This document shows positions 1 to 64,000 of a stretch of DNA of 64,000 bases, piece by piece (within the stretch, counting starts at the first letter, position 1; every line of letters starts with the position of its first letter). Under the pieces are notes generated by a model. The model did no database searches and was not told the origin of the DNA. It saw only the letters and a program-made list of their open reading frames with translations. The translations under genes were made by a program, and so were the position numbers. The stretch covers positions 24,790 to 88,789 of the forward strand of contig CAMUJH010000009.1 of NCBI GenBank assembly GCA_947089145.1, written 5' to 3'. Source of the stretch: an uncultured Hungatella sp. Its GTDB lineage: Bacteria; Bacillota; Clostridia; Lachnospirales; Lachnospiraceae.

Positions 1-1
1 A

Positions 2-2428
2 CAGACAGAAGTTTTTCAAAAAGGGCGGCAGTATCAGATTCTGGAAACCACATATTACAATGACGGCAGCAAGAGGGACAGTTATAAAATGCGGTTTTTC
101 CTTGGCAATGAGGTATCCATAGAGGGTGTAACTGCCATGGACAGAAAGCAGGCAACTGTCATCAGCAAAAGAGACATTGCAGGACAGGATGAACTGGAAG
201 GCGCCCAGATGCAGATACGCGGATTGGATGGGACGATTTTGGAAGAATGGGTATCAGGGAAGGAACCTCATTTACTGAAGGCAGTTCTGATACCGGGGGA
301 AACCTATGTCCTTCATGAGGAGTCAGCTCCAAAAGGCTATGGTTATGTAGAAGACATTCTTTTTCAGGCTGCAGAGGGAGAATGCGTCAATGAAATTATA
401 ATGGAAGATAAAAAGACCCGTGTGATCTTCAGCAAAAAGGATATTACAGGCGAGGAAGAAATTCCATTTGCAATGATGCAGATTCTTGATAAAGACGGTA
501 ATGTGGTGGAGAATTGGATCTCAGGTTCAATTCCTTATGAAATTGTCGGAACACTGGGGGCAGGGGAAACCTACAGACTTCATGAGGAGGCTGCACCAGA
601 TGGATATAGCTACACCGCAGACGTACCCTTCACCGTATCATTGGATGGAAGTATTGACAGGGTAGAGATGAGAGATGCGCCTACCCATGTGGAAGTCAGC
701 AAAACTGATATTACAGGGGATAAAGAACTTCCCGGAGCTCAAATGGAGATTTTGGATGAAAGCGGGAAGGCAATTGTCCAATGGACTTCCACAGAGAAAC
801 CTTTTAAACTGGTGGGCGTGCTGAAGGCAGGAGGCACTTACACATTGCGGGAGTCAGCAGCACCAGACGGCTACGCCTATGCAGCAGATATAAAATTTAC
901 GGTTTCTAAAGACGGCAGCATTGACCGCGTGGTTATGAGAGATGAAACCACAAAAGTAAAAATCGCAAAGACAGACAAAAAGACAGGACTGCATTTGGAA
1001 GGGGCAGATCTGGAAATAAGGACTTTAGAAGGATCGGTGGCAGAAACCTGGATCAGCACCGACACTCCCTATTTGATAGAAGGAAAACTACAGGCAGGTC
1101 AGTCCTACATTGTACGGGAAAACAGGGCTCCTGCAGGCTACCGGATGCTGGAGCACAATATTCGTTTTACGGTTCCAAAAGATGCCAAAACCATAACTAT
1201 AGCAGTTGAAAACCAGAAAAGGCCATCCCACCCCAATGTGCCGCCAGATAAGGAAAAGAAGGAGGTAAAAAAGGAACCAGAGAAGACAGGAAAAGTATAT
1301 ACAGACTATTGGACGATTATGGAGGCCCATGGAAAAAGGTCGTATCAAAGTTTTACAAATTTAGAAATTCCTAAAATGGGGGATAGGGGTCAGGACACAG
1401 CCCTTTACAAATGGCTGGCATATATGGGAGGGATGTGTCTTTTAGCAGCATGGCTGGTAAAGAAAGGCAAGCGAAACGGAAAGCTTTTAACTATGTTGTG
1501 CGTCAGTCTGACAGTGGGACTGATGGCAGCAGGTTCAGCGTATGCTCAGACAGTGGAAGTGAAGCCGGAGGGGCAGCTGGTAGTGACAGGAGATGTATGC
1601 CAGGATGAAAGTCAGCTGCCGGAAATATTGCCAGAAGCCTATTATTATGGAGATATGGAATACATACGACAATCCTATCAGATAGTGACAGCCATGACAG
1701 AAGAAGGAACGAAGGATGTGGAAGATACGATCATTTATGAGGAGGTGGAACAGACAGATACTCTTCCTGAGACAGCAGAGATTGTGGTGACAGACCAGAG
1801 ATATGGCATGGAATATAAAGAGAGTTTCCCGATAACAGATGTACAGTTTTATAATTGGAGATGGGTAGCAGGATTTGAGCTTCCGATTACAGTAGAGGAG
1901 GCAGATGCCCGAATTTATGAGATAAACGGGGTGCAGGTTCCGGCACAGGAGGAACAGCCGTTTTCAGGCTATGAGAACGAATTGCTGATGCTGGCACAGA
2001 TCAATCCTGATTATTATCGGATTCAGGACGTTAGGTGGGCAGGTGAACCGTGGATTGGAGAAAACGGAAAGATTTACAGAAATGCCATAGCATCAGGAGA
2101 AAAGTATGTGGCTGACTGCAGGGCAGTTTACGGCGGCAGGGCGGTTTTAGAGCCGGTGCAGGGTGTGGCCTGGCAGGCAGTATATGAGAAAGCAGCAGAT
2201 GAGACAGAACCGGCGCCGGATAGCAGCCAGAAGGAGGCATGGCGGCTTCATGTTTTGGAAACTTCCGGTGCGGCAGAATGCGTACAGGAAGAGCAGGTGA
2301 AAAAGGCAAAATTGCAGATCAGCCTGGAGCAGGTGGTGTTCTCAGTGGGAATTATCTTGTTTCTTCTTCCAGCCCTGGGGATTTTTATTCGGAGATATCA
2401 AAAACGCTCTAATACTTTAAAAAAGTGA
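2..2428 (+). CDS. SpaA/Cna-B repeat surface protein, 5' end outside window
   Basis: The frame is open from base 2, so the gene starts upstream; the first internal ATG (base 89) is not a convincing start. Four tandem 89-residue domains each begin with a V-x-x-S/A-K-x-D strand and end near an E-x-x-A-P-x-G-Y motif, the pattern of SpaA / Cna-B pilin domains in which a Lys and Asn/Asp form an isopeptide bond with a helper Glu. A Lys/Glu/Pro-rich linker follows (about bases 1225-1300), then a hydrophobic segment (about 1408-1470). Next comes a second hydrophobic stretch ending in an A-Y-A/Q site (1541-1549) that looks like a signal peptide. About 260 further residues follow, then a C-terminal membrane helix with a basic tail. 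No LPxTG motif is seen, so anchoring would be by the membrane helices. Role inferred: cell-surface adhesin or pilus-associated protein. Confidence 0.85.
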   Translation, partial: QTEVFQKGRQYQILETTYYNDGSKRDSYKMRFFLGNEVSIEGVTAMDRKQATVISKRDIAGQDELEGAQMQIRGLDGTILEEWVSGKEPHLLKAVLIPGETYVLHEESAPKGYGYVEDILFQAAEGECVNEIIMEDKKTRVIFSKKDITGEEEIPFAMMQILDKDGNVVENWISGSIPYEIVGTLGAGETYRLHEEAAPDGYSYTADVPFTVSLDGSIDRVEMRDAPTHVEVSKTDITGDKELPGAQMEILDESGKAIVQWTSTEKPFKLVGVLKAGGTYTLRESAAPDGYAYAADIKFTVSKDGSIDRVVMRDETTKVKIAKTDKKTGLHLEGADLEIRTLEGSVAETWISTDTPYLIEGKLQAGQSYIVRENRAPAGYRMLEHNIRFTVPKDAKTITIAVENQKRPSHPNVPPDKEKKEVKKEPEKTGKVYTDYWTIMEAHGKRSYQSFTNLEIPKMGDRGQDTALYKWLAYMGGMCLLAAWLVKKGKRNGKLLTMLCVSLTVGLMAAGSAYAQTVEVKPEGQLVVTGDVCQDESQLPEILPEAYYYGDMEYIRQSYQIVTAMTEEGTKDVEDTIIYEEVEQTDTLPETAEIVVTDQRYGMEYKESFPITDVQFYNWRWVAGFELPITVEEADARIYEINGVQVPAQEEQPFSGYENELLMLAQINPDYYRIQDVRWAGEPWIGENGKIYRNAIASGEKYVADCRAVYGGRAVLEPVQGVAWQAVYEKAADETEPAPDSSQKEAWRLHVLETSGAAECVQEEQVKKAKLQISLEQVVFSVGIILFLLPALGIFIRRYQKRSNTLKK
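155..1222 (+). repeat. four tandem 267-bp coding repeats
   Basis: Units start at 155, 422, 689 and 956, so the spacing is exactly 267 bp (89 codons) each time without any indel. The encoded units keep S/A-K-x-D near the start, a G-x-T/S-Y turn and A-P-x-G-Y, but have diverged at many other positions. This fits domain duplication followed by divergence under length constraint rather than recent slippage. Confidence 0.9.
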
Positions 2429-2475
2429 AATTTTCTGGTATGATAAGAAAAGCAAGAGAAGAGGAGGAACAGGGT

Positions 2476-3978
2476 ATGAGAGAGTGCGGAATCCTGCTGC
2501 CCATAGCCAGTCTGCCGTCAAAATACGGTATCGGAGCATTTTCAAGGGAGGCATATGAATTTGTAGATCAATTAAAGGAGGCAGGGCAGAGTTATTGGCA
2601 GATTCTGCCGCTGGGACCTACAGGATATGGAGACTCCCCCTATCAGTCATTTTCTGCATTTGCAGGAAACCCTTATTTTATTGACTTGGAGCAGCTGATA
2701 AAGGAAGGGCTTTTGACGAAGCAAGAATGCCGGAAGTCAGACTTCGGTGAAGATAACACTCATATTGATTATGGAAAATTATATGAAAGCCGTTTTTTGC
2801 TGCTGAAAAAGGCATTTTTGCGGTGGAAGAGTCAAATGGAGGATCAGAACATCCATATTGATATCCTGTTTGGGAGGGAACTGATTGAGGAGACGAGGAA
2901 TTATTGCTTTTACGCTGCTTTAAAATGTTATTTTAAAGCAGCAAGCTGGATTCAGTGGGACAGGGACATAAGGCTTCGGAAAGAGGAAGCTATAAAAGAG
3001 TATAAAAAGTTTTTGGCAGAGGAGATTCAATTTTATGAGTTCCAGCAGCTTATGTTTTTGAAACAATGGAGGAAGCTGAAAGACTATGCCAATAAAAAGG
3101 GAATCCGGTTTATTGGAGATATCCCTATTTATGTGGCATTTGACAGCGCTGACAGCTGGAGCCATCCGGAACTGTTTCAATTTGATGAGGAAAATATGCC
3201 TAAGGCAGTGGCAGGATGTCCGCCAGACGCATTTTCTGCAACAGGACAGCTGTGGGGCAACCCTTTATATGACTGGGAGTATCATAAAGCGACAGGATTT
3301 AACTGGTGGATGCAGAGAATGAAATACAGCTTTGAACTGTACGATGTGGTGAGAGTGGATCACTTCCGGGGATTCGATGAGTACTATGCCATTCCGGCAG
3401 AAGAGGAGACGGCTGTTAACGGAACATGGGAAAAGGGTCCAGGGATTAAGCTTTTTGAAACTATGAGGGAAACCTTTGGCCAAGTGAACATTATTGCGGA
3501 GGATCTGGGCTTTTTAACTCCCAGTGTGCATAAGCTGCTGGATGAAACGGGATTTCCGGGGATGAAAGTGCTGCAGTTTGCGTTCAGCACCGGGGAGAGG
3601 AGTACTTATCTGCCATATTTTTATGACCATAACTGTATCGTTTATCCAGGCACTCACGATAATGATACGGTGCGGGGATGGTATGAGACGATGGATGAAG
3701 ACGAAAAGCAGTTTACCAGAGAATACCTGAATAATGTTCATACGCCGGAAGAGGAAATTTCCTGGGATTTCATACGGCTGGCTGTGGCCAGCGTGGCGGA
3801 TTTAGCAGTAGTTCCGCTGCAGGACTATCTGTGTATTGGAAAAGAAGGACGCATCAACACGCCGTCTACTCTTGGAGGCAACTGGACATGGAGGATGAAA
3901 GAGGGGGAATTTACGCCGGAGATCAGAAAAAGATGCAGAAAGCTGAATGCTGTTTACGGCAGATGTCCGGAGAACTGA
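2476..3978 (+). CDS. malQ: 4-alpha-glucanotransferase (amylomaltase, GH77)
   Basis: Transfers alpha-1,4-glucan segments between maltooligosaccharides, releasing glucose; cytosolic maltodextrin/glycogen metabolism. The start at 2476 gives the typical N-terminus MRECGILLPIASLPSKYGIG and has GAGGAGG about 9 bases upstream; upstream in-frame starts overlap the previous stop and are weaker. 500 residues, normal for the family. GH77 motifs are visible: RVDHFRGF (nucleophile Asp), IIAEDLG (acid/base Glu) and GTHDNDT (third acidic residue). It follows the surface-protein gene closely but shares no obvious function with it. No maltose transport genes are adjacent. Confidence 0.96.
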   Translation: MRECGILLPIASLPSKYGIGAFSREAYEFVDQLKEAGQSYWQILPLGPTGYGDSPYQSFSAFAGNPYFIDLEQLIKEGLLTKQECRKSDFGEDNTHIDYGKLYESRFLLLKKAFLRWKSQMEDQNIHIDILFGRELIEETRNYCFYAALKCYFKAASWIQWDRDIRLRKEEAIKEYKKFLAEEIQFYEFQQLMFLKQWRKLKDYANKKGIRFIGDIPIYVAFDSADSWSHPELFQFDEENMPKAVAGCPPDAFSATGQLWGNPLYDWEYHKATGFNWWMQRMKYSFELYDVVRVDHFRGFDEYYAIPAEEETAVNGTWEKGPGIKLFETMRETFGQVNIIAEDLGFLTPSVHKLLDETGFPGMKVLQFAFSTGERSTYLPYFYDHNCIVYPGTHDNDTVRGWYETMDEDEKQFTREYLNNVHTPEEEISWDFIRLAVASVADLAVVPLQDYLCIGKEGRINTPSTLGGNWTWRMKEGEFTPEIRKRCRKLNAVYGRCPEN

Positions 3979-4032
3979 CTGCCTTTTAGAAAGAATATGC
4001 CTGCAGGAGTTCAGAGGAATATGATGCAGAAA

Positions 4033-4065
4033 GCCGGAGATCGGCATAGGTGCCAAATCTCCGGC
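4033..4065. terminator. terminator-like hairpin between convergent genes
   Basis: Nested stem: GCCGGAGAT (4033-4041) pairs with ATCTCCGGC (4057-4065), and GGCA (4043-4046) pairs with TGCC (4051-4054) around a TAGG loop. It lies between malQ and the convergent membrane-protein gene. There is no clean T run on either strand, so its role as an intrinsic terminator is inferred from position. Confidence 0.55.
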
Positions 4066-4096
4066 AGAAACATATTTTCGGTAAAGAAAAAAGATG

Positions 4097-4801
4097 CTAT
4101 ACGGTTCCTTCGGAGCTTTCCGGGGGAACTTCTCCCGCCTCACTGGGGGGCAGCTCATTAAGGGAGAACGTGGTCAGGTATTCATTGCCGGACATATCTC
4201 TGACGGATACGGACAGTCCGTTGGGGTCCATTTGAAAGGAGACCCTTCCTGTAGCTTTATCTACGCTTAAAGGCAGAATCTGCTGTCCAGAAGAAGTATG
4301 GGCGACAATGGAAGCATAATCAATGCCGGACTGGACGTCTACAACCGTAAAGGAAAGCAGCCCGTCTTCGGAAACATAATCCTCTATGGCAGGCGGTTCA
4401 TCATCCAGGATATCAATATGTTCATATTCCAGAAGTGCCATGCCGTTAAAGTTTTTCATATACACTTCAAGGGAACCATTATGGCTTATGGTGGAGCGGT
4501 ATGTTTTTTTGCCTATTTTAACCAGATCCAGAGGCTCTGAATCCATTTTTATAGTTACTTCTTTAAGCGGCATAATAGACTTAATGGTAAAGGTTACATC
4601 TGTAGTCCGATAATCATTGGTTCCTTCGATTACCACTTCGTATTTGGGCTTTGTGGTAACCAGAAAAAAAATAATGCTGTTTACTACAATAAAAGGCAGT
4701 ATAAAAAAAAGCAGCAGCTGAACCAGATCTGAGCTGGGAAATGAGTTGTTGCACTTATATGGACGTGATGAACGTGAAGAGCGGTATGTATGTTGGCTCA
4801 T
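4097..4801 (-). CDS. membrane-anchored protein with Ig-like extracytoplasmic part, unknown function
   Basis: 234 residues. The N-terminus is Ser/Arg-rich and cytoplasmic (1-28), followed by one strong hydrophobic helix (about 28-49). An extracytoplasmic part rich in beta-strand patterns follows, with D-D-E-P-P-A-I-E and S-G-I-D-Y-A-S segments reminiscent of bacterial Ig-like domains. The tail is rich in Pro/Glu/Ser (SEAGEVPPESSEG). The start is supported by AAAGGAGG 10-12 bases upstream (about 4812-4820). I do not recognise a named family; a surface or sensor role is only inference. Confidence 0.8.
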   Translation of the reverse strand: MSQHTYRSSRSSRPYKCNNSFPSSDLVQLLLFFILPFIVVNSIIFFLVTTKPKYEVVIEGTNDYRTTDVTFTIKSIMPLKEVTIKMDSEPLDLVKIGKKTYRSTISHNGSLEVYMKNFNGMALLEYEHIDILDDEPPAIEDYVSEDGLLSFTVVDVQSGIDYASIVAHTSSGQQILPLSVDKATGRVSFQMDPNGLSVSVRDMSGNEYLTTFSLNELPPSEAGEVPPESSEGTV

Positions 4802-5159
4802 AACAAGAAGGACCTCCTTTGCAGATATACAACTTATAGCATATCAGAAAACAGAGGTTCTTACAAGTTTATCTTCTAAATTCTTTGAAGTTGTGGTAAG
4901 ATAATGTAACGGTTTAAGTCTTTGAATTAGAAAAGTTTGGAGAAAGCAGCAGGCAGTGAAAATCCCCGTAAGCGTAAAATGTTCTCCCGGAATCTCTCCT
5001 GCACCTGTTTTTGCGGCAGATTTTCCGTCATATGCACATAAATTTAATCAATGTACGTTCTGCGTACGCCTCATAAATTTATGCACATCTGACAAAAAAT
5101 CATCTCACAAAATCAGGCATAGAGAGACTCCGGGAGTACATTAAACAGAGAGGAGCCCT
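4802..5159. promoter_or_regulatory. intergenic region with nested palindromes (5031-5090)
   Basis: 358 bases without a supported gene between two divergent genes. A cluster of dyads sits 70-130 bases before the HD-domain gene. CATAAATTTA (5037-5046) is an inverted copy of TAAATTTATG (5074-5083), and CATAAATTTATG (5072-5083) is itself a perfect palindrome. GTACG (5053-5057) pairs with CGTAC (5063-5067), and GCGTACGC (5062-5069) is palindromic. TATGCACAT/ATGCACAT flank the outer arms. This looks like an operator or a structured leader; no regulator can be assigned. Confidence 0.4.
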
Positions 5160-5720
5160 ATGATTAGGAAAGCAGCAGAATTTGCCGCCAGGGCCCATGA
5201 AGGTGCTCTGAGAAAAGGAAGTAAAATTCCGTATATTTCCCACCCTATGGAGGTGGCCATGATCGTTGCATTGATGACTGACGATAAAGATATTATTGCT
5301 GCGGCATATCTTCACGATGTGATTGAGGATGCCGGTGTAAGTTACCAGAAACTGGAGCAGGAATTCGGGACCCGCATTGCGCAGCTGGTTAAGAAGGAAA
5401 GTGAGGATAAGACGAAAAGCTGGATAGAGCGGAAACAGGCAACCATTAACAGGCTGATCAATGCCCAAAGAGAGGACAAGATTCTTGCCTTTGGGGACAA
5501 GTTAAGTAATCTCAGAAGTACAGCAAAGGACTATATGGTGGTAGGGGACGAAATCTGGGAGAAGTTCAGGGCCAAGGACAAGAAACTGCAGGCGTGGTAT
5601 TATGAAAGCATGGTGGACAGCTTTGCAATTTTTGAGGGGCATCCTTTTTACCAGGAATATCTGTGGCTGTTAAACCTGGTATTTGAATGGAAGACAGCTT
5701 TTTCATTGCACTCCCAATAG
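5160..5720 (+). CDS. HD-domain protein resembling small alarmone hydrolases
   Basis: 186 residues. The layout is that of single-domain RelA/SpoT-type hydrolases (MESH1/SAH): H13 and H28-P29 with Y-I-S-H-P, then H52-D53 with L-H-D-V-I-E-D, an E-D-K-T motif after the central helix, and G-D-K-L-S-N-L-R carrying the distal Asp/Asn. Members of that group remove the 3'-pyrophosphate of (p)ppGpp (or of NADPH) with Mn2+. The last ~40 residues are less typical. The start is supported by GAGGAG about 7 bases upstream. Followed after 60 bases by thrC, so co-transcription is plausible. Substrate not proven; another HD phosphohydrolase activity is possible. Confidence 0.82.
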   Translation: MIRKAAEFAARAHEGALRKGSKIPYISHPMEVAMIVALMTDDKDIIAAAYLHDVIEDAGVSYQKLEQEFGTRIAQLVKKESEDKTKSWIERKQATINRLINAQREDKILAFGDKLSNLRSTAKDYMVVGDEIWEKFRAKDKKLQAWYYESMVDSFAIFEGHPFYQEYLWLLNLVFEWKTAFSLHSQ

Positions 5721-5780
5721 AAACATGCTAAAATGGACGACATCTATAATAACAATCAGGAAAGCTTAGAAAGGATATCC

Positions 5781-7271
5781 ATGATGAATATACTTTATCA
5801 GAGTACCAGGGGAGGAGAGCAGGATGTGACTGCCTCCCAGGCGATTTTAAAAGGATTGGCTTGCGATGGGGGGCTGTTTATGCCCACAGAGATACCGAAG
5901 CTGGAGCGGAGCATGAGGGAGCTGGCCGGAAAGTCCTACCAGGATACTGCATACGAGGTTATGAAGCTGTTTCTTACAGATTTTACAGAAGAAGAATTGA
6001 AAAGATGCATAAACTGCGCTTATGACGATAAATTTGATACGGAAGTAATTGCGCCTTTGGTAAAGGCAGGCAATGCATATTATCTGGAACTGTTTCATGG
6101 CAGTACCATTGCATTTAAAGATATGGCTTTGTCAATTCTGCCTCATCTGATGACAACGGCTGCAAAAAAAAATCATGTGGAGCAGGAGATTGTGATTCTT
6201 ACCGCAACGTCAGGGGATACAGGCAAGGCGGCCATGGCGGGGTTTGCCGACGTGCCGGGAACCAGGATCATTGTATTTTATCCAAAGGACGGAGTCAGCA
6301 GGGTGCAGGAACTGCAGATGGTTACCCAGAAAGGGGATAATACGGCTGTAGTGGCTATTCACGGCAATTTTGACGATGCTCAGACTGGGGTAAAGCATAT
6401 CTTTTCTGACAAAGAATTTGGCAGGGAGCTTGCTGACAAGGGATTTGTGCTCTCATCCGCCAACTCTATTAACATAGGAAGGCTGATTCCGCAGATTGTT
6501 TACTATGTATATGCTTACGGGCAGCTTTTGAACCACGGGGAGATTGATGAGGGCGAGAAGATTCATGTAACGGTTCCTACAGGCAATTTCGGCAATATTC
6601 TGGCGGCATATTTTGCAAAACAGATGGGAGTGCCTATTGATAAATTGATCTGTGCATCCAATGACAATAAGGTGCTGTATGATTTTTTCCAGACAGGAAT
6701 TTATGACAAAAACAGGGAATTTTTGCTGACCATATCTCCGTCTATGGATATTCTCATTTCCAGTAACCTGGAAAGACTGGTTTATTTAAGCACTGGATGC
6801 AATGCCAGCCAGACGGCAGACCTGATGGCTTCCCTGGCAGAAAACGGGTCTTACACGGTTAATGAAACCATGAGGCAGAGGATGGCTGATTTTATAGGAG
6901 GCTTTGCTACCCGGCAGGAAGATGAGGACGCTATCAGGAAAGTATATAAGGATACAGGCTACGTACTGGACACCCACACCGGCGTTGCATGTGCGGTGTA
7001 TGGGAAATACAGGGCGGATGCTTCTGATGCAACCAAAACAGTTATCGCATCAACAGCCAGCCCGTACAAGTTTTCAAGAAGCGTTATGGAAGCCATTGCA
7101 GGGGAAGAACTGCCAGAAGACGAGTTTTCTGTAATTGACTGCCTGCACAAAGTTTCCGGCTTGGAGATTCCGCAGGCTGTGGAGGAGATCCGTTCTGCGC
7201 AGATCCGTCATACCAGAGAGTGTGAGACTGAAGAAATGAAGAAAACGGTAGCGGAAATTTTAGGAATATAA
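5781..7271 (+). CDS. thrC: threonine synthase
   Basis: PLP enzyme converting O-phosphohomoserine to threonine. About 496 residues, the long (type I) form. The N-terminus NILYQSTRGG and the PLP-lysine motif G-S-T-I-A-F-K-D (Lys about residue 113) are characteristic. S-G-D-T-G-K-A binds the cofactor phosphate, and P-T-G-N-F-G-N is conserved later. The start is either 5781 or 5784 (adjacent ATGs); GAAAGGA at 5769-5775 suits both, with slightly better spacing for 5784. An in-frame ATG at 5733 has no good ribosome site. No other threonine pathway gene is adjacent. Confidence 0.96.
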   Translation: MMNILYQSTRGGEQDVTASQAILKGLACDGGLFMPTEIPKLERSMRELAGKSYQDTAYEVMKLFLTDFTEEELKRCINCAYDDKFDTEVIAPLVKAGNAYYLELFHGSTIAFKDMALSILPHLMTTAAKKNHVEQEIVILTATSGDTGKAAMAGFADVPGTRIIVFYPKDGVSRVQELQMVTQKGDNTAVVAIHGNFDDAQTGVKHIFSDKEFGRELADKGFVLSSANSINIGRLIPQIVYYVYAYGQLLNHGEIDEGEKIHVTVPTGNFGNILAAYFAKQMGVPIDKLICASNDNKVLYDFFQTGIYDKNREFLLTISPSMDILISSNLERLVYLSTGCNASQTADLMASLAENGSYTVNETMRQRMADFIGGFATRQEDEDAIRKVYKDTGYVLDTHTGVACAVYGKYRADASDATKTVIASTASPYKFSRSVMEAIAGEELPEDEFSVIDCLHKVSGLEIPQAVEEIRSAQIRHTRECETEEMKKTVAEILGI

Positions 7272-7283
7272 TTCTAAATCATC

Positions 7284-7312
7284 TTTTCAAATTTTATAGA
7301 ATGTTGTATACT
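7284..7312 (+). promoter_or_regulatory. candidate promoter of fba
   Basis: TATACT at 7307-7312 is a good -10 element. TTTTCA 17 bases upstream (7284-7289) is a weak -35. It lies about 65 bases before the aldolase start, directly after thrC. Confidence 0.4.
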
Positions 7313-7375
7313 TAAAACAAATGCAGGCTCTGCCGGCAGATGAAGTACAATTATAAGAGATGGAGGGTTTTGATT

Positions 7376-8239
7376 ATGTTAGTATCAGCAAGAGACATGC
7401 TTGAAAAAGCAAGAGAAGGCAAGTATGCCGTAGGCCAGTTCAACATCAACAATCTGGAGTGGACCAAATCTATTCTGCTGACAGCAGAGGAGCTGAAGTC
7501 TCCCGTAATCCTGGGCGTATCTGAGGGCGCAGGCAAGTACATGACAGGCTACAAGACAGTTGTAGGCATGGTAAACGGGATGCTGGAAGAGCTGAATATT
7601 ACGGTTCCGGTAGCGCTTCATTTGGATCACGGCAGCTATGACGGATGTTTAAAGTGTATCGAGGCAGGCTTCTCATCTGTTATGTTTGACGGCTCCCACT
7701 ATCCCATTGAAGAGAATGTGGCAAAAACCACGGAATTGGTTAAAATCTGCAAAGATAAGGGACTTTCTCTGGAGGCAGAGGTTGGCTCCATCGGCGGCGA
7801 GGAAGACGGCGTCGTAGGTGCAGGCGAGTGCGCGGACCCTGATGAGTGCAAGGCTATTGCTGATCTGGGAATTGATTTCCTGGCAGCAGGCATCGGCAAC
7901 ATTCATGGCAAATATCCGGCAAACTGGGCTGGCTTAAGCTTTGAGACTCTGGCAGCTGTTAAGGAGAAAGTAGGCGATATGCCTCTGGTACTTCACGGCG
8001 GAACGGGAATCCCTGCCGATATGATTAAGAAGGCTATTAGTCTCGGCGTTGCCAAGATCAATGTGAACACTGAGTGCCAGCTGGCATTTGCAGAAGCTAC
8101 CCGCAAATACATTGAGGCAGGCAAAGATCAGCAGGGCAAGGGATTTGACCCGAGAAAGCTTCTTGCGCCAGGAGCAGAGGCCATTAAGGCTACGGTGAAA
8201 GAGAAGATGGAACTGTTCGGTTCCGTAGGAAAAGCGTAA
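7376..8239 (+). CDS. fba: class II fructose-1,6-bisphosphate aldolase
   Basis: Zinc-dependent cleavage of fructose-1,6-bisphosphate to DHAP and glyceraldehyde-3-phosphate in glycolysis. The start at 7376 follows GGAGGG with 7-base spacing and gives the standard N-terminus MLVSARDMLEKAREGKYAVG; an ATG at 7340 in frame lacks a ribosome site. 287 residues. Zinc and active-site motifs are seen: H-L-D-H-G-S-Y-D, E-A-E-V-G-S-I-G-G-E-E-D, N-I-H-G-K-Y, V-L-H-G-G-T-G and I-N-V-N-T-E. Flanked by its own promoter and terminator, so probably monocistronic. Confidence 0.97.
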   Translation: MLVSARDMLEKAREGKYAVGQFNINNLEWTKSILLTAEELKSPVILGVSEGAGKYMTGYKTVVGMVNGMLEELNITVPVALHLDHGSYDGCLKCIEAGFSSVMFDGSHYPIEENVAKTTELVKICKDKGLSLEAEVGSIGGEEDGVVGAGECADPDECKAIADLGIDFLAAGIGNIHGKYPANWAGLSFETLAAVKEKVGDMPLVLHGGTGIPADMIKKAISLGVAKINVNTECQLAFAEATRKYIEAGKDQQGKGFDPRKLLAPGAEAIKATVKEKMELFGSVGKA

Positions 8240-8297
8240 GCTGCCGCCGGAAGAAAATAGTAAATTCTGTTATTGTGTTATCGAAGTAATGTACAGC

Positions 8298-8333
8298 GGC
8301 GTTCTCCTGATTTCGGGGAGAACGCCACTTTTT
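8298..8333 (+). terminator. intrinsic terminator of fba
   Basis: Perfect 10-bp stem, GGCGTTCTCC (8298-8307) with GGAGAACGCC (8317-8326), 9-base loop, then ACTTTTTAT. It lies 60 bases after the aldolase stop. Confidence 0.92.
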
Positions 8334-8398
8334 ATATAGGCGTCACGCAATACCTTACATGGAATGAAGAAGCAGGAAAAGGAGAGGATGGAGAAAAC

Positions 8399-10522
8399 GT
8401 GAGCGAGATTGTAAATGTTGTGGAGATTTTTGGCAAAAATGTATTTAATGAGACGGTTATGAGGGATTACCTTCCGAAAGGCGTTTTTAAGAAACTAAAA
8501 AAGACCATTGAGGACGGCGCAGAATTGGACCCTTCCATTGCGGATGCAGTGGCCCATGCCATGAAGGACTGGGCGATTGACAGAGGTGCGACACATTATA
8601 CTCACTGGTTCCAGCCGCTTACAGGAGTTACAGCGGAAAAACATGATTCTTTTATCTCTGCTCCTGATACAGAAGGAAAGGTAATTATGGAATTTTCCGG
8701 CAAAGAGCTGATTAAAGGTGAGCCGGATGCATCCTCTTTTCCATCAGGCGGCCTGCGGGCCACATTTGAAGCCAGGGGATACACCATGTGGGACTGCACC
8801 TCCCCGGCATTTTTAAGGGAGGATACACTTGGCGTTACCCTATGCATTCCCACGGCATTTTGTTCCTATACAGGCGAGGCGCTGGATCAGAAGACGCCTC
8901 TTCTCCGCTCCATGCAGGCAATTGACAAACAGTCTCTGCGCATCTTAAAACTGTTCGGCAATACAAACGCCAAGAGAGTGGTTCCCTCTGTAGGGCCGGA
9001 GCAGGAGTACTTCCTGGTCGACAGGGAAAAGTATCTTCAAAGAAAAGACCTGATCTATGCAGGCCGTACATTGTTCGGGGCCAGGCCGCCTAAGGGACAG
9101 GAACTGGAGGATCACTATTTTGGCGCTATCCGGGAACGGATCGGCGGCTATATGAGAGAAGTAAACCAGGAGCTATGGAAACTGGGCGTTACCTCCAAGA
9201 CTCAGCATAACGAGGCGGCTCCGGCCCAGCACGAGCTGGCGCCTATCTACGATCAAGTTAACCTGGCCGTAGATCACAATCAGATGGTGATGGAGACTTT
9301 GAAAAAAGTAGCGGGCCGCCACGGTATGACATGCCTGCTTCACGAGAAACCTTTTGCCGGAGTAAACGGGTCCGGAAAGCATAATAACTGGTCTTTAATT
9401 TCTGACGACGGCATAAACCTTTTAAATCCAGGGGAAACCCCTCACGAAAATATTCAGTTTCTTTTAGTTCTGGGGTGCATTATGAAAGCTGTTGATATTC
9501 ACGCTGACCTTCTGCGTGAGTCTGCCTCTGATGTGGGCAATGACCACAGGCTGGGAGCAGACGAGGCGCCGCCGGCCATTATCTCTATTTTTGTGGGAGA
9601 GCAGCTGGAGGATGTTATTGACCAGCTGTGCAGTACAGGGGAAGCGACTCATTCTAAAAGCGGCGGAAAATTGATGACTGGCATTGCCACGCTTCCGGAT
9701 TTAGATAAAGACGCCACAGACAGAAACCGTACATCGCCTTTTGCATTTACTGGCAACAAGTTTGAATTCCGCATGGTAGGCTCCTCTGATTCCGTTGCAC
9801 CGCCTAATGTGGTTCTGAATACCATTGTGGCGGAGGCCTTTAAAGAGGCAGCCGATGAACTGGAGCAGGCGGAAGACTTTGAGTCTGCTGTTCATGACAT
9901 GATAAAAAGCCTGCTGGCAGAACACCGCAGAATCATTTTTAACGGGAATGGGTACTCTGACGCCTGGGTTCAGGAGGCTGAAGACAGAGGGCTTCCCAAT
10001 ATCAGTTCCATGGTAGATGCCATTTCAGCTCTTACTACAGAAAAGGCAGTAAAACTGTATGAAACCTTTGACGTATTTACCAGAGCGGAACTGATGTCCC
10101 GGGCAGAGGTGGAGTATGACGCCTATGGAAAAGCAATTAATATTGAGGCCAGAACTATGATCGATATGGCAGGTAAGCAGATTATACCTGCAGTTATCAG
10201 ATATACCACGGAACTGGCTAAATCCATAAGCGCAGTGAAGGAAGCATGTCCGGACGGCGCGGCAGATGTCAGCGCACAGACAGAGCTTTTGGTAGAAACC
10301 TCGGCGCTGCTTTCTGATATGAAGAAAGCCCTGGCTTCCCTGGAAGACGTGACGGCAAAATGCAGCGCAATTGAAGATGCCTGTACCCGGGCTCACGCAT
10401 ACCATGATAAGGTAGTTCCTGTTATGGAAGCTCTCAGGGCGCCTGCAGACAGGCTGGAAATGATTGTGGATAAAGAGCTGTGGCCATTTCCAAGTTATGG
10501 TGATTTGATTTTTGAGGTATAA
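8399..10522 (+). CDS. glnN: glutamine synthetase type III
   Basis: ATP-dependent ligation of ammonia to glutamate. About 707 residues, the size of the large GSIII class (GSI is ~450). The GTG at 8399 has GGAG 5 bases upstream and begins [20 protein letters not shown], matching where GSIII proteins start; the frame is open further upstream but runs through the fba terminator. Motifs include [17 protein letters not shown] (ammonia/glutamate site), N-G-S-G-K-H-N-N-W (ATP site) and E-F-R-M-V-G-S-S. The C-terminal helical extension is present. No adjacent nitrogen regulator. Confidence 0.96.
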
Positions 10523-10574
10523 AATGTAAAAATCCGTGAGAAAACCTGATACGGAATGTACAGAACGCATCACC

Positions 10575-10615
10575 TGGCGGGGCAGGCGAATCCTGCTTCC
10601 AGAGGTCAGCCGCCA
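10575..10615. other. structured hairpin after glnN
   Basis: TGGCGG (10575-10580) pairs with CCGCCA (10610-10615), enclosing a hairpin GCAGG-CGAAT-CCTGC (10582-10596). It lies in the 206-base gap between convergent glnN and luxS. No T run follows closely on either strand. It may contribute to termination or be a small structured RNA element; I cannot decide. Confidence 0.4.
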
Positions 10616-10728
10616 TCCCTCTCGGGGAAGTTTTGCCATAAAGGAGTGACTCTTTTAAAGATCCTGTCAAATATCCGGCAAACTTAAACCCGAAAGGGGG
10701 CGGGGCTTTGGTTTTGCTGCGTGATAGT

Positions 10729-11211
10729 TTAATCAGCTGGATAAACCAGCCTTTCTTCCGAAATCTGCCTGAGAACCTGCTTTAAATACTTATCCGCCAG
10801 GAATTTCGCCATAGGCAGATTCATATCCAGATAATTGCCGCAGTCTTTCGCGGCGGCTCCTGGCACTTCCCCCTCAAAATCCCTGATAAATTCAAACATC
10901 CGCGTCATAAGAGGAACAATATCGCTGGACTGGTAATGTCCAGCCAGAAGCAGATAAAACCCGGTGCGGCATCCCATGGGGCCGAAATACAGAACCCTGT
11001 CTTTAAATTCGGGATCATTTCTTAAAAACGTAGCCCCCAGGTGTTCTATGGTATGAACCTCTGCCGTATTCATTACAGGTTCAAAATTGGGCCGGGTCAT
11101 GCGGATGTCAAACGTGGTAACTGTAGCATCGCCTGCCTGATCCCTGCGTGACACATAAACTCCGGGCAGCAGACGCAGATGATCGATGGTGAAGCTGGTT
11201 ATTTTTTCCAT
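10729..11211 (-). CDS. luxS: S-ribosylhomocysteine lyase, autoinducer-2 synthase
   Basis: Converts S-ribosylhomocysteine to homocysteine and DPD, the AI-2 precursor, in the activated methyl cycle. 160 residues, normal length. Metal ligands H53-T-I-E-H57 and a late C-G-N-Y cysteine are present, as is the catalytic cysteine in G-P-M-G-C-R-T-G. Convergent with glnN and divergent from the P-type ATPase gene. No pfs or methionine gene adjoins it. Confidence 0.98.
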   Translation of the reverse strand: MEKITSFTIDHLRLLPGVYVSRRDQAGDATVTTFDIRMTRPNFEPVMNTAEVHTIEHLGATFLRNDPEFKDRVLYFGPMGCRTGFYLLLAGHYQSSDIVPLMTRMFEFIRDFEGEVPGAAAKDCGNYLDMNLPMAKFLADKYLKQVLRQISEERLVYPAD

Positions 11212-11389
11212 AATAGTCTCCTTTTCTTTGGAATGGATTCATAAAATCCCCTGATGCCGGATTTTGCCGGCACATCCAATATCATAATAAGATATCCTAA
11301 GTATATCGAAAAACAGGGGAAAATACAAGGCAGTGGTCTTTCTTTTTCGTTCCCGCATAAACATGGAATAACGGAAAGGAGCATTTGGC

Positions 11390-14014
11390 ATGAAGAATTG
11401 GTATCAATGTACGGGAAGGGAGACACTGGACCTGCTTGACGCCGGGGACCAGGGACTGACAGAAAAGCAGGCAAAGAGGAGGGAAAAGCAGTATGGGCCG
11501 AATGTTCTGAGAGAATCAGGCAGAAAACCTGTGTGGAAAGTATTTTTAGAGCAGTTTCAGGATCTCCTGGTTATCATTTTAATAGGCGCTGCCGTGATTT
11601 CCATGCTGACAGGAAGCCTGGAAAGTACGATTGTAATTTTTGCAGTAATAACCCTCAATGCGGTTCTGGGAACCATTCAGCACGAGAAGGCCAGAAAGTC
11701 TCTTGAGAGCCTTAAATCGCTGTCTTCCCCGCTGGCAGTGGTACTGCGGGACAAAATGAAAATCCAGATTCCGTCGAGAGAAGTAGTGCCGGGAGACATC
11801 CTGTATTTGGAAAGCGGCGATTTGGTGGTGGCCGACGGCAGGCTTCTGGAAAGCGTGTCTCTGCAGATTAATGAAAGCTCTCTGACAGGAGAGTCAGATG
11901 CTGTTTTAAAACAGACCAGGCCCTTGTCTGGGGAGATGTCTTTGGCAGACCGTACCAACATGGTATACAGCGGCTCCCTGGTAACCGGCGGCCGGGGGGT
12001 GGCGGTTGTGACGGAAACCGGGATGAATACGGAAATAGGCCGCATTGCTTCCATGATGAGCAGCACAGAGGAAAAGAAGACTCCTCTCCAGGTCAGCCTG
12101 GATCAGTTCGGAAGCCGGCTGGCAGCGGCAATTATGGTAATATGCCTGGTGGTGTTTGTACTGAGCATGTACAGAGGCATGGCCATGCTGGATTCCCTTA
12201 TGTTTGCCGTGGCATTGGCTGTAGCCGCCATTCCCGAGGCGCTGGGGTCTATCGTAACCATTGTCCAAGCCATGGGAACGCAGAAAATGGCAAAGGAACA
12301 GGCCATTATCAAAGACCTGAAAGCGGTGGAAAGCCTTGGGTGCGTGTCGGTTATCTGTACGGATAAGACCGGAACATTGACCCAGAACCGAATGACGGTT
12401 AAGCAGGTGGAACTGAACGGAAAACTGCTGCCGCCGGAGCAGCTGGAAAAGGAAAATGAACAGCACCGCCTTTTTCTGCAGATCTGCGGGCTGGTAAACG
12501 ATGCGGATGCAAAGAGGGAACAGGAGGTGGGGGACGCCACAGAGCTGGCGCTGCTTCATCTGGTGCAGCGGTGCGGCGTGGCGCCAGATGAACTGCGGAG
12601 GCGTTTTCCCCGAAGCCGGGAGATTCCCTTTGACTCCGGAAGAAAGATTATGAGTACCATTCATAAGCTTCCCCAGGGACAGATGCTCCTTGTAAAAGGG
12701 GCAATGGATATCCTTCTGGAAAAAAGCACCCGGATTGATGACAAGGGAAAGGTGCGTCCGATTACCTTCGGAGATAAAAGGGAGCTCATAAGGCTTCACG
12801 ATACCTGTTCCTGTCAGGGGCTGCGGATTCTGGCGCTGGCTTACCGGCCTTTAAATGGAAATGAGGTCCTGCTGGGGGAGAAAAAGCTGGAGCGGGATCT
12901 GGTATTTCTTGGCATGGCAGCTATGATGGACCCGCCTCGTCCTGAAACAAGGGAAGCAGTTATGGATGCCCGGCGCGCCGGAATTAAGCCGGTAATGATT
13001 ACAGGGGATCACAAAGTGACAGCCATGTCCATAGCCAGACAGATCGGAATCATAAAGGAAGGGGAAGAGGCGGTTTCCGGTTCCCAGCTGGATTCCATGG
13101 ACAGAAGGGAGCTGCTGGAGAGAATAGGAAATATCAGCGTGTATGCCAGAGTTTCCCCGGAACATAAGCTCAGAATTGTAAAGGCATGGCAGGATAAAGG
13201 ACAGATTGTCGCAATGACCGGAGACGGAGTTAATGACGCCCCTGCCTTAAAGCAGGCAGATATCGGCGTGGCTATGGGACAGACGGGCACTGAAGTTTCG
13301 AAAGATGCGGCTTCCATGATTCTTGCAGACGATAACTTTGCCACCATTATAAAAGCGGTGTCCAATGGGCGGAACGTGTACAGGAATATCCGAAACGCCA
13401 TAGAGTTTTTGCTGTCAGGCAATATGGCGGGAATTTTCTGCGTTCTCTACACCACGGTTATGTCTCTGCCTCTGCCCTTTGCTCCGGTTCACCTGCTGTT
13501 TATCAATCTTCTGACAGATTCCCTTCCTGCCATTGCCATCGGTATGGAGCAGCCAGAGGGAGAGCTTTTGAACCAGCCGCCCAGGAACCCGAAGCAGGGA
13601 ATCCTGACCAGGCGGTTCCTTCGGGACATTCTGATTCAGGGCGGGCTGATTGCGGTCTGCACCATGTATGCCTACCGCACCGGGCTGACGGAAGGCCATG
13701 ATGCCGTGGCAAGCACCATGGCGTTTGCGTCACTGACATTGGCAAGACTGTTTCATGGATTTAACTGCCGCAGCAGCCATTCTATTTTCCATCTGGGGAT
13801 CAGAAGCAACCTTTACACGGTAATGGCTTTTGAGGCGGGAGTGCTGCTTTTGGGGGCAGTGCTGTTTGCGCCGGGTCTGCAGGTGCTGTTTGCGGTTTCT
13901 GATTTAAGCGCCAGGCAGCTGGCTGTAGTAGGGGCATGTGCATTTCTTCCTACTGTGGTGCTGCAGGCGTGGAAAGTGCTTCGGGAATTCCGGAGGAAGA
14001 TTACAGGGATTTAG
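11390..14014 (+). CDS. P-type Ca2+-transporting ATPase (P2 type)
   Basis: 874 residues with the full P2 ATPase layout: N-terminal cation-ATPase domain, TGES actuator loop, phosphorylation motif D-K-T-G-T-L-T with Asp325, nucleotide-binding domain, hinge G-D-G-V-N-D-A-P-A-L, and ten predicted membrane segments. Helix M4 has A-A-I-P-E-A-L and M6 has N-L-L-T-D-S-L-P-A, with the Asn/Thr/Asp Ca2+ ligands seen in SERCA/LMCA1-like pumps. Likely exports Ca2+ from the cytosol. The start has AAAGGAG at good spacing. Mn2+ or another divalent metal cannot be excluded. Confidence 0.92.
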   Translation: MKNWYQCTGRETLDLLDAGDQGLTEKQAKRREKQYGPNVLRESGRKPVWKVFLEQFQDLLVIILIGAAVISMLTGSLESTIVIFAVITLNAVLGTIQHEKARKSLESLKSLSSPLAVVLRDKMKIQIPSREVVPGDILYLESGDLVVADGRLLESVSLQINESSLTGESDAVLKQTRPLSGEMSLADRTNMVYSGSLVTGGRGVAVVTETGMNTEIGRIASMMSSTEEKKTPLQVSLDQFGSRLAAAIMVICLVVFVLSMYRGMAMLDSLMFAVALAVAAIPEALGSIVTIVQAMGTQKMAKEQAIIKDLKAVESLGCVSVICTDKTGTLTQNRMTVKQVELNGKLLPPEQLEKENEQHRLFLQICGLVNDADAKREQEVGDATELALLHLVQRCGVAPDELRRRFPRSREIPFDSGRKIMSTIHKLPQGQMLLVKGAMDILLEKSTRIDDKGKVRPITFGDKRELIRLHDTCSCQGLRILALAYRPLNGNEVLLGEKKLERDLVFLGMAAMMDPPRPETREAVMDARRAGIKPVMITGDHKVTAMSIARQIGIIKEGEEAVSGSQLDSMDRRELLERIGNISVYARVSPEHKLRIVKAWQDKGQIVAMTGDGVNDAPALKQADIGVAMGQTGTEVSKDAASMILADDNFATIIKAVSNGRNVYRNIRNAIEFLLSGNMAGIFCVLYTTVMSLPLPFAPVHLLFINLLTDSLPAIAIGMEQPEGELLNQPPRNPKQGILTRRFLRDILIQGGLIAVCTMYAYRTGLTEGHDAVASTMAFASLTLARLFHGFNCRSSHSIFHLGIRSNLYTVMAFEAGVLLLGAVLFAPGLQVLFAVSDLSARQLAVVGACAFLPTVVLQAWKVLREFRRKITGI

Positions 14015-14023
14015 CGGTTGCAT

Positions 14024-14052
14024 TTGCCGGAAAAATATGTTAGGCTTAATAT
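14024..14052 (+). promoter_or_regulatory. candidate glpK promoter
   Basis: TTGCCG (14024-14029), 17-base spacer, TAATAT (14047-14052). Transcription from here would place the hairpin at 14065-14121 in the 5' leader of glpK. Confidence 0.5.
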
Positions 14053-14063
14053 AACGTTGCCAA

Positions 14064-14121
14064 GAGAGAAGACGAGTGGGGAGCTGGTACGGATAGTCCG
14101 TATGGTTCTCTGCTCTTTTTT
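14064..14121 (+). promoter_or_regulatory. glpK leader terminator / putative GlpP antitermination site
   Basis: TACGGA (14088-14093) pairs with TCCGTA (14097-14102) around a TAG loop. AGAGAA (14065-14070) can pair with TTCTCT (14106-14111), and a GCTCTTTTTT tract follows. It is a terminator-like structure 50 bases ahead of the glpK start. In Bacillus, GlpP with glycerol-3-phosphate binds such leaders and prevents termination. A glpP gene lies at 21660 in this locus and a similar leader is found at 15786-15837. Confidence 0.6.
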
Positions 14122-14173
14122 ATGTCGGCATCAGGGGATTACAATTATTTTTAACAATGGAGGAGGACATTAA

Positions 14174-15676
<1,503 letters not shown>

Positions 15677-15720
15677 AATTTTTTCCGAAATTCAAAAATA
15701 TGATAAAATTTTATCAATAC

Positions 15721-15749
15721 TTGACGGATTGTGGCAGATGTGGTAGGAT
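15721..15749 (+). promoter_or_regulatory. promoter ahead of the MgtC-dehydrogenase leader
   Basis: TTGACG (15721-15726), exactly 17 bases, then TAGGAT (15744-15749). It gives a leader RNA of about 160 bases containing the terminator at 15786-15837. Its presence suggests the genes after glpK are also transcribed separately from glpK. Confidence 0.6.
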
Positions 15750-15785
15750 AACCAACAGATAGATAATTACCTGTGAGATGAGAGC

Positions 15786-15837
15786 AGCAAGGTATGATTT
15801 ATGGAATTGATCCATGGATTTACCTTGCTCTTTTTTT
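15786..15837 (+). terminator. leader terminator ahead of MgtC gene, putative GlpP target
   Basis: Outer stem AGCAAGGTA (15786-15794) with TACCTTGCT (15821-15829), inner stem ATGGA (15801-15805) with TCCAT (15811-15815), then C and seven T. TACCT at 15768-15772 can instead pair with AGGTA of the outer arm, giving an antiterminator alternative. The nested architecture matches the glpK leader. Confidence 0.75.
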
Positions 15838-15918
15838 CGCTTTACACCACAGAAGCAGACATCTTAGCCCTTAAGCGGGGAAGGCCTTCATACTGCAGGA
15901 GAAAGGAACAGGTGGAAA

Positions 15919-16611
15919 ATGTTAAGCAAACTCATGTCGGCAGCAGAAGGATGGTCTACCGCAGCAATGATCATCCGCATGGTTTCTGCTTTAATCATCG
16001 GTACAGTCATTGGCATTGACAGGGCTCTTAAGCGGCGGGGAGCAGGGATCAAGACTCATACTCTTGTATGCCTTGGAGCGGCGCTTGTGATGATGACCGG
16101 ACAGTACATTAAGATGAACTTTGAAGGCAATATGGATATTGCCCGTATGGGAGCCCAGGTAATCAGCGGCGTTGGTTTTCTGGGAGTTGGAACCATTATT
16201 GTTACCGGCAAAAATCAGATCCGCGGTTTGACGACAGCGGCAGGGCTGTGGGCATGTGCCTGCCTTGGACTGGCAGTGGGGATTGGTTTTGTGAAAGGCG
16301 CATTTATTACCCTGATTCTGGTGATGTTCACATTAAAAGTTCTGACCAGGCTGGACATAAAGCTTCTTATGTATGCAAAAGTGTTTGATCTGTATATTGA
16401 ATTTCCAAACAATCAGTCTGTATCGGAATTTATGGAAAGGCTTCACAAGATGGAAGTGAAGATCTGCAACATGGAACTGAGCAAAAGCAAGATAAAAGGG
16501 GAAGGCCCCAATGCGATTATCTGCATTGAGGTACATAGCCGCAGCCAGAGGCATAATGTCCTGGAAAGCATCCGAGGCATGGTATGCGTAAAGCATGTAG
16601 AAATACTGTGA
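15919..16611 (+). CDS. MgtC/SapB-family membrane protein
   Basis: 230 residues. The N-terminal membrane domain has about four to five helices and the family signature: R-x-x-x-A-L-I-I-G-T-V-I-G-I-D-R, then K-T-H-T-L-V-C-L-G-A, then Q-V-I-S-G-V-G-F-L-G-V-G-T-I-I and T-T-A-A-G-L-W-A. A soluble C-terminal part follows (about 150-230). MgtC proteins modulate F-ATPase or magnesium/phosphate physiology; the Gram-positive members are poorly characterised. It sits between glpK and the dehydrogenase genes behind its own promoter and leader, so a role in glycerol-phosphate or phosphate homeostasis is suggested by context only. Confidence 0.9.
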   Translation: MLSKLMSAAEGWSTAAMIIRMVSALIIGTVIGIDRALKRRGAGIKTHTLVCLGAALVMMTGQYIKMNFEGNMDIARMGAQVISGVGFLGVGTIIVTGKNQIRGLTTAAGLWACACLGLAVGIGFVKGAFITLILVMFTLKVLTRLDIKLLMYAKVFDLYIEFPNNQSVSEFMERLHKMEVKICNMELSKSKIKGEGPNAIICIEVHSRSQRHNVLESIRGMVCVKHVEIL

Positions 16612-16651
16612 CGGGCAAGCCGTAACAGTGCATGAAAAAAGGAGAGACGAT

Positions 16652-18085
16652 ATGAGTGGATTGCAGTATGACGTAACGATTATTGGCGGCGGCGTAACAG
16701 GAGCTGCAGTGGCCAGGGAATTGTCCAGGTATCAGCTGAAAGTATGTCTGGTGGAAAGGGCGGAAGACGTGTGTTCCGGAACCTCCAAGGCTAACAGCGC
16801 CATTGTCCATGCCGGCTATGATGCCGCAACAGGTTCCCTGAAGGCTAAGATGAACGTGGAGGGGAACCGGTTGATGGGCGAATTGTCTAAGGAGCTGGAT
16901 TTTGCGTTCCGCAGGAATGGTTCTCTGGTCTTATGCTTTTCAGAGGAGGACAGACCGGCTCTTCAGGCCCTTTATGAGAGAGGCGTGGCCAACCATGTTC
17001 CGGATTTGAAGATTATAAGCGGAGATGAAGTGCGGGCCATGGAGCCAAATGTTACGGAGGAAGCAGTGGCAGCTTTGTATGCTCCTACAGGCGGCATTGT
17101 GTGTCCCTTTGGACTGACGATCGCATTGGCGGAGAACGCCTGCGACAACGGAGTGGAATTCAGGTTCCTCACAGAGGTAACAGACATTGCCGGGATAGAG
17201 GGCGGATATAAGCTGGCAGTAAAGGGAAAAGAGGATATTACCACCAGATTTGTGGTAAATGCTGCAGGAGTTTACGCAGACGTGTTCCACAATATGGTAA
17301 GCCAGGAAAAGATTCAGATTATCCCCAGAAAAGGCGACTACTGCCTGTTAGACCAGGAGGCCGGCAAACATGTGGATAAGACCATTTTCCAGCTGCCAGG
17401 CAAATACGGCAAGGGAATCTTAGTTGCGCCTACGATCCACGGCAATCTTCTGATCGGGCCTACAGCTACGGATATTGAGGATAAAGAGGGAACTTATACT
17501 ACGGCAAGGGAATTGGCAGAGGCTATGGAGAAGTCTGCAATCAGCGTGAAAAACATTCCTTACCGCCAGGTAATAACCTCCTTCTCCGGCCTGAGGGCTC
17601 ATGAAACTCATGATGAATTCATTATTGGGGAAGCGGCAGAAGGCTTCTTTGATGCGGCAGGCATTGAATCTCCTGGACTTTCCAGTGCGCCGGCCATTGG
17701 AGCGTATCTGGCAGAGATGATTGCTAAAAAGTCAGGAGCAAAGAAAAAGCCAGACTTTATTGCCACGAGAAAAGGCATTCCCCATGTTGCCGCCATGAGC
17801 AGGGAGGAGAGGGCAGCGCTGATCAAAGAGCGTCCGGACTATGGAACTATCGTGTGCCGATGCGAGAATGTCAGCGAGGGCGAGATCGTAGACAGTATCC
17901 GCAGGACTTTGGGAGCAAGATCCCTGGACGGAATCAAACGGAGAGTGCGCCAGGGAATGGGGCGCTGTCAGGCGGGATTCTGCACCCCGAGGACTATGGA
18001 AATTTTGTCCCGGGAAGCGGGAATTCCCATGGAAGAAATCTGTAAAAATCAGCCCGGCTCTGAGATGATCGCGGGAGAAGCATAG
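16652..18085 (+). CDS. GlpA-like FAD-dependent oxidoreductase with BFD-type [2Fe-2S] domain
   Basis: 477 residues. N-terminal Rossmann FAD motif I-I-G-G-G-V-T-G-A, DAO-type fold through about residue 360, then a C-terminal Cys domain C-R-C-E-N-V-S-E ... G-R-C-Q-A-G-F-C typical of bacterioferritin-associated-ferredoxin-like [2Fe-2S] domains found in GlpA. The start at 16652 has AAAAGGAG upstream; the in-frame ATG at 16628 has none. Followed closely by a second flavoprotein and a DUF1667 protein. This trio is commonly linked with glpK in clostridia and likely forms an anaerobic glycerol-3-phosphate dehydrogenase producing DHAP. Electron acceptor unknown. Confidence 0.9.
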   Translation: MSGLQYDVTIIGGGVTGAAVARELSRYQLKVCLVERAEDVCSGTSKANSAIVHAGYDAATGSLKAKMNVEGNRLMGELSKELDFAFRRNGSLVLCFSEEDRPALQALYERGVANHVPDLKIISGDEVRAMEPNVTEEAVAALYAPTGGIVCPFGLTIALAENACDNGVEFRFLTEVTDIAGIEGGYKLAVKGKEDITTRFVVNAAGVYADVFHNMVSQEKIQIIPRKGDYCLLDQEAGKHVDKTIFQLPGKYGKGILVAPTIHGNLLIGPTATDIEDKEGTYTTARELAEAMEKSAISVKNIPYRQVITSFSGLRAHETHDEFIIGEAAEGFFDAAGIESPGLSSAPAIGAYLAEMIAKKSGAKKKPDFIATRKGIPHVAAMSREERAALIKERPDYGTIVCRCENVSEGEIVDSIRRTLGARSLDGIKRRVRQGMGRCQAGFCTPRTMEILSREAGIPMEEICKNQPGSEMIAGEA

Positions 18086-18096
18086 GAGGGAAAAAG

Positions 18097-19362
18097 ATGA
18101 CACATCATGATATTGTAATCATTGGCGGAGGCCCTGCAGGCTTATCTGCAGCAGCGGCGGCGAGAAAAGCCGGAATCCAGGATATTCTGATTCTGGAGCG
18201 TGACGGAGTGCTTGGAGGCATTTTAAACCAGTGCATTCATAACGGCTTCGGGCTTCACACGTTTAAAGAAGAACTGACCGGGCCGGAATATGCTTCCCGC
18301 TATATTGACATGGTTGAAGAGGAGAAGATTCCCTATAAGCTGAATACGATTGTAGTTGACATAAATAAAGACAGAGAAGTTACATATATCAACAAAGAAG
18401 AAGGCCTGGTGACGATTCAGGCAGGGGCGGTAATTCTGGCTATGGGCTGCCGGGAGCGCCCCAGAGGAGCTCTGAACACTCCCGGATACCGCCCGGCAGG
18501 AATTTACTCTGCAGGAACAGCCCAGCGCCTTATGAATATTGAGGGATACTGCGTTGGAAAAGAGGTAGTAATACTTGGTTCCGGCGATATCGGCCTGATT
18601 ATGGCAAGGCGCATGACGCTGGAGGGAGCAAAGGTCAAAGTGGTAGCCGAGCTGATGCCTTACTCCGGCGGCTTAAAGAGAAATATCGTTCAGTGCCTTG
18701 ACGATTACGGCATTCCTTTAAAGTTAAGCCATACCATCATTAATATTGAAGGCAAGGAACGCCTTACCGGCATCACTTTGGCTGAGGTAGACGCAAACCG
18801 CAATCCCATTCCGGGAACAGAGGAACATTATTCCTGCGACACGCTTCTTCTCAGCGTGGGGCTGATTCCAGAAAATGAATTGTCCAAAGGAGCAGGAGTT
18901 TCTATGAACCGGGTTACCTCCGGCCCAAATGTAGACGACTGTCTTGAGACAGAAGCGGAAGGCATTTATGCCTGCGGCAATGTACTCCATGTGCATGATC
19001 TGGTAGATTTTGTATCTCAGGAGGCGGCTCTGGCAGGTGAGAATGCAGCGGCCTATGTAAAAGAGGGGAAAAAGAAGGAAAATGCCCATAAAGTGCCTCT
19101 TCTTGCGGAAAACGGCGTCCGGTATACAGTACCTCAGGTTTTAAACGTAGATACGATGAAAGACTCTGTGACAGTGCGCTTCCGCGTGGCTGACGTTTAT
19201 AAGGATCGCTATATTGCCATATACTATGATGACAAGCTGATTTCCCGAAAGAAGAAAAAGGTTCTTGCTCCAGGCGAGATGGAGCAGGTAGTCCTTAAGA
19301 GGAGCAGCTTTGAAGGATATCCGGAAATTAAGCAGATTAAGATTTGTACGGAGGTGGAGTGA
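18097..19362 (+). CDS. FAD/NAD(P)-binding oxidoreductase, second subunit of GlpA-like complex
   Basis: 421 residues with two dinucleotide-binding motifs: I-I-G-G-G-P-A-G-L at the N-terminus (FAD) and I-L-G-S-G-D-I-G-L near residue 160 (NAD(P)H). C-R-E-R-P-R-G-A and the late A-C-G-N-V fit the pyridine-nucleotide-disulfide oxidoreductase fold. An N-Q-C-I-H-N-G-F-G-L segment is typical of the glpK-linked subgroup. It begins 11 bases after the preceding stop and overlaps the next gene by a TGATG junction, so the three are translationally coupled. Inferred to pass electrons from the GlpA-like subunit to NAD+ or a carrier. Confidence 0.88.
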   Translation: MTHHDIVIIGGGPAGLSAAAAARKAGIQDILILERDGVLGGILNQCIHNGFGLHTFKEELTGPEYASRYIDMVEEEKIPYKLNTIVVDINKDREVTYINKEEGLVTIQAGAVILAMGCRERPRGALNTPGYRPAGIYSAGTAQRLMNIEGYCVGKEVVILGSGDIGLIMARRMTLEGAKVKVVAELMPYSGGLKRNIVQCLDDYGIPLKLSHTIINIEGKERLTGITLAEVDANRNPIPGTEEHYSCDTLLLSVGLIPENELSKGAGVSMNRVTSGPNVDDCLETEAEGIYACGNVLHVHDLVDFVSQEAALAGENAAAYVKEGKKKENAHKVPLLAENGVRYTVPQVLNVDTMKDSVTVRFRVADVYKDRYIAIYYDDKLISRKKKKVLAPGEMEQVVLKRSSFEGYPEIKQIKICTEVE

Positions 19363-19724
19363 TGGGAACAAGGAACCTGATTTGTATTGGGTGCCCTCTG
19401 GGCTGCCCGGTAACGGTAACCATAGATGGGGATGATATTAATGTAACCGGCAACACCTGCCCGAGAGGGGCGGATTATGCCAAAAAGGAAGTTTTAAGCC
19501 CTACCAGGATCGTGACCTCCAGCATCAGGGTAAATAACGGAGTCATTGCCAGAGTATCTGTAAAGACAAAAAGTGATATTCCAAAATCAAAAATCTTTGA
19601 TGTGATGAAAGAGATCCAGGCGGTTCGGGCAGATGCTCCGGTGGCCTTAGGGCAGGTTCTTATTGAGGACTGTGCGGGGACAGGCGTGGATATCATTGCC
19701 ACAAAGAGCGTAAATCGCCTTTAG
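19362..19724 (+). CDS. DUF1667 cysteine-rich protein
   Basis: 120 residues. An N-terminal C-I-G-C-P-L-G-C plus C-P-R-G-A-D-Y gives four cysteines suited to an Fe-S cluster or metal site. The rest is a compact conserved domain (T-S-S-I-R-V ... K-T-K-S-D-I-P-K). The start at 19362 overlaps the previous stop (TGATG) with GGAGGTGG upstream. Its fixed position after two flavoproteins suggests it is the small Fe-S subunit of the dehydrogenase, taking the place of GlpC. Biochemical role unproven. Confidence 0.9.
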   Translation: MGTRNLICIGCPLGCPVTVTIDGDDINVTGNTCPRGADYAKKEVLSPTRIVTSSIRVNNGVIARVSVKTKSDIPKSKIFDVMKEIQAVRADAPVALGQVLIEDCAGTGVDIIATKSVNRL

Positions 19725-19885
19725 ACGCAGGAAAGCCTGTCTGCATCCCCATTAGCCCCTTTATTGCACAGGTGCTAAGCAGACAGAAAACTGCGGATTG
19801 CCTAATAATAGATTTCGGCTGGGCGGCACCGGGACTTCCCCAAATATTCCCGATGCCGTTTTGCTGGCCGGAGCCAAAGGACAGA

Positions 19886-20764
19886 ATGGAGAAAAACGTG
19901 GAGAGACATAAAAAGCCTGACAGCGGCAGGCAGGCACAGAACCGGGCAGATCTGCTGGAAAAGATAGGGTTATTTGTTTTGGATATGGATGGCACTTTTT
20001 ATCTGGGCAGCCATGTGATTGAAGGCGCCATTGATTTTGTCCGGTATGTGGAGAAGAAGGGGCGCAGAGTGTTGTTTTTTACCAATAATTCTTCCCAATC
20101 GCCAAAAGTTTATATGGATCGGCTGTCTCATATGGGCTGTCCTATTACAAGAGATCAAATTATGACTTCAGGGGATGTGACCATTGCATATCTGAAGGAG
20201 AACTATGAGGGTAAAAGGGTTTATCTGGTGGGAACTGAGGCGCTGAGAAAAAGTTTTCAGGAAGAGGAGATCTGCCTGTGGAAAGAGGGGGACCCTGTTC
20301 CGGATATTGTAGTTGTAGGATTCGATACTACGCTGACATATGAGAAACTGTGCAGAGCCTGTGGATTTATCCGCAGCGGAGCGCTGTTTTTAGCCACCCA
20401 TCTGGATTTAAACTGCCCTACGGAAGACGGCTTTATACCGGACTGCGGTTCGTTCTGCGCCGCTATTACTGCGTCTACGGGAGTTAACCCCAGATATCTG
20501 GGCAAACCTTTTCGGGAAACTGTGGATATGGTGCTGGTGAGGACCGGAGAGGAAAGGGAACGGGTAGCCTTTGTGGGGGACCGCCTTTATACGGATGTGG
20601 CCACGGGGGTAAACCATGGCGCATGGGGATTCCTGGTAATGACAGGGGAGACGAAAGCGGAAGATCTGGAAAAATCCCAGGTAAAACCAGATGCAGTCTT
20701 TGCGTCTCTGGGAGAGATGAAAACTTTGCTGGAAAGCCGCTGCGGAATAGAAAAAAAGCCTTGA
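19886..20764 (+). CDS. HAD-superfamily IIA phosphatase (NagD/glycerol-phosphate phosphatase type)
   Basis: 292 residues from the ATG at 19886, which has AAAGGA close upstream; the frame is open to 19772 but without a ribosome site. HAD motifs: D-M-D-G-T-F-Y-L-G (motif I), F-F-T-N-N-S-S (motif II), a Lys region at L-G-K-P-F-R, and F-V-G-D-R-L-Y-T-D-V (motif IV). The type IIA cap is present. Family members hydrolyse small phosphates such as glycerol-3-phosphate, phosphoglycolate, pNPP or nucleotides. Its place between the dehydrogenase and glycerophosphodiesterase genes suggests glycerol-phosphate control, by inference. Confidence 0.88.
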   Translation: MEKNVERHKKPDSGRQAQNRADLLEKIGLFVLDMDGTFYLGSHVIEGAIDFVRYVEKKGRRVLFFTNNSSQSPKVYMDRLSHMGCPITRDQIMTSGDVTIAYLKENYEGKRVYLVGTEALRKSFQEEEICLWKEGDPVPDIVVVGFDTTLTYEKLCRACGFIRSGALFLATHLDLNCPTEDGFIPDCGSFCAAITASTGVNPRYLGKPFRETVDMVLVRTGEERERVAFVGDRLYTDVATGVNHGAWGFLVMTGETKAEDLEKSQVKPDAVFASLGEMKTLLESRCGIEKKP

Positions 20765-20824
20765 ATTCACAGGGGTATGGCAGTATAATAGGCGGCGTAG
20801 AAAACAGGAAGGGACTCTAAAAAG

Positions 20825-21559
20825 ATGAAAATATGGGCACACAGGGGCTATAGTGGAAGGTATCCGGAAAATACGATGCTGGCTTTTCGCAAAGCGGCAG
20901 AGGCCGGGTGTGACGGGATAGAACTGGATGTTCAGCTGACAAAGGACGATGTGCTGGTTATTATCCATGATGAAGTCATCGACCGTGTTACTGACGGTAC
21001 AGGCATGGTAAAAGATTATACCTATGAGGAACTGAAAAAGTTTAATGCCGCAAAGAAGTTTCCAAAAGTGACAGACTTTGAGCCCATACCCACATTTGAC
21101 GAGTATTGCGCGTGGGCGGCGGAGGCTGGCGTGCTTACTAATATTGAGATAAAGACCGGACGCTACTATTATGAGGAAATTGAAAAGAAGATCATAGATG
21201 TGGTCCGGCGCCATGGCCTGGAACGTAAGGTGTTATATTCTTCATTTAATCATATGTCCCTGGTTAAAATAAAGGAATTGGAGCCGGAGGCCCAGTGCGG
21301 TGCTCTTCTAAGCGAGGCGGGAATGGGCAATGCAGGTTATTACTGCCATGCGCAGGGATTTCAGTGGTACCATCCGGGGTATAAAGGGCTTACAAAGGAA
21401 CTGGTGGACAACTGCAGAAAGTATGGGATTGGTATCAATGTCTGGACGGTTAACACCATGGATGAACTGGAGCGGCTGGATGAATGGGAATGCCAGGGCG
21501 TGATTACCAATTATCCGGCAGTCTGCAGAGCATGGGTTGAGTACAGGAACAAAAGATAA
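20825..21559 (+). CDS. glycerophosphodiester phosphodiesterase
   Basis: 244 residues, cytoplasmic (no signal peptide). GDPD signatures: W-A-H-R-G-Y-S-G at the N-terminus, P-E-N-T-M-L-A-F, D-G-I-E-L-D-V-Q-L-T-K-D, I-H-D-E, and N-I-E-I-K-T-G later; the catalytic His pair and Glu/Asp metal ligands are all present. Hydrolyses glycerophosphodiesters to glycerol-3-phosphate plus alcohol, feeding the neighbouring dehydrogenase. UgpQ/GlpQ-like; the short cytosolic form resembles UgpQ. A strong terminator follows. Confidence 0.93.
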   Translation: MKIWAHRGYSGRYPENTMLAFRKAAEAGCDGIELDVQLTKDDVLVIIHDEVIDRVTDGTGMVKDYTYEELKKFNAAKKFPKVTDFEPIPTFDEYCAWAAEAGVLTNIEIKTGRYYYEEIEKKIIDVVRRHGLERKVLYSSFNHMSLVKIKELEPEAQCGALLSEAGMGNAGYYCHAQGFQWYHPGYKGLTKELVDNCRKYGIGINVWTVNTMDELERLDEWECQGVITNYPAVCRAWVEYRNKR

Positions 21560-21565
21560 GGAAAG

Positions 21566-21613
21566 GCAGCAGATAAAAAGGACGTTTGACTTTTTATCTG
21601 CTGCTGTTTGATT
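21566..21613 (+). terminator. terminator or leader hairpin between GDPD and glpP
   Basis: Perfect 15-bp stem, GCAGCAGATAAAAAG (21566-21580) with CTTTTTATCTGCTGC (21590-21604), 9-base loop, followed by TGTTTGATTTT. It lies 7 bases after the GDPD stop and about 50 bases before glpP. Probably an intrinsic terminator, though a third GlpP-regulated site is possible. Confidence 0.8.
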
Positions 21614-21659
21614 TTCTGAGGAGATTGGTGTATGATAGAGAGGTTGGGAGGGGTGGAAC

Positions 21660-22220
21660 ATGAACTTGGAAGATATTTTCGTATCTTCTCCGGTGATTAC
21701 AGCGGTAAAGGATGATATTGGCCTGGAGCACGCCATGAAAAAAGAGTGTGCGATTGTATTTATTTTATATGGAACCGTATGCAGCATACCATCAATTGTA
21801 GAAAAGGTAAAAGAGCATGGAAAGCTGGCCATAGTACATGTGGATTTAATCGTAGGGTTAAGCTCAAAGGAAGTGGCAGTGGACTACATTAAGGAACATA
21901 CCAGGGCAGACGGAATTATCAGCACCAGAGCCGCTATGGTGAAACGAGCCATGGAATTAGGGCTTATCGGCGGTCAGAGGGCGTTTCTCATTGACTCCAT
22001 TGCCCTGGAAAACACCAGGAAACAATTGGCATCGTTCCAGCCGGATTTTATGGAAATTATGCCGGGAATGATGCCCAAGATTCTCAGGCAGATTCGGGAG
22101 AACACGTCCGTGCTTCTTGTTGCGGGAGGGCTTTTGTCAGATAAACAGGATATTATGGCGGCATTTCAGGCGGGAGTTGATGCGGTATCCACAACCAAGG
22201 AGGATCTGTGGGAGGTTTAG
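21660..22220 (+). CDS. glpP: glycerol-3-phosphate-responsive antiterminator GlpP
   Basis: 186 residues, the length of the family. Conserved features: S-P-V-I-T-A-V-K-D near the N-terminus, H-V-D-L-I-V-G-L-S, G-I-I-S-T-R, I-D-S-I-A-L-E, and the end A-V-S-T-T-K-E-D-L-W. In Bacillus, GlpP binds glycerol-3-phosphate and the leader mRNA of glp genes, allowing readthrough of a terminator. Located at the end of the glycerol locus, with two matching leaders at 14064-14121 and 15786-15837. GGGAGGGG precedes the ATG. Confidence 0.95.
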   Translation: MNLEDIFVSSPVITAVKDDIGLEHAMKKECAIVFILYGTVCSIPSIVEKVKEHGKLAIVHVDLIVGLSSKEVAVDYIKEHTRADGIISTRAAMVKRAMELGLIGGQRAFLIDSIALENTRKQLASFQPDFMEIMPGMMPKILRQIRENTSVLLVAGGLLSDKQDIMAAFQAGVDAVSTTKEDLWEV

Positions 22221-22230
22221 GAGGCGTAAT

Positions 22231-23127
22231 ATGAAGATATTGACATATGAGGTAGAAGGCAGAAAGAAAGTCGGCATCTGGAACCGCGAGGAAAGCTGGA
22301 TTTATCCCCTGGAAGGTTTTGCCATGGAGTACCGAAACATGCAGGAGGTTATCGAAGGCATAAGCGATTCGGAGATTCAGCTTCTGAACCATATGGCAGG
22401 GAAAGACCCCTATGAGGTGAGAGGGGCTGTCCCTGTGGAACAGACAAAGATTTTGGCGCCTATCGAGAAACCCAGGCAGGATGTTATCTGCCTTGGGATT
22501 AATTATATGGAGCATGGGGAAGAGTCGGCCCGCTATAAGCATGAGGACTTTGACGGAAATCGCCCGTATGCCATCTATTTCTCCAAAAGGGTCAACCGCT
22601 GCACGGCGGATAAGGAAGGGATTCCGGCTCATAAGGATATGGTGGACAGCCTGGATTATGAAGCAGAGCTGGCAGTGATTATCGGAAGGGATGCCAGAGG
22701 CGTATCCAGGGAGGAGGCAAGAAAGCATATATTCGGATATTCAGTGGTCAATGATGTCAGTGCCCGGAATATCCAGATGCGGCACCAGCAATGGTTTTTC
22801 GGAAAGAGCCTGGACGGCTTTTTTCCTATGGGACCATGTATTGTTACGGCGGAGGAGATTGAATATCCGCCGCAGCTTGGCATTCGCTCTTATGTGAATG
22901 GGGAATTGAGGCAGAACAGCAATACCGGGCTTTTGATTTTTGATATTGATCATGTTATCAGCGAACTGTCCAGGGGGATGACACTAAAGGCAGGGACTAT
23001 AATCGCTATGGGAACACCGGCAGGAGCAGGCATGGGATTTGAACCGCCAAAGTTTTTAAAACCAGGCGACCATGTATGCTGCGCCATTGAGAAAATCGGC
23101 AGGATTGACAATCCTGTTGTGGAATAA
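22231..23127 (+). CDS. fumarylacetoacetate hydrolase (FAH) family protein
   Basis: 298 residues from the ATG at 22231, which has AGGAGG 6 bases upstream and begins 10 bases after glpP. The FAH C-terminal domain shows D-V-I-C-L-G-I-N-Y, D-Y-E-A-E-L-A-V-I-I-G (the E-x-E metal ligands), N-D-V-S-A-R, and G-T-P-A-G-A-G-M-G at the end. The family includes acylpyruvases, oxaloacetate decarboxylases and hydratases of diketo acids. The specific substrate cannot be told from sequence. The tight spacing suggests co-transcription with glpP. Confidence 0.9.
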   Translation: MKILTYEVEGRKKVGIWNREESWIYPLEGFAMEYRNMQEVIEGISDSEIQLLNHMAGKDPYEVRGAVPVEQTKILAPIEKPRQDVICLGINYMEHGEESARYKHEDFDGNRPYAIYFSKRVNRCTADKEGIPAHKDMVDSLDYEAELAVIIGRDARGVSREEARKHIFGYSVVNDVSARNIQMRHQQWFFGKSLDGFFPMGPCIVTAEEIEYPPQLGIRSYVNGELRQNSNTGLLIFDIDHVISELSRGMTLKAGTIIAMGTPAGAGMGFEPPKFLKPGDHVCCAIEKIGRIDNPVVE

Positions 23128-23154
23128 CTTAAAAGAAAAAGGGGAACCTGATCT

Positions 23155-23859
23155 ATGCATCAGCAGAATTACATAAAGGGATTGAGGGAAGGGATTCCTG
23201 TGGGGCTGGGATATTTTGTAGTGTCCTTTACCATTGGGATTGCTGCCAGGAAGGCTGATCTGACACCTTTGCAGGCTGCGGTCATGTCCTTTACCAACAA
23301 TACGTCAGCAGGGCAGTTTGCCTCTTTTGCCCTGATTGCTTCAGGGGCGCCGTATTTTGAGATGATCATATCCCAGGCAGTGATTAACCTGAGATATTGC
23401 CTGATGTCCTGCGCCCTGTCTCAGAAACTGGATGGGAAGCTGCCCTTTTATCATCGGTTTTTTGTGGCATTTGGGGTAACCGATGAGATTTTCGGGCTTT
23501 CAATATCCCAAAAAGGGAAACTGGACCCATGGTATACCTATGGAGTTATGAGCGTGGCGGTTCCAGGTTGGTCTTTGGGCACGCTGACAGGAGTGCTGTC
23601 CACCGGAATGCTGCCTCAGACATTCTTAAATGCCATGAATATGGCTCTGTATGGGATGTTTATTGCTATCTTTATGCCTGCGGCAAGGGAAGACAGGAAA
23701 CTGCTGCCGGTTATCTTCATATCCATGGCATTAAGCGCCGCAGTTTGGTGGCTGCCAGTATTTGATTTCATTTCATCAGGAATGAAGATCATTATTCTTA
23801 CCCTGCTGATTTCCATAGGGGCGGCTGTGCTTATGCCGGTACCAGAGGAGGAAACATGA
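23155..23859 (+). CDS. azlC: AzlC-family amino-acid exporter large subunit
   Basis: 234 residues, hydrophobic throughout with about six to seven helices. The N-terminal G-L-R-E-G-I-P-V-G-L-G-Y and the repeated S-F-T-N-N-T-S-A-G-Q-F-A motif are characteristic of AzlC (branched-chain amino-acid / azaleucine export). Overlaps the following azlD by 4 bases (ATGA), the usual pair. No Lrp-type regulator adjoins. Confidence 0.92.
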   Translation: MHQQNYIKGLREGIPVGLGYFVVSFTIGIAARKADLTPLQAAVMSFTNNTSAGQFASFALIASGAPYFEMIISQAVINLRYCLMSCALSQKLDGKLPFYHRFFVAFGVTDEIFGLSISQKGKLDPWYTYGVMSVAVPGWSLGTLTGVLSTGMLPQTFLNAMNMALYGMFIAIFMPAAREDRKLLPVIFISMALSAAVWWLPVFDFISSGMKIIILTLLISIGAAVLMPVPEEET

Positions 23860-24152
23860 AAAATTATATGTATATTCTGGTAATGGCGGTGACCACGTAT
23901 TTAATCAGAGTGATCCCGCTGGCGTTCTTCAGGAAAGAGATTAAGAACCGGACATTTCGCTCGTTTTTAACTTATGTGCCCTATGTAACGCTGTCAGTGA
24001 TGACGTTTCCAGCTATTTTGGAGGCTACGGAGGAGCTGTGGATTTCTCTGGCCGGATTTGGGGCGGCTATGATTATGGGATATTGCAAAGTAAGCCTGTT
24101 TGCAGTGTCTATGGGATGCTGCCTGCTGGTGTTCTTGCTGCAGATGCTGTAA
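23856..24152 (+). CDS. azlD: AzlD-family small membrane subunit
   Basis: 98 residues, three to four hydrophobic helices. The T-Y-L-I-R-V-I-P-L-A-F-F and F-L-T-Y-V-P-Y-V-T-L-S-V-M-T-F-P-A-I-L segments are typical of AzlD. Translationally coupled to azlC by a 4-base overlap. Together they form a two-component exporter for branched-chain amino acids, as known for Bacillus azlCD. Confidence 0.92.
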   Translation: MKNYMYILVMAVTTYLIRVIPLAFFRKEIKNRTFRSFLTYVPYVTLSVMTFPAILEATEELWISLAGFGAAMIMGYCKVSLFAVSMGCCLLVFLLQML

Positions 24153-24320
24153 TGGGCAGGCCGCTTTTCGGCACCGCCATGAATGAAAAGGGTTTACTGT
24201 GAACCTTGCGGGGGATGCACACAAAATGCCAGTTGCCAGAAGGCGGCTCATTTGGTAAAATAAGTAGGAATTCCCAGATACTGTCAGGGAAAATAACGAA
24301 ACACACAAGGAAAGGAACTT

Positions 24321-24845
24321 ATGAGTATGGCTAATCCAATTGTAACAATCACCATGGAAAGCGGCGATGTGATGAAGGCAGAGTTATATCCGGAGACTGC
24401 GCCTAATACGGTTAATAATTTCATCAGCCTGATTAAGAAAGGCTTTTATGACGGCCTGATTTTCCACAGGGTAATAAGCGGGTTTATGATTCAGGGAGGC
24501 TGCCCCCAGGGCACTGGTACCGGTGGCCCGGGATACTCGATTAAAGGAGAATTTGCCCAAAACGGTTTTGCCAATGATCTGAAACATGAGCCGGGGGTAT
24601 TGTCCATGGCCCGCTCCATGGCTCCGGATTCAGCAGGCTCTCAGTTTTTTATTATGCACAAGAAATCGCCTCACCTGGACGGAGCGTATGCGGCCTTTGG
24701 CCGGATTACGGAAGGGATGGAAGTGGTGAATAAGATTGCAGACGTAAAGACGGACTATGCAGATCGTCCCATGAAAGAGCAGAAGATCCAGTCTGTGACA
24801 GTGGATACCATGGGGACTGAGTATCCCATGCCAGAGGTTTGCTAA
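24321..24845 (+). CDS. cyclophilin-type peptidyl-prolyl cis-trans isomerase
   Basis: 174 residues, cytoplasmic. Cyclophilin core: F-H-R-V-I-S-G-F-M-I-Q-G-G with the catalytic Arg, S-M-A-R-S-M-A-P-D-S-A-G-S-Q-F-F-I, and H-L-D-G-A-Y-A-A-F-G-R. The ATG at 24321 has GGAAAGGA upstream; a second ATG at 24327 is also possible. Assists protein folding. Appears monocistronic or loosely linked with the GNAT gene 33 bases downstream. Confidence 0.95.
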   Translation: MSMANPIVTITMESGDVMKAELYPETAPNTVNNFISLIKKGFYDGLIFHRVISGFMIQGGCPQGTGTGGPGYSIKGEFAQNGFANDLKHEPGVLSMARSMAPDSAGSQFFIMHKKSPHLDGAYAAFGRITEGMEVVNKIADVKTDYADRPMKEQKIQSVTVDTMGTEYPMPEVC

Positions 24846-24878
24846 AAACTGCTGCGCTGTCAGGGAGGGATAAAAGCC

Positions 24879-25604
24879 GTGACAAAAGAATATTTGGTTA
24901 TGATAGAAAACCAGCAGCATACAGTGACAGTATCAGATGAGGCAGAGGCTCTCCTGGCCGCAAAGGCGGCTGGGAGAGCCTCTGTCGGCTTGTGGAAGAA
25001 GGAGGGCAGCCAGGAACTGTCCATGACAAAATACCTTGCGGAGTCCTGGGATGATTTGGATTCGGAGTATCTGGAGCAGGTAGTCCGGAGGCATCTGGGA
25101 CTGCCATGGACAGTAGCCCAAACCCGGCGGCTGGTAATTCGGGAGTTTCAGGCGGGGGATGAAAGAGAGATGCCGCCGGAGAGAGAAGAAAAAGAAGGCT
25201 ATCAGGCATTTCGGAACAAGGAATTTTTAAAGGAATACATTGAGTGGCAGTATGGCTTTTATGGCTACGGCATTTGGGCGGTAACAGAAAAGAGCAGCGG
25301 AAGGATTGTGGGAAAAGCAGGAATTATTAATCTTGCCGGAGATTGGAAGAGCGCTGGGAATTTGGATGCGCTTGAACTTGGATACCATATTTTCACTCCA
25401 TACAGGCGAAAGGGATATGGCCTGGAAGCATGCGAAGGAATTCTTAAATGGTACAGGGAACATCTGGACTGTTCCCTGTATGCAAAAATAGACGCCTCCA
25501 ACAAGGCGTCCATAAAACTGGCTGAAAAGCTTGGATTTACGGTTAAAGACCAAAAATATAGCGGATCAGGGCAATGGCAGTTTCTGTATGAGTGGAATTG
25601 CTGA
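24879..25604 (+). CDS. GNAT-family N-acetyltransferase
   Basis: 241 residues from a GTG start with GGGAGGG 8 bases upstream. The first ~85 residues are an extension that is not part of the core GNAT fold. The C-terminal ~150 residues show GNAT features: R-R-L-V-I-R-E-F at the start, I-V-G-K-A-G-I-I, L-G-Y-H-I-F-T-P-Y-R-R-K-G-Y-G-L-E-A (acetyl-CoA loop) and N-K-A-S-I-K-L-A-E-K-L-G-F. It resembles RimJ/RimL-type enzymes. Substrate unknown. Its 3' end overlaps the convergent neighbour by 62 bases. Confidence 0.87.
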   Translation: MTKEYLVMIENQQHTVTVSDEAEALLAAKAAGRASVGLWKKEGSQELSMTKYLAESWDDLDSEYLEQVVRRHLGLPWTVAQTRRLVIREFQAGDEREMPPEREEKEGYQAFRNKEFLKEYIEWQYGFYGYGIWAVTEKSSGRIVGKAGIINLAGDWKSAGNLDALELGYHIFTPYRRKGYGLEACEGILKWYREHLDCSLYAKIDASNKASIKLAEKLGFTVKDQKYSGSGQWQFLYEWNC

Positions 25605-26217
25605 TGATGCTAAGGTATGAGGCGCCTTCTGACAGGTTCATAACACGGGCAAAATCAGTTTCGGAAATATCCAGGGACACTGCCAGAGACTGGCCGCTGC
25701 TGTCCGGGAAAAAGACAAGGCGGCTCTCTGCTGCGGAGAGGACATCAGCAGGAAGAAGCTGGCTTAAGTCCGCCAATCCGTCCATGGAGCCATAGTGCTC
25801 CAAGCTCTCCCGGTCGGCTATGAGAACATCCAGATCTTTGGATGCTACCAAGGCGGAAATCTTTGCCATAGAAGCATAGCTGTATTCTGTGGCGGCGTCT
25901 CCGTAGGCGATAAACATGGTTTCAGCATAGACAGGCTGTTTTTTTTCAAACCCCATAAGAGCATGGAAATCTTCCTCCAGGACAGAGGTATCAAGTTCTG
26001 ACTGGCTGTTTATGATTATACAGTGCAGCGCAGGATGGATCGTAGAGTTATAAACAGATGTAATGATAACGCTTATTATTATGGCAGCGGCTATAATGCC
26101 GCCTATATGGAACTTATAATACTCCCAGATATACCAAAGCTTATCTTGAAGGGACATCTCTTTTAACTTCTGGCGTTCCGCACGGATCTCATTTTTTAAC
26201 TGTTCTTTCAGAGACAT
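25543..26217 (-). CDS. single-pass membrane protein, unknown function
   Basis: 224 residues. A highly charged cytoplasmic N-terminus (1-35) is followed by one membrane helix (about 37-57) and an extracytoplasmic domain of about 165 residues. That domain has a pattern loosely recalling solute-binding proteins (L-D-V-L-I-A-D-R-E-S-L-E and A-D-L-S-Q-L-L-P), but I cannot name a family. The start is supported by a GGGGGA stretch upstream. The last 20 codons lie inside the convergent GNAT gene. Confidence 0.78.
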   Translation of the reverse strand: MSLKEQLKNEIRAERQKLKEMSLQDKLWYIWEYYKFHIGGIIAAAIIISVIITSVYNSTIHPALHCIIINSQSELDTSVLEEDFHALMGFEKKQPVYAETMFIAYGDAATEYSYASMAKISALVASKDLDVLIADRESLEHYGSMDGLADLSQLLPADVLSAAESRLVFFPDSSGQSLAVSLDISETDFARVMNLSEGASYLSIISNSTHTETAIALIRYIFGL

Positions 26218-26317
26218 GGCAATCCCCCGATTCCCGTATTAATATAAAGCTATCTGTACATTATACCACACCTCCAGTGCGTTGTTCATAAAATTTCTAT
26301 GAAATCAGGGCGCGAAA

Positions 26318-26346
26318 TTGATTTTTTCCCGTATATCCGATATAAT
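26318..26346 (+). promoter_or_regulatory. promoter of the YesL-family gene
   Basis: TTGATT (26318-26323), 17-base spacer, TATAAT (26341-26346): a near-consensus vegetative promoter about 80 bases before the start codon. Confidence 0.7.
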
Positions 26347-26424
26347 GAAAAGGCAACCGGCCCCATAAAGCAGGTGCAGGAGAGAATCCGTGAGGATATA
26401 AAATAAGAAAAGAGGAAAAGGCCT

Positions 26425-27120
26425 ATGCTATCAGGTTTCTTTAACTATGACAATCCGGTATGGCGGTTTATCGGAAAATTTTGGGATGTTCTGATTATCA
26501 ATCTCTTGTGGATTGTGTGCTCTATCCCTGTTTTCACCATAGGAGCCTCCACTACAGCCATGTATTACGTTACGCTGCGGCTTGCCAGGGATGATGACGG
26601 ATACACGATCCGCTCCTTTTTTAAATCGTTTAGGGAGAATTTTAGGCAGGCTACGGCTATTTGGCTGATTTTCCTGGTTACAGGGGCGCTTTTGGCATTT
26701 GACATATACTATTTTGTCAGATTAGCTTCGGTTTCCACATTCCGGACTGTGATGATTACCGTGTTTTTAGCTATGGCCTTTATCTGGACGGCTATGTTTA
26801 CGTATGTGTTTCCTCTGCAGTCCAGATTTTATAATCCTGTGAAGCGGACTATTTTTAATTCGTTTTTCATGTCCATCCGCCATGTGTTTAACACCATAGG
26901 GATGCTGGCAGTAGACGGAATTATAGTATTTGTGGCGTTAACCTATGTCCCCCAGCTTACGATCTTCGGTGTGGCGCTGATTGCATTTTTTAACTCCTAT
27001 CTTTTTAACAGCATCTTTAAAAGATATATGCCCAAGGAAGAAAAGCCGGCGGATATGGAGCTGCGTCCCCTGTTTGCGGATGAGGAGGAGAAGCCTCTGG
27101 ATACGGGAAAGACGTCTTAG
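26425..27120 (+). CDS. YesL-family (DUF624) membrane protein
   Basis: 231 residues with four to five membrane helices. The N-terminal M-L-S-G-F-F-N-Y-D-N-P-V-W and N-L-L-W-I-V-C-S-I-P-V-F-T-I-G-A-S-T-T-A motif is diagnostic for DUF624 / YesL proteins, which are usually near sugar ABC importers in Firmicutes. Here no importer is adjacent. The C-terminal ~30 residues are acidic and hydrophilic. Function unknown. Its stop codon directly abuts the stop of the convergent gene. Confidence 0.9.
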   Translation: MLSGFFNYDNPVWRFIGKFWDVLIINLLWIVCSIPVFTIGASTTAMYYVTLRLARDDDGYTIRSFFKSFRENFRQATAIWLIFLVTGALLAFDIYYFVRLASVSTFRTVMITVFLAMAFIWTAMFTYVFPLQSRFYNPVKRTIFNSFFMSIRHVFNTIGMLAVDGIIVFVALTYVPQLTIFGVALIAFFNSYLFNSIFKRYMPKEEKPADMELRPLFADEEEKPLDTGKTS

Positions 27121-27774
27121 CTATGCTATGAACTGGTACATCATCACATAGTGGCAGAAGCTTCCGCCCATAACAAAAAGGTGAAAAATCTCATGGGAAC
27201 CAAAATTCTGGTGCCTGGAATTAAACAGGGGGAGCTTTAATGCATAGATGATCCCGCCTATTGTGTAGATGATGCCGCCTGCTAAAAGCCAGCCGAAAGC
27301 AGCTGCCGGAAGCGCTCGGACAATTTTTCCGAAGGCCAGCACGCATACCCAGCCCATGGCGATATACAGGAAAGAGGAAAACCATTTGGGACAGGTAATC
27401 CAGCAGGCTTTGATCAGGATGCCGAAAAGTGCGATGGACCAAACCAGCGCCAGAAGCCCCCACCCCGTCCGATCGCCCAGAACCACCATGCAGACAGGGG
27501 TGTAGGTTCCTGCAATAAGGATAAAGATCATCATATGATCTACTTTTCGGAGAAGCTTGTTAACCTTGGGGGAAATATCCAGGGTGTGGTAAACGGTGCT
27601 GGCGGCATAAAGCAGAATCATGCTGGCAATAAACACCGCCAGCGCAGGAGTGGCCAGTCCGCCTGCATCATGGTATGATTTTAACAGCAGCGGGGTAGCT
27701 GCCAGAATGGCAAGAACCATGGCTATGAAATGGGTAATGGCGCTTCCAGGGTCCTTGATATGCAGTCTGCTCAT
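27121..27774 (-). CDS. hemolysin III family (PAQR-like) membrane protein
   Basis: 217 residues, seven hydrophobic helices. Family motifs: N-terminal D-P-G-S-A-I-T-H-F, Y-A-A-S-T-V-Y-H-T-L-D, D-H-M-M-I-F-I-L-I-A-G-T-Y-T-P, and C-terminal F-G-S-H-E-I-F-H-L-F-V-M-G-G-S-F-C-H. The His/Asp/Ser set is the proposed zinc site of PAQR proteins, suggestive of a ceramidase-like hydrolase; whether it is haemolytic is unknown. AAAGGAGG precedes the ATG. No room for a terminator between this gene and the convergent YesL gene. Confidence 0.92.
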   Translation of the reverse strand: MSRLHIKDPGSAITHFIAMVLAILAATPLLLKSYHDAGGLATPALAVFIASMILLYAASTVYHTLDISPKVNKLLRKVDHMMIFILIAGTYTPVCMVVLGDRTGWGLLALVWSIALFGILIKACWITCPKWFSSFLYIAMGWVCVLAFGKIVRALPAAAFGWLLAGGIIYTIGGIIYALKLPLFNSRHQNFGSHEIFHLFVMGGSFCHYVMMYQFIA

Positions 27775-27834
27775 AAAAATACCTCCTTTTAATGAAAAAA
27801 TGATCTATTTAAACAAAGTGTTCAAAACCTTGCT

Positions 27835-27855
27835 ATGTAGTTTTTAAAACTACAT
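27835..27855. promoter_or_regulatory. 21-bp perfect palindrome in divergent promoter region
   Basis: ATGTAGTTTT (27835-27844), single T, AAAACTACAT (27846-27855). It lies between the hemolysin III gene and the RluA gene. A -10-like TATACT follows at 27868-27873 on the + strand, so the palindrome overlaps the -35 region. Operator-like; regulator unknown. Confidence 0.5.
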
Positions 27856-27941
27856 TATCCATTTTCTTATACTATACATTAAGGAGTGGAAAAATGCAAG
27901 GTTTTTTCAAATATTAAGAAACAGGTAAGGAATTCAGCCAT

Positions 27942-28631
27942 ATGATACCGAACATATTATACGAAGATAAAGATATTATTGTTGTGAAAAAACCGGCAGG
28001 CATGGAATCCCAGTCAAGCTCTTCCTTTGCGCCGGACATGGTCAGCGAAATTAAGAAACATATCCACAGTCAATATCCACAATCCAGGGAACCCTATGTG
28101 GGAGTTATCCACAGATTGGATAAACCTGTGGGAGGAGTGATGGTATATGCTAAGACAAAAAGTGCAGCTGCCGCCTTAAGCGGGCAGGTTCAGAGCCGGA
28201 AAATGAAAAAGGTGTATATGGCCGTCGTTTGCGGAAGAATTGTGGATAATGTGGAAAACTTTGTGGATTATTTGTTGAAAGACAGCCGGAATAATGTGTC
28301 GAAGATTGTGGAAAAGGGGATAATAGGGTCGAAACGTGCCGAATTAAGGTATCAGGTAATTGGCAGCGTGGAGATTCCGGAGCCTTTGTCCCTGGTGGAG
28401 ATAGAGTTATCCACAGGCCGTCACCACCAGATTCGGGTTCAGTTTGCGGGCCATGGGCTGCCGATTTGGGGAGACAGCCGGTACAACCCCCGGTTTGCCG
28501 GCGGAAAGAAAACAGGGGAATCTTTGGCCCTATGGGCATGGAAGCTTACTTTTTTTCATCCCCGCACAGGTAAGGCCATGACGTTTGAGGCCCAGCCGGA
28601 GGGCAGGATGTTTGAGGAGCTAAAAAAATGA
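27942..28631 (+). CDS. RluA-family pseudouridine synthase
   Basis: 229 residues with the RluA/RsuA catalytic motif V-I-H-R-L-D-K-P-V-G-G (catalytic Asp) and G-R-H-H-Q-I-R-V-Q near the C-terminus. No N-terminal S4 domain. Length suits the short RluA-type group (RluC/D/TruC-like catalytic domain only). Modifies uridine in rRNA or tRNA; the target cannot be assigned. AAGGA lies about 12 bases upstream. A strong terminator follows after 190 bases. Confidence 0.93.
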   Translation: MIPNILYEDKDIIVVKKPAGMESQSSSSFAPDMVSEIKKHIHSQYPQSREPYVGVIHRLDKPVGGVMVYAKTKSAAAALSGQVQSRKMKKVYMAVVCGRIVDNVENFVDYLLKDSRNNVSKIVEKGIIGSKRAELRYQVIGSVEIPEPLSLVEIELSTGRHHQIRVQFAGHGLPIWGDSRYNPRFAGGKKTGESLALWAWKLTFFHPRTGKAMTFEAQPEGRMFEELKK

Positions 28632-28820
28632 AAAAATTGGTATATGCAAGATAGGTAACCGCACTGGGAATATACGGAAAAGATGGATAAAACTCTATAA
28701 TGACATGATACATAAGACTGTGACAGAAGGGCATACTGATATCGTACAAATGAAGTACAAATCAAAAACAGGCGAGTCCATGGTTCAGCCGTGTAAAGAA
28801 CTGAAGATGGAATAGCGCTG

Positions 28821-28847
28821 GGGGAGCCGTAAGGCTCCCCTGTTTTT
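28821..28847 (+). terminator. intrinsic terminator after the RluA gene
   Basis: Perfect 8-bp stem GGGGAGCC (28821-28828) with GGCTCCCC (28833-28840), GTAA tetraloop, then TGTTTTT. The 190 bases between the RluA stop and the terminator hold no supported gene. Confidence 0.9.
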
Positions 28848-28852
28848 ACATA

Positions 28853-29830
28853 TTAATCTGCGGGAAGTCCGCTGTGGTAGGAATAGTTGCCCAATTCCCG
28901 GATAAGAGAGGCAAAATCGGATTCTGCATCTGGCTTGCTGCCAGCGATGGCGCGATTCAGTATATAGTATACGGTACGGCACTTGGCCAGACACTGCCGA
29001 AACAGCTCGGGAAAGGAGGCGGTGGAAGCCATCTGCTTATTCCAGGGATTGCACCATACCTCATGATCCAGGTTCAGGCTCCATCTGGGGTTTGCTACCT
29101 GATCCGTTACCAGTTTCCGCGAAGCTATGGGATTGGGCAGAAATATGGATTCAAAGAATTCAATGCTGCTTCGCTTTTTACCGGATGGATCGGACAGGGT
29201 GCGGCAGCCAAACCGAAGCGCCAAAATGGAGCGGTGAACCATTCTGGGGGAAACCTGAAAATTGTTCTTATAGGATAGGGGATAGTAGGCCTCATTGATG
29301 CATGAGGAAAGCAGCCGGGAGATAAACTGGGTTTCCTGGCCGTTAAGGCAGATGGTAGCTGCCTGGTTAAATTCGGACGGTTTTTTCTTTTTATATTTTC
29401 TAAGAAGCAGGGCATCAATATCATTTTCCAGTTCCGCATGAAGACCATGGTGCTGACTGCTGGGGTTGTTAATGTCATACTGGATGCGGCCATAGACAAA
29501 AGGGTGGCAGATGGAGTCCCCGATGTAATGGCACAGATATCCGCAGAAATAAGCCAAGGCCTGTTCACGCTGCTGCTTTGACTGGATGCGGATCATCTGG
29601 GACAGGTAGACATCAAAGAACAGGCTTACATTGTGTTCATGCATATAGGAACCTACATTGCGGTAATCCCGGTGGCGGAGAATGGGGATGTTATAAAAAA
29701 ACATATCCGGCCCCTGCAGCCCAAGCTGATAGAGCCAGCGATATTTAGAAATAATGTGTTTCAGCGGGGTGGAGGGAAGATCGTTAAATGCTTTCATCCC
29801 TAGAATGTAGTGTGTGGTAAATCCAGGCAT
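28853..29830 (-). CDS. zinc-dependent phospholipase C-like protein
   Basis: 325 residues from the ATG at 29830, which has GGAGG 6-7 bases upstream; longer in-frame starts (up to 29950) lack ribosome sites. The N-terminal M-P-G-F-T-T-H-Y-I-L-G and the cluster C-G-Y-L-C-H-Y-I-G-D-S-I-C-H-P, followed by H-H-G-L-H-A-E-L-E-N-D-I-D, match the zinc-dependent phospholipase C family, whose His/Asp/Glu residues bind three zinc ions. No signal peptide is visible, so the protein is probably cytoplasmic and may not be a toxin. Substrate unknown; many clostridia carry such intracellular homologues. Confidence 0.88.
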   Translation of the reverse strand: MPGFTTHYILGMKAFNDLPSTPLKHIISKYRWLYQLGLQGPDMFFYNIPILRHRDYRNVGSYMHEHNVSLFFDVYLSQMIRIQSKQQREQALAYFCGYLCHYIGDSICHPFVYGRIQYDINNPSSQHHGLHAELENDIDALLLRKYKKKKPSEFNQAATICLNGQETQFISRLLSSCINEAYYPLSYKNNFQVSPRMVHRSILALRFGCRTLSDPSGKKRSSIEFFESIFLPNPIASRKLVTDQVANPRWSLNLDHEVWCNPWNKQMASTASFPELFRQCLAKCRTVYYILNRAIAGSKPDAESDFASLIRELGNYSYHSGLPAD

Positions 29831-29949
29831 AAGGAACCTCCGTTTTATATGGGATATTATGTTAACTGATATTTTTGATATATTGGCACCGTATTTCATT
29901 ATTCTCTGTCCACGGCTGCCGCACTGCGGGCAATAGACTTGCCTTTTCA

Positions 29950-29978
29950 ATTATATCATGTTTTTTTTAGAGGTGAAA
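29950..29978 (-). promoter_or_regulatory. candidate promoter of the phospholipase C-like gene
   Basis: On the - strand a TATAAT (29950-29955) has a poor -35 (TTTCAC, 29973-29978) at 17 bases. It would leave an untranslated leader of about 110 bases. Apart from this and the terminator at 30049-30088, I see nothing in 29831-30149. Confidence 0.35.
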
Positions 29979-30048
29979 GAGCCTGGTAAAAAAAGATGCT
30001 GGTTCTAAAACGATTTGCAAAATTATATCAACATTGTTCCAAAAATCC

Positions 30049-30088
30049 AGTGCCTCTGTAACTGTACTCAAACAGTTTCAGAGGCACT
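30049..30088 (-). terminator. terminator of the hemerythrin-response regulator gene
   Basis: AGTGCCTCTG (30049-30058) pairs with CAGAGGCACT (30079-30088), and AACTG (30060-30064) pairs with CAGTT (30073-30077) across a single mismatched pair. On the - strand the stem is followed by GGATTTTTGG. It is 60 bases past the stop of the - strand gene. Confidence 0.8.
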
Positions 30089-30149
30089 AAAAATTCAATT
30101 TACTTTTTGGAAGTGCAGGGGGAGGCGGGGAAACAAGGAACCCATGCTT

Positions 30150-31481
30150 TTAAAAGAAGTTGTCAATTCGTTTTTTAATATCTATTGGATTCAAGTATTT
30201 TAACAAATATCCATCCGCCTTTAAGGACAGAACCTTTTTTACGCTTTCCTTGTCATCTTTGCAGGTCAGAAAGATAACCGGAATATCCGCAAAGTCCTTC
30301 TCTGAACGGAGCATCTCCAGCACATGGACCCCGTCGCAAATCGGCATTTCATAATCTAACAGCACCAGATCCGGCCTGTCAAGAGTAATTGACCGGATTG
30401 CTGCCATTCCGGAACTGGCATCTGAAACATCGTAATCCTCAGAAAGCAGCCGTTTGATTCTTTGGCGTATGGTGATGGAGTCATCTACAATAAGAATTTT
30501 CCGCTTGGTATTCTTTTCCTTCTCCATAAGATATTTTTCGACTTCAGCCACGGCATTGCTTACATTAAGAGGAATCCAGAAGCTGTTCTCAAGCAGATGG
30601 GGGGCAAAGACGCAATAAGAAAAATATCCTTCATCCGTGCTGAATAAAAGGCTGACCTGGGGCTTTTTCTTTTCAAAGATGTCATGGAATTGTTCATAGG
30701 TCAGGAGATTTTCCTCTGTCATGTTATAGGAATGGATAGAAGGGTAATGATTCATAACATGCCTCACAAACTGACATGCCGTATATCTGACCGCATTAAG
30801 CAGCATAATATCCAGCTTGTCAGATTTGACTCCCATTAGCTTCCCCACGGTATTGATTAAAATGCTGTCTTCAAAAACTAAAAGGATTTCCCATTTTTTG
30901 TCGTCTTGTTCTCTGCTGTAAACCAGACGGTAATATACTCCTTTGCCAAATTTTTCTCCGTCATAAGCATTGCTGATTACCTGAGCATTTAGCTGGAACA
31001 TATTTTTTAAAAGCTCAAGAATTACTTTTTCTATGGCAACAAGTTCCTCCTGCGGCAGAAGTTCTGCCCACTTGCTCGTCGTTTTTCCTGTAATGGCCAT
31101 ATCCTCGGTCAGGGTATGGCCTATCAGCCATCCGGCGCAGACAGCCAGAAAATGTTCCACTGCAGTCAGAGAATAGTTTTCCCTCAGCAATTCTTTTTCC
31201 AATGCCGGAAGGGAGTTCTCCCGGAAGTCCTGATGCAGGCGCTTGTGCATCTTAATATTTTCATAGCAGATTAATTCCATGTATTTTTCTTCATCTTCAA
31301 AATGCTTCAGCGCATGTGATTTAAAGTACTTAATCCCTTCTTGGCATGCCCGCCTGCTTTTGGCTTCTTCCCCTTTTAGGGTGAAAAGTTTGTTGATTAT
31401 GCGGAAAAGCCTTTGATGCTCATCATCAATGATCTTTATTCCTGTATTGAATTCATCTTTCCATATCAGCTGATTCTCCAT
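30150..31481 (-). CDS. hemerythrin - middle domain - response regulator receiver fusion
   Basis: 443 residues from the ATG at 31481 (AAAGGAGG 8 bases upstream; the ATG at 31502 is weaker). Residues 8-140: bacteriohemerythrin with the complete ligand set H22, H60-x3-E64, H79-x3-H83 and H-T-L-T-E-D. Residues about 150-310: a domain vaguely like CheX (L-L-N-A-V-R-Y-T-A-C-Q-F-V), not firmly assigned. Residues about 318-443: receiver domain with V-D-D-S, phosphoacceptor L-L-D-Y-E-M-P and the Lys of L-L-K-Y. Probably a cytoplasmic O2-, NO- or iron-sensing signalling protein. No histidine kinase is adjacent and no DNA-binding domain is present. Confidence 0.9.
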   Translation of the reverse strand: MENQLIWKDEFNTGIKIIDDEHQRLFRIINKLFTLKGEEAKSRRACQEGIKYFKSHALKHFEDEEKYMELICYENIKMHKRLHQDFRENSLPALEKELLRENYSLTAVEHFLAVCAGWLIGHTLTEDMAITGKTTSKWAELLPQEELVAIEKVILELLKNMFQLNAQVISNAYDGEKFGKGVYYRLVYSREQDDKKWEILLVFEDSILINTVGKLMGVKSDKLDIMLLNAVRYTACQFVRHVMNHYPSIHSYNMTEENLLTYEQFHDIFEKKKPQVSLLFSTDEGYFSYCVFAPHLLENSFWIPLNVSNAVAEVEKYLMEKEKNTKRKILIVDDSITIRQRIKRLLSEDYDVSDASSGMAAIRSITLDRPDLVLLDYEMPICDGVHVLEMLRSEKDFADIPVIFLTCKDDKESVKKVLSLKADGYLLKYLNPIDIKKRIDNFF

Positions 31482-31592
31482 ATATAAATCCTCCTTTGCC
31501 ACGGCTGAATCTGCAGCTGGGCAAGTCTTTTCCTATTACACATAATATTCCAGACAGGCCGAACTGCTACAGGCAAGCTACGCACACTCTGA

Positions 31593-32474
31593 CTAATCCA
31601 TCTCCCGAAACCGGATGATTTCTTCCACCAGGTCGCTGGCGGCATGAGGCCTGCGGCCAGTGGTGCGCCCGTAGATATAAAAATTCCATGTAAATTCGCC
31701 GTCAAGAATAGGCCTGCGGACCGTGCCCTGGGGAACCAGGAAACTGGGGCCGGCAAAACAGGCGATAGCGCGGAAGTCACGGATAAGGGAGTAGGAGAAG
31801 GTCTGCTCCGCATCGCTTAAAAGGGTCTGAAAGACAACCCCATTCTGTCTTAGGGCCTGATTCAGCTTATCCTGGCTGTCATAGTCAGCGTTGATTCCCA
31901 GCATATATTCACCCTTCAGATCCGACAGACGGATTCCGTCCTGGCGGGCCAGAGGGTGATCCTGCCCCATCAGCAGGTACAGGGGCCTGTGGCATTCATA
32001 CAGCAAATCCATGTCGGGCCGGGTAATGGCGTTGGAGGAAAAGAATAAATCCACATCTGTGTTCATGTGCCTGCGGTTGTGCTCATTGTCATAATAACTG
32101 TAAAAATGAAAACGGGTATCCTTATGGCGCTCTATAAAGTTTTCAAGAAAGTCAGGAGGAAATTGGGTCAGCATTCCGCTGTAAAATGCCACGGATACCG
32201 TCTGCATGTACTCGTCCTGAAGCGATTTCAAACGGGATAAGATTTCGTCATGGCGGCGCAGCAGGTGTTCGCCTTCGCTGCGGAGGACCTCGCCGTAACG
32301 GGTCAGGGTAAGCCCCCGGGGAGAACGGTAAAACAGAGGCAGGCCAAGGCTGTTTTCCAGGTTTTCGATATTTTTGCTTAGGGCCTGCTGGCTGATGTAC
32401 AGTTTGGCCGCAGCCCTGGAGATGCTTCCGGCTTCACATATTTTTAAAAAATATTCCAGTTGGCGGTATTCCAT
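31593..32474 (-). CDS. LysR-family transcriptional regulator
   Basis: 293 residues. N-terminal winged HTH (R-Q-L-E-Y-F-L-K-I-C-E-A-G-S-I-S-R-A-A, then S-Q-Q-A-L-S-K) and a LysR effector-binding domain from about residue 90. It is divergent from the Tat-lipoprotein reductase gene with a 268-base intergenic region, the classic LysR arrangement, so that gene is its likely target. Effector unknown. AAGGGAAG precedes the start. Confidence 0.94.
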   Translation of the reverse strand: MEYRQLEYFLKICEAGSISRAAAKLYISQQALSKNIENLENSLGLPLFYRSPRGLTLTRYGEVLRSEGEHLLRRHDEILSRLKSLQDEYMQTVSVAFYSGMLTQFPPDFLENFIERHKDTRFHFYSYYDNEHNRRHMNTDVDLFFSSNAITRPDMDLLYECHRPLYLLMGQDHPLARQDGIRLSDLKGEYMLGINADYDSQDKLNQALRQNGVVFQTLLSDAEQTFSYSLIRDFRAIACFAGPSFLVPQGTVRRPILDGEFTWNFYIYGRTTGRRPHAASDLVEEIIRFREMD

Positions 32475-32588
32475 AATCTTCCCTTTCTGCTGATTTTCTG
32501 CTGATGCCTTTCATATCTTTGTTCCTTAATTGTACAGGAAAATAAAGATCCGGGCTACAGTTTTTTGTTAAGGCTGTCCAAGAAAAAG

Positions 32589-32627
32589 TTGATAGCCTAT
32601 AGAAACAGCTTTGTGATATATTTATCA
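32589..32627 (+). promoter_or_regulatory. candidate promoter/operator in LysR-reductase intergenic region
   Basis: TTGATA (32589-32594) with TGTGAT 17 bases later is a possible promoter. The dyad TGATA-TATT-TATCA (32614-32627) overlaps its -10 end and could be a LysR binding site. About 115 bases separate it from the reductase start. Confidence 0.35.
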
Positions 32628-32742
32628 TATTAACAAAAGCATACACACAGGAGCCTGGAAGCGCAATGACCTAAAGGCAAGAAAGACAAAGAGGCAGGAA
32701 GGGAAGATTCAGGACTCCAGTCAGGAAAGGGGAGGAAAACCA

Positions 32743-35088
32743 ATGACAAAATTATCACGGAGAGATTTTCTGAAAGGCGCGGCAGCCGGCGCAGCCAGCG
32801 TTATGGCTATGGGGATTGTAGGATGTGCCGCACCGAACGGGGAGACGGACACATCAGCCGCTGAGTCCCAAACCACGGCAGCGGAAACCACGGCAGCAGA
32901 AACTCAGACGGAAACTACGGCGGCAGCCGCAGAAGCCGCAGCAAAAGAGGGGACAACCAGCACGGCAGGAAAGTCTGGAAATGTACAGGCATTTTTGTCA
33001 GAGAACTTAAATCCTCAGGCAACAGACGACGGATTTTACAGTAATACTATCAAAGACTTTTCGGCGGCAGCCATGTTTTCGCCCTGGAAATTTGGCGCAC
33101 TCACTGTGGCTCACCGCATTGTAAAGTCAGCCGCCGGTTCGGCATACCTTCCTACAGCGCTGAAGGAAGAGGTTATTGCAGAGTACACCAACTGGGCAAA
33201 AGGAGGCGTAAGCCTGATATGGGTTGAGGATTTCGCTAATCTGTATGCCAATTACCCGGCTCATTATAAGACCTACACCAGACAAGACGCTTATATGAGG
33301 GAGCTTACCGACGCAATTCATGCCCAGGGCAGCATCTGCGGCTATCAGCTGTCTTTGATGGGGGCGTCATTCAGCGGGTTTGATGCGGCTGCGGCGGCAG
33401 AGTATGAATCTGCCAGAGCTGACCAGATGACGAAAGAAGAGCTGAAAAAACTCCAGGAAGATTTTATTGATGCTGCAAAATATTTAAAAGAACAGGGCTT
33501 TGACGCAGTGGAAATTAATGCCGCCGGAAACAATATCGGCCAGGCATTTTTATCCAGGAACCGCAACGCCAGGGACGATGAGTACGGACCACAGAGTTTC
33601 GAGAACCGCACCCGTTTTCTGGCAGAAATCATTCAGGGTATCAAAGAAGTAAACGGGCAGGATTTCCCGGTGCAGATTCTTATTAACGGAATTGAAGAGA
33701 ATGATAAAGACTTAGGAAAAAATACGCTGTTTACCACAGTGGAGGAGAATAAGGAAATTGCGAAGATGCTGGAGGCAGCCGGGGCTGACGCGCTCCATGT
33801 CCGTATCGGGCCTTATGCTATGCATGTGGCTGAGTTTGCCGGAGATCTGTACTTTACAGGCTATGGCATTAACGGGACCACGGCTTTTGGAACTCAATTT
33901 GATTTTTCGCGCCATTTCCAGGGAAAACTGGATGCCAGCCATTCAGGATGCGGGATTCTCCTGAATGTTGCAGCTGAGATCAAATCTGCCGTGTCTATCC
34001 CCGTAGGAACCGTGACCTATATGGACCCGGCTATAGCGCCGGACTACTTTGAAAAGGCACTGGCTGACGGGAAGATCGATTTTATGCTTATGACCCGTCC
34101 CCTGATTGCTGACCCTGAATATGTAAATAAGCTGAGAGAAGGGCGTCTGGATGAAATCCGCATCTGCAACCGCTGCCTGTCCTGCCATTTTGACACGGAT
34201 GAGAACGGAGGATTTTATGAGCATTGCCGTGTCAACGCATGTCATATGAGGGCCTACCATGAGGACATGCCGGAGGGCTATGAGGAGATTCCTGCGGCTC
34301 AGGTGAAAAATGTAATGGTAATCGGCGGAGGCCCGGCCGGAATGGAGGCGGCGAGAGTGGCGGCAAAGCGGGGCCATAAGGTGACTCTGTATGAGAAAAA
34401 CGGGCTTCTTGGCGGGCTGCTGCCATTTGCCAATGCGGTGAAAGGGCCTCATGAAAATCTTGGAAGGTATAAGGACTATCTGGTGCGCCAACTGGAACTT
34501 CATAATGTGGAAGTAGTGCTGAACCAGGAGGTGAATCAGGATTTAATTGCAGAGAAAGCTCCTGACGCAGTGATTTTGGCAGCAGGCGGTTTAAGAGACA
34601 GCCTGGGGCTTAGCGCAACTGCAGGAACCAAAGTGATCTCCATTGATGATTTTGCCGGGGCCGATTTGGGAGAACATGTGACTGTTGTGGGAAGCGGAGC
34701 CCAGGCCATTGACGTGACTTTGTATCTCCAGGCTCAGGGCAGACATGTGACCATTGTCACACCTGATCCGCTGGAGAAGATGGACAAGGAGCAGACCAGC
34801 TGGGTAAGGACTTTTGTAAATCCCATGATACTGGCCAGAGGTACCCGGGTATGGCCCAATGCCTCCATCGTTTCCGTGGGAGACGGGGAGATTACCATTG
34901 CCGGGGAGACAGGCGTAGACATGGTTGTCAAATGTGACACAGTGATTGAGGCCATGGACATGCTTCCAAATACAGGACTTCTTGACGGATTAAGCGGCAT
35001 GGAAACTTATGCGGTAGGAGACTGCGCAAAACCGTGGAACATTGCTGAGGCGGTGGCCGGCGCTAATCTGGCGGCACGGCGTATTTAG
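32743..35088 (+). CDS. exported Tat-lipoprotein Old Yellow Enzyme-type Fe-S flavin reductase
   Basis: 781 residues. N-terminus L-S-R-R-D-F-L-K-G is a twin-arginine signal, the hydrophobic stretch ends in the lipobox G-I-V-G-C28, and residues about 33-80 are a Thr/Ala/Glu-rich linker. Residues ~105-480: OYE-like TIM barrel (FMN) with C-N-R-C-L-S-C and a fourth Cys in Y-E-H-C-R-V-N forming a [4Fe-4S] site. Residues ~525-781: FAD/NAD(P) domain with V-I-G-G-G-P-A-G-M and V-V-G-S-G-A-Q-A. The layout is that of 2-enoate reductase / BaiCD / FldZ enzymes, which are normally cytosolic. Predicted to reduce an activated C=C bond at the outer membrane face; substrate unknown. Likely controlled by the divergent LysR. 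Confidence 0.9.
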   Translation: MTKLSRRDFLKGAAAGAASVMAMGIVGCAAPNGETDTSAAESQTTAAETTAAETQTETTAAAAEAAAKEGTTSTAGKSGNVQAFLSENLNPQATDDGFYSNTIKDFSAAAMFSPWKFGALTVAHRIVKSAAGSAYLPTALKEEVIAEYTNWAKGGVSLIWVEDFANLYANYPAHYKTYTRQDAYMRELTDAIHAQGSICGYQLSLMGASFSGFDAAAAAEYESARADQMTKEELKKLQEDFIDAAKYLKEQGFDAVEINAAGNNIGQAFLSRNRNARDDEYGPQSFENRTRFLAEIIQGIKEVNGQDFPVQILINGIEENDKDLGKNTLFTTVEENKEIAKMLEAAGADALHVRIGPYAMHVAEFAGDLYFTGYGINGTTAFGTQFDFSRHFQGKLDASHSGCGILLNVAAEIKSAVSIPVGTVTYMDPAIAPDYFEKALADGKIDFMLMTRPLIADPEYVNKLREGRLDEIRICNRCLSCHFDTDENGGFYEHCRVNACHMRAYHEDMPEGYEEIPAAQVKNVMVIGGGPAGMEAARVAAKRGHKVTLYEKNGLLGGLLPFANAVKGPHENLGRYKDYLVRQLELHNVEVVLNQEVNQDLIAEKAPDAVILAAGGLRDSLGLSATAGTKVISIDDFAGADLGEHVTVVGSGAQAIDVTLYLQAQGRHVTIVTPDPLEKMDKEQTSWVRTFVNPMILARGTRVWPNASIVSVGDGEITIAGETGVDMVVKCDTVIEAMDMLPNTGLLDGLSGMETYAVGDCAKPWNIAEAVAGANLAARRI

Positions 35089-35497
35089 ACGCTGAAAAGG
35101 CTGCTGCGCCTGGCAGGAAGCGTGGCCCGTCCGGTAAAGGAACAGCCAGGACACGGAGACGGCGGAGTTTTGGCTTTTGGGAGAGGCGTGACGGTTTTTG
35201 GTTATTCTGCGGCGGTTTGTCCGCATGGCTGTCGATTCAATACATTTTAAGTGAGATTCATGCAATAGAGTCCTATTTTGTGTTAATTATGTTTATAATA
35301 GATTAACAGGTTAATGGATGCATACATATGGCCTCCCTTATGCCGACGCTTTCCAAATGCACTCTTTTGGCCGCTTGGGCCGGGGCAAAGGCGGCGGATG
35401 CGGATATATCCGTGTCCGCCGCCTTGTTATTTTAAGAGAATGGATGGCGTAACCCTGTTAAGCGGGAATATAACATAAAAACAAGGAGGATCTTAGA
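35089..35497 (+). promoter_or_regulatory. intergenic region: TATAAT, palindrome and nested terminator hairpin
   Basis: TATAAT at 35294-35299 is followed by the palindrome ATTAAC-AG-GTTAAT (35302-35315), which resembles an operator. No good -35 is seen. The strong hairpin at 35388-35425 lies between this and the next gene, so it may end the reductase transcript or act in the leader of the zinc-ribbon gene. Nothing else is recognised in these 409 bases. Confidence 0.35.
35388..35435 (+). terminator. nested terminator hairpin
   Basis: AAGGCGGCGGA (35388-35398) pairs perfectly with TCCGCCGCCTT (35415-35425). Inside is CGGAT-AT-ATCCG (35401-35412). The tail is GTTATTTTAA. Confidence 0.85.
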
Positions 35498-36292
35498 ATG
35501 GGATTATTTGGCGGAAATAAGAAATTGTGTCCTATTTGCCAAAATCCGGCGGCCTGGATGCTGCCGACCAAGGTGGAGGGACAGCCCCTTTGCGGCAGCT
35601 GCGCAAAGAAGGCCTCTCAGCTGCCTGACAATCGAAACGTGAAGAATATGACAGTGGAGGAATTCAGGGCATTCACCACTTTTTATGACGGAAACGCATC
35701 TCTGCGCAGCGCCTTTAGAGAATCCTACAGGTATGATTTTGGCATTTTTGGGGGCTCTATCTCTCTTGATGCCCGCCGAAGACTTCTGAGATTTAGCACA
35801 GAGGACAGTGCTCTTGTATTCGAAGCCTCAAATCTTCGATCGTTCTGTGTTTTGGAGGATTCGGATCTCTTATTTGAGGGAACAAAGGATGGGCTGTTTT
35901 GTTATCAAAGCGCGATTCCTGACCGGGTCAGGAATCTGGGGCCTGAGATTGACCGTTTTTTGCGTGATCAGAGGCAATATGAGCAGATGGAACAGATGGA
36001 CAAGATGCTGAAAAAGAAGGCTGGGGAGACAAGTGAAAGCTATTCTTCAAACTATTATCCCAGACCGGATATAGATCGGCTCAAGCCTTTTGAGAAGTTT
36101 TATCTGAGAATAGAGCTGGATCACCCCTATTGGAGTGGAAATGAATACGCCCAGGGAGCTCCGGACTTTATCTCTTTTGACCCTTCCATCACGTCCTATC
36201 TGCGTGAGTATGAGATGAAAACAGGAGAACTCCATGAACTGGCGGTCCAGCTTATGGCTGTTCTAAGCCCGGGTGCGCCGGAGCGCGGGTAA
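35498..36292 (+). CDS. zinc-ribbon protein of DUF4428 type, unknown function
   Basis: 264 residues. N-terminal C-P-I-C-Q-N ... C-G-S-C (Cys 11/14 and 32/35 approximately) is a zinc ribbon like DUF4428. The middle has beta-rich segments (R-R-R-L-L-R-F and L-V-F-E-A-S-N-L-R-S-F). A charged helix E-Q-M-E-Q-M-D-K-M-L-K-K-K follows, then a C-terminal domain (F-Y-L-R-I-E-L-D-H-P-Y-W). Similar proteins are frequent and uncharacterised in Firmicutes. AAGGAGG precedes the ATG. Confidence 0.85.
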   Translation: MGLFGGNKKLCPICQNPAAWMLPTKVEGQPLCGSCAKKASQLPDNRNVKNMTVEEFRAFTTFYDGNASLRSAFRESYRYDFGIFGGSISLDARRRLLRFSTEDSALVFEASNLRSFCVLEDSDLLFEGTKDGLFCYQSAIPDRVRNLGPEIDRFLRDQRQYEQMEQMDKMLKKKAGETSESYSSNYYPRPDIDRLKPFEKFYLRIELDHPYWSGNEYAQGAPDFISFDPSITSYLREYEMKTGELHELAVQLMAVLSPGAPERG

Positions 36293-36313
36293 ATAGTCAG
36301 GCAGATAGTTTCC

Positions 36314-36376
36314 GGCGTCCCATCCGGTTTGGCGGACGCCGCTTCAACTTTGCAGCGGAGAAAAGACCCGCTTTTT
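36314..36376 (+). terminator. tandem hairpins with T run after the zinc-ribbon gene
   Basis: GGCGTCC (36314-36320) pairs with GGACGCC (36334-36340). A second stem AGCGG (36354-36358) pairs with CCGCT (36368-36372) and runs into TTTTT. The remainder of 36293-36596 holds only the merR promoter. Confidence 0.6.
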
Positions 36377-36533
36377 GGGGCTTTTCGGAACGTTTGGCAA
36401 ACTTGAACCCTGACAGGACATGGCTTCTCTCGGGTTCTACAACAACATCGCCTTAACTTTAGCCAGCTAAATAGCAAATTTAGCTGCCCACCAGGAATAG
36501 CAACCTATTTTCTCACAAATTCCCAATTTTCAC

Positions 36534-36564
36534 TTGACTTGAAGTGAACTCTAAATATTATAAT
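36534..36564 (+). promoter_or_regulatory. MerR-type promoter with 19-bp spacer
   Basis: TTGACT (36534-36539) and TATAAT (36559-36564) are separated by 19 bases, the over-long spacing typical of MerR-activated promoters. The spacer holds ACTTGAAGT and AGTGAACT half-sites resembling operators of NmlR/AdhR-type MerR proteins. It lies just ahead of the MerR gene, implying autoregulation of the merR / aldo-keto reductase pair. Confidence 0.75.
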
Positions 36565-36596
36565 GGACTTATTAACAAACAAGGAGGGTAAGCGTC

Positions 36597-36983
36597 ACGA
36601 CGATTAAAGATGTCAGCAAGAAATTCGGAATATCCGCAGATACTCTTCGCTACTATGAGCGGGCAGGAATGATTCCCCCTGTCTCCCGCACAGCCGGAGG
36701 GAACCGCAGCTATCAGGACGAAGACCTGCGCTGGGTGGAACTGGCCCTGTGCCTAAGAAGCGCAGGACTGCCGGTAGAAGCAATCTCAGAGTATGTGCGG
36801 CTTACGCAGCTTGGTGACAGTACGATTTCCAGCCGGCTGGCACTCCTGCTAAAACAGCAGAAGGATCTTTTGGAGCAGCGGCGGCAGATTGAGACAGCCA
36901 TGAACCGGTTAAACAACAAGATCGCAGTATACGAGAATGCCCTGAAAACGGGAACGCTGAATTGGGACAAGGAGGAGACTTGA
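36597..36983 (+). CDS. MerR-family regulator with non-canonical ACG start
   Basis: 128 residues if started at ACG 36597. The expected N-terminus M-T-I-K-D-V-S-K-K-F-G is encoded as ACG-ACG-ATT-AAA-GAT, and AAGGAGGG ends 8 bases upstream, the ideal distance. The frame is closed by TAA at 36573 and contains no ATG, GTG or TTG before 36669. A start at 36669 would delete the helix-turn-helix (I-S-A-D-T-L-R-Y-Y-E-R). Residues 1-70: MerR DNA-binding domain; then a coiled-coil dimer helix. No effector cysteine pair. Target: the downstream aldo-keto reductase and itself. Either a genuine rare start codon, a natural mutation, or a sequencing error. Confidence 0.8.
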   Translation, partial: TTIKDVSKKFGISADTLRYYERAGMIPPVSRTAGGNRSYQDEDLRWVELALCLRSAGLPVEAISEYVRLTQLGDSTISSRLALLLKQQKDLLEQRRQIETAMNRLNNKIAVYENALKTGTLNWDKEET

Positions 36984-36984
36984 C

Positions 36985-38094
36985 ATGGAACGAATCAAAA
37001 AGAATTTCGGTTTTGGAGCTATGCGTCTGCCTATGAAAGACGGCCAGGTAGACATACCCCAGACCTGCCGGATGGTGGATGCTTTTCTGGATGCGGGATT
37101 TAATTACTTTGACACGGCTCACGGGTATCTGGACGGAAAGAGCGAGCTGGCTTTGCGGGAGTGCCTGACCAGCCGTTATCCCCGGGAACGATACATACTT
37201 ACGGACAAGCTGACAAACTTCTATTTCAAAAAACAGGAGGATATCCGTCCGTTCTTCCAGAGCCAGTTAGAAGCCTGCGGGGTGGATTACTTTGATTTCT
37301 ACCTGATGCATGCCCAGGGCGTGGAAAATTTTGCGTTTTTCAAAAAGTGCCGCGCATATGAAACCGCTCTGGAGCTGAAAGAGGAGGGGAAGATCCGGCA
37401 TTTCGGCATTTCTTTCCATGACCGCGCCCAGGTGCTGGAGCAGATCCTCACCGAGTATCCGCAGATCGAAGTTGTGCAGATTCAGTTCAACTATGTGGAC
37501 TACGATGACCCTGCGGTGGAGAGCGGCAAGTGCCTGGAAGTCTGCCGGAAATTTAATAAGCCGGCCATCGTCATGGAGCCGGTAAAGGGAGGCAATCTGG
37601 TCAACCTGCCAAAGAAAGCTGCCCGGATATTCACGGAACTGGGCGATGCCAGTCCTGCCAGCTATGCCATACGCTATGCCGCCGGGTTTGAGGGGATTAT
37701 GATGGTTCTCTCCGGCATGAGCACCATGAAGCAGATGGAGGACAATCTTGGCTTTATGAAAGATTTTAAGCCGCTGAACCAGGAAGAGACGGAAGCCGTG
37801 GAAAAGGTCCGCCAGGTCTTCCGCTCCATGAACCTGATTCCCTGTACCGCCTGCCGGTACTGCACGGCAGGATGTCCGCAGAACATCTCCATCCCAGACC
37901 TGTTTGCCGTTATGAACACAAAGCAGATTTACCATGATTGGAATGCCGACTATTATTACAATGAGGTTCACACTAAGCAGGGCGGCAAGGCCAGCAGCTG
38001 CATCAAATGCGGGAAGTGTGAGAAAGCCTGTCCCCAGCATCTCCATATTCGGGACCTGCTGGTGGATGTGGCAAAGGAATTTGAGAAGAAATAA
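36985..38094 (+). CDS. aldo-keto reductase with C-terminal 2[4Fe-4S] ferredoxin domain
   Basis: 369 residues. Residues 1-~270: AKR barrel (F-G-A-M-R-L-P-M, D-T-A-H-G-Y with the catalytic Tyr, Y-L-M-H-A-Q). Residues ~280-369: two Cys motifs, C-T-A-C-R-Y-C-T-A-G-C-P and C-I-K-C-G-K-C-E-K-A-C-P, for two [4Fe-4S] clusters. This AKR-ferredoxin fusion is common in anaerobes and probably exchanges electrons with ferredoxin-type carriers. Starts 1 base after the MerR gene with GGAGGAG ahead. Substrate probably an aldehyde or ketone. Confidence 0.95.
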   Translation: MERIKKNFGFGAMRLPMKDGQVDIPQTCRMVDAFLDAGFNYFDTAHGYLDGKSELALRECLTSRYPRERYILTDKLTNFYFKKQEDIRPFFQSQLEACGVDYFDFYLMHAQGVENFAFFKKCRAYETALELKEEGKIRHFGISFHDRAQVLEQILTEYPQIEVVQIQFNYVDYDDPAVESGKCLEVCRKFNKPAIVMEPVKGGNLVNLPKKAARIFTELGDASPASYAIRYAAGFEGIMMVLSGMSTMKQMEDNLGFMKDFKPLNQEETEAVEKVRQVFRSMNLIPCTACRYCTAGCPQNISIPDLFAVMNTKQIYHDWNADYYYNEVHTKQGGKASSCIKCGKCEKACPQHLHIRDLLVDVAKEFEKK

Positions 38095-38109
38095 AGTGAG
38101 TAAGGAAAA

Positions 38110-38143
38110 CGCTGCAGAGCCTGCATTTACAGGCTCTGCAGCG
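38110..38143 (-). terminator. terminator between convergent genes
   Basis: Perfect 14-bp stem CGCTGCAGAGCCTG (38110-38123) with CAGGCTCTGCAGCG (38130-38143), 6-base loop. On the - strand it is followed by TTTTCC. It is 200 bases past the stop of the large - strand gene and 15 bases past the aldo-keto reductase stop, so it may serve both. Confidence 0.75.
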
Positions 38144-38345
38144 TATAAGAAAAACAAGCGGACTGATTCCGACAGTGGCGGTCAGAGTGGGAACCAGCGG
38201 GCAGAGGCAGGGCAGATAACTCCCAGAGTGCTGGAAAAGAAACTCATGATCGCGTCTACGAAACTGAAAGCAATTGGAAATAAAAGGCCGCGCACATCCT
38301 TTCCTGCGGAGAGCTGATGCGACGATGTACTGACAGGCGTGAGGC

Positions 38346-41300
38346 CTATCTGGGCCCGGATTTTACCATTCCGCCTTTCCCTTTCTTAAACTCCTCCTTT
38401 GCCAGCACTTTAACATCCTCTTTTTCTGGTCTGCGGAATGGCTTCTTCCGTGCATTTCCGCCAAGCTCATCCAGATCCATCTTCACCCTGCCGCCGGCGC
38501 TAAGCTCCTTCTCTTTTTGAATCCGTTCAATTTCCTTCGGGCTTCCCACGGTATAATTCCCCGAAGTCCTGTCAAAATAGCAGATTTTTCCCTGGCCTGT
38601 GGTGAGATAGCGGGCTGCGTTTTTGTAGCTGTTATCATCCGCCGTAATCGTGTCTACCAGCTGCACCTGCAGCATGACTGCCGACATTCCCCAGGCTTCG
38701 CCGATTTTCTCTGACAGCTGGCTGCAGGAGGTAAGCCCCCTGGTATCCTCCACAAACCGCTCCAGATTCTCCCTGGCAAACAGGGCGTTGGCAATCGTTG
38801 ATTTGTCGGTCATCTTTTCCGTATCGGGCCTCACATAGGAATCTGACGCCAGGAAATCGCTGTACTCCTTCATGTACCGGATCTCTCCCATGGCCCGGGT
38901 TTTTCCGGTCATGTCAGACATCTGATCGCCGTAGTGTTTCTCCATGGGCTCAAATATCTGGTTAAAATCCTGGGACACATCCCGGATAAACACGTTCTTC
39001 TCATAGGCGGCTGCCAGAGTCTCAGGTTTTAAGTCGGAGAGAGGTTCATAGGGGAAGTCCATGATTTTTTGGTGGATGTCCTTGGCCATTTGAAAACATT
39101 CCCGCTCCCTGTCCGCCACATACTGGCTGTAGCCTGCGTCCGAACCGTGGACTTTTGCGTATTCATCCTTTTCCATAACGGCGATCTGCCGCAAAAATTC
39201 CCTTCCGATCTCCGCCTTTCGGCTGTTAAGAGCCGGATCGTCTGAGAGTATCTCCTCAGGAGTCATGCCTTTGGTCAGCGCATAGGCGCGGACAATGCTT
39301 ACGCGGGAGTCCCGGCGGTGAAGGGTGTTGATCATGCCCACGCGGACCTGCTCTTTTTCGCCTCGGATATTATCCTGTTCATCCTGATACTCTACAAGCC
39401 TTTGAATATTTCTTCCCCGCTCCTCCTTTGTCTCCCCCAGGGCGCCAAAATATGCCATGTCGTCCAAAGCCTCAAAGGCGGCGCTCTTCTCGATGGTTCG
39501 GGCCATCAGCTTTTGTCCCCGTTCCCGCTCCTGTATCTGGGCTGCTTCGGCTTTTGTCACCTTTTGGGCTCTCATGCGCGCTTTTCTGTCCGCGTTGCGT
39601 ATGTCGTCCAGGCCGATATCTTCAAATTCATTCTGCCAATCTGCGGCCCCGTGCTGAATCTCATGGGTGATTCTCCGGATTTCAGCGGCTGTTCCCACAT
39701 GGTACTGTCTGGAGCCCTTGTCGTATACGCATACAGGATTTTTTCCGTCCGCCAGATAGCGGCCGCATTCCGCCCTGTTTTTTGGCTCGGAGACGAAAGA
39801 AGACAGGTTGTATCTTAATGTTTCGGCATTGGAGAACCACTGATCATCAATGGAGCCGGGAATCTGTCCCCATAAAGTAACGGCAGATGTGTCTCTCTGA
39901 TAGCGGGCCGCATTTTCTCTTGCCGTGATTCCGTCGACAATCCCCATGGTATCCTCAGCCCGGAAGCAGTGGGACATGACATAGCCGTCCTTGGCCATGG
40001 CATTGATAAAATCCGCCGCATGGCGTATCTCCCTCATATCATACATTTCCTGGCTGATAGTGTCATATTCCGCCGGGTTTACGTTCTTCCCATTGTCGGA
40101 CGTACACTGGTAAAGATCCCCCATAGCTTCTCCCATAAACTGGTTCCTGGCATAAAAATCCGAAAGGGTCTTTGGGCTTAGATCCGGCATTGCCTCATAG
40201 GGAAGGAGCTTCACTGCCTGAAGAATCTGTTTTGTCACCTCGTAGGCCTCTTTGCGCCTTTCTGTCAGGTAGCCTTCATAGTCCGCCTGGGCGCCGTGCT
40301 CTTTCCGGTAGTCGGCTTCGTCGGAAATACTGAACATGTTCACCATCTCCTTTCCGATTTCCTGCTTCCTGTCAAGGAGGGCCGGGTCGTCGGAAAGCAC
40401 CTCTTCCATGGTCATGCCCTTGGACAGGGCATACAGCCGCACAAAATTTACTCTGGAAGACATCCGCTCCATAGTTTCCAGAAGGCGGTCCTGCTTTTCG
40501 TTGTACAGGGCCTTTCTAATCCCGCTCATGACGGCGTCGCTGGAATCACCCAGGAAACCAAAGTAGGCCTGATCGTCCTTGACAGTATGCTGCCGATGCC
40601 TGCTTATGGCGGTCAAGGCCATCTGGCGGTTGCGTTCCCTTTCCTGGATGCCTGCCAGCTGTTCCCGCACAGAGCCCAGGCGCTCCTCCTCATTAAGCTC
40701 TTTTAAGCTTATGCGCTCCGCCTTCTCCTTTTTCGTCTCGGATTTGATGTGGAAGAACCGCAGGGCCCGCTTCCACACGGGGATCTCCTCAGTTAGGTTC
40801 ACTTTCACATGCATGGGAATGGGATCGCTTAACCGATATCCGTCCCCTGTCTTCACATAGGGGCAGATGTCCACCTTTCCCTTTCCTTCCAGGGCATAGG
40901 CCACAACCTCGCACTTGGCTCTTGCCTGGTATTCCTGATGCGTTTCATTGCTTCTGTAAGGCAGCCATTCCGCAAGGCTCTTTCCGTCCACGAATACGCT
41001 GGACAGATAGCCGTTTTCCCGGTTTTTTAGCGCTTTCAGGTCATTGTCCGCATAAATGCCTTCCATCATCCGGTCAAAGGTCCCCGCGCCCCATTCCCTG
41101 GCGACCCGGTCCGGCTTTGCCCTGCGGATTTTGCTGATATAATTGTCAGCTGTCACGTCCGTGGCCGCACTGGGTTCCATGACCATGGTCGCTGATTTGG
41201 GGATCACGGTTAAAGCCGGCTGGCTTACGTATCCCGCCCTGGTTCTAAAGGGCTCCATATCCTGCCCCGGGGGGATGGCCCGGGACAGTCTTTGAAAGAC

Positions 41301-41843
41301 TCTCTGCTCTGCGTCAATCTCCGTTTGATCCGTGGGCATCCGGTCTTTGATTACATTGTCCGCAAACAGGGAGTCAAACAGGCTGTCGTAAACTCTCATG
41401 GCCTCGCTGGTGCGGCCCAGTTCTGTTGCATTGGCGGTATTTTTTTCTATCAGCTCACGGCGGATTTCCGGAGGGATCTCATACCGTCTGTCATAGAGCA
41501 GCTGATTGACCTGCCCAAAGGCCATGGCCTCGGCCTTTTGGTCTAAATGTTCCTCAAACATGACCCGGTAGTCCCTTATCAGGGCCTCGGCCGCTCTCTT
41601 TCTTGGGGAGTCATCCACATGGTTCAGCCTTTCGGCCGCCACTCCCAGCCTGCGGGCCAGCCGCACTAAGTAGTCTTCCAGGCCAATAAAACGTTTCTCC
41701 ACAAAATCGGAGATGGTCATGTTGTCGCTTCCGATTATGTCCTCCCACTTCATGTCCCCGGCAGCTTCCTCCATCAGCTCTCCGGCCTTCTGACAGGCAA
41801 GTTTCCACACTTCGTCATAGGTTTTTAATCTTGTAACAGCCAT
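38346..41843 (-). CDS. large two-repeat protein of unknown function (1165 aa)
   Basis: The start at 41843 has AGGAGG 6 bases upstream and gives M-A-V-T-R-L-K-T-Y-D-E-V-W; a longer frame to 41894 has no ribosome site. No signal peptide or membrane helix; strongly charged. Residues 1-~405: unique N-terminal region, mostly helical. Two diverged repeats follow: A (about 407-724) and B (about 779-1107). They share A-Y-F-G-x-L-G, Y-A-L-x-K-G-M-T, L-S-D-D-P-A-L, L-P/F-P-Y-E-x-x-x-D-L, and a final Y-x-V-G-x-x-x-E-I-x-R-I. Just after repeat A is H727-E-I-Q-H731, an HExxH pattern absent after B. The tail is Lys/Arg-rich. I recognise no family. Isolated on its strand; function unknown. Confidence 0.88.
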   Translation of the reverse strand: MAVTRLKTYDEVWKLACQKAGELMEEAAGDMKWEDIIGSDNMTISDFVEKRFIGLEDYLVRLARRLGVAAERLNHVDDSPRKRAAEALIRDYRVMFEEHLDQKAEAMAFGQVNQLLYDRRYEIPPEIRRELIEKNTANATELGRTSEAMRVYDSLFDSLFADNVIKDRMPTDQTEIDAEQRVFQRLSRAIPPGQDMEPFRTRAGYVSQPALTVIPKSATMVMEPSAATDVTADNYISKIRRAKPDRVAREWGAGTFDRMMEGIYADNDLKALKNRENGYLSSVFVDGKSLAEWLPYRSNETHQEYQARAKCEVVAYALEGKGKVDICPYVKTGDGYRLSDPIPMHVKVNLTEEIPVWKRALRFFHIKSETKKEKAERISLKELNEEERLGSVREQLAGIQERERNRQMALTAISRHRQHTVKDDQAYFGFLGDSSDAVMSGIRKALYNEKQDRLLETMERMSSRVNFVRLYALSKGMTMEEVLSDDPALLDRKQEIGKEMVNMFSISDEADYRKEHGAQADYEGYLTERRKEAYEVTKQILQAVKLLPYEAMPDLSPKTLSDFYARNQFMGEAMGDLYQCTSDNGKNVNPAEYDTISQEMYDMREIRHAADFINAMAKDGYVMSHCFRAEDTMGIVDGITARENAARYQRDTSAVTLWGQIPGSIDDQWFSNAETLRYNLSSFVSEPKNRAECGRYLADGKNPVCVYDKGSRQYHVGTAAEIRRITHEIQHGAADWQNEFEDIGLDDIRNADRKARMRAQKVTKAEAAQIQERERGQKLMARTIEKSAAFEALDDMAYFGALGETKEERGRNIQRLVEYQDEQDNIRGEKEQVRVGMINTLHRRDSRVSIVRAYALTKGMTPEEILSDDPALNSRKAEIGREFLRQIAVMEKDEYAKVHGSDAGYSQYVADRERECFQMAKDIHQKIMDFPYEPLSDLKPETLAAAYEKNVFIRDVSQDFNQIFEPMEKHYGDQMSDMTGKTRAMGEIRYMKEYSDFLASDSYVRPDTEKMTDKSTIANALFARENLERFVEDTRGLTSCSQLSEKIGEAWGMSAVMLQVQLVDTITADDNSYKNAARYLTTGQGKICYFDRTSGNYTVGSPKEIERIQKEKELSAGGRVKMDLDELGGNARKKPFRRPEKEDVKVLAKEEFKKGKGGMVKSGPR
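38523..40625 (-). repeat. two diverged intragenic repeats of the 1165-aa protein
   Basis: Copy A is about 39670-40625 and copy B about 38523-39506. They are offset by 372-383 codons, with an 11-codon length difference in the first third. Similarity is clear at protein level but the DNA is strongly diverged, so the duplication is old. Confidence 0.8.
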
Positions 41844-42302
41844 AGGCAGCCTCCTGATTCTCCTGGTTGAGTCATGGCCTTTGTGATATCTCACGGTTTG
41901 CTCATGATCATAGGATAATTTTCTTTCAGGATATCACCTGGCAGGGCTCCTTTTCAATAGACCTGTCGCCAACTGTAGGTTTTTCGCACGAACGGCGGGA
42001 TTTTTTGCTTTTTTACCGCTTTAAGCTGAACGGATTCCATTCTTGAAGCATTGGCCTTGGGCTGTGCTGATATCGCTTTTGCCGGTGCCGGCAGATGAAA
42101 AAAGCATAGATTTGTGTATGCGCCTTCGGAAGATAAGGAAAAGAAAAGCCAGAAGAGTTTGGGGCACAAGGTTTCTGGTGTCAGGGGCAATATTTTGACT
42201 TTAAAAGTGGCGAAATCCATGTATAATCATAATCAGTGATTGTATATAGAAACTATAATATGGAATCCTCACAACTTTTTTGGCTTGTAGAAAGGGGAGG
42301 GA
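41844..42302. other. divergent intergenic region between the large protein and the PTS genes
   Basis: 459 bases without a supported gene. TTGACT (42195-42200) and TATAAT (42222-42227) on the + strand are separated by 21 bases, too far for a standard promoter. A second TATAAT is at 42254-42259. A small palindrome GCCGG-TG-CCGGC lies near 42070-42081. No RAT-type antiterminator sequence was recognised, which fits a DNA-binding PRD regulator. Confidence 0.3.
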
Positions 42303-43574
42303 ATGGCAGAATTCGGCGGGAATATTCACAAAACTTTGAGATCTCTTGCCATGAAAGTTGGTTCTAACAGAGCTTTAAGAACGATTTCAGCAGCCTATGA
42401 GATGGTTATGCCCATGATTTTTCTGGGAGGTATCTTTGCTTTGCTGGATAATCTGGATATAGAAGCATACCAGATCTTTATAGCAGCAACAGGGATTAAG
42501 CCGTTTCTGTCACTGCCGTCTAAGTTCACAGTTGATCTTTTGTCATTATATCTTGCCTTTACTGCCGGCTATTCCTATATAAATGTAGAGGGGAACAGAG
42601 CTGATGGCATTACATCAGGCCTGGTATCATTGGTGTGCTTTTTTATTGTAATTCCGATTAACTGCCTAGCGGTACATGGAAACATGACGGCTGGCAGGCA
42701 GACAGGTTATTTGGGTTCCAAAGGATTGCTTACGGCGCTGGCGGTAGGCATACTGGTGGGGATGTGCTATGAATCTGGGAAAAAGGCCCTGGCTGCAAAA
42801 GTGCCTGACGATTTCCCTGCATCCATAGAAAATGCGATAAATACCCTGATTCCCGGGACTTTTGCCATAGGATTCTTTTTGACCGTACACGGACTCATCC
42901 AGGCAAATGGTGCAGGGGTGATCGTCCAGCGGATTTATGATACAATCCTCAGGCTTTTTCAGGATATGGGCAGCAGCCTTGTGGTTTACTGCCTTCTTAT
43001 ATTTGTATCAGATGTGTTATGGTTTTTGGGCATTCACGGTGCTCAGGTTACGATGCCTGTTTTCCTGCTGCTGTTTATGGCAGCAGGGGCTGACAATCAG
43101 TCAGCCCTCTCTGCAGGACAGCCTCCGCAGAATATTATCACCATGGGGCTGGTGGCGTATCTGACACTTGGAGGAGCAGGCGTTACCATAGGGCTGGCCA
43201 TGCTCATGCGTTTTTTCTCCAAAAGCGAAAGGTACCGTACTCTGGGAAAAATGGCTATTCTGCCGTCCCTGTGCAATATCAATGAACCCATTCTATTTGG
43301 AATGCCGATCATATCAAATCCCCTAATGGCTGTCCCGTTCTTTGCACTTCCCCAGGCCGCTATTCTCCTTACCTATGGGGCTATGAGACTTGGACTGGTG
43401 GCGCCGCCCAGGCTTGCCGCAGGAGTTCCGGGGATGCCCTTTTTGCTGGACGGCTTTTTGATGTGCGGCATATCCGGCGCAGTCTGGCAGGCAGTCTTGG
43501 CTGCCATTACTTTTGCAGGATACTATCCGTTCTTTCGAATCCAGGACGAGACTGCATACAGAGAGGAACAATGA
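42303..43574 (+). CDS. PTS EIIC component, cellobiose/lichenan-type
   Basis: 423 residues with about ten hydrophobic segments. Motifs of the lactose/cellobiose EIIC family: W-F-L-G-I-H-G and C-N-I-N-E-P-I-L-F-G-M-P, the substrate-binding region. Transports and phosphorylates a beta-glucoside or similar sugar with an EIIB partner (45415). The gene overlaps the regulator gene by 4 bases (ATGA). A GGGGAGG stretch sits close to the ATG. The sugar cannot be determined. Confidence 0.92.
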   Translation: MAEFGGNIHKTLRSLAMKVGSNRALRTISAAYEMVMPMIFLGGIFALLDNLDIEAYQIFIAATGIKPFLSLPSKFTVDLLSLYLAFTAGYSYINVEGNRADGITSGLVSLVCFFIVIPINCLAVHGNMTAGRQTGYLGSKGLLTALAVGILVGMCYESGKKALAAKVPDDFPASIENAINTLIPGTFAIGFFLTVHGLIQANGAGVIVQRIYDTILRLFQDMGSSLVVYCLLIFVSDVLWFLGIHGAQVTMPVFLLLFMAAGADNQSALSAGQPPQNIITMGLVAYLTLGGAGVTIGLAMLMRFFSKSERYRTLGKMAILPSLCNINEPILFGMPIISNPLMAVPFFALPQAAILLTYGAMRLGLVAPPRLAAGVPGMPFLLDGFLMCGISGAVWQAVLAAITFAGYYPFFRIQDETAYREEQ

Positions 43575-45418
43575 ACAAAAAGGAACGATTGATCCTGATT
43601 GAATTAATGAATAACGAATACGTATCAGGCCAGGATCTGGCTTATGCCATACAGATGTCAGTCAGGAGCGTAAACAGTATTATAAAAAATATTACCTGCA
43701 GTATTAAAGGCGCCAGGATTGAGTCAGGTTCGTTTGGATATCGGCTGGCAATCATCGATCCGGAGGCTTTTCTATCATACCTTCAGCAGGAAGATCAGCC
43801 GCAGGATGAAATCCACCGTTTTCAATATATGTTTAAGCGGTTTATGGAAACCAGCGGTTATGTCAGGATCGATGATCTGTGTGATGAGCTGCATCTGTCA
43901 AGGACAAGCGTAAAGCAGGTATTAAAAGAAGTCAGAAGTTACTTTGAAGAATATGGTATTTCCATCCGCGCAAAACCCCATTATGGCATGTGCCTGGACG
44001 GAAGTGAATTCAACAAGAGACGGGCTATGGCTCACTGGCAGTATTTGGAAAAAGATAAAACTATACTTGACAAGATAAATGCCATTGTGGTTTCTTCCAT
44101 TGCCGGTCTTGAAGGAGGAGGCTACCAAGTCAGCGATGACGCATTAAGCTGCATTGTGCTTTATCTGTATATTGCGTATGTGCGGGTGAAAGACAAGAAC
44201 TATATTGACTTGGACAGACAATGGCTGGAAGAAGCCAGAACCCAGGAGGAGTATAGCCTGGGATGCGGGATCATGATGCTGATGGGTCAGATGCTTCAGA
44301 TGGAGTGCTGCGAAGCGGAAACGGCCTATCTGACTCTCCATCTGTGCGGAAAAAACAACAGACGAAAAGCAGAGATATGCGTCAGCCAGGAAATATTCGG
44401 CCTGGTAGATGAGATGATGGATATTTTGCGGCAGGAGGCGCATATATTGCTGTCCGAAGACTTGAACCTGCGGATGACCCTGTCCTTGCATATGGTTTCA
44501 TTAATAAAGCGCATCCGCTATAAGACCTACACGAAAAACCCGCTTTTAACGGACATAAAGACGAAACTGCTGGCGGCTTATGAGCTGGCTGTCAGGGCTG
44601 CAGGAGTTATCAACCAGCATTACAGATGCGTCCTGCCTGAAGATGAAACAGGATATCTGGCCATTTATATTAATTTGTCTCTGGAAAAGGAACTGGATAA
44701 CATAAGGAAAAAGAATATTCTGCTGGTATGCTCAAGCGGCGTAGGAAGCGCAAAGCTGATGGAATACTATTTCCAACAGAATTTTAAAGCATATATCCGT
44801 AAATTGACAATTTGTTCAGCAATGGAGCTGAAAGAGCAGGATGTGGATCAGTATGACTGTGTGTTTTCTACCATACCCGTTACGCAGCAGATCTCCGTCC
44901 CGGTGTTTTTGATTGATCACTTTGTCAGTCACAAGGACACTCAGCAAATTACTCAAAGGCTAAAGGCCCTTGACAGGTTTGACATAAAACAGTATTTTCC
45001 AAAAGAGTTATTTTTTGCTGCCGACTCTTTTGAAAACAGAGAAGATGCCATTCATACAATCGTTGAGAGATGCCGCATGCATTATAAACTGCCATGGGAT
45101 TTTGAGAAGCTTGTGTTGGAAAGAGAGCGGATGTCCTCAACAGAGTTTCATGAAATGGCTGCATTTCCACATGCCTGTAAGCCCATGACAGATACCACCT
45201 TTGTAGCTGTTTCCGTGTTAAAGAAGCCGCTGCTGTGGAAGAACAGCAGAGTCAGGATCATAATGCTGTCTTCCATTGAACAGGGGGTAAGCAAGAACTT
45301 AGACGTATTTTACAAAGTTATATCTACACTGTTGAGTGATGCCCATGTTCAGTGGAAGCTTATGGAACATCCAACTTATGATAATTTGATCGATATCATA
45401 GAAAGGATCGAGGTGTGA
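43571..45418 (+). CDS. PRD-containing transcriptional regulator with EIIB and EIIA domains (LicR/MtlR type)
   Basis: 615 residues from the ATG at 43571, overlapping the EIIC stop. Residues 1-~160: two HTH domains (Y-V-S-G-Q-D-L-A-Y-A-I and I-D-D-L-C-D-E-L-H-L-S-R-T). Residues ~165-390: two PTS regulation domains, the second with E-T-G-Y-L-A-I-Y-I. Residues ~385-470: EIIB-like I-L-L-V-C-S-S-G-V-G-S with its Cys. Residues ~475-615: EIIA type 2 with F-P-H phosphorylation His. This family binds DNA and is switched by PTS phosphorylation; it likely activates this operon. Confidence 0.93.
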   Translation: MNKKERLILIELMNNEYVSGQDLAYAIQMSVRSVNSIIKNITCSIKGARIESGSFGYRLAIIDPEAFLSYLQQEDQPQDEIHRFQYMFKRFMETSGYVRIDDLCDELHLSRTSVKQVLKEVRSYFEEYGISIRAKPHYGMCLDGSEFNKRRAMAHWQYLEKDKTILDKINAIVVSSIAGLEGGGYQVSDDALSCIVLYLYIAYVRVKDKNYIDLDRQWLEEARTQEEYSLGCGIMMLMGQMLQMECCEAETAYLTLHLCGKNNRRKAEICVSQEIFGLVDEMMDILRQEAHILLSEDLNLRMTLSLHMVSLIKRIRYKTYTKNPLLTDIKTKLLAAYELAVRAAGVINQHYRCVLPEDETGYLAIYINLSLEKELDNIRKKNILLVCSSGVGSAKLMEYYFQQNFKAYIRKLTICSAMELKEQDVDQYDCVFSTIPVTQQISVPVFLIDHFVSHKDTQQITQRLKALDRFDIKQYFPKELFFAADSFENREDAIHTIVERCRMHYKLPWDFEKLVLERERMSSTEFHEMAAFPHACKPMTDTTFVAVSVLKKPLLWKNSRVRIIMLSSIEQGVSKNLDVFYKVISTLLSDAHVQWKLMEHPTYDNLIDIIERIEV

Positions 45419-46110
45419 TGAAGAATATCTTATTGGTCTGCGGGGCCGGAATGTCAACCAGCCTTCTGATGAAAAGGATGGAGGAAGCGGATCTGGATCA
45501 TCAGTACCACATGAGATGCGCTGATGTGGTCAGTGCCAAAGTGGAGATGCTGGAAAACGATATGGTTCTTTTGGCTCCTCACATCGGTTATCTGAAAGAC
45601 GAGTTTGCAGGACTGTGCAGTAAAATCAACATACCCTGCTACATTATTGATTTGCCGGATTATACCAGGATGAATGGCAGATGCGTGCTTTGCAAGATAT
45701 CGGATATTCTGAAGGATTATTATAAAACAGCTCCGTTTCATGTGGAATTGGTACACAACCGTGCCGGGGTCATGTCCAATCTTATTGCACTGGACATGAA
45801 AAAGAAAGCGGTTGGGGAAGAGAGGGACTGGCAGGTGGAATCCTGTGCCATAGGAGAGTTTACAGGGGATAAAGGCATTCATATGGTGCTGCTGGAATAT
45901 CAGATTGAATATGAATACGTCGGAGTACAAAAAAAGATTCAGAATCCGCTGACCGTTGTGGAGGTGGTTCCAAAAGAACTGTACACTTCATTTAACGGGC
46001 GGAGAGTGTTTGAGTATATCCACAGGATATATCCTGAAAGATTTAGACAAAAAAAAGAAGAACTGAAGGCAAAGTTCAGTCAGGGGGTGCCGGCTATGGA
46101 TGGATCGTAA
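45415..46110 (+). CDS. PTS EIIB component with unrecognised C-terminal domain
   Basis: 231 residues; lactose/cellobiose EIIB proteins are about 100-110. Residues 1-~105: EIIB with V-C-G-A-G-M-S-T-S carrying the phosphocysteine and A-P-H-I-G-Y. Residues ~106-231: an extra domain beginning F-H-V-E-L-V-H-N-R-A-G-V and ending F-E-Y-I-H-R-I-Y-P-E-R-F, with no family that I recognise. Overlaps the regulator gene by 4 bases. No separate EIIA of the lactose/cellobiose class is in the window. Confidence 0.87.
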   Translation: MMKNILLVCGAGMSTSLLMKRMEEADLDHQYHMRCADVVSAKVEMLENDMVLLAPHIGYLKDEFAGLCSKINIPCYIIDLPDYTRMNGRCVLCKISDILKDYYKTAPFHVELVHNRAGVMSNLIALDMKKKAVGEERDWQVESCAIGEFTGDKGIHMVLLEYQIEYEYVGVQKKIQNPLTVVEVVPKELYTSFNGRRVFEYIHRIYPERFRQKKEELKAKFSQGVPAMDGS

Positions 46111-46169
46111 CGAGCAGAGGAAATTTGCAGTTATATGGAACGAGAGAACATTGAGACAAGGAGAAGAAA

Positions 46170-47447
46170 ATGAAAAGGATAGGAACGATTTTATTGGCAT
46201 CAGCAGTATGTTTAGGGTTCAGCTTCAATGCGTCCGCTTCCCAAGAGAGGGAGATTAACTTTGACCTTCATTCTACAATATACAGCTATGGAGAGTCTAT
46301 TGATAAGGTTATCTTTGACATGGGGGATCTGGAGATTGACGAGTCCTGTCTTACAACGGACATGTTTCAGGTAGAGGCTGAAGGAAAGGCTGCAATCATT
46401 GTAGGGCCGGCGGTGCAGATGGTCAGTGAAGACGGCCTTACTCATTTGGGCCCTTATAAGGAGCAGCGTCAGGTTCAGGATATTTATGTTGAGAACGGCA
46501 GACTAGTGCTGGATCTGATAACGGAGAAAAATACGGCCGGTAAATCTACGCTTGATTTTACTGCTAATTTCGAGACGCTGAAGGGGTGCAACCTGTCCCT
46601 GGATGTGAATTATGACATTACCATGACAAAGCCTCTGAGATTAACGGACGGCAGGGAGATGACGGCTTTGACGTTTAAGCAGGGAGGGATTGTAAATGAT
46701 GAAATTACAAAATTCAATCCCGGACAGTTATTTGGCGTGAAATACCAACTCTATAAGCCTGAAAATGCAGGGGACGGGCAAAAGCACCCATTGATTGTGT
46801 GGTTTCACGGAGGCGGGGAATCAGGATATCGGGGGACGCTGTACAATAATACCTCTCAGCTGAAAGCAAACCGGGGGGCAGTAGCCTTTGCAGGAAGCGA
46901 GGCCCAGGAAATCTTCGGCGGAGCTTATGTTTTGGCGCCCCAGGTTCCTAACGAATGGTCAGACAGCCTGGAGGAAGTGAAGGGGTTGCTGGATGTCATT
47001 GTGAGAGACAACAACATTGATACAGACAGAATCTATGTATATGGCTGCTCTGCCGGAGGATATATGACCCTGGATATGGTGGTTAAAAATCCTGGATTTT
47101 TTGCGGCTGCAGTAGCGGTCTGTCCTGCCATTGATGAAGCCAATATCAGTACCTATGGGGATGGACGGCGTATTACTGACGAGGAACTGCTTTCTTTGAA
47201 AGACATTCCTCTGTGGCTGGTTCAGGCCAGGAATGACCAGACGGTAAAATTTGAGGAGTCTGCGCTGCGGGTTTATAATCTTCTGAAGGATGACAATGCC
47301 ATATTGACGGCCTATGATTCCGTTGTGGTTGACGGCGATGAATACTCAGGACATGAGGCCTGGGTTTACACAGCCCTTAATATGCCGGTGCATAATGGGG
47401 ATCATCTTTGGCAGTGGACTGCAAAGCAGAGCCTGAAATCAGAATAG
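46170..47447 (+). CDS. secreted alpha/beta-hydrolase (esterase with N-terminal Ig-like domain)
   Basis: 425 residues. Signal peptide M-K-R-I-G-T-I-L-L-A-S-A-V-C-L-G with a likely cut after A-S-A. Residues ~25-165: beta-rich domain similar to esterase N-terminal Ig domains. Residues ~170-425: alpha/beta-hydrolase with oxyanion W-F-H-G-G-G-E-S-G, nucleophile G-C-S294-A-G-G, an Asp in A-R-N-D-Q-T, and His in G-H-E-A-W. Resembles secreted carbohydrate or polyhydroxyalkanoate-type esterases and putative prolyl oligopeptidase-like enzymes. Last gene of the PTS operon, so it may de-esterify the glycan whose sugar is imported. Confidence 0.88.
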   Translation: MKRIGTILLASAVCLGFSFNASASQEREINFDLHSTIYSYGESIDKVIFDMGDLEIDESCLTTDMFQVEAEGKAAIIVGPAVQMVSEDGLTHLGPYKEQRQVQDIYVENGRLVLDLITEKNTAGKSTLDFTANFETLKGCNLSLDVNYDITMTKPLRLTDGREMTALTFKQGGIVNDEITKFNPGQLFGVKYQLYKPENAGDGQKHPLIVWFHGGGESGYRGTLYNNTSQLKANRGAVAFAGSEAQEIFGGAYVLAPQVPNEWSDSLEEVKGLLDVIVRDNNIDTDRIYVYGCSAGGYMTLDMVVKNPGFFAAAVAVCPAIDEANISTYGDGRRITDEELLSLKDIPLWLVQARNDQTVKFEESALRVYNLLKDDNAILTAYDSVVVDGDEYSGHEAWVYTALNMPVHNGDHLWQWTAKQSLKSE

Positions 47448-47468
47448 AAAAAATCGGATTTAAATCAT

Positions 47469-47503
47469 TGACGGCAGTTTTCTGTATAGGAAAGCTGCCG
47501 TCA
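47469..47503. terminator. hairpin between convergent genes
   Basis: TGACGGCAG (47469-47477) pairs with CTGCCGTCA (47495-47503), with partial extension into the TTTTC/GGAAA inner region. It lies between the esterase stop and the AraC stop. T runs are weak on both strands. Confidence 0.6.
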
Positions 47504-47510
47504 GACTGGT

Positions 47511-48749
47511 TTATCCGGCAGCTTTCCCGATGCTTTCCCGGTAAGCCCTGGGAGTGATCCCTTGATGTTTTTTAAAAGTCCTGGTAAAATAGTTCGAGTC
47601 AGGAAAACCGCATCGGGAAGCAATGGCCCCTACTGACATGCTTGTTGTGTTTAAAAGAATCAGGGCCTGCCGTATGCGGGTGGTATTGATATAGTCTGTA
47701 ATGGTCATGTCAGTTTCTTTTTTGAATAGGCCGGAAAGATAGCTGGCAGACACGGAGTGTTTCTGAGCAAGGATTCCTAAGGATAATTCCTCTATATAGT
47801 GAAAATCTATGTAGTCCATACAGCTGCGCACCAGGAGAGAGTTGGCCTGCCGGGAATAGTTGTTTACCAGCATGCAGTATTTGCGCAGCATGGTTTGAGA
47901 CAGGCTGTGAAGCTGCTCTAACGTAAAGGTATTCTCAATCTGGATGGCAAACTGCCGGGACAGATTGTCAATGTGCAGCGGATGGACATGGCCGGCCTGA
48001 ACTGCTTTTCTTAAAATTGCGTTAAACGTAAAAAGAATGTTCTTTTTATCTCTTACCGGATCAGAACTTCTGGGCAGAAGCTTGTACTGGAGAAAATGGT
48101 AATGGGCCTCTGCAGCCTCCTTCAGGTTGCCGGCGGCAACAGCGGAAAGCATCTTTTCCTCCCATTCATAGCGTTCCTCAATGATGTTGGAGGCTATCCC
48201 GGGATAATCGGGAATCGCATAGTCTTTATAATCCAAGGCAAACAGTTCTATAGAATCCATGGAAATGATCCGGTAGGGAACGGAGGTCCCTGCCAGCTTT
48301 TCCAGAGCGAAATTCAGAGAGTGGTTCCAGGTGTCCAGATCAGAGACAATGGGAATCCGGTTATAGAATTCGAGAAAATCCTGATGATACTGAAGGGGGA
48401 CCTTCTGCCTGTCCAGGAGGGAGCGAAAGGTTCCTGTATCAATAACCCGGGGCATAATAGGGCCGATGCTTAAGATCTGCAGGGAATCTGGCAAGCCAGT
48501 GCCGGAAGGAAAGCGAAACAGACAGTAACACAATTTCAGATCATCTTCAAAATAATACTGCACGCCTTCTTCCAGAGACAGCTTCATTTTTTCCAGGAAA
48601 AAGGAGTAGTCAAAGTCAGGCGTCATCTTGTGGCGAAACCCATAATCAATATTTGCCATCATCTGCTGGGAACTGCCATCCAACAAAAGCACCTGTATCC
48701 CGGCGTGGCGCAAGGTTTCTGTCATAAAGTCTAATAAATCTATTTGCAT
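47511..48749 (-). CDS. AraC-family regulator of the glucuronide locus
   Basis: 412 residues. The C-terminal ~100 residues hold two HTH motifs: Y-I-E-E-L-S-L-G-I-L-A-Q-K-H-S-V-S-A-S-Y-L and S-V-G-A-I-A-S-R-C-G-F-P-D-S-N-Y-F-T-R-T-F-K-K. The long N-terminal region (~1-300) resembles the sensor part of Lachnospiraceae AraC regulators of about 400 residues; ligand unknown. Divergent from the HAD / TM2 / beta-glucuronidase genes, which are probably its targets. Confidence 0.92.
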   Translation of the reverse strand: MQIDLLDFMTETLRHAGIQVLLLDGSSQQMMANIDYGFRHKMTPDFDYSFFLEKMKLSLEEGVQYYFEDDLKLCYCLFRFPSGTGLPDSLQILSIGPIMPRVIDTGTFRSLLDRQKVPLQYHQDFLEFYNRIPIVSDLDTWNHSLNFALEKLAGTSVPYRIISMDSIELFALDYKDYAIPDYPGIASNIIEERYEWEEKMLSAVAAGNLKEAAEAHYHFLQYKLLPRSSDPVRDKKNILFTFNAILRKAVQAGHVHPLHIDNLSRQFAIQIENTFTLEQLHSLSQTMLRKYCMLVNNYSRQANSLLVRSCMDYIDFHYIEELSLGILAQKHSVSASYLSGLFKKETDMTITDYINTTRIRQALILLNTTSMSVGAIASRCGFPDSNYFTRTFKKHQGITPRAYRESIGKAAG

Positions 48750-48905
48750 ATCATTACCTCTTGCAATAATTCAGCACATTTTTACAAAAAAACAGCATAA
48801 AATCATCTCTTTATTTAGTTTACCATAAAATAATGCTAAAATCAATGAAAATTATTCTGGAAAAACTGTAGAAAATGCTGTATATTCCGGGCAGGAGGTG
48901 AGGCA

Positions 48906-49745
48906 GTGAGCGAATTGGAACTTTTTTTAAAGAGAAAAGAGTTTCTGGTATGTATTGATTCTGACGGATGTGCCATGGATACCATGGACTGCAAACACTT
49001 TCGCTGTTTTGGGCCCTGCGTGGTGGAGGAGTGGAAACTGGAACCCTGGAAAGATAAGGTTCTGGATCATTGGAAGCAGGTAAACCTGTATACCATGACC
49101 AGGGGAGCAAACCGCTTTCTGGCGCTTTCCATGGTGCTGGAATGGGTTCATAAGACCTGCACGGAGGTCGAAGGGGTAGAGGCGTTTTCTGAATGGGCAA
49201 AAGAAGCTAGGGAGTTGTCCAATACCACAGTAAAGAACCAGTACGAAAAGACAGGAGAAAAGATTTTTTATAAGGCATTGTGCTGGTCCCAGGCCGTAAA
49301 CCTTTCGATTTTGGATCTTCCAGAAGAGCTGAAAAGGCCTTTTGGCGGCGTAAAGGAAGGTGTGGAGATGATCCATGGACAGGCGGACGTGGCCATTGTA
49401 TCCTCGGCGAATCGGGAAGCAGTGGTGGAAGAGTGGGAGAAGTTTTCCCTTATGGACTGGGTAGATCTCTGCCTGACCCAGACAGAAGGGAGCAAGGCCT
49501 ACTGCATCGGGGAGATGGTAAAAAAAGGATATACCCCGTCCCATGTGCTGATGATCGGGGATGCGCCGGGAGATGAAAAGGCGGCAGCCCAAAATGGGGT
49601 GCTGTTTTATCCTATTTTGGTAAAACAGGAATCAAGGTCCTGGAGGCGGCTGGTACAGGAGGCTTTCCCCCGGTTTTTGGAGGGCCGCTATGAAGGGGAG
49701 TACCAGGCAAAACTGAAACAAGAATTTTTGGAAAATTTGTCGTAG
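48906..49745 (+). CDS. HAD-family hydrolase
   Basis: 279 residues from a GTG with AGGAGGTGA upstream. HAD motif I C-I-D-S-D-G-C-A-M-D, motif II V-A-I-V-S-S-A-N, motif IV M-I-G-D-A-P-G-D-E. A large helical cap (about 30-130) lies between motifs I and II, type C1. Probably a cytoplasmic phosphatase for a sugar phosphate or related compound. First gene of the beta-glucuronidase cluster and divergent from its AraC regulator. Substrate not deducible. Confidence 0.85.
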   Translation: MSELELFLKRKEFLVCIDSDGCAMDTMDCKHFRCFGPCVVEEWKLEPWKDKVLDHWKQVNLYTMTRGANRFLALSMVLEWVHKTCTEVEGVEAFSEWAKEARELSNTTVKNQYEKTGEKIFYKALCWSQAVNLSILDLPEELKRPFGGVKEGVEMIHGQADVAIVSSANREAVVEEWEKFSLMDWVDLCLTQTEGSKAYCIGEMVKKGYTPSHVLMIGDAPGDEKAAAQNGVLFYPILVKQESRSWRRLVQEAFPRFLEGRYEGEYQAKLKQEFLENLS

Positions 49746-49770
49746 GGCTATTCGAAGAGAAAGGAATGCC

Positions 49771-50148
49771 ATGAAGGAAAACAAGGGAAAGGAACCGAAA
49801 CATAAGGATGAAGTCAATCCTATGGAGATTATTTTGGCGCAGCAGGAGCTGGTGGATTTGAAAAGGGAGTATGGCATCCTGGAAAAGGAAACCTGGCGGA
49901 CACGGTTGGGCGGCTGGCTTACCGGAAGAAGCAAAGGTCCAAGAAAGGTGAATCGTAAGACCTATATCAGGCTGGCCCTGTGCTGCGGCTGGTTTTGCGG
50001 CGCCCATCGGTTTTATGCGGGACAAAAACTTCTGGGAACCTTGTATCTCTTATTTTGCTGGAGCGGAATTCCCGTGGCTATGACGCTCATTGACCTGATG
50101 GCGGCGATTCCCATGAAGGCCGATGAGACAGGAATGATATTGATGTAG
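49771..50148 (+). CDS. TM2-domain membrane protein
   Basis: 125 residues. The N-terminal half is hydrophilic and partly coiled. Residues ~65-115 form the TM2 domain: two helices joined by G-A-H-R-F-Y-A-G-Q-K-L-L-G-T-L-Y with the Asp in L-I-D-L-M. TM2 proteins are small, widespread and poorly understood. Its location between a HAD phosphatase and beta-glucuronidase is unusual and may simply reflect shared transcription. Confidence 0.88.
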   Translation: MKENKGKEPKHKDEVNPMEIILAQQELVDLKREYGILEKETWRTRLGGWLTGRSKGPRKVNRKTYIRLALCCGWFCGAHRFYAGQKLLGTLYLLFCWSGIPVAMTLIDLMAAIPMKADETGMILM

Positions 50149-50180
50149 AGAGTTTTGATGCAGAAAGGAGAGTGGGCTAT

Positions 50181-51995
50181 ATGTTATATCCGGTTCAGAC
50201 TGAGTCCAGAGGGCTGATGGACCTTAGCGGAGTTTGGGATTTTAAGCTGGATAACGGAAAGGGATTCGAAGAGAAATGGTATGAAAGGCCTTTAAGGAAC
50301 CCTATGACCATGGCAGTTCCGGCTTCTTACAATGATTTAAAAGACGGAGCAGATTTTCGTGACCACTATGGATGGGTATTCTATCAGAGAAAGTTAATGA
50401 TTCCTTCCTATATGAGAAGCCAGCGTCTGGTGCTGCGCATGGCGGCTGTGACTCATGTGGGAAAGGTGTATCTCAACGGGAAACTGGTGTGCCAGCACAA
50501 AGGCGGCTTTCTGCCTTTTGAGGCTGAGATCAATGAGTATTTGACAGACGGTGAAAATCTTTTGACCATTGCCGTGGACAACCGTATTGACCACTCTACT
50601 CTGCCGGTGGGAGGCGAAGGAGGGGGAGGGCTCCTGGGAGGCGGAATGTTCCCGTGGAAAGGGTCTAAACCTCAAAATTCCCCGAACTTTGATTTCTTTA
50701 ACTACTGCGGAATCACCAGACCGGTAAAGCTTTATACGACGCCTACAGAATACATCCGGGATGTGACGCTTAACGCCTCGGTAGAAGGGGATAAGGCCAG
50801 CATAAGCTATGAGGTGGAGACAGTAGGAGAAGGAACGGTCCACATCGAATTGTGGGACAGGGAAGGGCAGAAGGTAGCCCAGACAGAAGGGGCGGCCGGC
50901 GTGTTGAAGGTGGAGCAGGTCCATCTATGGCAGCCGCTGCATGCGTACCTGTACGAGATAAAAATCGCATTCGGAGCGGACCGGTACACATTGCCTTACG
51001 GTATCCGCACGGTGAAGGTGGAAGGCGGAAAGTTTTTAATTAATGGCCAGCCCTTTTATTTTAAGGGATACGGAAAACACGAAGACACGTATCCAGCAGG
51101 CAGAGGGCTGAATATGCCCATGAATGTGAAGGACATCAGCCTGATGAAATGGCAGGGGGCCAACAGTTTCCGGACCAGCCACTATCCCTATAGCGAAGAG
51201 ATGATGAGGCTGTGCGACGAGGAAGGTATCGTGGTGATCGATGAGACGCCGGCTGTGGGAGTACACTTGAATTTCGGCGGCGGCGCTAACTTTAAAGGCG
51301 GAAAAAGGGTTAACACCTTTGACCCTGTAGAGGAAGGCGGGATTCGTACATTTGAACACCACAAAGAGGTGGTTCGGGACATGATTGCCAGGGACAAAAA
51401 CCATGCGTGTGTGGTGATGTGGAGCATTGCCAATGAGTCGGATTCCGGAGGCCCGGGGGCATATGAATACTTTAAGCCTTTATATGACCTTGCCAGGGAA
51501 GCAGACCCCCAGCATCGTCCCTGCACCATTGTCAGCGTGCAGATGAAAAATTATAAGGAGGACTGTACCATCCGCCTCAGCGATGTATTCTGCCTGAACC
51601 GCTATTACGGATGGTATGCCTGCGGAGGAGATCTGGAGGCGGCCAAAGCCATGCTGGAGGAAGAACTGGGTTTTTGGAATTCCCTTGGAAAGCCGTTTAT
51701 GTTTACAGAGTATGGTGCAGACACGGTTTGCGGGCTTCATGACGCGGTTCCCGTTATGTTTACGGAGGAATATCAGGTGGATTACTATAAGGTAAATCAC
51801 CAGGTAGTTGACAGCCTGGAAAACTTTGTGGGGGAACAGGTGTGGAATTTTGCGGACTTTGCCACAAGCCAGGGCATTATGCGGGTTCAGGGAAACAAGA
51901 AGGGAATCTTCACCAGAGACAGAAAGCCTAAACTGGCGGCTCATTATCTTCGGGAACGCTGGACGAACATTCCTGATTTCGGATATAAGGGATAA
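50181..51995 (+). CDS. uidA: beta-glucuronidase (GH2)
   Basis: 604 residues, no signal peptide, so cytoplasmic. The start at 50181 has AAAGGAG 10 bases upstream. Order: jelly-roll sugar-binding domain, Ig-like domain, TIM barrel. Acid/base E419 in W-S-I-A-N-E-S; nucleophile E510 in F-T-E-Y-G-A-D; N572-K-K574-G, the N-x-K pair that recognises the glucuronate carboxylate, so it is a true glucuronidase rather than a galactosidase. The loop before the barrel end (F-G-G-G-A-N-F-K-G-G) has about the length of the E. coli loop 1. Releases glucuronic acid from glucuronides imported by the GPH transporter. In gut bacteria this activity also splits drug and steroid glucuronides. Confidence 0.97.
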   Translation: MLYPVQTESRGLMDLSGVWDFKLDNGKGFEEKWYERPLRNPMTMAVPASYNDLKDGADFRDHYGWVFYQRKLMIPSYMRSQRLVLRMAAVTHVGKVYLNGKLVCQHKGGFLPFEAEINEYLTDGENLLTIAVDNRIDHSTLPVGGEGGGGLLGGGMFPWKGSKPQNSPNFDFFNYCGITRPVKLYTTPTEYIRDVTLNASVEGDKASISYEVETVGEGTVHIELWDREGQKVAQTEGAAGVLKVEQVHLWQPLHAYLYEIKIAFGADRYTLPYGIRTVKVEGGKFLINGQPFYFKGYGKHEDTYPAGRGLNMPMNVKDISLMKWQGANSFRTSHYPYSEEMMRLCDEEGIVVIDETPAVGVHLNFGGGANFKGGKRVNTFDPVEEGGIRTFEHHKEVVRDMIARDKNHACVVMWSIANESDSGGPGAYEYFKPLYDLAREADPQHRPCTIVSVQMKNYKEDCTIRLSDVFCLNRYYGWYACGGDLEAAKAMLEEELGFWNSLGKPFMFTEYGADTVCGLHDAVPVMFTEEYQVDYYKVNHQVVDSLENFVGEQVWNFADFATSQGIMRVQGNKKGIFTRDRKPKLAAHYLRERWTNIPDFGYKG

Positions 51996-52013
51996 AAGAA
52001 AAGGAGGCTGGTT

Positions 52014-53750
52014 ATGGTCGATTTAAAAGCAAAACCGTTCTGCCTTAATGAGGAAGCAATTGCCTGGGTCAATGAGACTATTGATTCCATGACATTAGAT
52101 GAAAAGGCAGGACAGCTTTTTGTCCAGATGAGAAAGAGCCTGGATGAGGAGACTGTGAAGAATACTTTAAACAAATATCATCAGGGAGGACTGCGCTGGC
52201 AGGGGGGAGACAGAAATCAGGTATACAATCAGAACAAACTGTATCAGGATAACTCCAAGATTCCTCTGCTGATTGCGGCAAACTGTGACAACGGGGGAGA
52301 CGGATGCCTTAGTGACGGAACCTTTGTGGCTACCGCTGCGGAGGCGGCGGCAGGCGCAGGTACAAAGACAGCCTATGATATGGGATACGTGGCAGGAAAG
52401 GAGGCTTCCAGCGTGGGAGTCAACTGGATGTTCAATCCCTGTGCTGACATTTATATGAACTGGCGGAATACCATTGTCAATACCAGGGCGTTTGGAGACA
52501 ATGCCGACCGTGTCATAGAGAATATCAGAGCCTACATAGACGGAATCCATCAGAGTAATGTGGCCTGCTGCTGCAAGCATTTTCCGGGAGACGGGGTGGA
52601 AGAGCGGGATCAGCACCTGGTTCTGGGAGTCAATGACTTAAGTGTGGAGGAGTGGGATGCTTCCTTCAGGAAAGTATACCAGACCATGATTGACGAAGGA
52701 CTGGAGAGCATTATGGTGGGACATATCGCTCTTCCTGAAATGAGCCGGAAACTGAGGCCAGGCATTAAGGATCAGGAGATCATGCCGGCGACTTTGGCGC
52801 CGGAGCTTTTGACAGACCTTTTGAGAGGGGAAATGGGATTTAACGGCGTGGTCATTACAGACGCTTCCCATATGGCAGGCATAGCCTGTATGGAGAAACG
52901 GGAAATCGCTGTGCCGAAGGCCATTGCCAGCGGCTGTGACATGTTCCTGTTTTCCAATGATATGGAGGAGGACTTTGCCTACATGAAGGCAGGAATCGAA
53001 AACGGCGTTATTACAGCCCAGCGGCTGGATGACGCGCTGCACCGGATACTGGGCCTGAAGGCAAAATTGGGGCTTTACCGAAAGGAGAACGTAACGGCGG
53101 AGCCGCAGCTGAAAGACCAGGTAGTGGGATGTGAGGAGCATCTCCGGCTGGCAGAGGAGGCGGCGGAGCACTGCATTACTTTAGTAAAGGATACCAGAGG
53201 TGACCTTCCCATTAACCCGGAGATTAAAAAGCGGGCCAGGCTGGTGTTTATTCAGTCCACGCCCACCAGCAAGGGGTATGTAAAGGACCCGGTAAAACAG
53301 ATTGTCATTGAAGAACTGGAAAGAGCCGGGTTTACGGTGGATGTGGCGCCTAATTTTCACGATCTGGAAGTATCAGAGGGCGTGAAGCCGCAGAATATGA
53401 TTACCATGATGAACTGCGGCTCTATGAAAGAGTTTGCCGCAAAGTATGATGTGGTGTTTTTGGTGCTGAACATCAAGGGCTATGCCCAGGAAAATAATGT
53501 AAGGCTTCGGTGGAGCTGCAACCATTCCAGTGAACTTCCGTGGTATGTGACAGAAGTTCCCACAGTGGGCATCAGCCTGAATTATACCAATCACCTGATT
53601 GATGTCCCTCAAGTCCATGCTTTTGTCAATGCATATGGAAGCACCAGGACAAGCATCCGGGCCGCCATTGATAAAATATGCGGCAGAAGCCGGTTTAAGG
53701 GAACGGCCAGCGACACGGTATTCTGCGGAAAATGGGATACCAGGCTGTAG
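52014..53750 (+). CDS. GH3 glycosidase with NagZ-type Asp-His dyad
   Basis: 578 residues, cytoplasmic. Residues ~20-345: GH3 barrel with K-H-F-P-G-D-G, then E-R-D199-Q-H201 at the spacing of the NagZ D-x-H acid/base dyad, and nucleophile D283 in V-I-T-D-A-S-H-M. Residues ~365-578: C-terminal alpha/beta domain with a lower-conserved second half. Likely a beta-N-acetylhexosaminidase or related enzyme rather than a classic beta-glucosidase. Starts 18 bases after the beta-glucuronidase with AAAGGAGG. May act on the other sugar of a glucuronide disaccharide (inference). Confidence 0.9.
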   Translation: MVDLKAKPFCLNEEAIAWVNETIDSMTLDEKAGQLFVQMRKSLDEETVKNTLNKYHQGGLRWQGGDRNQVYNQNKLYQDNSKIPLLIAANCDNGGDGCLSDGTFVATAAEAAAGAGTKTAYDMGYVAGKEASSVGVNWMFNPCADIYMNWRNTIVNTRAFGDNADRVIENIRAYIDGIHQSNVACCCKHFPGDGVEERDQHLVLGVNDLSVEEWDASFRKVYQTMIDEGLESIMVGHIALPEMSRKLRPGIKDQEIMPATLAPELLTDLLRGEMGFNGVVITDASHMAGIACMEKREIAVPKAIASGCDMFLFSNDMEEDFAYMKAGIENGVITAQRLDDALHRILGLKAKLGLYRKENVTAEPQLKDQVVGCEEHLRLAEEAAEHCITLVKDTRGDLPINPEIKKRARLVFIQSTPTSKGYVKDPVKQIVIEELERAGFTVDVAPNFHDLEVSEGVKPQNMITMMNCGSMKEFAAKYDVVFLVLNIKGYAQENNVRLRWSCNHSSELPWYVTEVPTVGISLNYTNHLIDVPQVHAFVNAYGSTRTSIRAAIDKICGRSRFKGTASDTVFCGKWDTRL

Positions 53751-53820
53751 GCCAGGCTGCCGGTTTGCGTGATTTGGGGCTGCCAAATATAGGGCATGCC
53801 CATACGAAAGGAGATTTTTG

Positions 53821-55437
53821 ATGGGAAAACAACCTCTTGAAGAAAACGGCGTTCACCGCGCCAAATTGTGGGAGATCGGATTTTACGCTTTAAATAATAC
53901 GTCTACCAATACTTATATGATGCTGGTATCTTCCATCTCCTACTTTCTAATTGGGATTGTAGGCGTAGGTGTGGTTCTGGCAGGCTCTATCGTCACGATC
54001 ATGCGGGTGTGGGACGGAGTGACGGACCCGTTTGTGGGCTATATCGTGGATAAGACCAATGGGAAGTTTGGAAAGAACCGGCCTTTTATTGTGGCGGGAC
54101 AGGTAATCATGTTCTTGTCTACGCTGGTTATGTTCCGGCTGATACCCTCGATTCCCAGCGCCGTGCGCTTTGCGGTATTTATTGTTATCTATGCGGTTTA
54201 TATTGTGGGCTATACCTGCCAGTGCGTTGTTACGAAATCAGCCCAGAGCTGTCTGACCAATGACCCGAAACAGAGGCCGGTATTTTCCATGTTTGACTCG
54301 GTCTATAATATTGCCCTTATGAGCCTGTTTTTCCCGGTATATTTGTCTGGTACCCTGGTTCCTAAGTTTACCATAACCACTGCGGAGGCCGGGGAGAAAA
54401 TTGCCGCTCTGGTGGCCAAGAACCCCAACCTGGCCAATGTGCTGACAACAGGGGAAAATGGGGTGCAGACCCTTTCCGCCTTCTATAATCCTGAGATGTG
54501 GCAGTACATGCAGCTGGTGTTTGCCGGAATTTCCCTGGTGTTCGCCTGCTTTGCCATCGCAGGGCTGTGGCGCAAGGACAGGCTGAAATATTTTGGAACA
54601 GGCAAGGTGGTGAAGGTAGGACTAAAGGATTACGCAGATGTTTTGGCCCATAACAGAGGAATTCAGATGCTTGTGGTGGCGGCAGGAAGCGACAAGCTGG
54701 CTCTTCAGTGCACCGGCAATTCTACGGTTACCATTTGCCTCTTCGGCATTATCTGCGGCAACTATGCGTTTAATGCTTCCAACTCGGCCATTACCAGCAT
54801 TCCCATTATGCTGTTCTCCGTGTTTGGCATCGGGTATATCGCCCGCTCCCTGGGGCAGAAGAAATGCCTGGTAGTGGGCTCCATCGGGGCAATCGTCTGC
54901 GCAGGACTTTTGGCGGCGCTGGTGGCTTTTGGAGGGGCGTCCTCCATGATGCTTCCCACGTTCTCTCTGACTAAGCTGTCCACATGGGGAAGTCTGTTTG
55001 CGCCTGGTTCCTGGAGCATGTTTGGCGTTTTGTTTGTGCTTTTGTATATTGGCATGAAGGGATTTTCCAATTTAAGCGGAAGCATTGTAATCCCTATGAC
55101 AGCGGACTGTGCGGACTATGAGACATACCGCAGCGGCCGATATGTGCCGGGACTGATGGGGACTCTGTTCAGCTTTGTGGATAAGCTGATTTCTTCCCTG
55201 GGGTCTACATTGGTATCCGTGATCTTCGCGATAATCGGTTTTAAGGCGGCGCTCCCCACTTTGGAGACGCCTTACAGCGGTGCGATTCTGGCAGCCACGT
55301 TGTTCTGTTATCTTGGAATGCCGGCCATTGGCTGGGTTCTGAATCTGGTGTCAATGAAATTTTATCCTTTGACAAAGGAAAAGATGGAAGAGATTCAGGG
55401 AGAGATTGCGAGGATTAAGGCGGAAGCAGCGGTATAA
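53821..55437 (+). CDS. GPH-family glycoside-pentoside-hexuronide:cation symporter
   Basis: 538 residues, about twelve membrane helices. The N-terminal K-L-W-E-I-G-F-Y-A-L-N-N and R-V-W-D-G-V-T-D-P-F-V-G-Y-I-V-D-K-T-N-G motif (Asp/Arg) is diagnostic of the GPH family (MelB/GusB). The start at 53821 follows AAAGGAG by 8 bases. A hydrophilic insert (about 185-230) separates helices 5-6 and 7. Likely imports glucuronides or short uronic-acid oligosaccharides for the two upstream glycosidases. Ends with a strong terminator. Confidence 0.92.
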   Translation: MGKQPLEENGVHRAKLWEIGFYALNNTSTNTYMMLVSSISYFLIGIVGVGVVLAGSIVTIMRVWDGVTDPFVGYIVDKTNGKFGKNRPFIVAGQVIMFLSTLVMFRLIPSIPSAVRFAVFIVIYAVYIVGYTCQCVVTKSAQSCLTNDPKQRPVFSMFDSVYNIALMSLFFPVYLSGTLVPKFTITTAEAGEKIAALVAKNPNLANVLTTGENGVQTLSAFYNPEMWQYMQLVFAGISLVFACFAIAGLWRKDRLKYFGTGKVVKVGLKDYADVLAHNRGIQMLVVAAGSDKLALQCTGNSTVTICLFGIICGNYAFNASNSAITSIPIMLFSVFGIGYIARSLGQKKCLVVGSIGAIVCAGLLAALVAFGGASSMMLPTFSLTKLSTWGSLFAPGSWSMFGVLFVLLYIGMKGFSNLSGSIVIPMTADCADYETYRSGRYVPGLMGTLFSFVDKLISSLGSTLVSVIFAIIGFKAALPTLETPYSGAILAATLFCYLGMPAIGWVLNLVSMKFYPLTKEKMEEIQGEIARIKAEAAV

Positions 55438-55449
55438 ATCTGATATAGA

Positions 55450-55474
55450 AAGGCGGGGGCTGTCCCCGCCTTTT
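55450..55474 (+). terminator. intrinsic terminator of the GUS operon
   Basis: Stem AAGGCGGGG (55450-55458) with CCCCGCCTT (55464-55472), 5-base loop, then TT. It ends the HAD to GPH transcript 12 bases after the symporter stop. Confidence 0.8.
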
Positions 55475-55608
55475 GACAACCAAAGATGCCAGTGAACATA
55501 AGAAACCAAAGAATATGCTAAAAGTCATAGAAATAGTCCTTTTAAATTTCTGATTAAAACCGTTATACTATACATATCGAGTTTTCAAAACGAAAGGAGT
55601 CTGTGATT

Positions 55609-57903
55609 ATGGCAAAAAAGGCATCTGACCACATTACCTGTTATAAAAACCAACAGGGCCCTTTGATTACCACTGTAACCCGAGGAGTTTTTACAGAGGG
55701 AGAACTGACGTTTAAAGACATTGACGGAACCGGAAGGCTTTCTGCGGTCAATGACTGGCGCAACCCTCCCAAGGTTCGGGCCGAGGCCTATGTGAAGGAA
55801 CTTACCCTTGAAGAGAAAGCAGGACAGCTGTTTATTTCTGACTGGCGCATGGGAAAATATCCGCCGGCAGGGGCTGCAGCCGCGATATCTGATCCTCACC
55901 AGGTGGTACTGGACGAATCCGGAACTTTGGACGAGGCGGAATATCACGGCAGGACCATCTTTGGACAGCAGGATCTTCCAGGCACCACGACCCTTATAAA
56001 AGAATGGTTTGCCAGGCATTTGATTCTGCGGGCCAACGCCACCCCGGATGATATGACCGACTTTTTAAACCAGCTCCACGCCGTAGCGGAGGAGTGCCCC
56101 CGCTTTGTCCCGGTTTGTGCTGCCTCCAATTCCAGAAACGAAAACGGCGAGGCGGTTTTTGGCATGAACGACGCCGCCGGGGTATTTCCGGCCTGGCCGG
56201 GAACCCTTGGGATTGCCGCCGCGGCTCTGGGCAGCGGGATGGAGACGGTGCAGCAGTTTGCGGATGCAGTCCGTGCAACCTGGGATGCTGCCGGACTGAA
56301 GAAGGGATATATGTACATGGCAGACGTAATGTCTGATCCAAGATGGCAGAGGACATTCGGCACGTTTGGAGAGGACCCGCAGCTGATCAGCCGGATATTG
56401 AAGGAGATCATGCCCAGGATTCAAGGCAGTGAAGACGGGGTTACTCTAGATGGAGTGGCTATGACAATAAAGCATTTTCCAGGCGGCGGAGCAAGGGAAA
56501 ACGGGTTTGATCCTCATTACAAAGAGGGGCAGTGGAACATTTATGCCACAGAGGGAAGTTTGCAGAAGTACCATTTGCCGCCGTTCCAGGCTGCCGTAGA
56601 TCTTCACCCTTCCTCCGTTATGCCTTATTACGCCAAGCCGTCAGCGGATAAAAGCGGGGTGCAGAAAGATAAAAACGGCAGGCCCTTGAATATGGAACCT
56701 TATGGATTTGCATACAATAAAGAGTTTATTCAGGATTTGCTGAGAGATCAGATGGGGTTTGACGGGTATATTAATTCTGACACAGGCATTATCCACAATA
56801 TGTGCTGGGGCGTGGAGGCCCTGGATAAGCCGGAGCGGGTGGCATTTGCCCTGAATCACGGCGGCGCGGATCTGATCAGCGGCCTTTTTGACCATGAGTA
56901 CGCTTTGGAGGCGTACCACAGGGGAAAGAATGGATATTATCAGTCCCACAAGGTTCCGGAAGGCTTTGAGGCGGAGGATCTGGTGCTGACGGAGGAGGCC
57001 ATAGACCGGGCGGTATGCCGTACTCTGACGGAAATGTTTGCCCTGGGCATGTTCGAAAATCCATACCGCAGCCCGCAGAATGCGAAAACCGTGGCAGAGG
57101 ACAAGACTTTGTGGAATCAGGCTATGGACGGGCACAGAAAGAGCGTGGTGGTTCTGAAAAATGACGGCGTCCTTCCCCTGACAAAGGAAAAACTGGCGGG
57201 AAAAAAGGTGTATGCGGAGGTATTTGCCAAAAATGAGGAGAGAGCCAGGCAGAGGACAGATGATTTGAGAGAGCTGCTGAAAAAGATGCTGGGGCAAAAA
57301 ACCTCCCAAGAATTTTCTCAGGAGGACTTCTTAACGGATTCCCCTGAAGAGGCGGATTATGCCCTGCTGATGCTTTACCCGTCTTCCGGGGAGTATTTTT
57401 CCGCCACAAAGGGACTTCTGGAACTGGACATCTGTGAGAATAAGACGGTTTTTGACGTGGATGACCAAGGGATTCCTGTCAGCGAAACCCATAAAGAGAC
57501 TACCTTGTCCGGGGCTTCGCGCATAGAGGAAATTTCCAGGAGCATCCGGGCCAGAGGCGGCAAAGTAATCGGGGCGGTTAATTTTACCCTGGCATGGCAG
57601 ATGGGACGTGTGGAGCCGCTGACAGACGGGCTTGTGGGAGGATTTGACACTTACCCTCAGGCTGTACTGGATGTGATTCTGGGGCGGTTTAAGCCGGCAG
57701 GAAAGCTTCCGTTTACCCTGCCCAGGGGAGACGAAGTGCTTGCTGTGGACGAAAACGGCGTGTGTGCAAGCCCAAATGATGTTCCTGGGTATGACAAGGA
57801 TAAGTATGTGGCGGAAGAGATGAAAGACGAGAACAAGAAGGCGTATGCTTACCGGGATAAGGCCGGGAATTATTATGAATTGGGTTTTGGGCTGTCATAT
57901 TAA
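55609..57903 (+). CDS. GH3 beta-glycosidase, two-domain type without FnIII
   Basis: 764 residues, no signal peptide. AAAGGAG ends 10 bases before the ATG; a GTG six bases earlier is a possible alternative. The barrel has K-H-F-P-G-G-G-A-R-E-N-G-F-D-P-H and a nucleophile Asp in Y-I-N-S-D-T-G-I. The C-terminal domain has V-V-V-L-K-N-D-G-V-L-P-L and A-W-Q-M-G-R. The final Y-E-L-G-F-G-L-S-Y marks the end of the catalytic region; the FnIII domain of large GH3 enzymes is missing. Sits between its own terminator and the previous one, so separately expressed. Substrate probably a beta-glucoside or xyloside; not certain. Confidence 0.92.
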   Translation: MAKKASDHITCYKNQQGPLITTVTRGVFTEGELTFKDIDGTGRLSAVNDWRNPPKVRAEAYVKELTLEEKAGQLFISDWRMGKYPPAGAAAAISDPHQVVLDESGTLDEAEYHGRTIFGQQDLPGTTTLIKEWFARHLILRANATPDDMTDFLNQLHAVAEECPRFVPVCAASNSRNENGEAVFGMNDAAGVFPAWPGTLGIAAAALGSGMETVQQFADAVRATWDAAGLKKGYMYMADVMSDPRWQRTFGTFGEDPQLISRILKEIMPRIQGSEDGVTLDGVAMTIKHFPGGGARENGFDPHYKEGQWNIYATEGSLQKYHLPPFQAAVDLHPSSVMPYYAKPSADKSGVQKDKNGRPLNMEPYGFAYNKEFIQDLLRDQMGFDGYINSDTGIIHNMCWGVEALDKPERVAFALNHGGADLISGLFDHEYALEAYHRGKNGYYQSHKVPEGFEAEDLVLTEEAIDRAVCRTLTEMFALGMFENPYRSPQNAKTVAEDKTLWNQAMDGHRKSVVVLKNDGVLPLTKEKLAGKKVYAEVFAKNEERARQRTDDLRELLKKMLGQKTSQEFSQEDFLTDSPEEADYALLMLYPSSGEYFSATKGLLELDICENKTVFDVDDQGIPVSETHKETTLSGASRIEEISRSIRARGGKVIGAVNFTLAWQMGRVEPLTDGLVGGFDTYPQAVLDVILGRFKPAGKLPFTLPRGDEVLAVDENGVCASPNDVPGYDKDKYVAEEMKDENKKAYAYRDKAGNYYELGFGLSY

Positions 57904-57954
57904 TCTTTAACCGGAAAATGCGTCACGGGCGCGTTTTTGGTATGCTGGGAACCG

Positions 57955-57991
57955 AAAAGGCTGCATCACGTATCTTGTGATGCAGCCTTTT
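57955..57991. terminator. bidirectional terminator between GH3 and ABC genes
   Basis: Perfect 15-bp stem AAAAGGCTGCATCAC (57955-57969) with GTGATGCAGCCTTTT (57977-57991), 7-base loop. The A/T ends supply T runs on both strands, so it can serve the + strand GH3 gene and the - strand ABC operon. Confidence 0.92.
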
Positions 57992-58002
57992 CCGACGGCA
58001 TT

Positions 58003-58848
58003 TTACTTCACGGCCCCATTTACTACGCCGTTTAAAATCTGCTTCTGGCAGACAAGGTAGAAGATCAGAATAGGCAGAAGGGCCAGCAGATATGATGCAA
58101 AAGCAAGGTTATAATTGGTTCCGAATTGGGTCTGGAAGGTCATCTGAGCCAACGGCAGGGTGTTCATGCCGCTGCCCGACATGATGACCAGAGGAGTCAT
58201 TACATCATTCCAGGTGCCAAGGGCGGTGAGGACTGCCACTGTGGCATGCATAGGCTTCATAATGGGGAAGATGATGCTCCAGTAGGTGCGCCAGGTGGTG
58301 GCGCCGTCTACCCTGGCGGCTTCCTCCAGAGCCACTGGGATGTTTACCAGATATCCAGAGTAGAGAAGCATGTTCATAGGCATGTAGAATACCGCATAGC
58401 AGCAGATAACGCCTGCCATATTGGCGATTCCCATCTGTGCGGTCTGCTTTACCAGGGGCATCATCAGGATGGCAAATGGCACGAACATGCCGCTTACAAT
58501 GTAAAGGTACACGAAATTATAGAATTTGCTTTTCATTTTGTTGCGGCCGACAGCATAGCCGATGGTGGAGTGGAGCAGGATGGACACTGCCAGATTTACT
58601 GCTGTAATAAGGAAGCTGTTAAACAGGGAACGCCAGAAGTCGGTTACCCGCATGGCTTCGCTGAAGTTGGCAAAGCTCCAGGCTTTAGGCAGGGACAGGA
58701 TTCCGGCAATGCTGTTTGTCATCTCAGAAGGCTGTTTAAATGCGATGACAAGGGCCATATAAAGGGGAAATACCACGGTAATGAGTCCCAGGATTAACAG
58801 AATCGTAACGGGCCAGCTGACCCGCTCTGCGGTTTTTGTTTTTTTCAT
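58003..58848 (-). CDS. sugar ABC transporter permease, MalG type
   Basis: 281 residues, six membrane helices. The EAA loop reads E-E-A-A-R-V-D-G-A-T-T-W-R-T-Y-W, as in carbohydrate uptake (CUT1) permeases. Overlaps the MalF-type gene by one base and is last in a three-gene - strand operon. The ATPase is not encoded here, as is usual in Firmicutes where a shared MsmX-type ATPase serves several importers. Confidence 0.94.
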   Translation of the reverse strand: MKKTKTAERVSWPVTILLILGLITVVFPLYMALVIAFKQPSEMTNSIAGILSLPKAWSFANFSEAMRVTDFWRSLFNSFLITAVNLAVSILLHSTIGYAVGRNKMKSKFYNFVYLYIVSGMFVPFAILMMPLVKQTAQMGIANMAGVICCYAVFYMPMNMLLYSGYLVNIPVALEEAARVDGATTWRTYWSIIFPIMKPMHATVAVLTALGTWNDVMTPLVIMSGSGMNTLPLAQMTFQTQFGTNYNLAFASYLLALLPILIFYLVCQKQILNGVVNGAVK

Positions 58849-59699
58849 TAGAGCTGTTCCTCCTTACTGCTGCTGAATTTCATCTGAGCCACAGAGAGCA
58901 TGACGATGAGGACAAAAAATACTACGGCGTTAGCGCTCTGGAAACCGAACTGGCCCCCGGCCATGCCATTGTTATAGATCAAGTAGGAGATAGACTCCGT
59001 GCTCTGGGCAGGGCCTCCTTTTGTCAGCGCCATAATCTGGTCAAAGACCATAAGGAAATTCTTCATGCACAGCACCATATTAATGGTAAAAAAGGGCATG
59101 ATTAATGGAAATGTTAAATTTTTGAACTTAAACCATCCCGTAGCGCCGTCAATGGAGCCTGCTTCATATACGTCTTCCGGCACAGTCTGGATGCCGGATA
59201 TATAGATGATGGTGTTCATGGCAATGGACTGCCATGCGCACACAGCCACAATGGCTACCCATGCCCATCTGGTGCTGGCCAGCATGCTGGTGGTTTTAGT
59301 CATAGCTGGAAGGATATAGGTGAAGAAATAGTTGAAAATATAGCCTACCACCAGAGCTCCAAGGATATTTGGGATAAAATACAGCCCCCGCAAAGCGCTC
59401 TTGAATTTAATCCTGCTGCTTAGGCCAAGCGCCAGAAGCAGGCTCAACACATTGACGACAATGGTGGAGACAATAGCCAGTTTGATGGTAAACAGGTAGG
59501 ATTTTCCTACGCGGGCATCCTGGAACAAATCCACATAATTACGCAGGCCCACCCAGTCATAGGAACCATAGCCTTTAAAGTTTGTAAAACTGTAGATTAC
59601 GCCTTTTATCAGAGGCAGCGTATTGAAACAAAAGAACAGGGCAAGGATGGGCAGTGTCATCCAGAGGTATGTCCGTTCTCTGTCATTTTTCTTTTTCAT
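58848..59699 (-). CDS. sugar ABC transporter permease, MalF type
   Basis: 283 residues, six helices. The EAA motif reads Y-E-A-G-S-I-D-G-A-T-G-W-F-K-F. Pairs with the adjacent MalG-type subunit; the lipoprotein gene lies 23 bases upstream. CUT1 family. Transported sugar unknown; the flanking GH3, GH31 and AraC genes suggest a plant-type glucoside or xyloside. Confidence 0.94.
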   Translation of the reverse strand: MKKKNDRERTYLWMTLPILALFFCFNTLPLIKGVIYSFTNFKGYGSYDWVGLRNYVDLFQDARVGKSYLFTIKLAIVSTIVVNVLSLLLALGLSSRIKFKSALRGLYFIPNILGALVVGYIFNYFFTYILPAMTKTTSMLASTRWAWVAIVAVCAWQSIAMNTIIYISGIQTVPEDVYEAGSIDGATGWFKFKNLTFPLIMPFFTINMVLCMKNFLMVFDQIMALTKGGPAQSTESISYLIYNNGMAGGQFGFQSANAVVFFVLIVMLSVAQMKFSSSKEEQL

Positions 59700-59722
59700 C
59701 TTATTTCCCCTCGCTTTCCGAA

Positions 59723-61006
59723 TTACTCCCCATGCTGTTTTTCATAGTCTTCCACTTTGCGGATAATGTCGCGGTTATAGCGCAGCCAGTCTTTATCAAA
59801 TTTGGCCAGGAAGGCGTCAACGTCCTGGTTGATAAGGAAAGTCTGTATCTGGGCATCTACGGACATCTCTGAAGGATAGTAATGATCCTGATAGTCCGCC
59901 ATTTTTCCGGCTGAGATAAATTCTTTCATGCCGTCCAGCATGGGGGCAAGCTGAAATTCTTCGTCTTTGCAGGATATGGCGTTCTGCTGGTCTAAGTAGT
60001 ACTGCACATTGTCATGTTCCAGAAGAAAATCCAGGACTTCGTAGGCAGCCTCTTTGTGCTGGCAGGCATCCATAACGGAGAACAGCAGGTCAACGCCAGA
60101 GTTAAGCACATTGCCGTCAGCGCTGTCATTGCCAGGCATAACAAAAGAGTCAATGTCCATATCTGGATTTACGGATTTTATTTGGGGAACAGCGTAGCTT
60201 CCAATGGTGAACATGGCGGATTCTCCGTTGGCAAATGCGGTGCAGGCGTCATTATATCCATAGGCAAAAGGTCCGTCCTGCCCGTATGTGATAAGCTGCT
60301 GCATCTTTTCGGCAATTTCCCGATACTCTGCGGTAAAGGTGGTTTTCCCGCGGTTTACCTGGCGGCACACGTCCGCCGGAGCCAGATCCACAGCCAGGGC
60401 GTTCCAGGGCGCCAGACAGGTCCAGGTGTCTTTAAAGCCAAAGTAGAGAGGCTGGACGCCTGCGCTGCGGATATTGTCGCAGAGAGTGAGAAATTCGTTC
60501 CAGGTAGAAGGGATTTCCCATCCGTTTTCCTGGAACATGGTGCGGTTGTACAGCACGCCGGCTGCATTAGAAACATAGGGTAAGCCGAATGTGCCCTCTG
60601 TAGGCACAAATTCCAGCTGCTCCAGGATATCTATGTAGGAGGGCTTAATGGATGCAAGCCCCGGATAGTCGGAGATATCCGCCAAAATGTCGGAATCTAC
60701 AAAATAGGAATAGTTAATGTCCCCGCCAATGCCAATGATATCCGGGTAATCTTCCCGGATGAAACGGGTCTTTAGAATGGTGGTGGCGTCATTGGGGGAA
60801 TCAATGGTCAGGTGGATGTTGTCATGGGTGCGGTTAAATTCTTCTTCCAGCCTCTCGAATACCTCCACAGCTTCCGGCTTAAACTGAACCATCTCAATTT
60901 CGATTTTTCCGCTGTCAGCATTCCCGCTGCCGCATCCTGTCAGCATAGCGCCTGCCAGCATGGAACCAGTGAGAAAAAAACAAAGTGTCAGCTTTCTGTG
61001 TTTCAT
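59723..61006 (-). CDS. sugar ABC transporter solute-binding lipoprotein
   Basis: 427 residues. Signal peptide with lipobox M-L-T-G-C (Cys at about residue 25) followed by G-S-G-N-A-D-S-G-K, then a family-1 extracellular binding protein fold: Y-P-D-I-I-G-I-G-G-D and N-G-W-E-I-P-S-T-W-N-E-F. First gene of the importer operon. Upstream (61091-61108) are two TCATGA palindromes that may be an AraC site, and a TATACT -10-like element on the - strand. Confidence 0.94.
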   Translation of the reverse strand: MKHRKLTLCFFLTGSMLAGAMLTGCGSGNADSGKIEIEMVQFKPEAVEVFERLEEEFNRTHDNIHLTIDSPNDATTILKTRFIREDYPDIIGIGGDINYSYFVDSDILADISDYPGLASIKPSYIDILEQLEFVPTEGTFGLPYVSNAAGVLYNRTMFQENGWEIPSTWNEFLTLCDNIRSAGVQPLYFGFKDTWTCLAPWNALAVDLAPADVCRQVNRGKTTFTAEYREIAEKMQQLITYGQDGPFAYGYNDACTAFANGESAMFTIGSYAVPQIKSVNPDMDIDSFVMPGNDSADGNVLNSGVDLLFSVMDACQHKEAAYEVLDFLLEHDNVQYYLDQQNAISCKDEEFQLAPMLDGMKEFISAGKMADYQDHYYPSEMSVDAQIQTFLINQDVDAFLAKFDKDWLRYNRDIIRKVEDYEKQHGE

Positions 61007-61233
61007 TCTCTTTAACTCCTTTCCTTCTGCAAAATTTCATACTCTGTTTTGTTGGTATTGTCAGTATAACATATCAAAATACAGGGATAAATATCATGAT
61101 TTTCATGAATATATACCAAAATGCTAGAGCGTGCAGAAGATGGAGATGAGAGATCTCTGCCGTGGAAAGCCATATTCCGGCAAGGCTCACCATGCCAGAA
61201 TTGGCTTCTTTTAGGGTCTGGCGAAGTCCTGGC

Positions 61234-62157
61234 TTAAGGACTTGGAACATTTTTCGGGCCGCTTTTAGCTTTATCGCGAAATTCTTTAGGGGTACATCCC
61301 CTTATCTCTTTGAATTTGCGGATAAAGTAACTTACATTATCAAATCCGCAGTCCATGGCAATCTGCAGTATGGGAAGAGAAGTATTGGCCAGAAGGCCGC
61401 AGGCGCGCTCAATGCGGTAGCCAATGAGATACTGGATAGGGGATACCCCGGCCAGCTCTTTAAAAAAGCGGCACAGGTACTGGGGATTGCAGGGAATGGC
61501 GTCAGCCAGATGCTTCAGGGTGATAGGTTCATGGAAGTGCTCTTCCATATAAGAGATGATGGTCTTATAGCGGCTGATTCGGTGCTGTCCTGCTGTGTGG
61601 CTTTGCTGCCCCTCAGACAGAAGCATTCCGCTTTCAGCCGCCAGGACAAAAAGCTGCAGAAGCAGCAGTTTGCAGTGGATGTACCAGCCGTCTTCTCCAG
61701 CCAGGGCTTTCTGAAGGATTTGGCTAAAGAGGGCGGCGTACTGCGGGTACTCCGGGTGATCCCGGTAAAGTGTATGGGGAAATGCCAGGTCATGGTTCAG
61801 GAAGGGACGTATCCATTGCTCCTGCCACTGATCAGGATAGGAAAAGTCCAGAATATCAGGGCCGAAAAGGATCACGTCATGGACAGTGTCCTGGCCCAGG
61901 CCGGTTAGCTGGTGCAGCTCTTCGCTGTTTATAAATGCCATATCCCCTTCTTCCAGACGGAATGTTTCCAGATTCAGCTCACAGAGATAAGAGCCTTTCC
62001 TGATTAGGATAAGCTCTATGTCAGGGTGCCAGTGGCGTTCTACAAAAAAGCGGTCAGGATATATGGTGCCTGGTCCGGTAGTAAAGTGAAGGGCCATAAG
62101 CGGGTTTTTTCTAGTGCCGTGCGTTACAGTTTCTTTCAAGTTCAGGTCGGGATACAT
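61234..62157 (-). CDS. AraC-family regulator of the ABC operon
   Basis: 307 residues from the ATG at 62157, preceded by AAGGAGG; the in-frame ATG at 62172 would place that site inside the gene. N-terminal cupin-type sensor (H-W-H-P-D-I-E-L-I-L-I and E-E-G-D-M-A-F-I-N). The C-terminal two-HTH domain has I-T-L-K-H-L-A-D-A-I-P-C-N-P-Q-Y-L-C-R and L-Q-I-A-M-D-C-G-F-D-N-V. Same strand and directly upstream of the importer, which is its probable target. Divergent from another AraC gene. Confidence 0.93.
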   Translation of the reverse strand: MYPDLNLKETVTHGTRKNPLMALHFTTGPGTIYPDRFFVERHWHPDIELILIRKGSYLCELNLETFRLEEGDMAFINSEELHQLTGLGQDTVHDVILFGPDILDFSYPDQWQEQWIRPFLNHDLAFPHTLYRDHPEYPQYAALFSQILQKALAGEDGWYIHCKLLLLQLFVLAAESGMLLSEGQQSHTAGQHRISRYKTIISYMEEHFHEPITLKHLADAIPCNPQYLCRFFKELAGVSPIQYLIGYRIERACGLLANTSLPILQIAMDCGFDNVSYFIRKFKEIRGCTPKEFRDKAKSGPKNVPSP

Positions 62158-62228
62158 ATAGCCTCCTTGCATTTGATCATGAGTAAATCAATAGATGTCA
62201 AGATTGTGTTATTAATTATAGAAAATAC

Positions 62229-62245
62229 TGCAAGATTTTGCAAGA
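62229..62245. promoter_or_regulatory. direct repeats TGCAAGA, 10-bp phased, between divergent AraC genes
   Basis: TGCAAGA at 62229-62235 and again at 62239-62245, exactly one helical turn apart. A TATATTATAAT stretch follows at about 62253. The arrangement suits an AraC-family operator controlling one or both divergent regulator genes. Confidence 0.45.
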
Positions 62246-62394
62246 AAAAGTGTATATTATAATATCCAGAGTTAAGTACCTGCTTTTAAAGGGAAGTTTC
62301 TTTATAAAGGATGGGCTGGATGGGGCATTTCCTGAGACAGGAGCAGGCATGGACGTGCGCACGGAAGAACAATGAAAACAGGATGGTGGCTTCA

Positions 62395-63294
62395 ATGGAT
62401 GACTTGACATTTTCTTCTGTATTGCAACATGAAAATTTCGTTGATCTTGTGCTGTGGCAGATGGGACGGGGCAGCGGCGCGTCAGGCGGCATAAAAAGAA
62501 ATGTGCAGGAGGAACATTTTCTATTTATCTTCATGCTGTCAGGAGCAGGAAGCTTTACGGCAGAAGGCCGGAGAGGGATAAAGACCTTCTATGTGAGAAG
62601 CAATCAGGGCTTTATGGCATTTCCCGGCCAGAGTTTCAGCTATAGCCCGGACTCCAAGGCGGGAATGGAATATGTATGGGTGGAGTTTGGCGGACTGCGG
62701 GCAGGGGGTGCGGTAAGGGACTGCGGCCTGACTGCAGATGAGCCTTTATATCACGGGCATTTTCCAGATATGAGGGAAACGGTCAGGAATGAGATGGTGT
62801 ATCTTGCGGGGCATAAAGATATGACGCCTCACCACCTGACAGGGCATTTGTATCTGTTTTTGGACGCCTTAAGCCGCTCAGTGCCAACTCCGAAGACAAA
62901 GGGCACAAAGGGAGTGCGGGAGGTTTATGTGCGGGAAGCCCTGGAATTTATTGAGAAGAATTTTCAAAATGATATTTCGGTGGAAGATATAGCAGATTTC
63001 TGCGGGCTTAACAGAAGCTATTTTGGAGCTGTTTTTAAGGAGCTGATGGGAAAGACCACACAAGAGTTTCTGCTGAATTACCGCATGGCAAAAGCCGCAG
63101 AACTTTTAAGGCAGCCTCAATATACCGTAGGTGACATTGGGAATGCGGTGGGGTACCGGAATCCCCTGCATTTTTCAAGAGCCTTTAAGAACCTGTACGG
63201 GGTTTCACCAAGGGCCTGGAGAAATGGAACCGGAGGGCAAAAAGGCGGAGGCAGAATCAGGAGAGGAGAAGGTTATCATGAAAGACATTTATAA
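62395..63294 (+). CDS. AraC-family regulator linked with GH31
   Basis: About 299 residues from the ATG at 62395, which has AGGATGGTGG upstream; ATGs at 62383 and 62311 are in frame but less supported. N-terminal cupin-like sensor (G-S-F-T-A-E-G-R-R and N-Q-G-F-M-A-F-P-G-Q). C-terminal AraC HTH pair (I-S-V-E-D-I-A-D-F-C-G-L-N-R-S-Y-F and V-G-D-I-G-N-A-V-G-Y-R-N-P-L-H-F-S-R). Its 3' end overlaps the GH31 start by 17 bases, so the two are coupled. Likely activates GH31 and possibly the divergent importer. Confidence 0.9.
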   Translation: MDDLTFSSVLQHENFVDLVLWQMGRGSGASGGIKRNVQEEHFLFIFMLSGAGSFTAEGRRGIKTFYVRSNQGFMAFPGQSFSYSPDSKAGMEYVWVEFGGLRAGGAVRDCGLTADEPLYHGHFPDMRETVRNEMVYLAGHKDMTPHHLTGHLYLFLDALSRSVPTPKTKGTKGVREVYVREALEFIEKNFQNDISVEDIADFCGLNRSYFGAVFKELMGKTTQEFLLNYRMAKAAELLRQPQYTVGDIGNAVGYRNPLHFSRAFKNLYGVSPRAWRNGTGGQKGGGRIRRGEGYHERHL

Positions 63295-64000
63295 AATCAA
63301 GGCAAATCCGCAGGCTGCTGAGGAAAACCAGGTAAAGGGGAAAAATTATCGCATTACTGTTTTGACGGATGGGCTGCTGCGGCTGGAATACAGCGAAGAA
63401 GGCGTTTTTGAGGACAGGGCTACCCAGATGGTATTGTACCGGGATTTTGCGCCGGCGGATTTCCGGGTCTTGCATACAGGCGACGGGATAGAGATTCACA
63501 CGTCCAGACTTCATCTGATTTACAATGAGAGGGAGTTTTCAGATAACGGGCTGTCGGTTCAGGTAAAGGGAAACGTAAGCAATTACCGCAGTATCTGGCG
63601 CTTTGGTGAAGACGTGCAGGATTTAGGCGGGACGGCGCGGACCCTGGATGAAGCGGACGGAGCCGTAAGGCTGGATCATGGGGTGGTATCCAGGTTCGGG
63701 TATTCTGTTTTGGATGACAGCAACTCCCAGGTTATCGGAGAGGACGGATGGGTAAGCCCAAGAAAAAAGGGAGTGAAGGATCTGTACTTCTTCGGGTACG
63801 GCCATGACTATAAAGATGCCCTGAAGGCTTTTTACCGGCTTTGCGGGAAAACGCCCATGCTGCCAAGATATGCGCTGGGAAACTGGTGGAGCAGGTACTA
63901 TCCTTATACAGAGGACAGCTATATGAAGCTGATGGACCGGTTTGAGGCGGAGAAGATTCCTTTTACAGTGGCGGTTATTGACATGGACTGGCATCTGGTG
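63278..64000 (+). CDS. GH31 glycoside hydrolase, 3' end outside window
   Basis: The first 241 codons are present. The start at 63278 has GGAGAAGG upstream. N-terminal galactose-mutarotase-like beta-sandwich (Y-R-I-T-V-L-T-D-G-L-L-R-L-E-Y), then G-E-D-V-Q-D-L-G-G-T-A-R-T-L-D, a Y-F-F-G-Y-G-H-D-Y segment, and the start of the barrel at R-Y-A-L-G-N-W-W-S-R-Y-Y-P and V-I-D-M-D-W-H. This matches GH31 alpha-glucosidases / alpha-xylosidases. The catalytic Asp region lies beyond base 64000. No signal peptide; cytoplasmic. Confidence 0.93.
   Translation, partial: MKDIYKIKANPQAAEENQVKGKNYRITVLTDGLLRLEYSEEGVFEDRATQMVLYRDFAPADFRVLHTGDGIEIHTSRLHLIYNEREFSDNGLSVQVKGNVSNYRSIWRFGEDVQDLGGTARTLDEADGAVRLDHGVVSRFGYSVLDDSNSQVIGEDGWVSPRKKGVKDLYFFGYGHDYKDALKAFYRLCGKTPMLPRYALGNWWSRYYPYTEDSYMKLMDRFEAEKIPFTVAVIDMDWHLV

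Follow-up and report, generated by a model that had tools for sequence, protein, structure and literature searches.

A 64,000-nucleotide stretch of DNA from an uncultured Hungatella sp. of the Lachnospiraceae (the window) carries a gene for a 1165-residue protein, P0001, which was originally predicted to be an unrecognised soluble orphan. This raises the question of what the protein does and with which cellular system it works. The open reading frame was verified in the window sequence and runs on the minus strand from ATG 41843 to a stop codon ending at 38346. GTG 41894 is a possible upstream start. ATG 41843 is favored, as the sequence AGGAGG (41855-41850) sits 6 nt away, matching the good ribosome site claimed for the gene, and the alignment with the relative P0002 begins at the ATG of the latter. 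The gene is a single-gene unit between a convergent neighbor (36985-38094, plus strand) and a divergent neighbor (42303, plus strand). This agrees with the predicted monocistronic layout. A stem-loop with a weak T-run, located between the convergent genes, may be a terminator that both share; terminator-like sites are overall not clearly enriched (10 found versus 6.6 expected; standard deviation, 2.5). In line with the expected lack of a signal or membrane segment, the top 19-residue hydropathy value is 1.05 and the N-terminal maximum is -0.19.

TABLE 1 Features of the P0001 gene and its product (window coordinates)
Feature	Position	Strand	Remarks
Gene for the 1165-aa protein P0001	38346..41843	-	Helical at the N-terminus, followed by one A and two B modules and a disordered basic tail
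Shine-Dalgarno AGGAGG, 6 nt upstream of ATG 41843	41850..41855	-	Sequence reading
N-terminal region, residues 1-212	41208..41843	-	Mostly helical; parts with pLDDT ~80 in an otherwise poor full model
A module, residues ~238-357, core FVDGKSL ... KCEVVAYALEGKGKVDI	40773..41132	-	
Linker motif KKEKAERISLKEL, residues 371-383	40695..40733	-	Resembles short motifs close to the C-terminal ends of proteins from type IV secretion system (T4SS) loci; exploratory
B repeat 1, residues 392-734	39642..40670	-	B core, residues 441-516 (40296-40523)
B repeat 2, residues 763-1117	38493..39557	-	B core, residues 829-898 (39150-39359)
C-terminal tail, residues 1118-1165	38349..38492	-	Low pLDDT, no regular structure in the model
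Stem-loop of 16 pairs between convergent genes	38109..38144	-	Possible shared terminator; weak T-run

P0001 is built from modules, including the two internal repeats that had been proposed. Residues 392-734 and 763-1117 are identical at 117 of 356 aligned positions (33%; 193 bits), compared to 26.9 bits for the best of 1000 shuffles. The copies measure nearer ~345 residues than the ~320 first given, and the motif order AYFGxLG, YALxKGMT, LSDDPAL, PYEx, YxVGxxxEIxRI is found in both. The suggested AlphaFold check was carried out with AlphaFold2, which models B repeat 1 as mainly helical (pLDDT 87.6, pTM 0.84); structural comparison of this model yielded no informative match. The N-terminal region (residues 1-212) is common to P0001, P0002, and P0003. 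At the other end, the last 40 residues of P0001 carry a net charge of +7, and the tail is a possible secretion signal.

Searches with P0001 gave no credible match in five collections, so that "unrecognised" is borne out. The best Pfam score was 12.6 bits against a cut-off of 23.6, the best PHROGs E value was 0.088, NCBIfam and PADLOC returned nothing at E<=10, and the PDB contained no credible match. Phage and plasmid records gave no match to P0001, the viral contigs being scanned for close relatives only, and no plasmid matched a second A protein (L060 8563-13524). Likewise, no Pfam family scored above cut-off in any of five further A proteins scanned. In a literature search that left preprints out of scope and covered few subscription papers, no title or abstract described these proteins or the T4SS locus introduced below.

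The label "orphan", on the other hand, has to be abandoned, as the A and B modules place P0001 in a superfamily of large proteins with ties to a T4SS locus. The modules recur in proteins of related Clostridia with lengths of up to 3678 aa and up to seven A copies. At E<1e-3 in 782 gene models, profiles made from the four P0001-family members alone recovered 32 further proteins through A and 12 through the B core, with 0/782 reversed decoys for each module. Conversely, P0001 is recovered by a B-core profile built solely from 13 segments of T4SS-type loci (E=1.8e-23) and by an A profile (E=6e-12; decoys, 0/782), although these values flatter the match because the seeds were recruited by profiles begun with P0001. 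Proteins caught by earlier profiles made up part of the input for two A profiles, A2 and A8, which were subjected to decoy and leave-out tests. Since the loci were fetched by A or VirB4 matches, the independent evidence is that of the B module.

A survey of homologue neighborhoods for secretion genes, as originally suggested, places A genes in the T4SS loci of several relatives. A genes, VirB4, VirD4 (PF02534), and a T4SS pilin (PF18895) share one locus in three genomes (G694, G322, and G114). One locus holds A genes and VirB4 in G615, and A genes with VirD4 only in G638; the distance to VirB4 is ~15 kb in G529, and in G307 and G153 the A genes share a contig with VirB4. The components of the system comprise VirB4, VirD4, the pilin, and VirB6-like proteins, and several of these loci are accompanied by partner-switching genes (SpoIIE phosphatase, RsbW-like kinase, and STAS). 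The genome of the window itself (G000) encodes VirB4 on contig C55 (1434 bits), in a locus that also encodes a CHASE2 adenylyl cyclase and a SpoIIE phosphatase carrying a cyclic-nucleotide-binding domain. The genomes of the closest relatives all contain VirB4 (3/3), on another contig, one copy being cut by the contig end. P0002 adjoins a cyclase 59% identical to this CHASE2 cyclase, and P0004 has neighbors that match T4SS-locus genes of the RsbW/STAS/LytTR/GHKL types.

The P0001 gene stands alone in the window and on a contig other than that of the T4SS, which speaks against P0001 being T4SS cargo. No T4SS gene was recognised among its immediate neighbors, consistent with the earlier remark that it has no obvious relation to them.

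Across genomes, the T4SS is patchily distributed in Lachnospiraceae and related families, and the A/B superfamily is encoded in it or shares genomes with it. In the order-wide set of 392 genomes, 16 of the 19 with A are VirB4 positive, compared to 24/392 overall (p=6e-20; p=8e-19 without the genome of the window), and the count by genus is 10/11 (p=1e-13); these p values overstate independence because the genomes are related. A occurs without VirB4 in G524, G526, and G612 at the order level and in G318 and G319 at the genus level. An earlier contrast of 8/17 versus 0/17 genomes, whose controls all came from the window's family (f1) and were phylogenetically skewed, was superseded by the 392-genome count. 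P0001 could also be a housekeeping or stress protein, with a T4SS link that reflects shared genome ancestry only. Its patchy, clade-limited distribution and the unlinked window gene would fit such a role. However, it is very improbable given the genus-level association, the physical clustering of A genes with the T4SS in several families, and the B core, which was not used for locus choice and points to the same loci.

Taken together, we estimate a probability of roughly 60% that P0001 is a modular cargo, of substrate or effector type, of an apparently chromosomal, non-conjugative T4SS; the association is computed, and secretion is what we infer from it. The C-termini of the A proteins favor this reading: among the 41 of 46 that are complete and >=250 aa, the last 40 residues have a mean charge of +2.8, compared to +0.09 in others (n=409; p=1.6e-5). 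Genomes with A but no VirB4, or with VirB4 but no A, weigh against it, as do defense genes close to A genes in two genomes. Of the three roles first proposed (effector, anti-phage factor, or structural scaffold), effector is the best.

Alternatively, the A/B proteins could be cytosolic working parts of the T4SS, such as substrate receptors, chaperone scaffolds, gates, or structural parts, that are not themselves exported. They share loci and genomes with the T4SS, and the predicted mainly helical fold would suit such a part. A short C-terminal motif occurs in 12/41 A proteins versus 23/409 others, an exploratory count whose regular expression was written after viewing the tails. Similar motifs, read by eye, are present in VirB6-like and small T4SS-locus machine proteins. 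The motif is consequently not called a secretion signal here and may instead be a docking motif, which would also agree with a working part. Against this, the number and size of A/B proteins vary widely (one match in the genome of the window; 15 in G309, across eight contigs), their genes often lie on contigs that lack the machine, and 8/24 VirB4-positive genomes of the order lack detectable A at E<=1e-3 (G430, G516, G530, G537, G552, G621, G631, and G735), although G621 has A matches at E<=0.01. In the genus, VirB4 occurs without A in G302 and G306 (E<=0.05). More constancy would be expected of a fixed machine part, so we regard this explanation as unlikely.

It is less probable still that the A/B proteins belong to an integrative conjugative element and travel as its cargo together with DNA, in the manner of polyvalent proteins. 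The machine shows homology to the ATPases and coupling proteins of conjugation, and the nearest plasmid VirB4 relatives, among the matches listed, include conjugal ATPases of Spiroplasma. Nevertheless, the PF03432 relaxase is absent from 8 of 12 T4SS genomes, including that of the window, and in the other four never lies on the VirB4 contig, a result that pertains to this relaxase family on draft contigs and not to other relaxases, oriT, or integrases. Moreover, the two A proteins tested have no plasmid match and the one tested has no phage match, and partner-switching and cyclic-nucleotide regulators are present.

The anti-phage role can be given hardly any credence. P0001 is large, patchy, and soluble, as such factors may be, and the proposed survey for defense genes did find some in the vicinity of A genes, in two genomes. 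In G529, M and S genes of a type I restriction-modification system directly follow the A genes (L070 12300-16042), and in G114 (C45, L073) an AbiE pair lies ~2.2 kb before an A gene. The other loci, as read by eye, showed neither pair. Besides the lack of a PADLOC family or phage relative for P0001, no PADLOC family was found for the A protein L060 13629-17174.

If P0001 is indeed T4SS cargo, it would be made in the cytosol, where the VirD4 coupling protein may recognise its disordered basic C-terminal tail or one of its modules. It would then pass through the T4SS channel once the system is turned on by its regulator. The mainly helical modules could act as binding scaffolds, either inside the recipient cell or outside, with other bacteria or the animal host as candidate targets. 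We see about even odds for the wider proposal that Lachnospiraceae and their relatives have a dedicated non-conjugative T4SS, controlled by cyclic nucleotides and partner switching, which sends giant modular proteins from a large and rapidly changing repertoire into other cells, with P0001 as one unlinked member of that repertoire. The defined machine, candidate regulator, and countable candidate cargo set make the question of Gram-positive T4SS cargo directly testable in commensals. They also suggest how members of a common gut family could act on their neighbors or host.

Giant T4SS cargo of this kind is hardly known from Gram-positive bacteria. Effector translocation by T4SSs is established in Gram-negative bacteria, in the Dot/Icm, Cag, and VirB/D4 systems, whose effectors are soluble, lack a signal peptide, are often encoded away from the machine, and carry C-terminal signals that are often basic. 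The present system resembles these in its VirB4/VirD4 machine and in P0001, soluble, without a signal peptide, and encoded away from the machine. It differs in its Gram-positive lineage, the lack of a family match, and its partner-switching regulation, and export is here inferred from genes. Polyvalent proteins, described as having 2-15 domains and being deployed by viruses and plasmids (PMC5512222), are likewise large, multidomain, and linked to conjugation-type elements; unlike them, the six A proteins scanned have no Pfam family at cut-off, and those tested have no phage or plasmid match. Finally, the Streptococcus suis 89K T4SS secretes SspA-1, a subtilisin-like protease, according to a review dated December 2025 (PMC12857230). 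In contrast to this cargo, the A/B proteins are large, multi-module proteins without known domains.

The 1165-residue protein P0001 belongs to a superfamily, found in Lachnospiraceae and relatives, that is tied to a regulated type IV secretion system (T4SS) by shared modules, genomic association and regulator content; the P0001 gene itself is unlinked to the T4SS. Its gene has AGGAGG six bases ahead of the start ATG and lies alone between a convergent aldo-keto reductase gene and a divergent PTS EIIC gene, and hydropathy revealed no signal peptide or membrane segment. This agrees with the original prediction of a good ribosome site, a monocistronic layout and a product free of such segments. 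The two repeats (residues 392 to 734 and 763 to 1117) are 33% identical over 356 columns and score 193 bits, against 26.9 bits for the best of 1000 shuffles, so the two-repeat protein is real.

The protein had also been called unrecognised, and it still is: no Pfam family passed the cut-off, NCBIfam and PADLOC gave zero matches, the best PHROGs E value was only 0.088, and neither sequence nor profile searches of the PDB gave a credible match. P0001 was likewise unmatched in phage and plasmid records and in one IMG/VR scan for close relatives. Relatives across most of its length are rare, occurring in one other genome among 299 family genomes and, in a repeat count, in one among 397. A GTDB contig scan with P0001 returned three loci. 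The relative at L006 has two copies of the ~345-residue repeat (module B), that at L007 (genome G048, same family as the window genome) has one, and that at L008, from an Oscillospiraceae MAG, is shorter and distant, aligning to residues 215 to 887. The aldo-keto reductase/ferredoxin gene of the window has a 43% identical counterpart ~6 kb from the L007 relative, possibly a coincidence given how common genes of this kind are.

The description of P0001 as an orphan did not survive at the level of its modules. The first lead was a weak match (E 3.1e-4) of residues 222 to 329 to a protein of 3678 residues from the same genus, in which a profile from four P0001-family members found module A (residues ~238 to 357 of P0001) several times. 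Profile A2 located A modules, mainly within large open frames, in 9 of the 26 genus genomes at E<=0.05; at E<=0.001, 10 of the 392 order genomes had them. The window and the fetched loci together gave 782 gene models, among which 46 A proteins of 257 to 3678 residues (median, 919) carry 76 A modules; contig ends truncate some of these proteins, and the loci include near-duplicates. The B core, around YALxKGMTxEExLSDDPALxxRKxxIG, is present in 26 models, 20 of them A proteins; the remaining six are encoded close to A genes within the same loci. Seeds drawn solely from the P0001 family matched 32 further proteins by A and 12 by B (E<1e-3) and no reversed decoys. A B profile built solely from T4SS-type-locus proteins recovers P0001 at E 1.8e-23, a value that flatters because its seeds were recruited via profiles that started from P0001; the decoy results and gene locations are independent of that recruitment.

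A-gene neighbourhoods were read by eye, with gene sets of up to 10 scanned with Pfam; taken together, they unite a type IV secretion machine and a partner-switching regulator. In genome G694, a tandem array of four A genes precedes genes for an RsbW-like HATPase_c_2 kinase, DUF1292, an Rce1-like protein and VirD4 (PF02534, 3e-42), then for two VirB6-like proteins, VirB4 (PF19044), a T4SS pilin (PF18895) and a 1469-residue putative lipoprotein. We assigned the VirB6-like and lipoprotein labels by eye, without Pfam support. VirD4, VirB4 and pilin are likewise present in G322 and G114. Single contigs carry A genes with SpoIIE phosphatase, HATPase_c_2, CvpA and VirB4 (G615) or an A gene with VirD4, HATPase_c_2 and STAS (G638, with VirB4 copies on other contigs), and in G529 A genes accompany HATPase_c_2 and STAS, with VirB4 ~15 kb off. 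In T4SS loci, putative lipoproteins of 1386 to 1635 aa are encoded close to the pilin gene; those of L063 and L080 are 36% and 31% identical to that of L075, and the one scanned had no Pfam match. Some neighbours speak against secretion as the whole story: in G529, type I restriction-modification genes for the M and S subunits lie directly 3' of A genes, and an A gene follows ~2.2 kb after an AbiEi/AbiEii pair in G114.

Coordinates of the genes discussed (L, fetched locus; G000, window genome)
Feature	Location	Strand	Context
P0001 gene	window, ATG 41843 to 38346	minus	1165 residues
Aldo-keto reductase/ferredoxin gene	window 36985-38094
Its counterpart	L007 10678-11802
CHASE2 adenylyl cyclase	G000:C55 = L153 4400-6271		T4SS contig
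cNMP-binding SpoIIE phosphatase	G000:C55 = L128 4000-5172		T4SS contig
Paralog, 730 aa	G000:C55 = L128 6254-8446	minus	own T4SS locus
Paralog, 744 aa	G000:C55 = L128 8537-10771	minus	own T4SS locus
Paralog, 630 aa	G000:C55 = L128 11384-13276	minus	own T4SS locus
Putative lipoprotein	L075 13735-18144		T4SS locus
Putative lipoprotein	L063 13013-17173		T4SS locus
Putative lipoprotein	L080 6292-11199		T4SS locus
Type I M, S subunit genes	L070 12300-16042		G529
AbiEi/AbiEii pair	L073 3353-4865		G114:C45
VirB4, query for plasmid relatives	L148 14639-17332

A VirB4 profile (A3) built from three A/T4SS loci matched 9 of 26 genus genomes and, across the order, 24 of 392 (E<=1e-100). VirB4 accompanied the first A profile in 7 of 9 A-positive genus genomes (p=0.0016) and 9 of 10 order genomes (p=2e-11), and the broader profile A8 in 16 of 19 among the same 392 (p=6e-20), p values that overstate the evidence because the genomes are related. 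By genus, the A8 overlap is 10 of 11 (174 genera in total). Five of the eight VirB4-positive genomes lacking A fall in the lowest VirB4 score group (1027-1091 bits), which may be a different locus type; G153 and G120 belong to this group, yet carry A.

The window's own genome has VirB4 on contig C55 (1434 bits with A3). The locus there also encodes three large paralogs, a metallo-beta-lactamase-fold protein, a CHASE2 adenylyl cyclase and a SpoIIE phosphatase that contains a cNMP-binding domain. The cyclase and phosphatase suggest cyclic-nucleotide control of a partner switch. The paralogs carry FDFLCxQxDRHxxNMFY...GIDxDLSFG, which resembles a DRHxxN...D kinase signature; over this stretch, their family profile has the pseudokinase FAM20A as best PDB match (E 0.11), and they are possibly kinase-like cargo. 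VirB4 also occurs in all three genomes with the closest P0001 relatives (1405, 1408 and 441 bits, the last copy being cut by a contig end). At L007 the gene directly upstream of the relative encodes a cyclase that shares 59% identity with the C55 CHASE2 cyclase. At L008, RsbW-, STAS-, LytTR- and GHKL-type genes lie within 4 kb, the first two having best matches 42-46% identical among T4SS-locus genes. At L006 no neighbours of these types were recognised. The original prediction proposed a survey for secretion or defence genes near homologues; both kinds occur by A genes.

A/B proteins are probably exported as cargo of the T4SS. The A proteins could instead be part of the machine, which fits less well because they are large, scattered and variable in number; G309 has 15 A matches over eight contigs, with VirB4 on another. 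The last 40 residues of A proteins have a mean charge of +2.8 (41 of 46 proteins) versus +0.09 (n=409), and the tail of P0001, unstructured in the model, has +7. A short motif near the C terminus, its pattern written only after the tails were inspected, occurs in 12 of 41 A proteins versus 23 of 409 others; since a similar motif is found in T4SS machine proteins too, a docking role is no less likely than one in export. The modelled B repeat is confident and chiefly helical (pLDDT 87.6, pTM 0.84) and gave no informative match in a structural search, so that a binding scaffold would be the simplest guess.

PF03432 relaxase genes are present in 4 of 12 T4SS genomes, never on the VirB4 contig in these 12, and are absent from the window's genome. 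As judged by PF03432, the one relaxase family covered by the search, the T4SS is apparently not an ordinary conjugation system. Plasmid relatives of VirB4 were all below 60% identity (49/49 records), and some are annotated as conjugal transfer ATPases. Spiroplasma accounts for 29 of the 49 and for all ten of those listed (25-30% identity), an unexpected tie between lineages.

A literature search found neither the combination of T4SS and partner switching nor the cargo family described, and the superfamily has apparently been undescribed so far. Dedicated effector translocation by Gram-positive T4SSs is treated as an open question in a December 2025 review (PMC12857230). The components themselves are of known kinds, a T4SS and partner switching.
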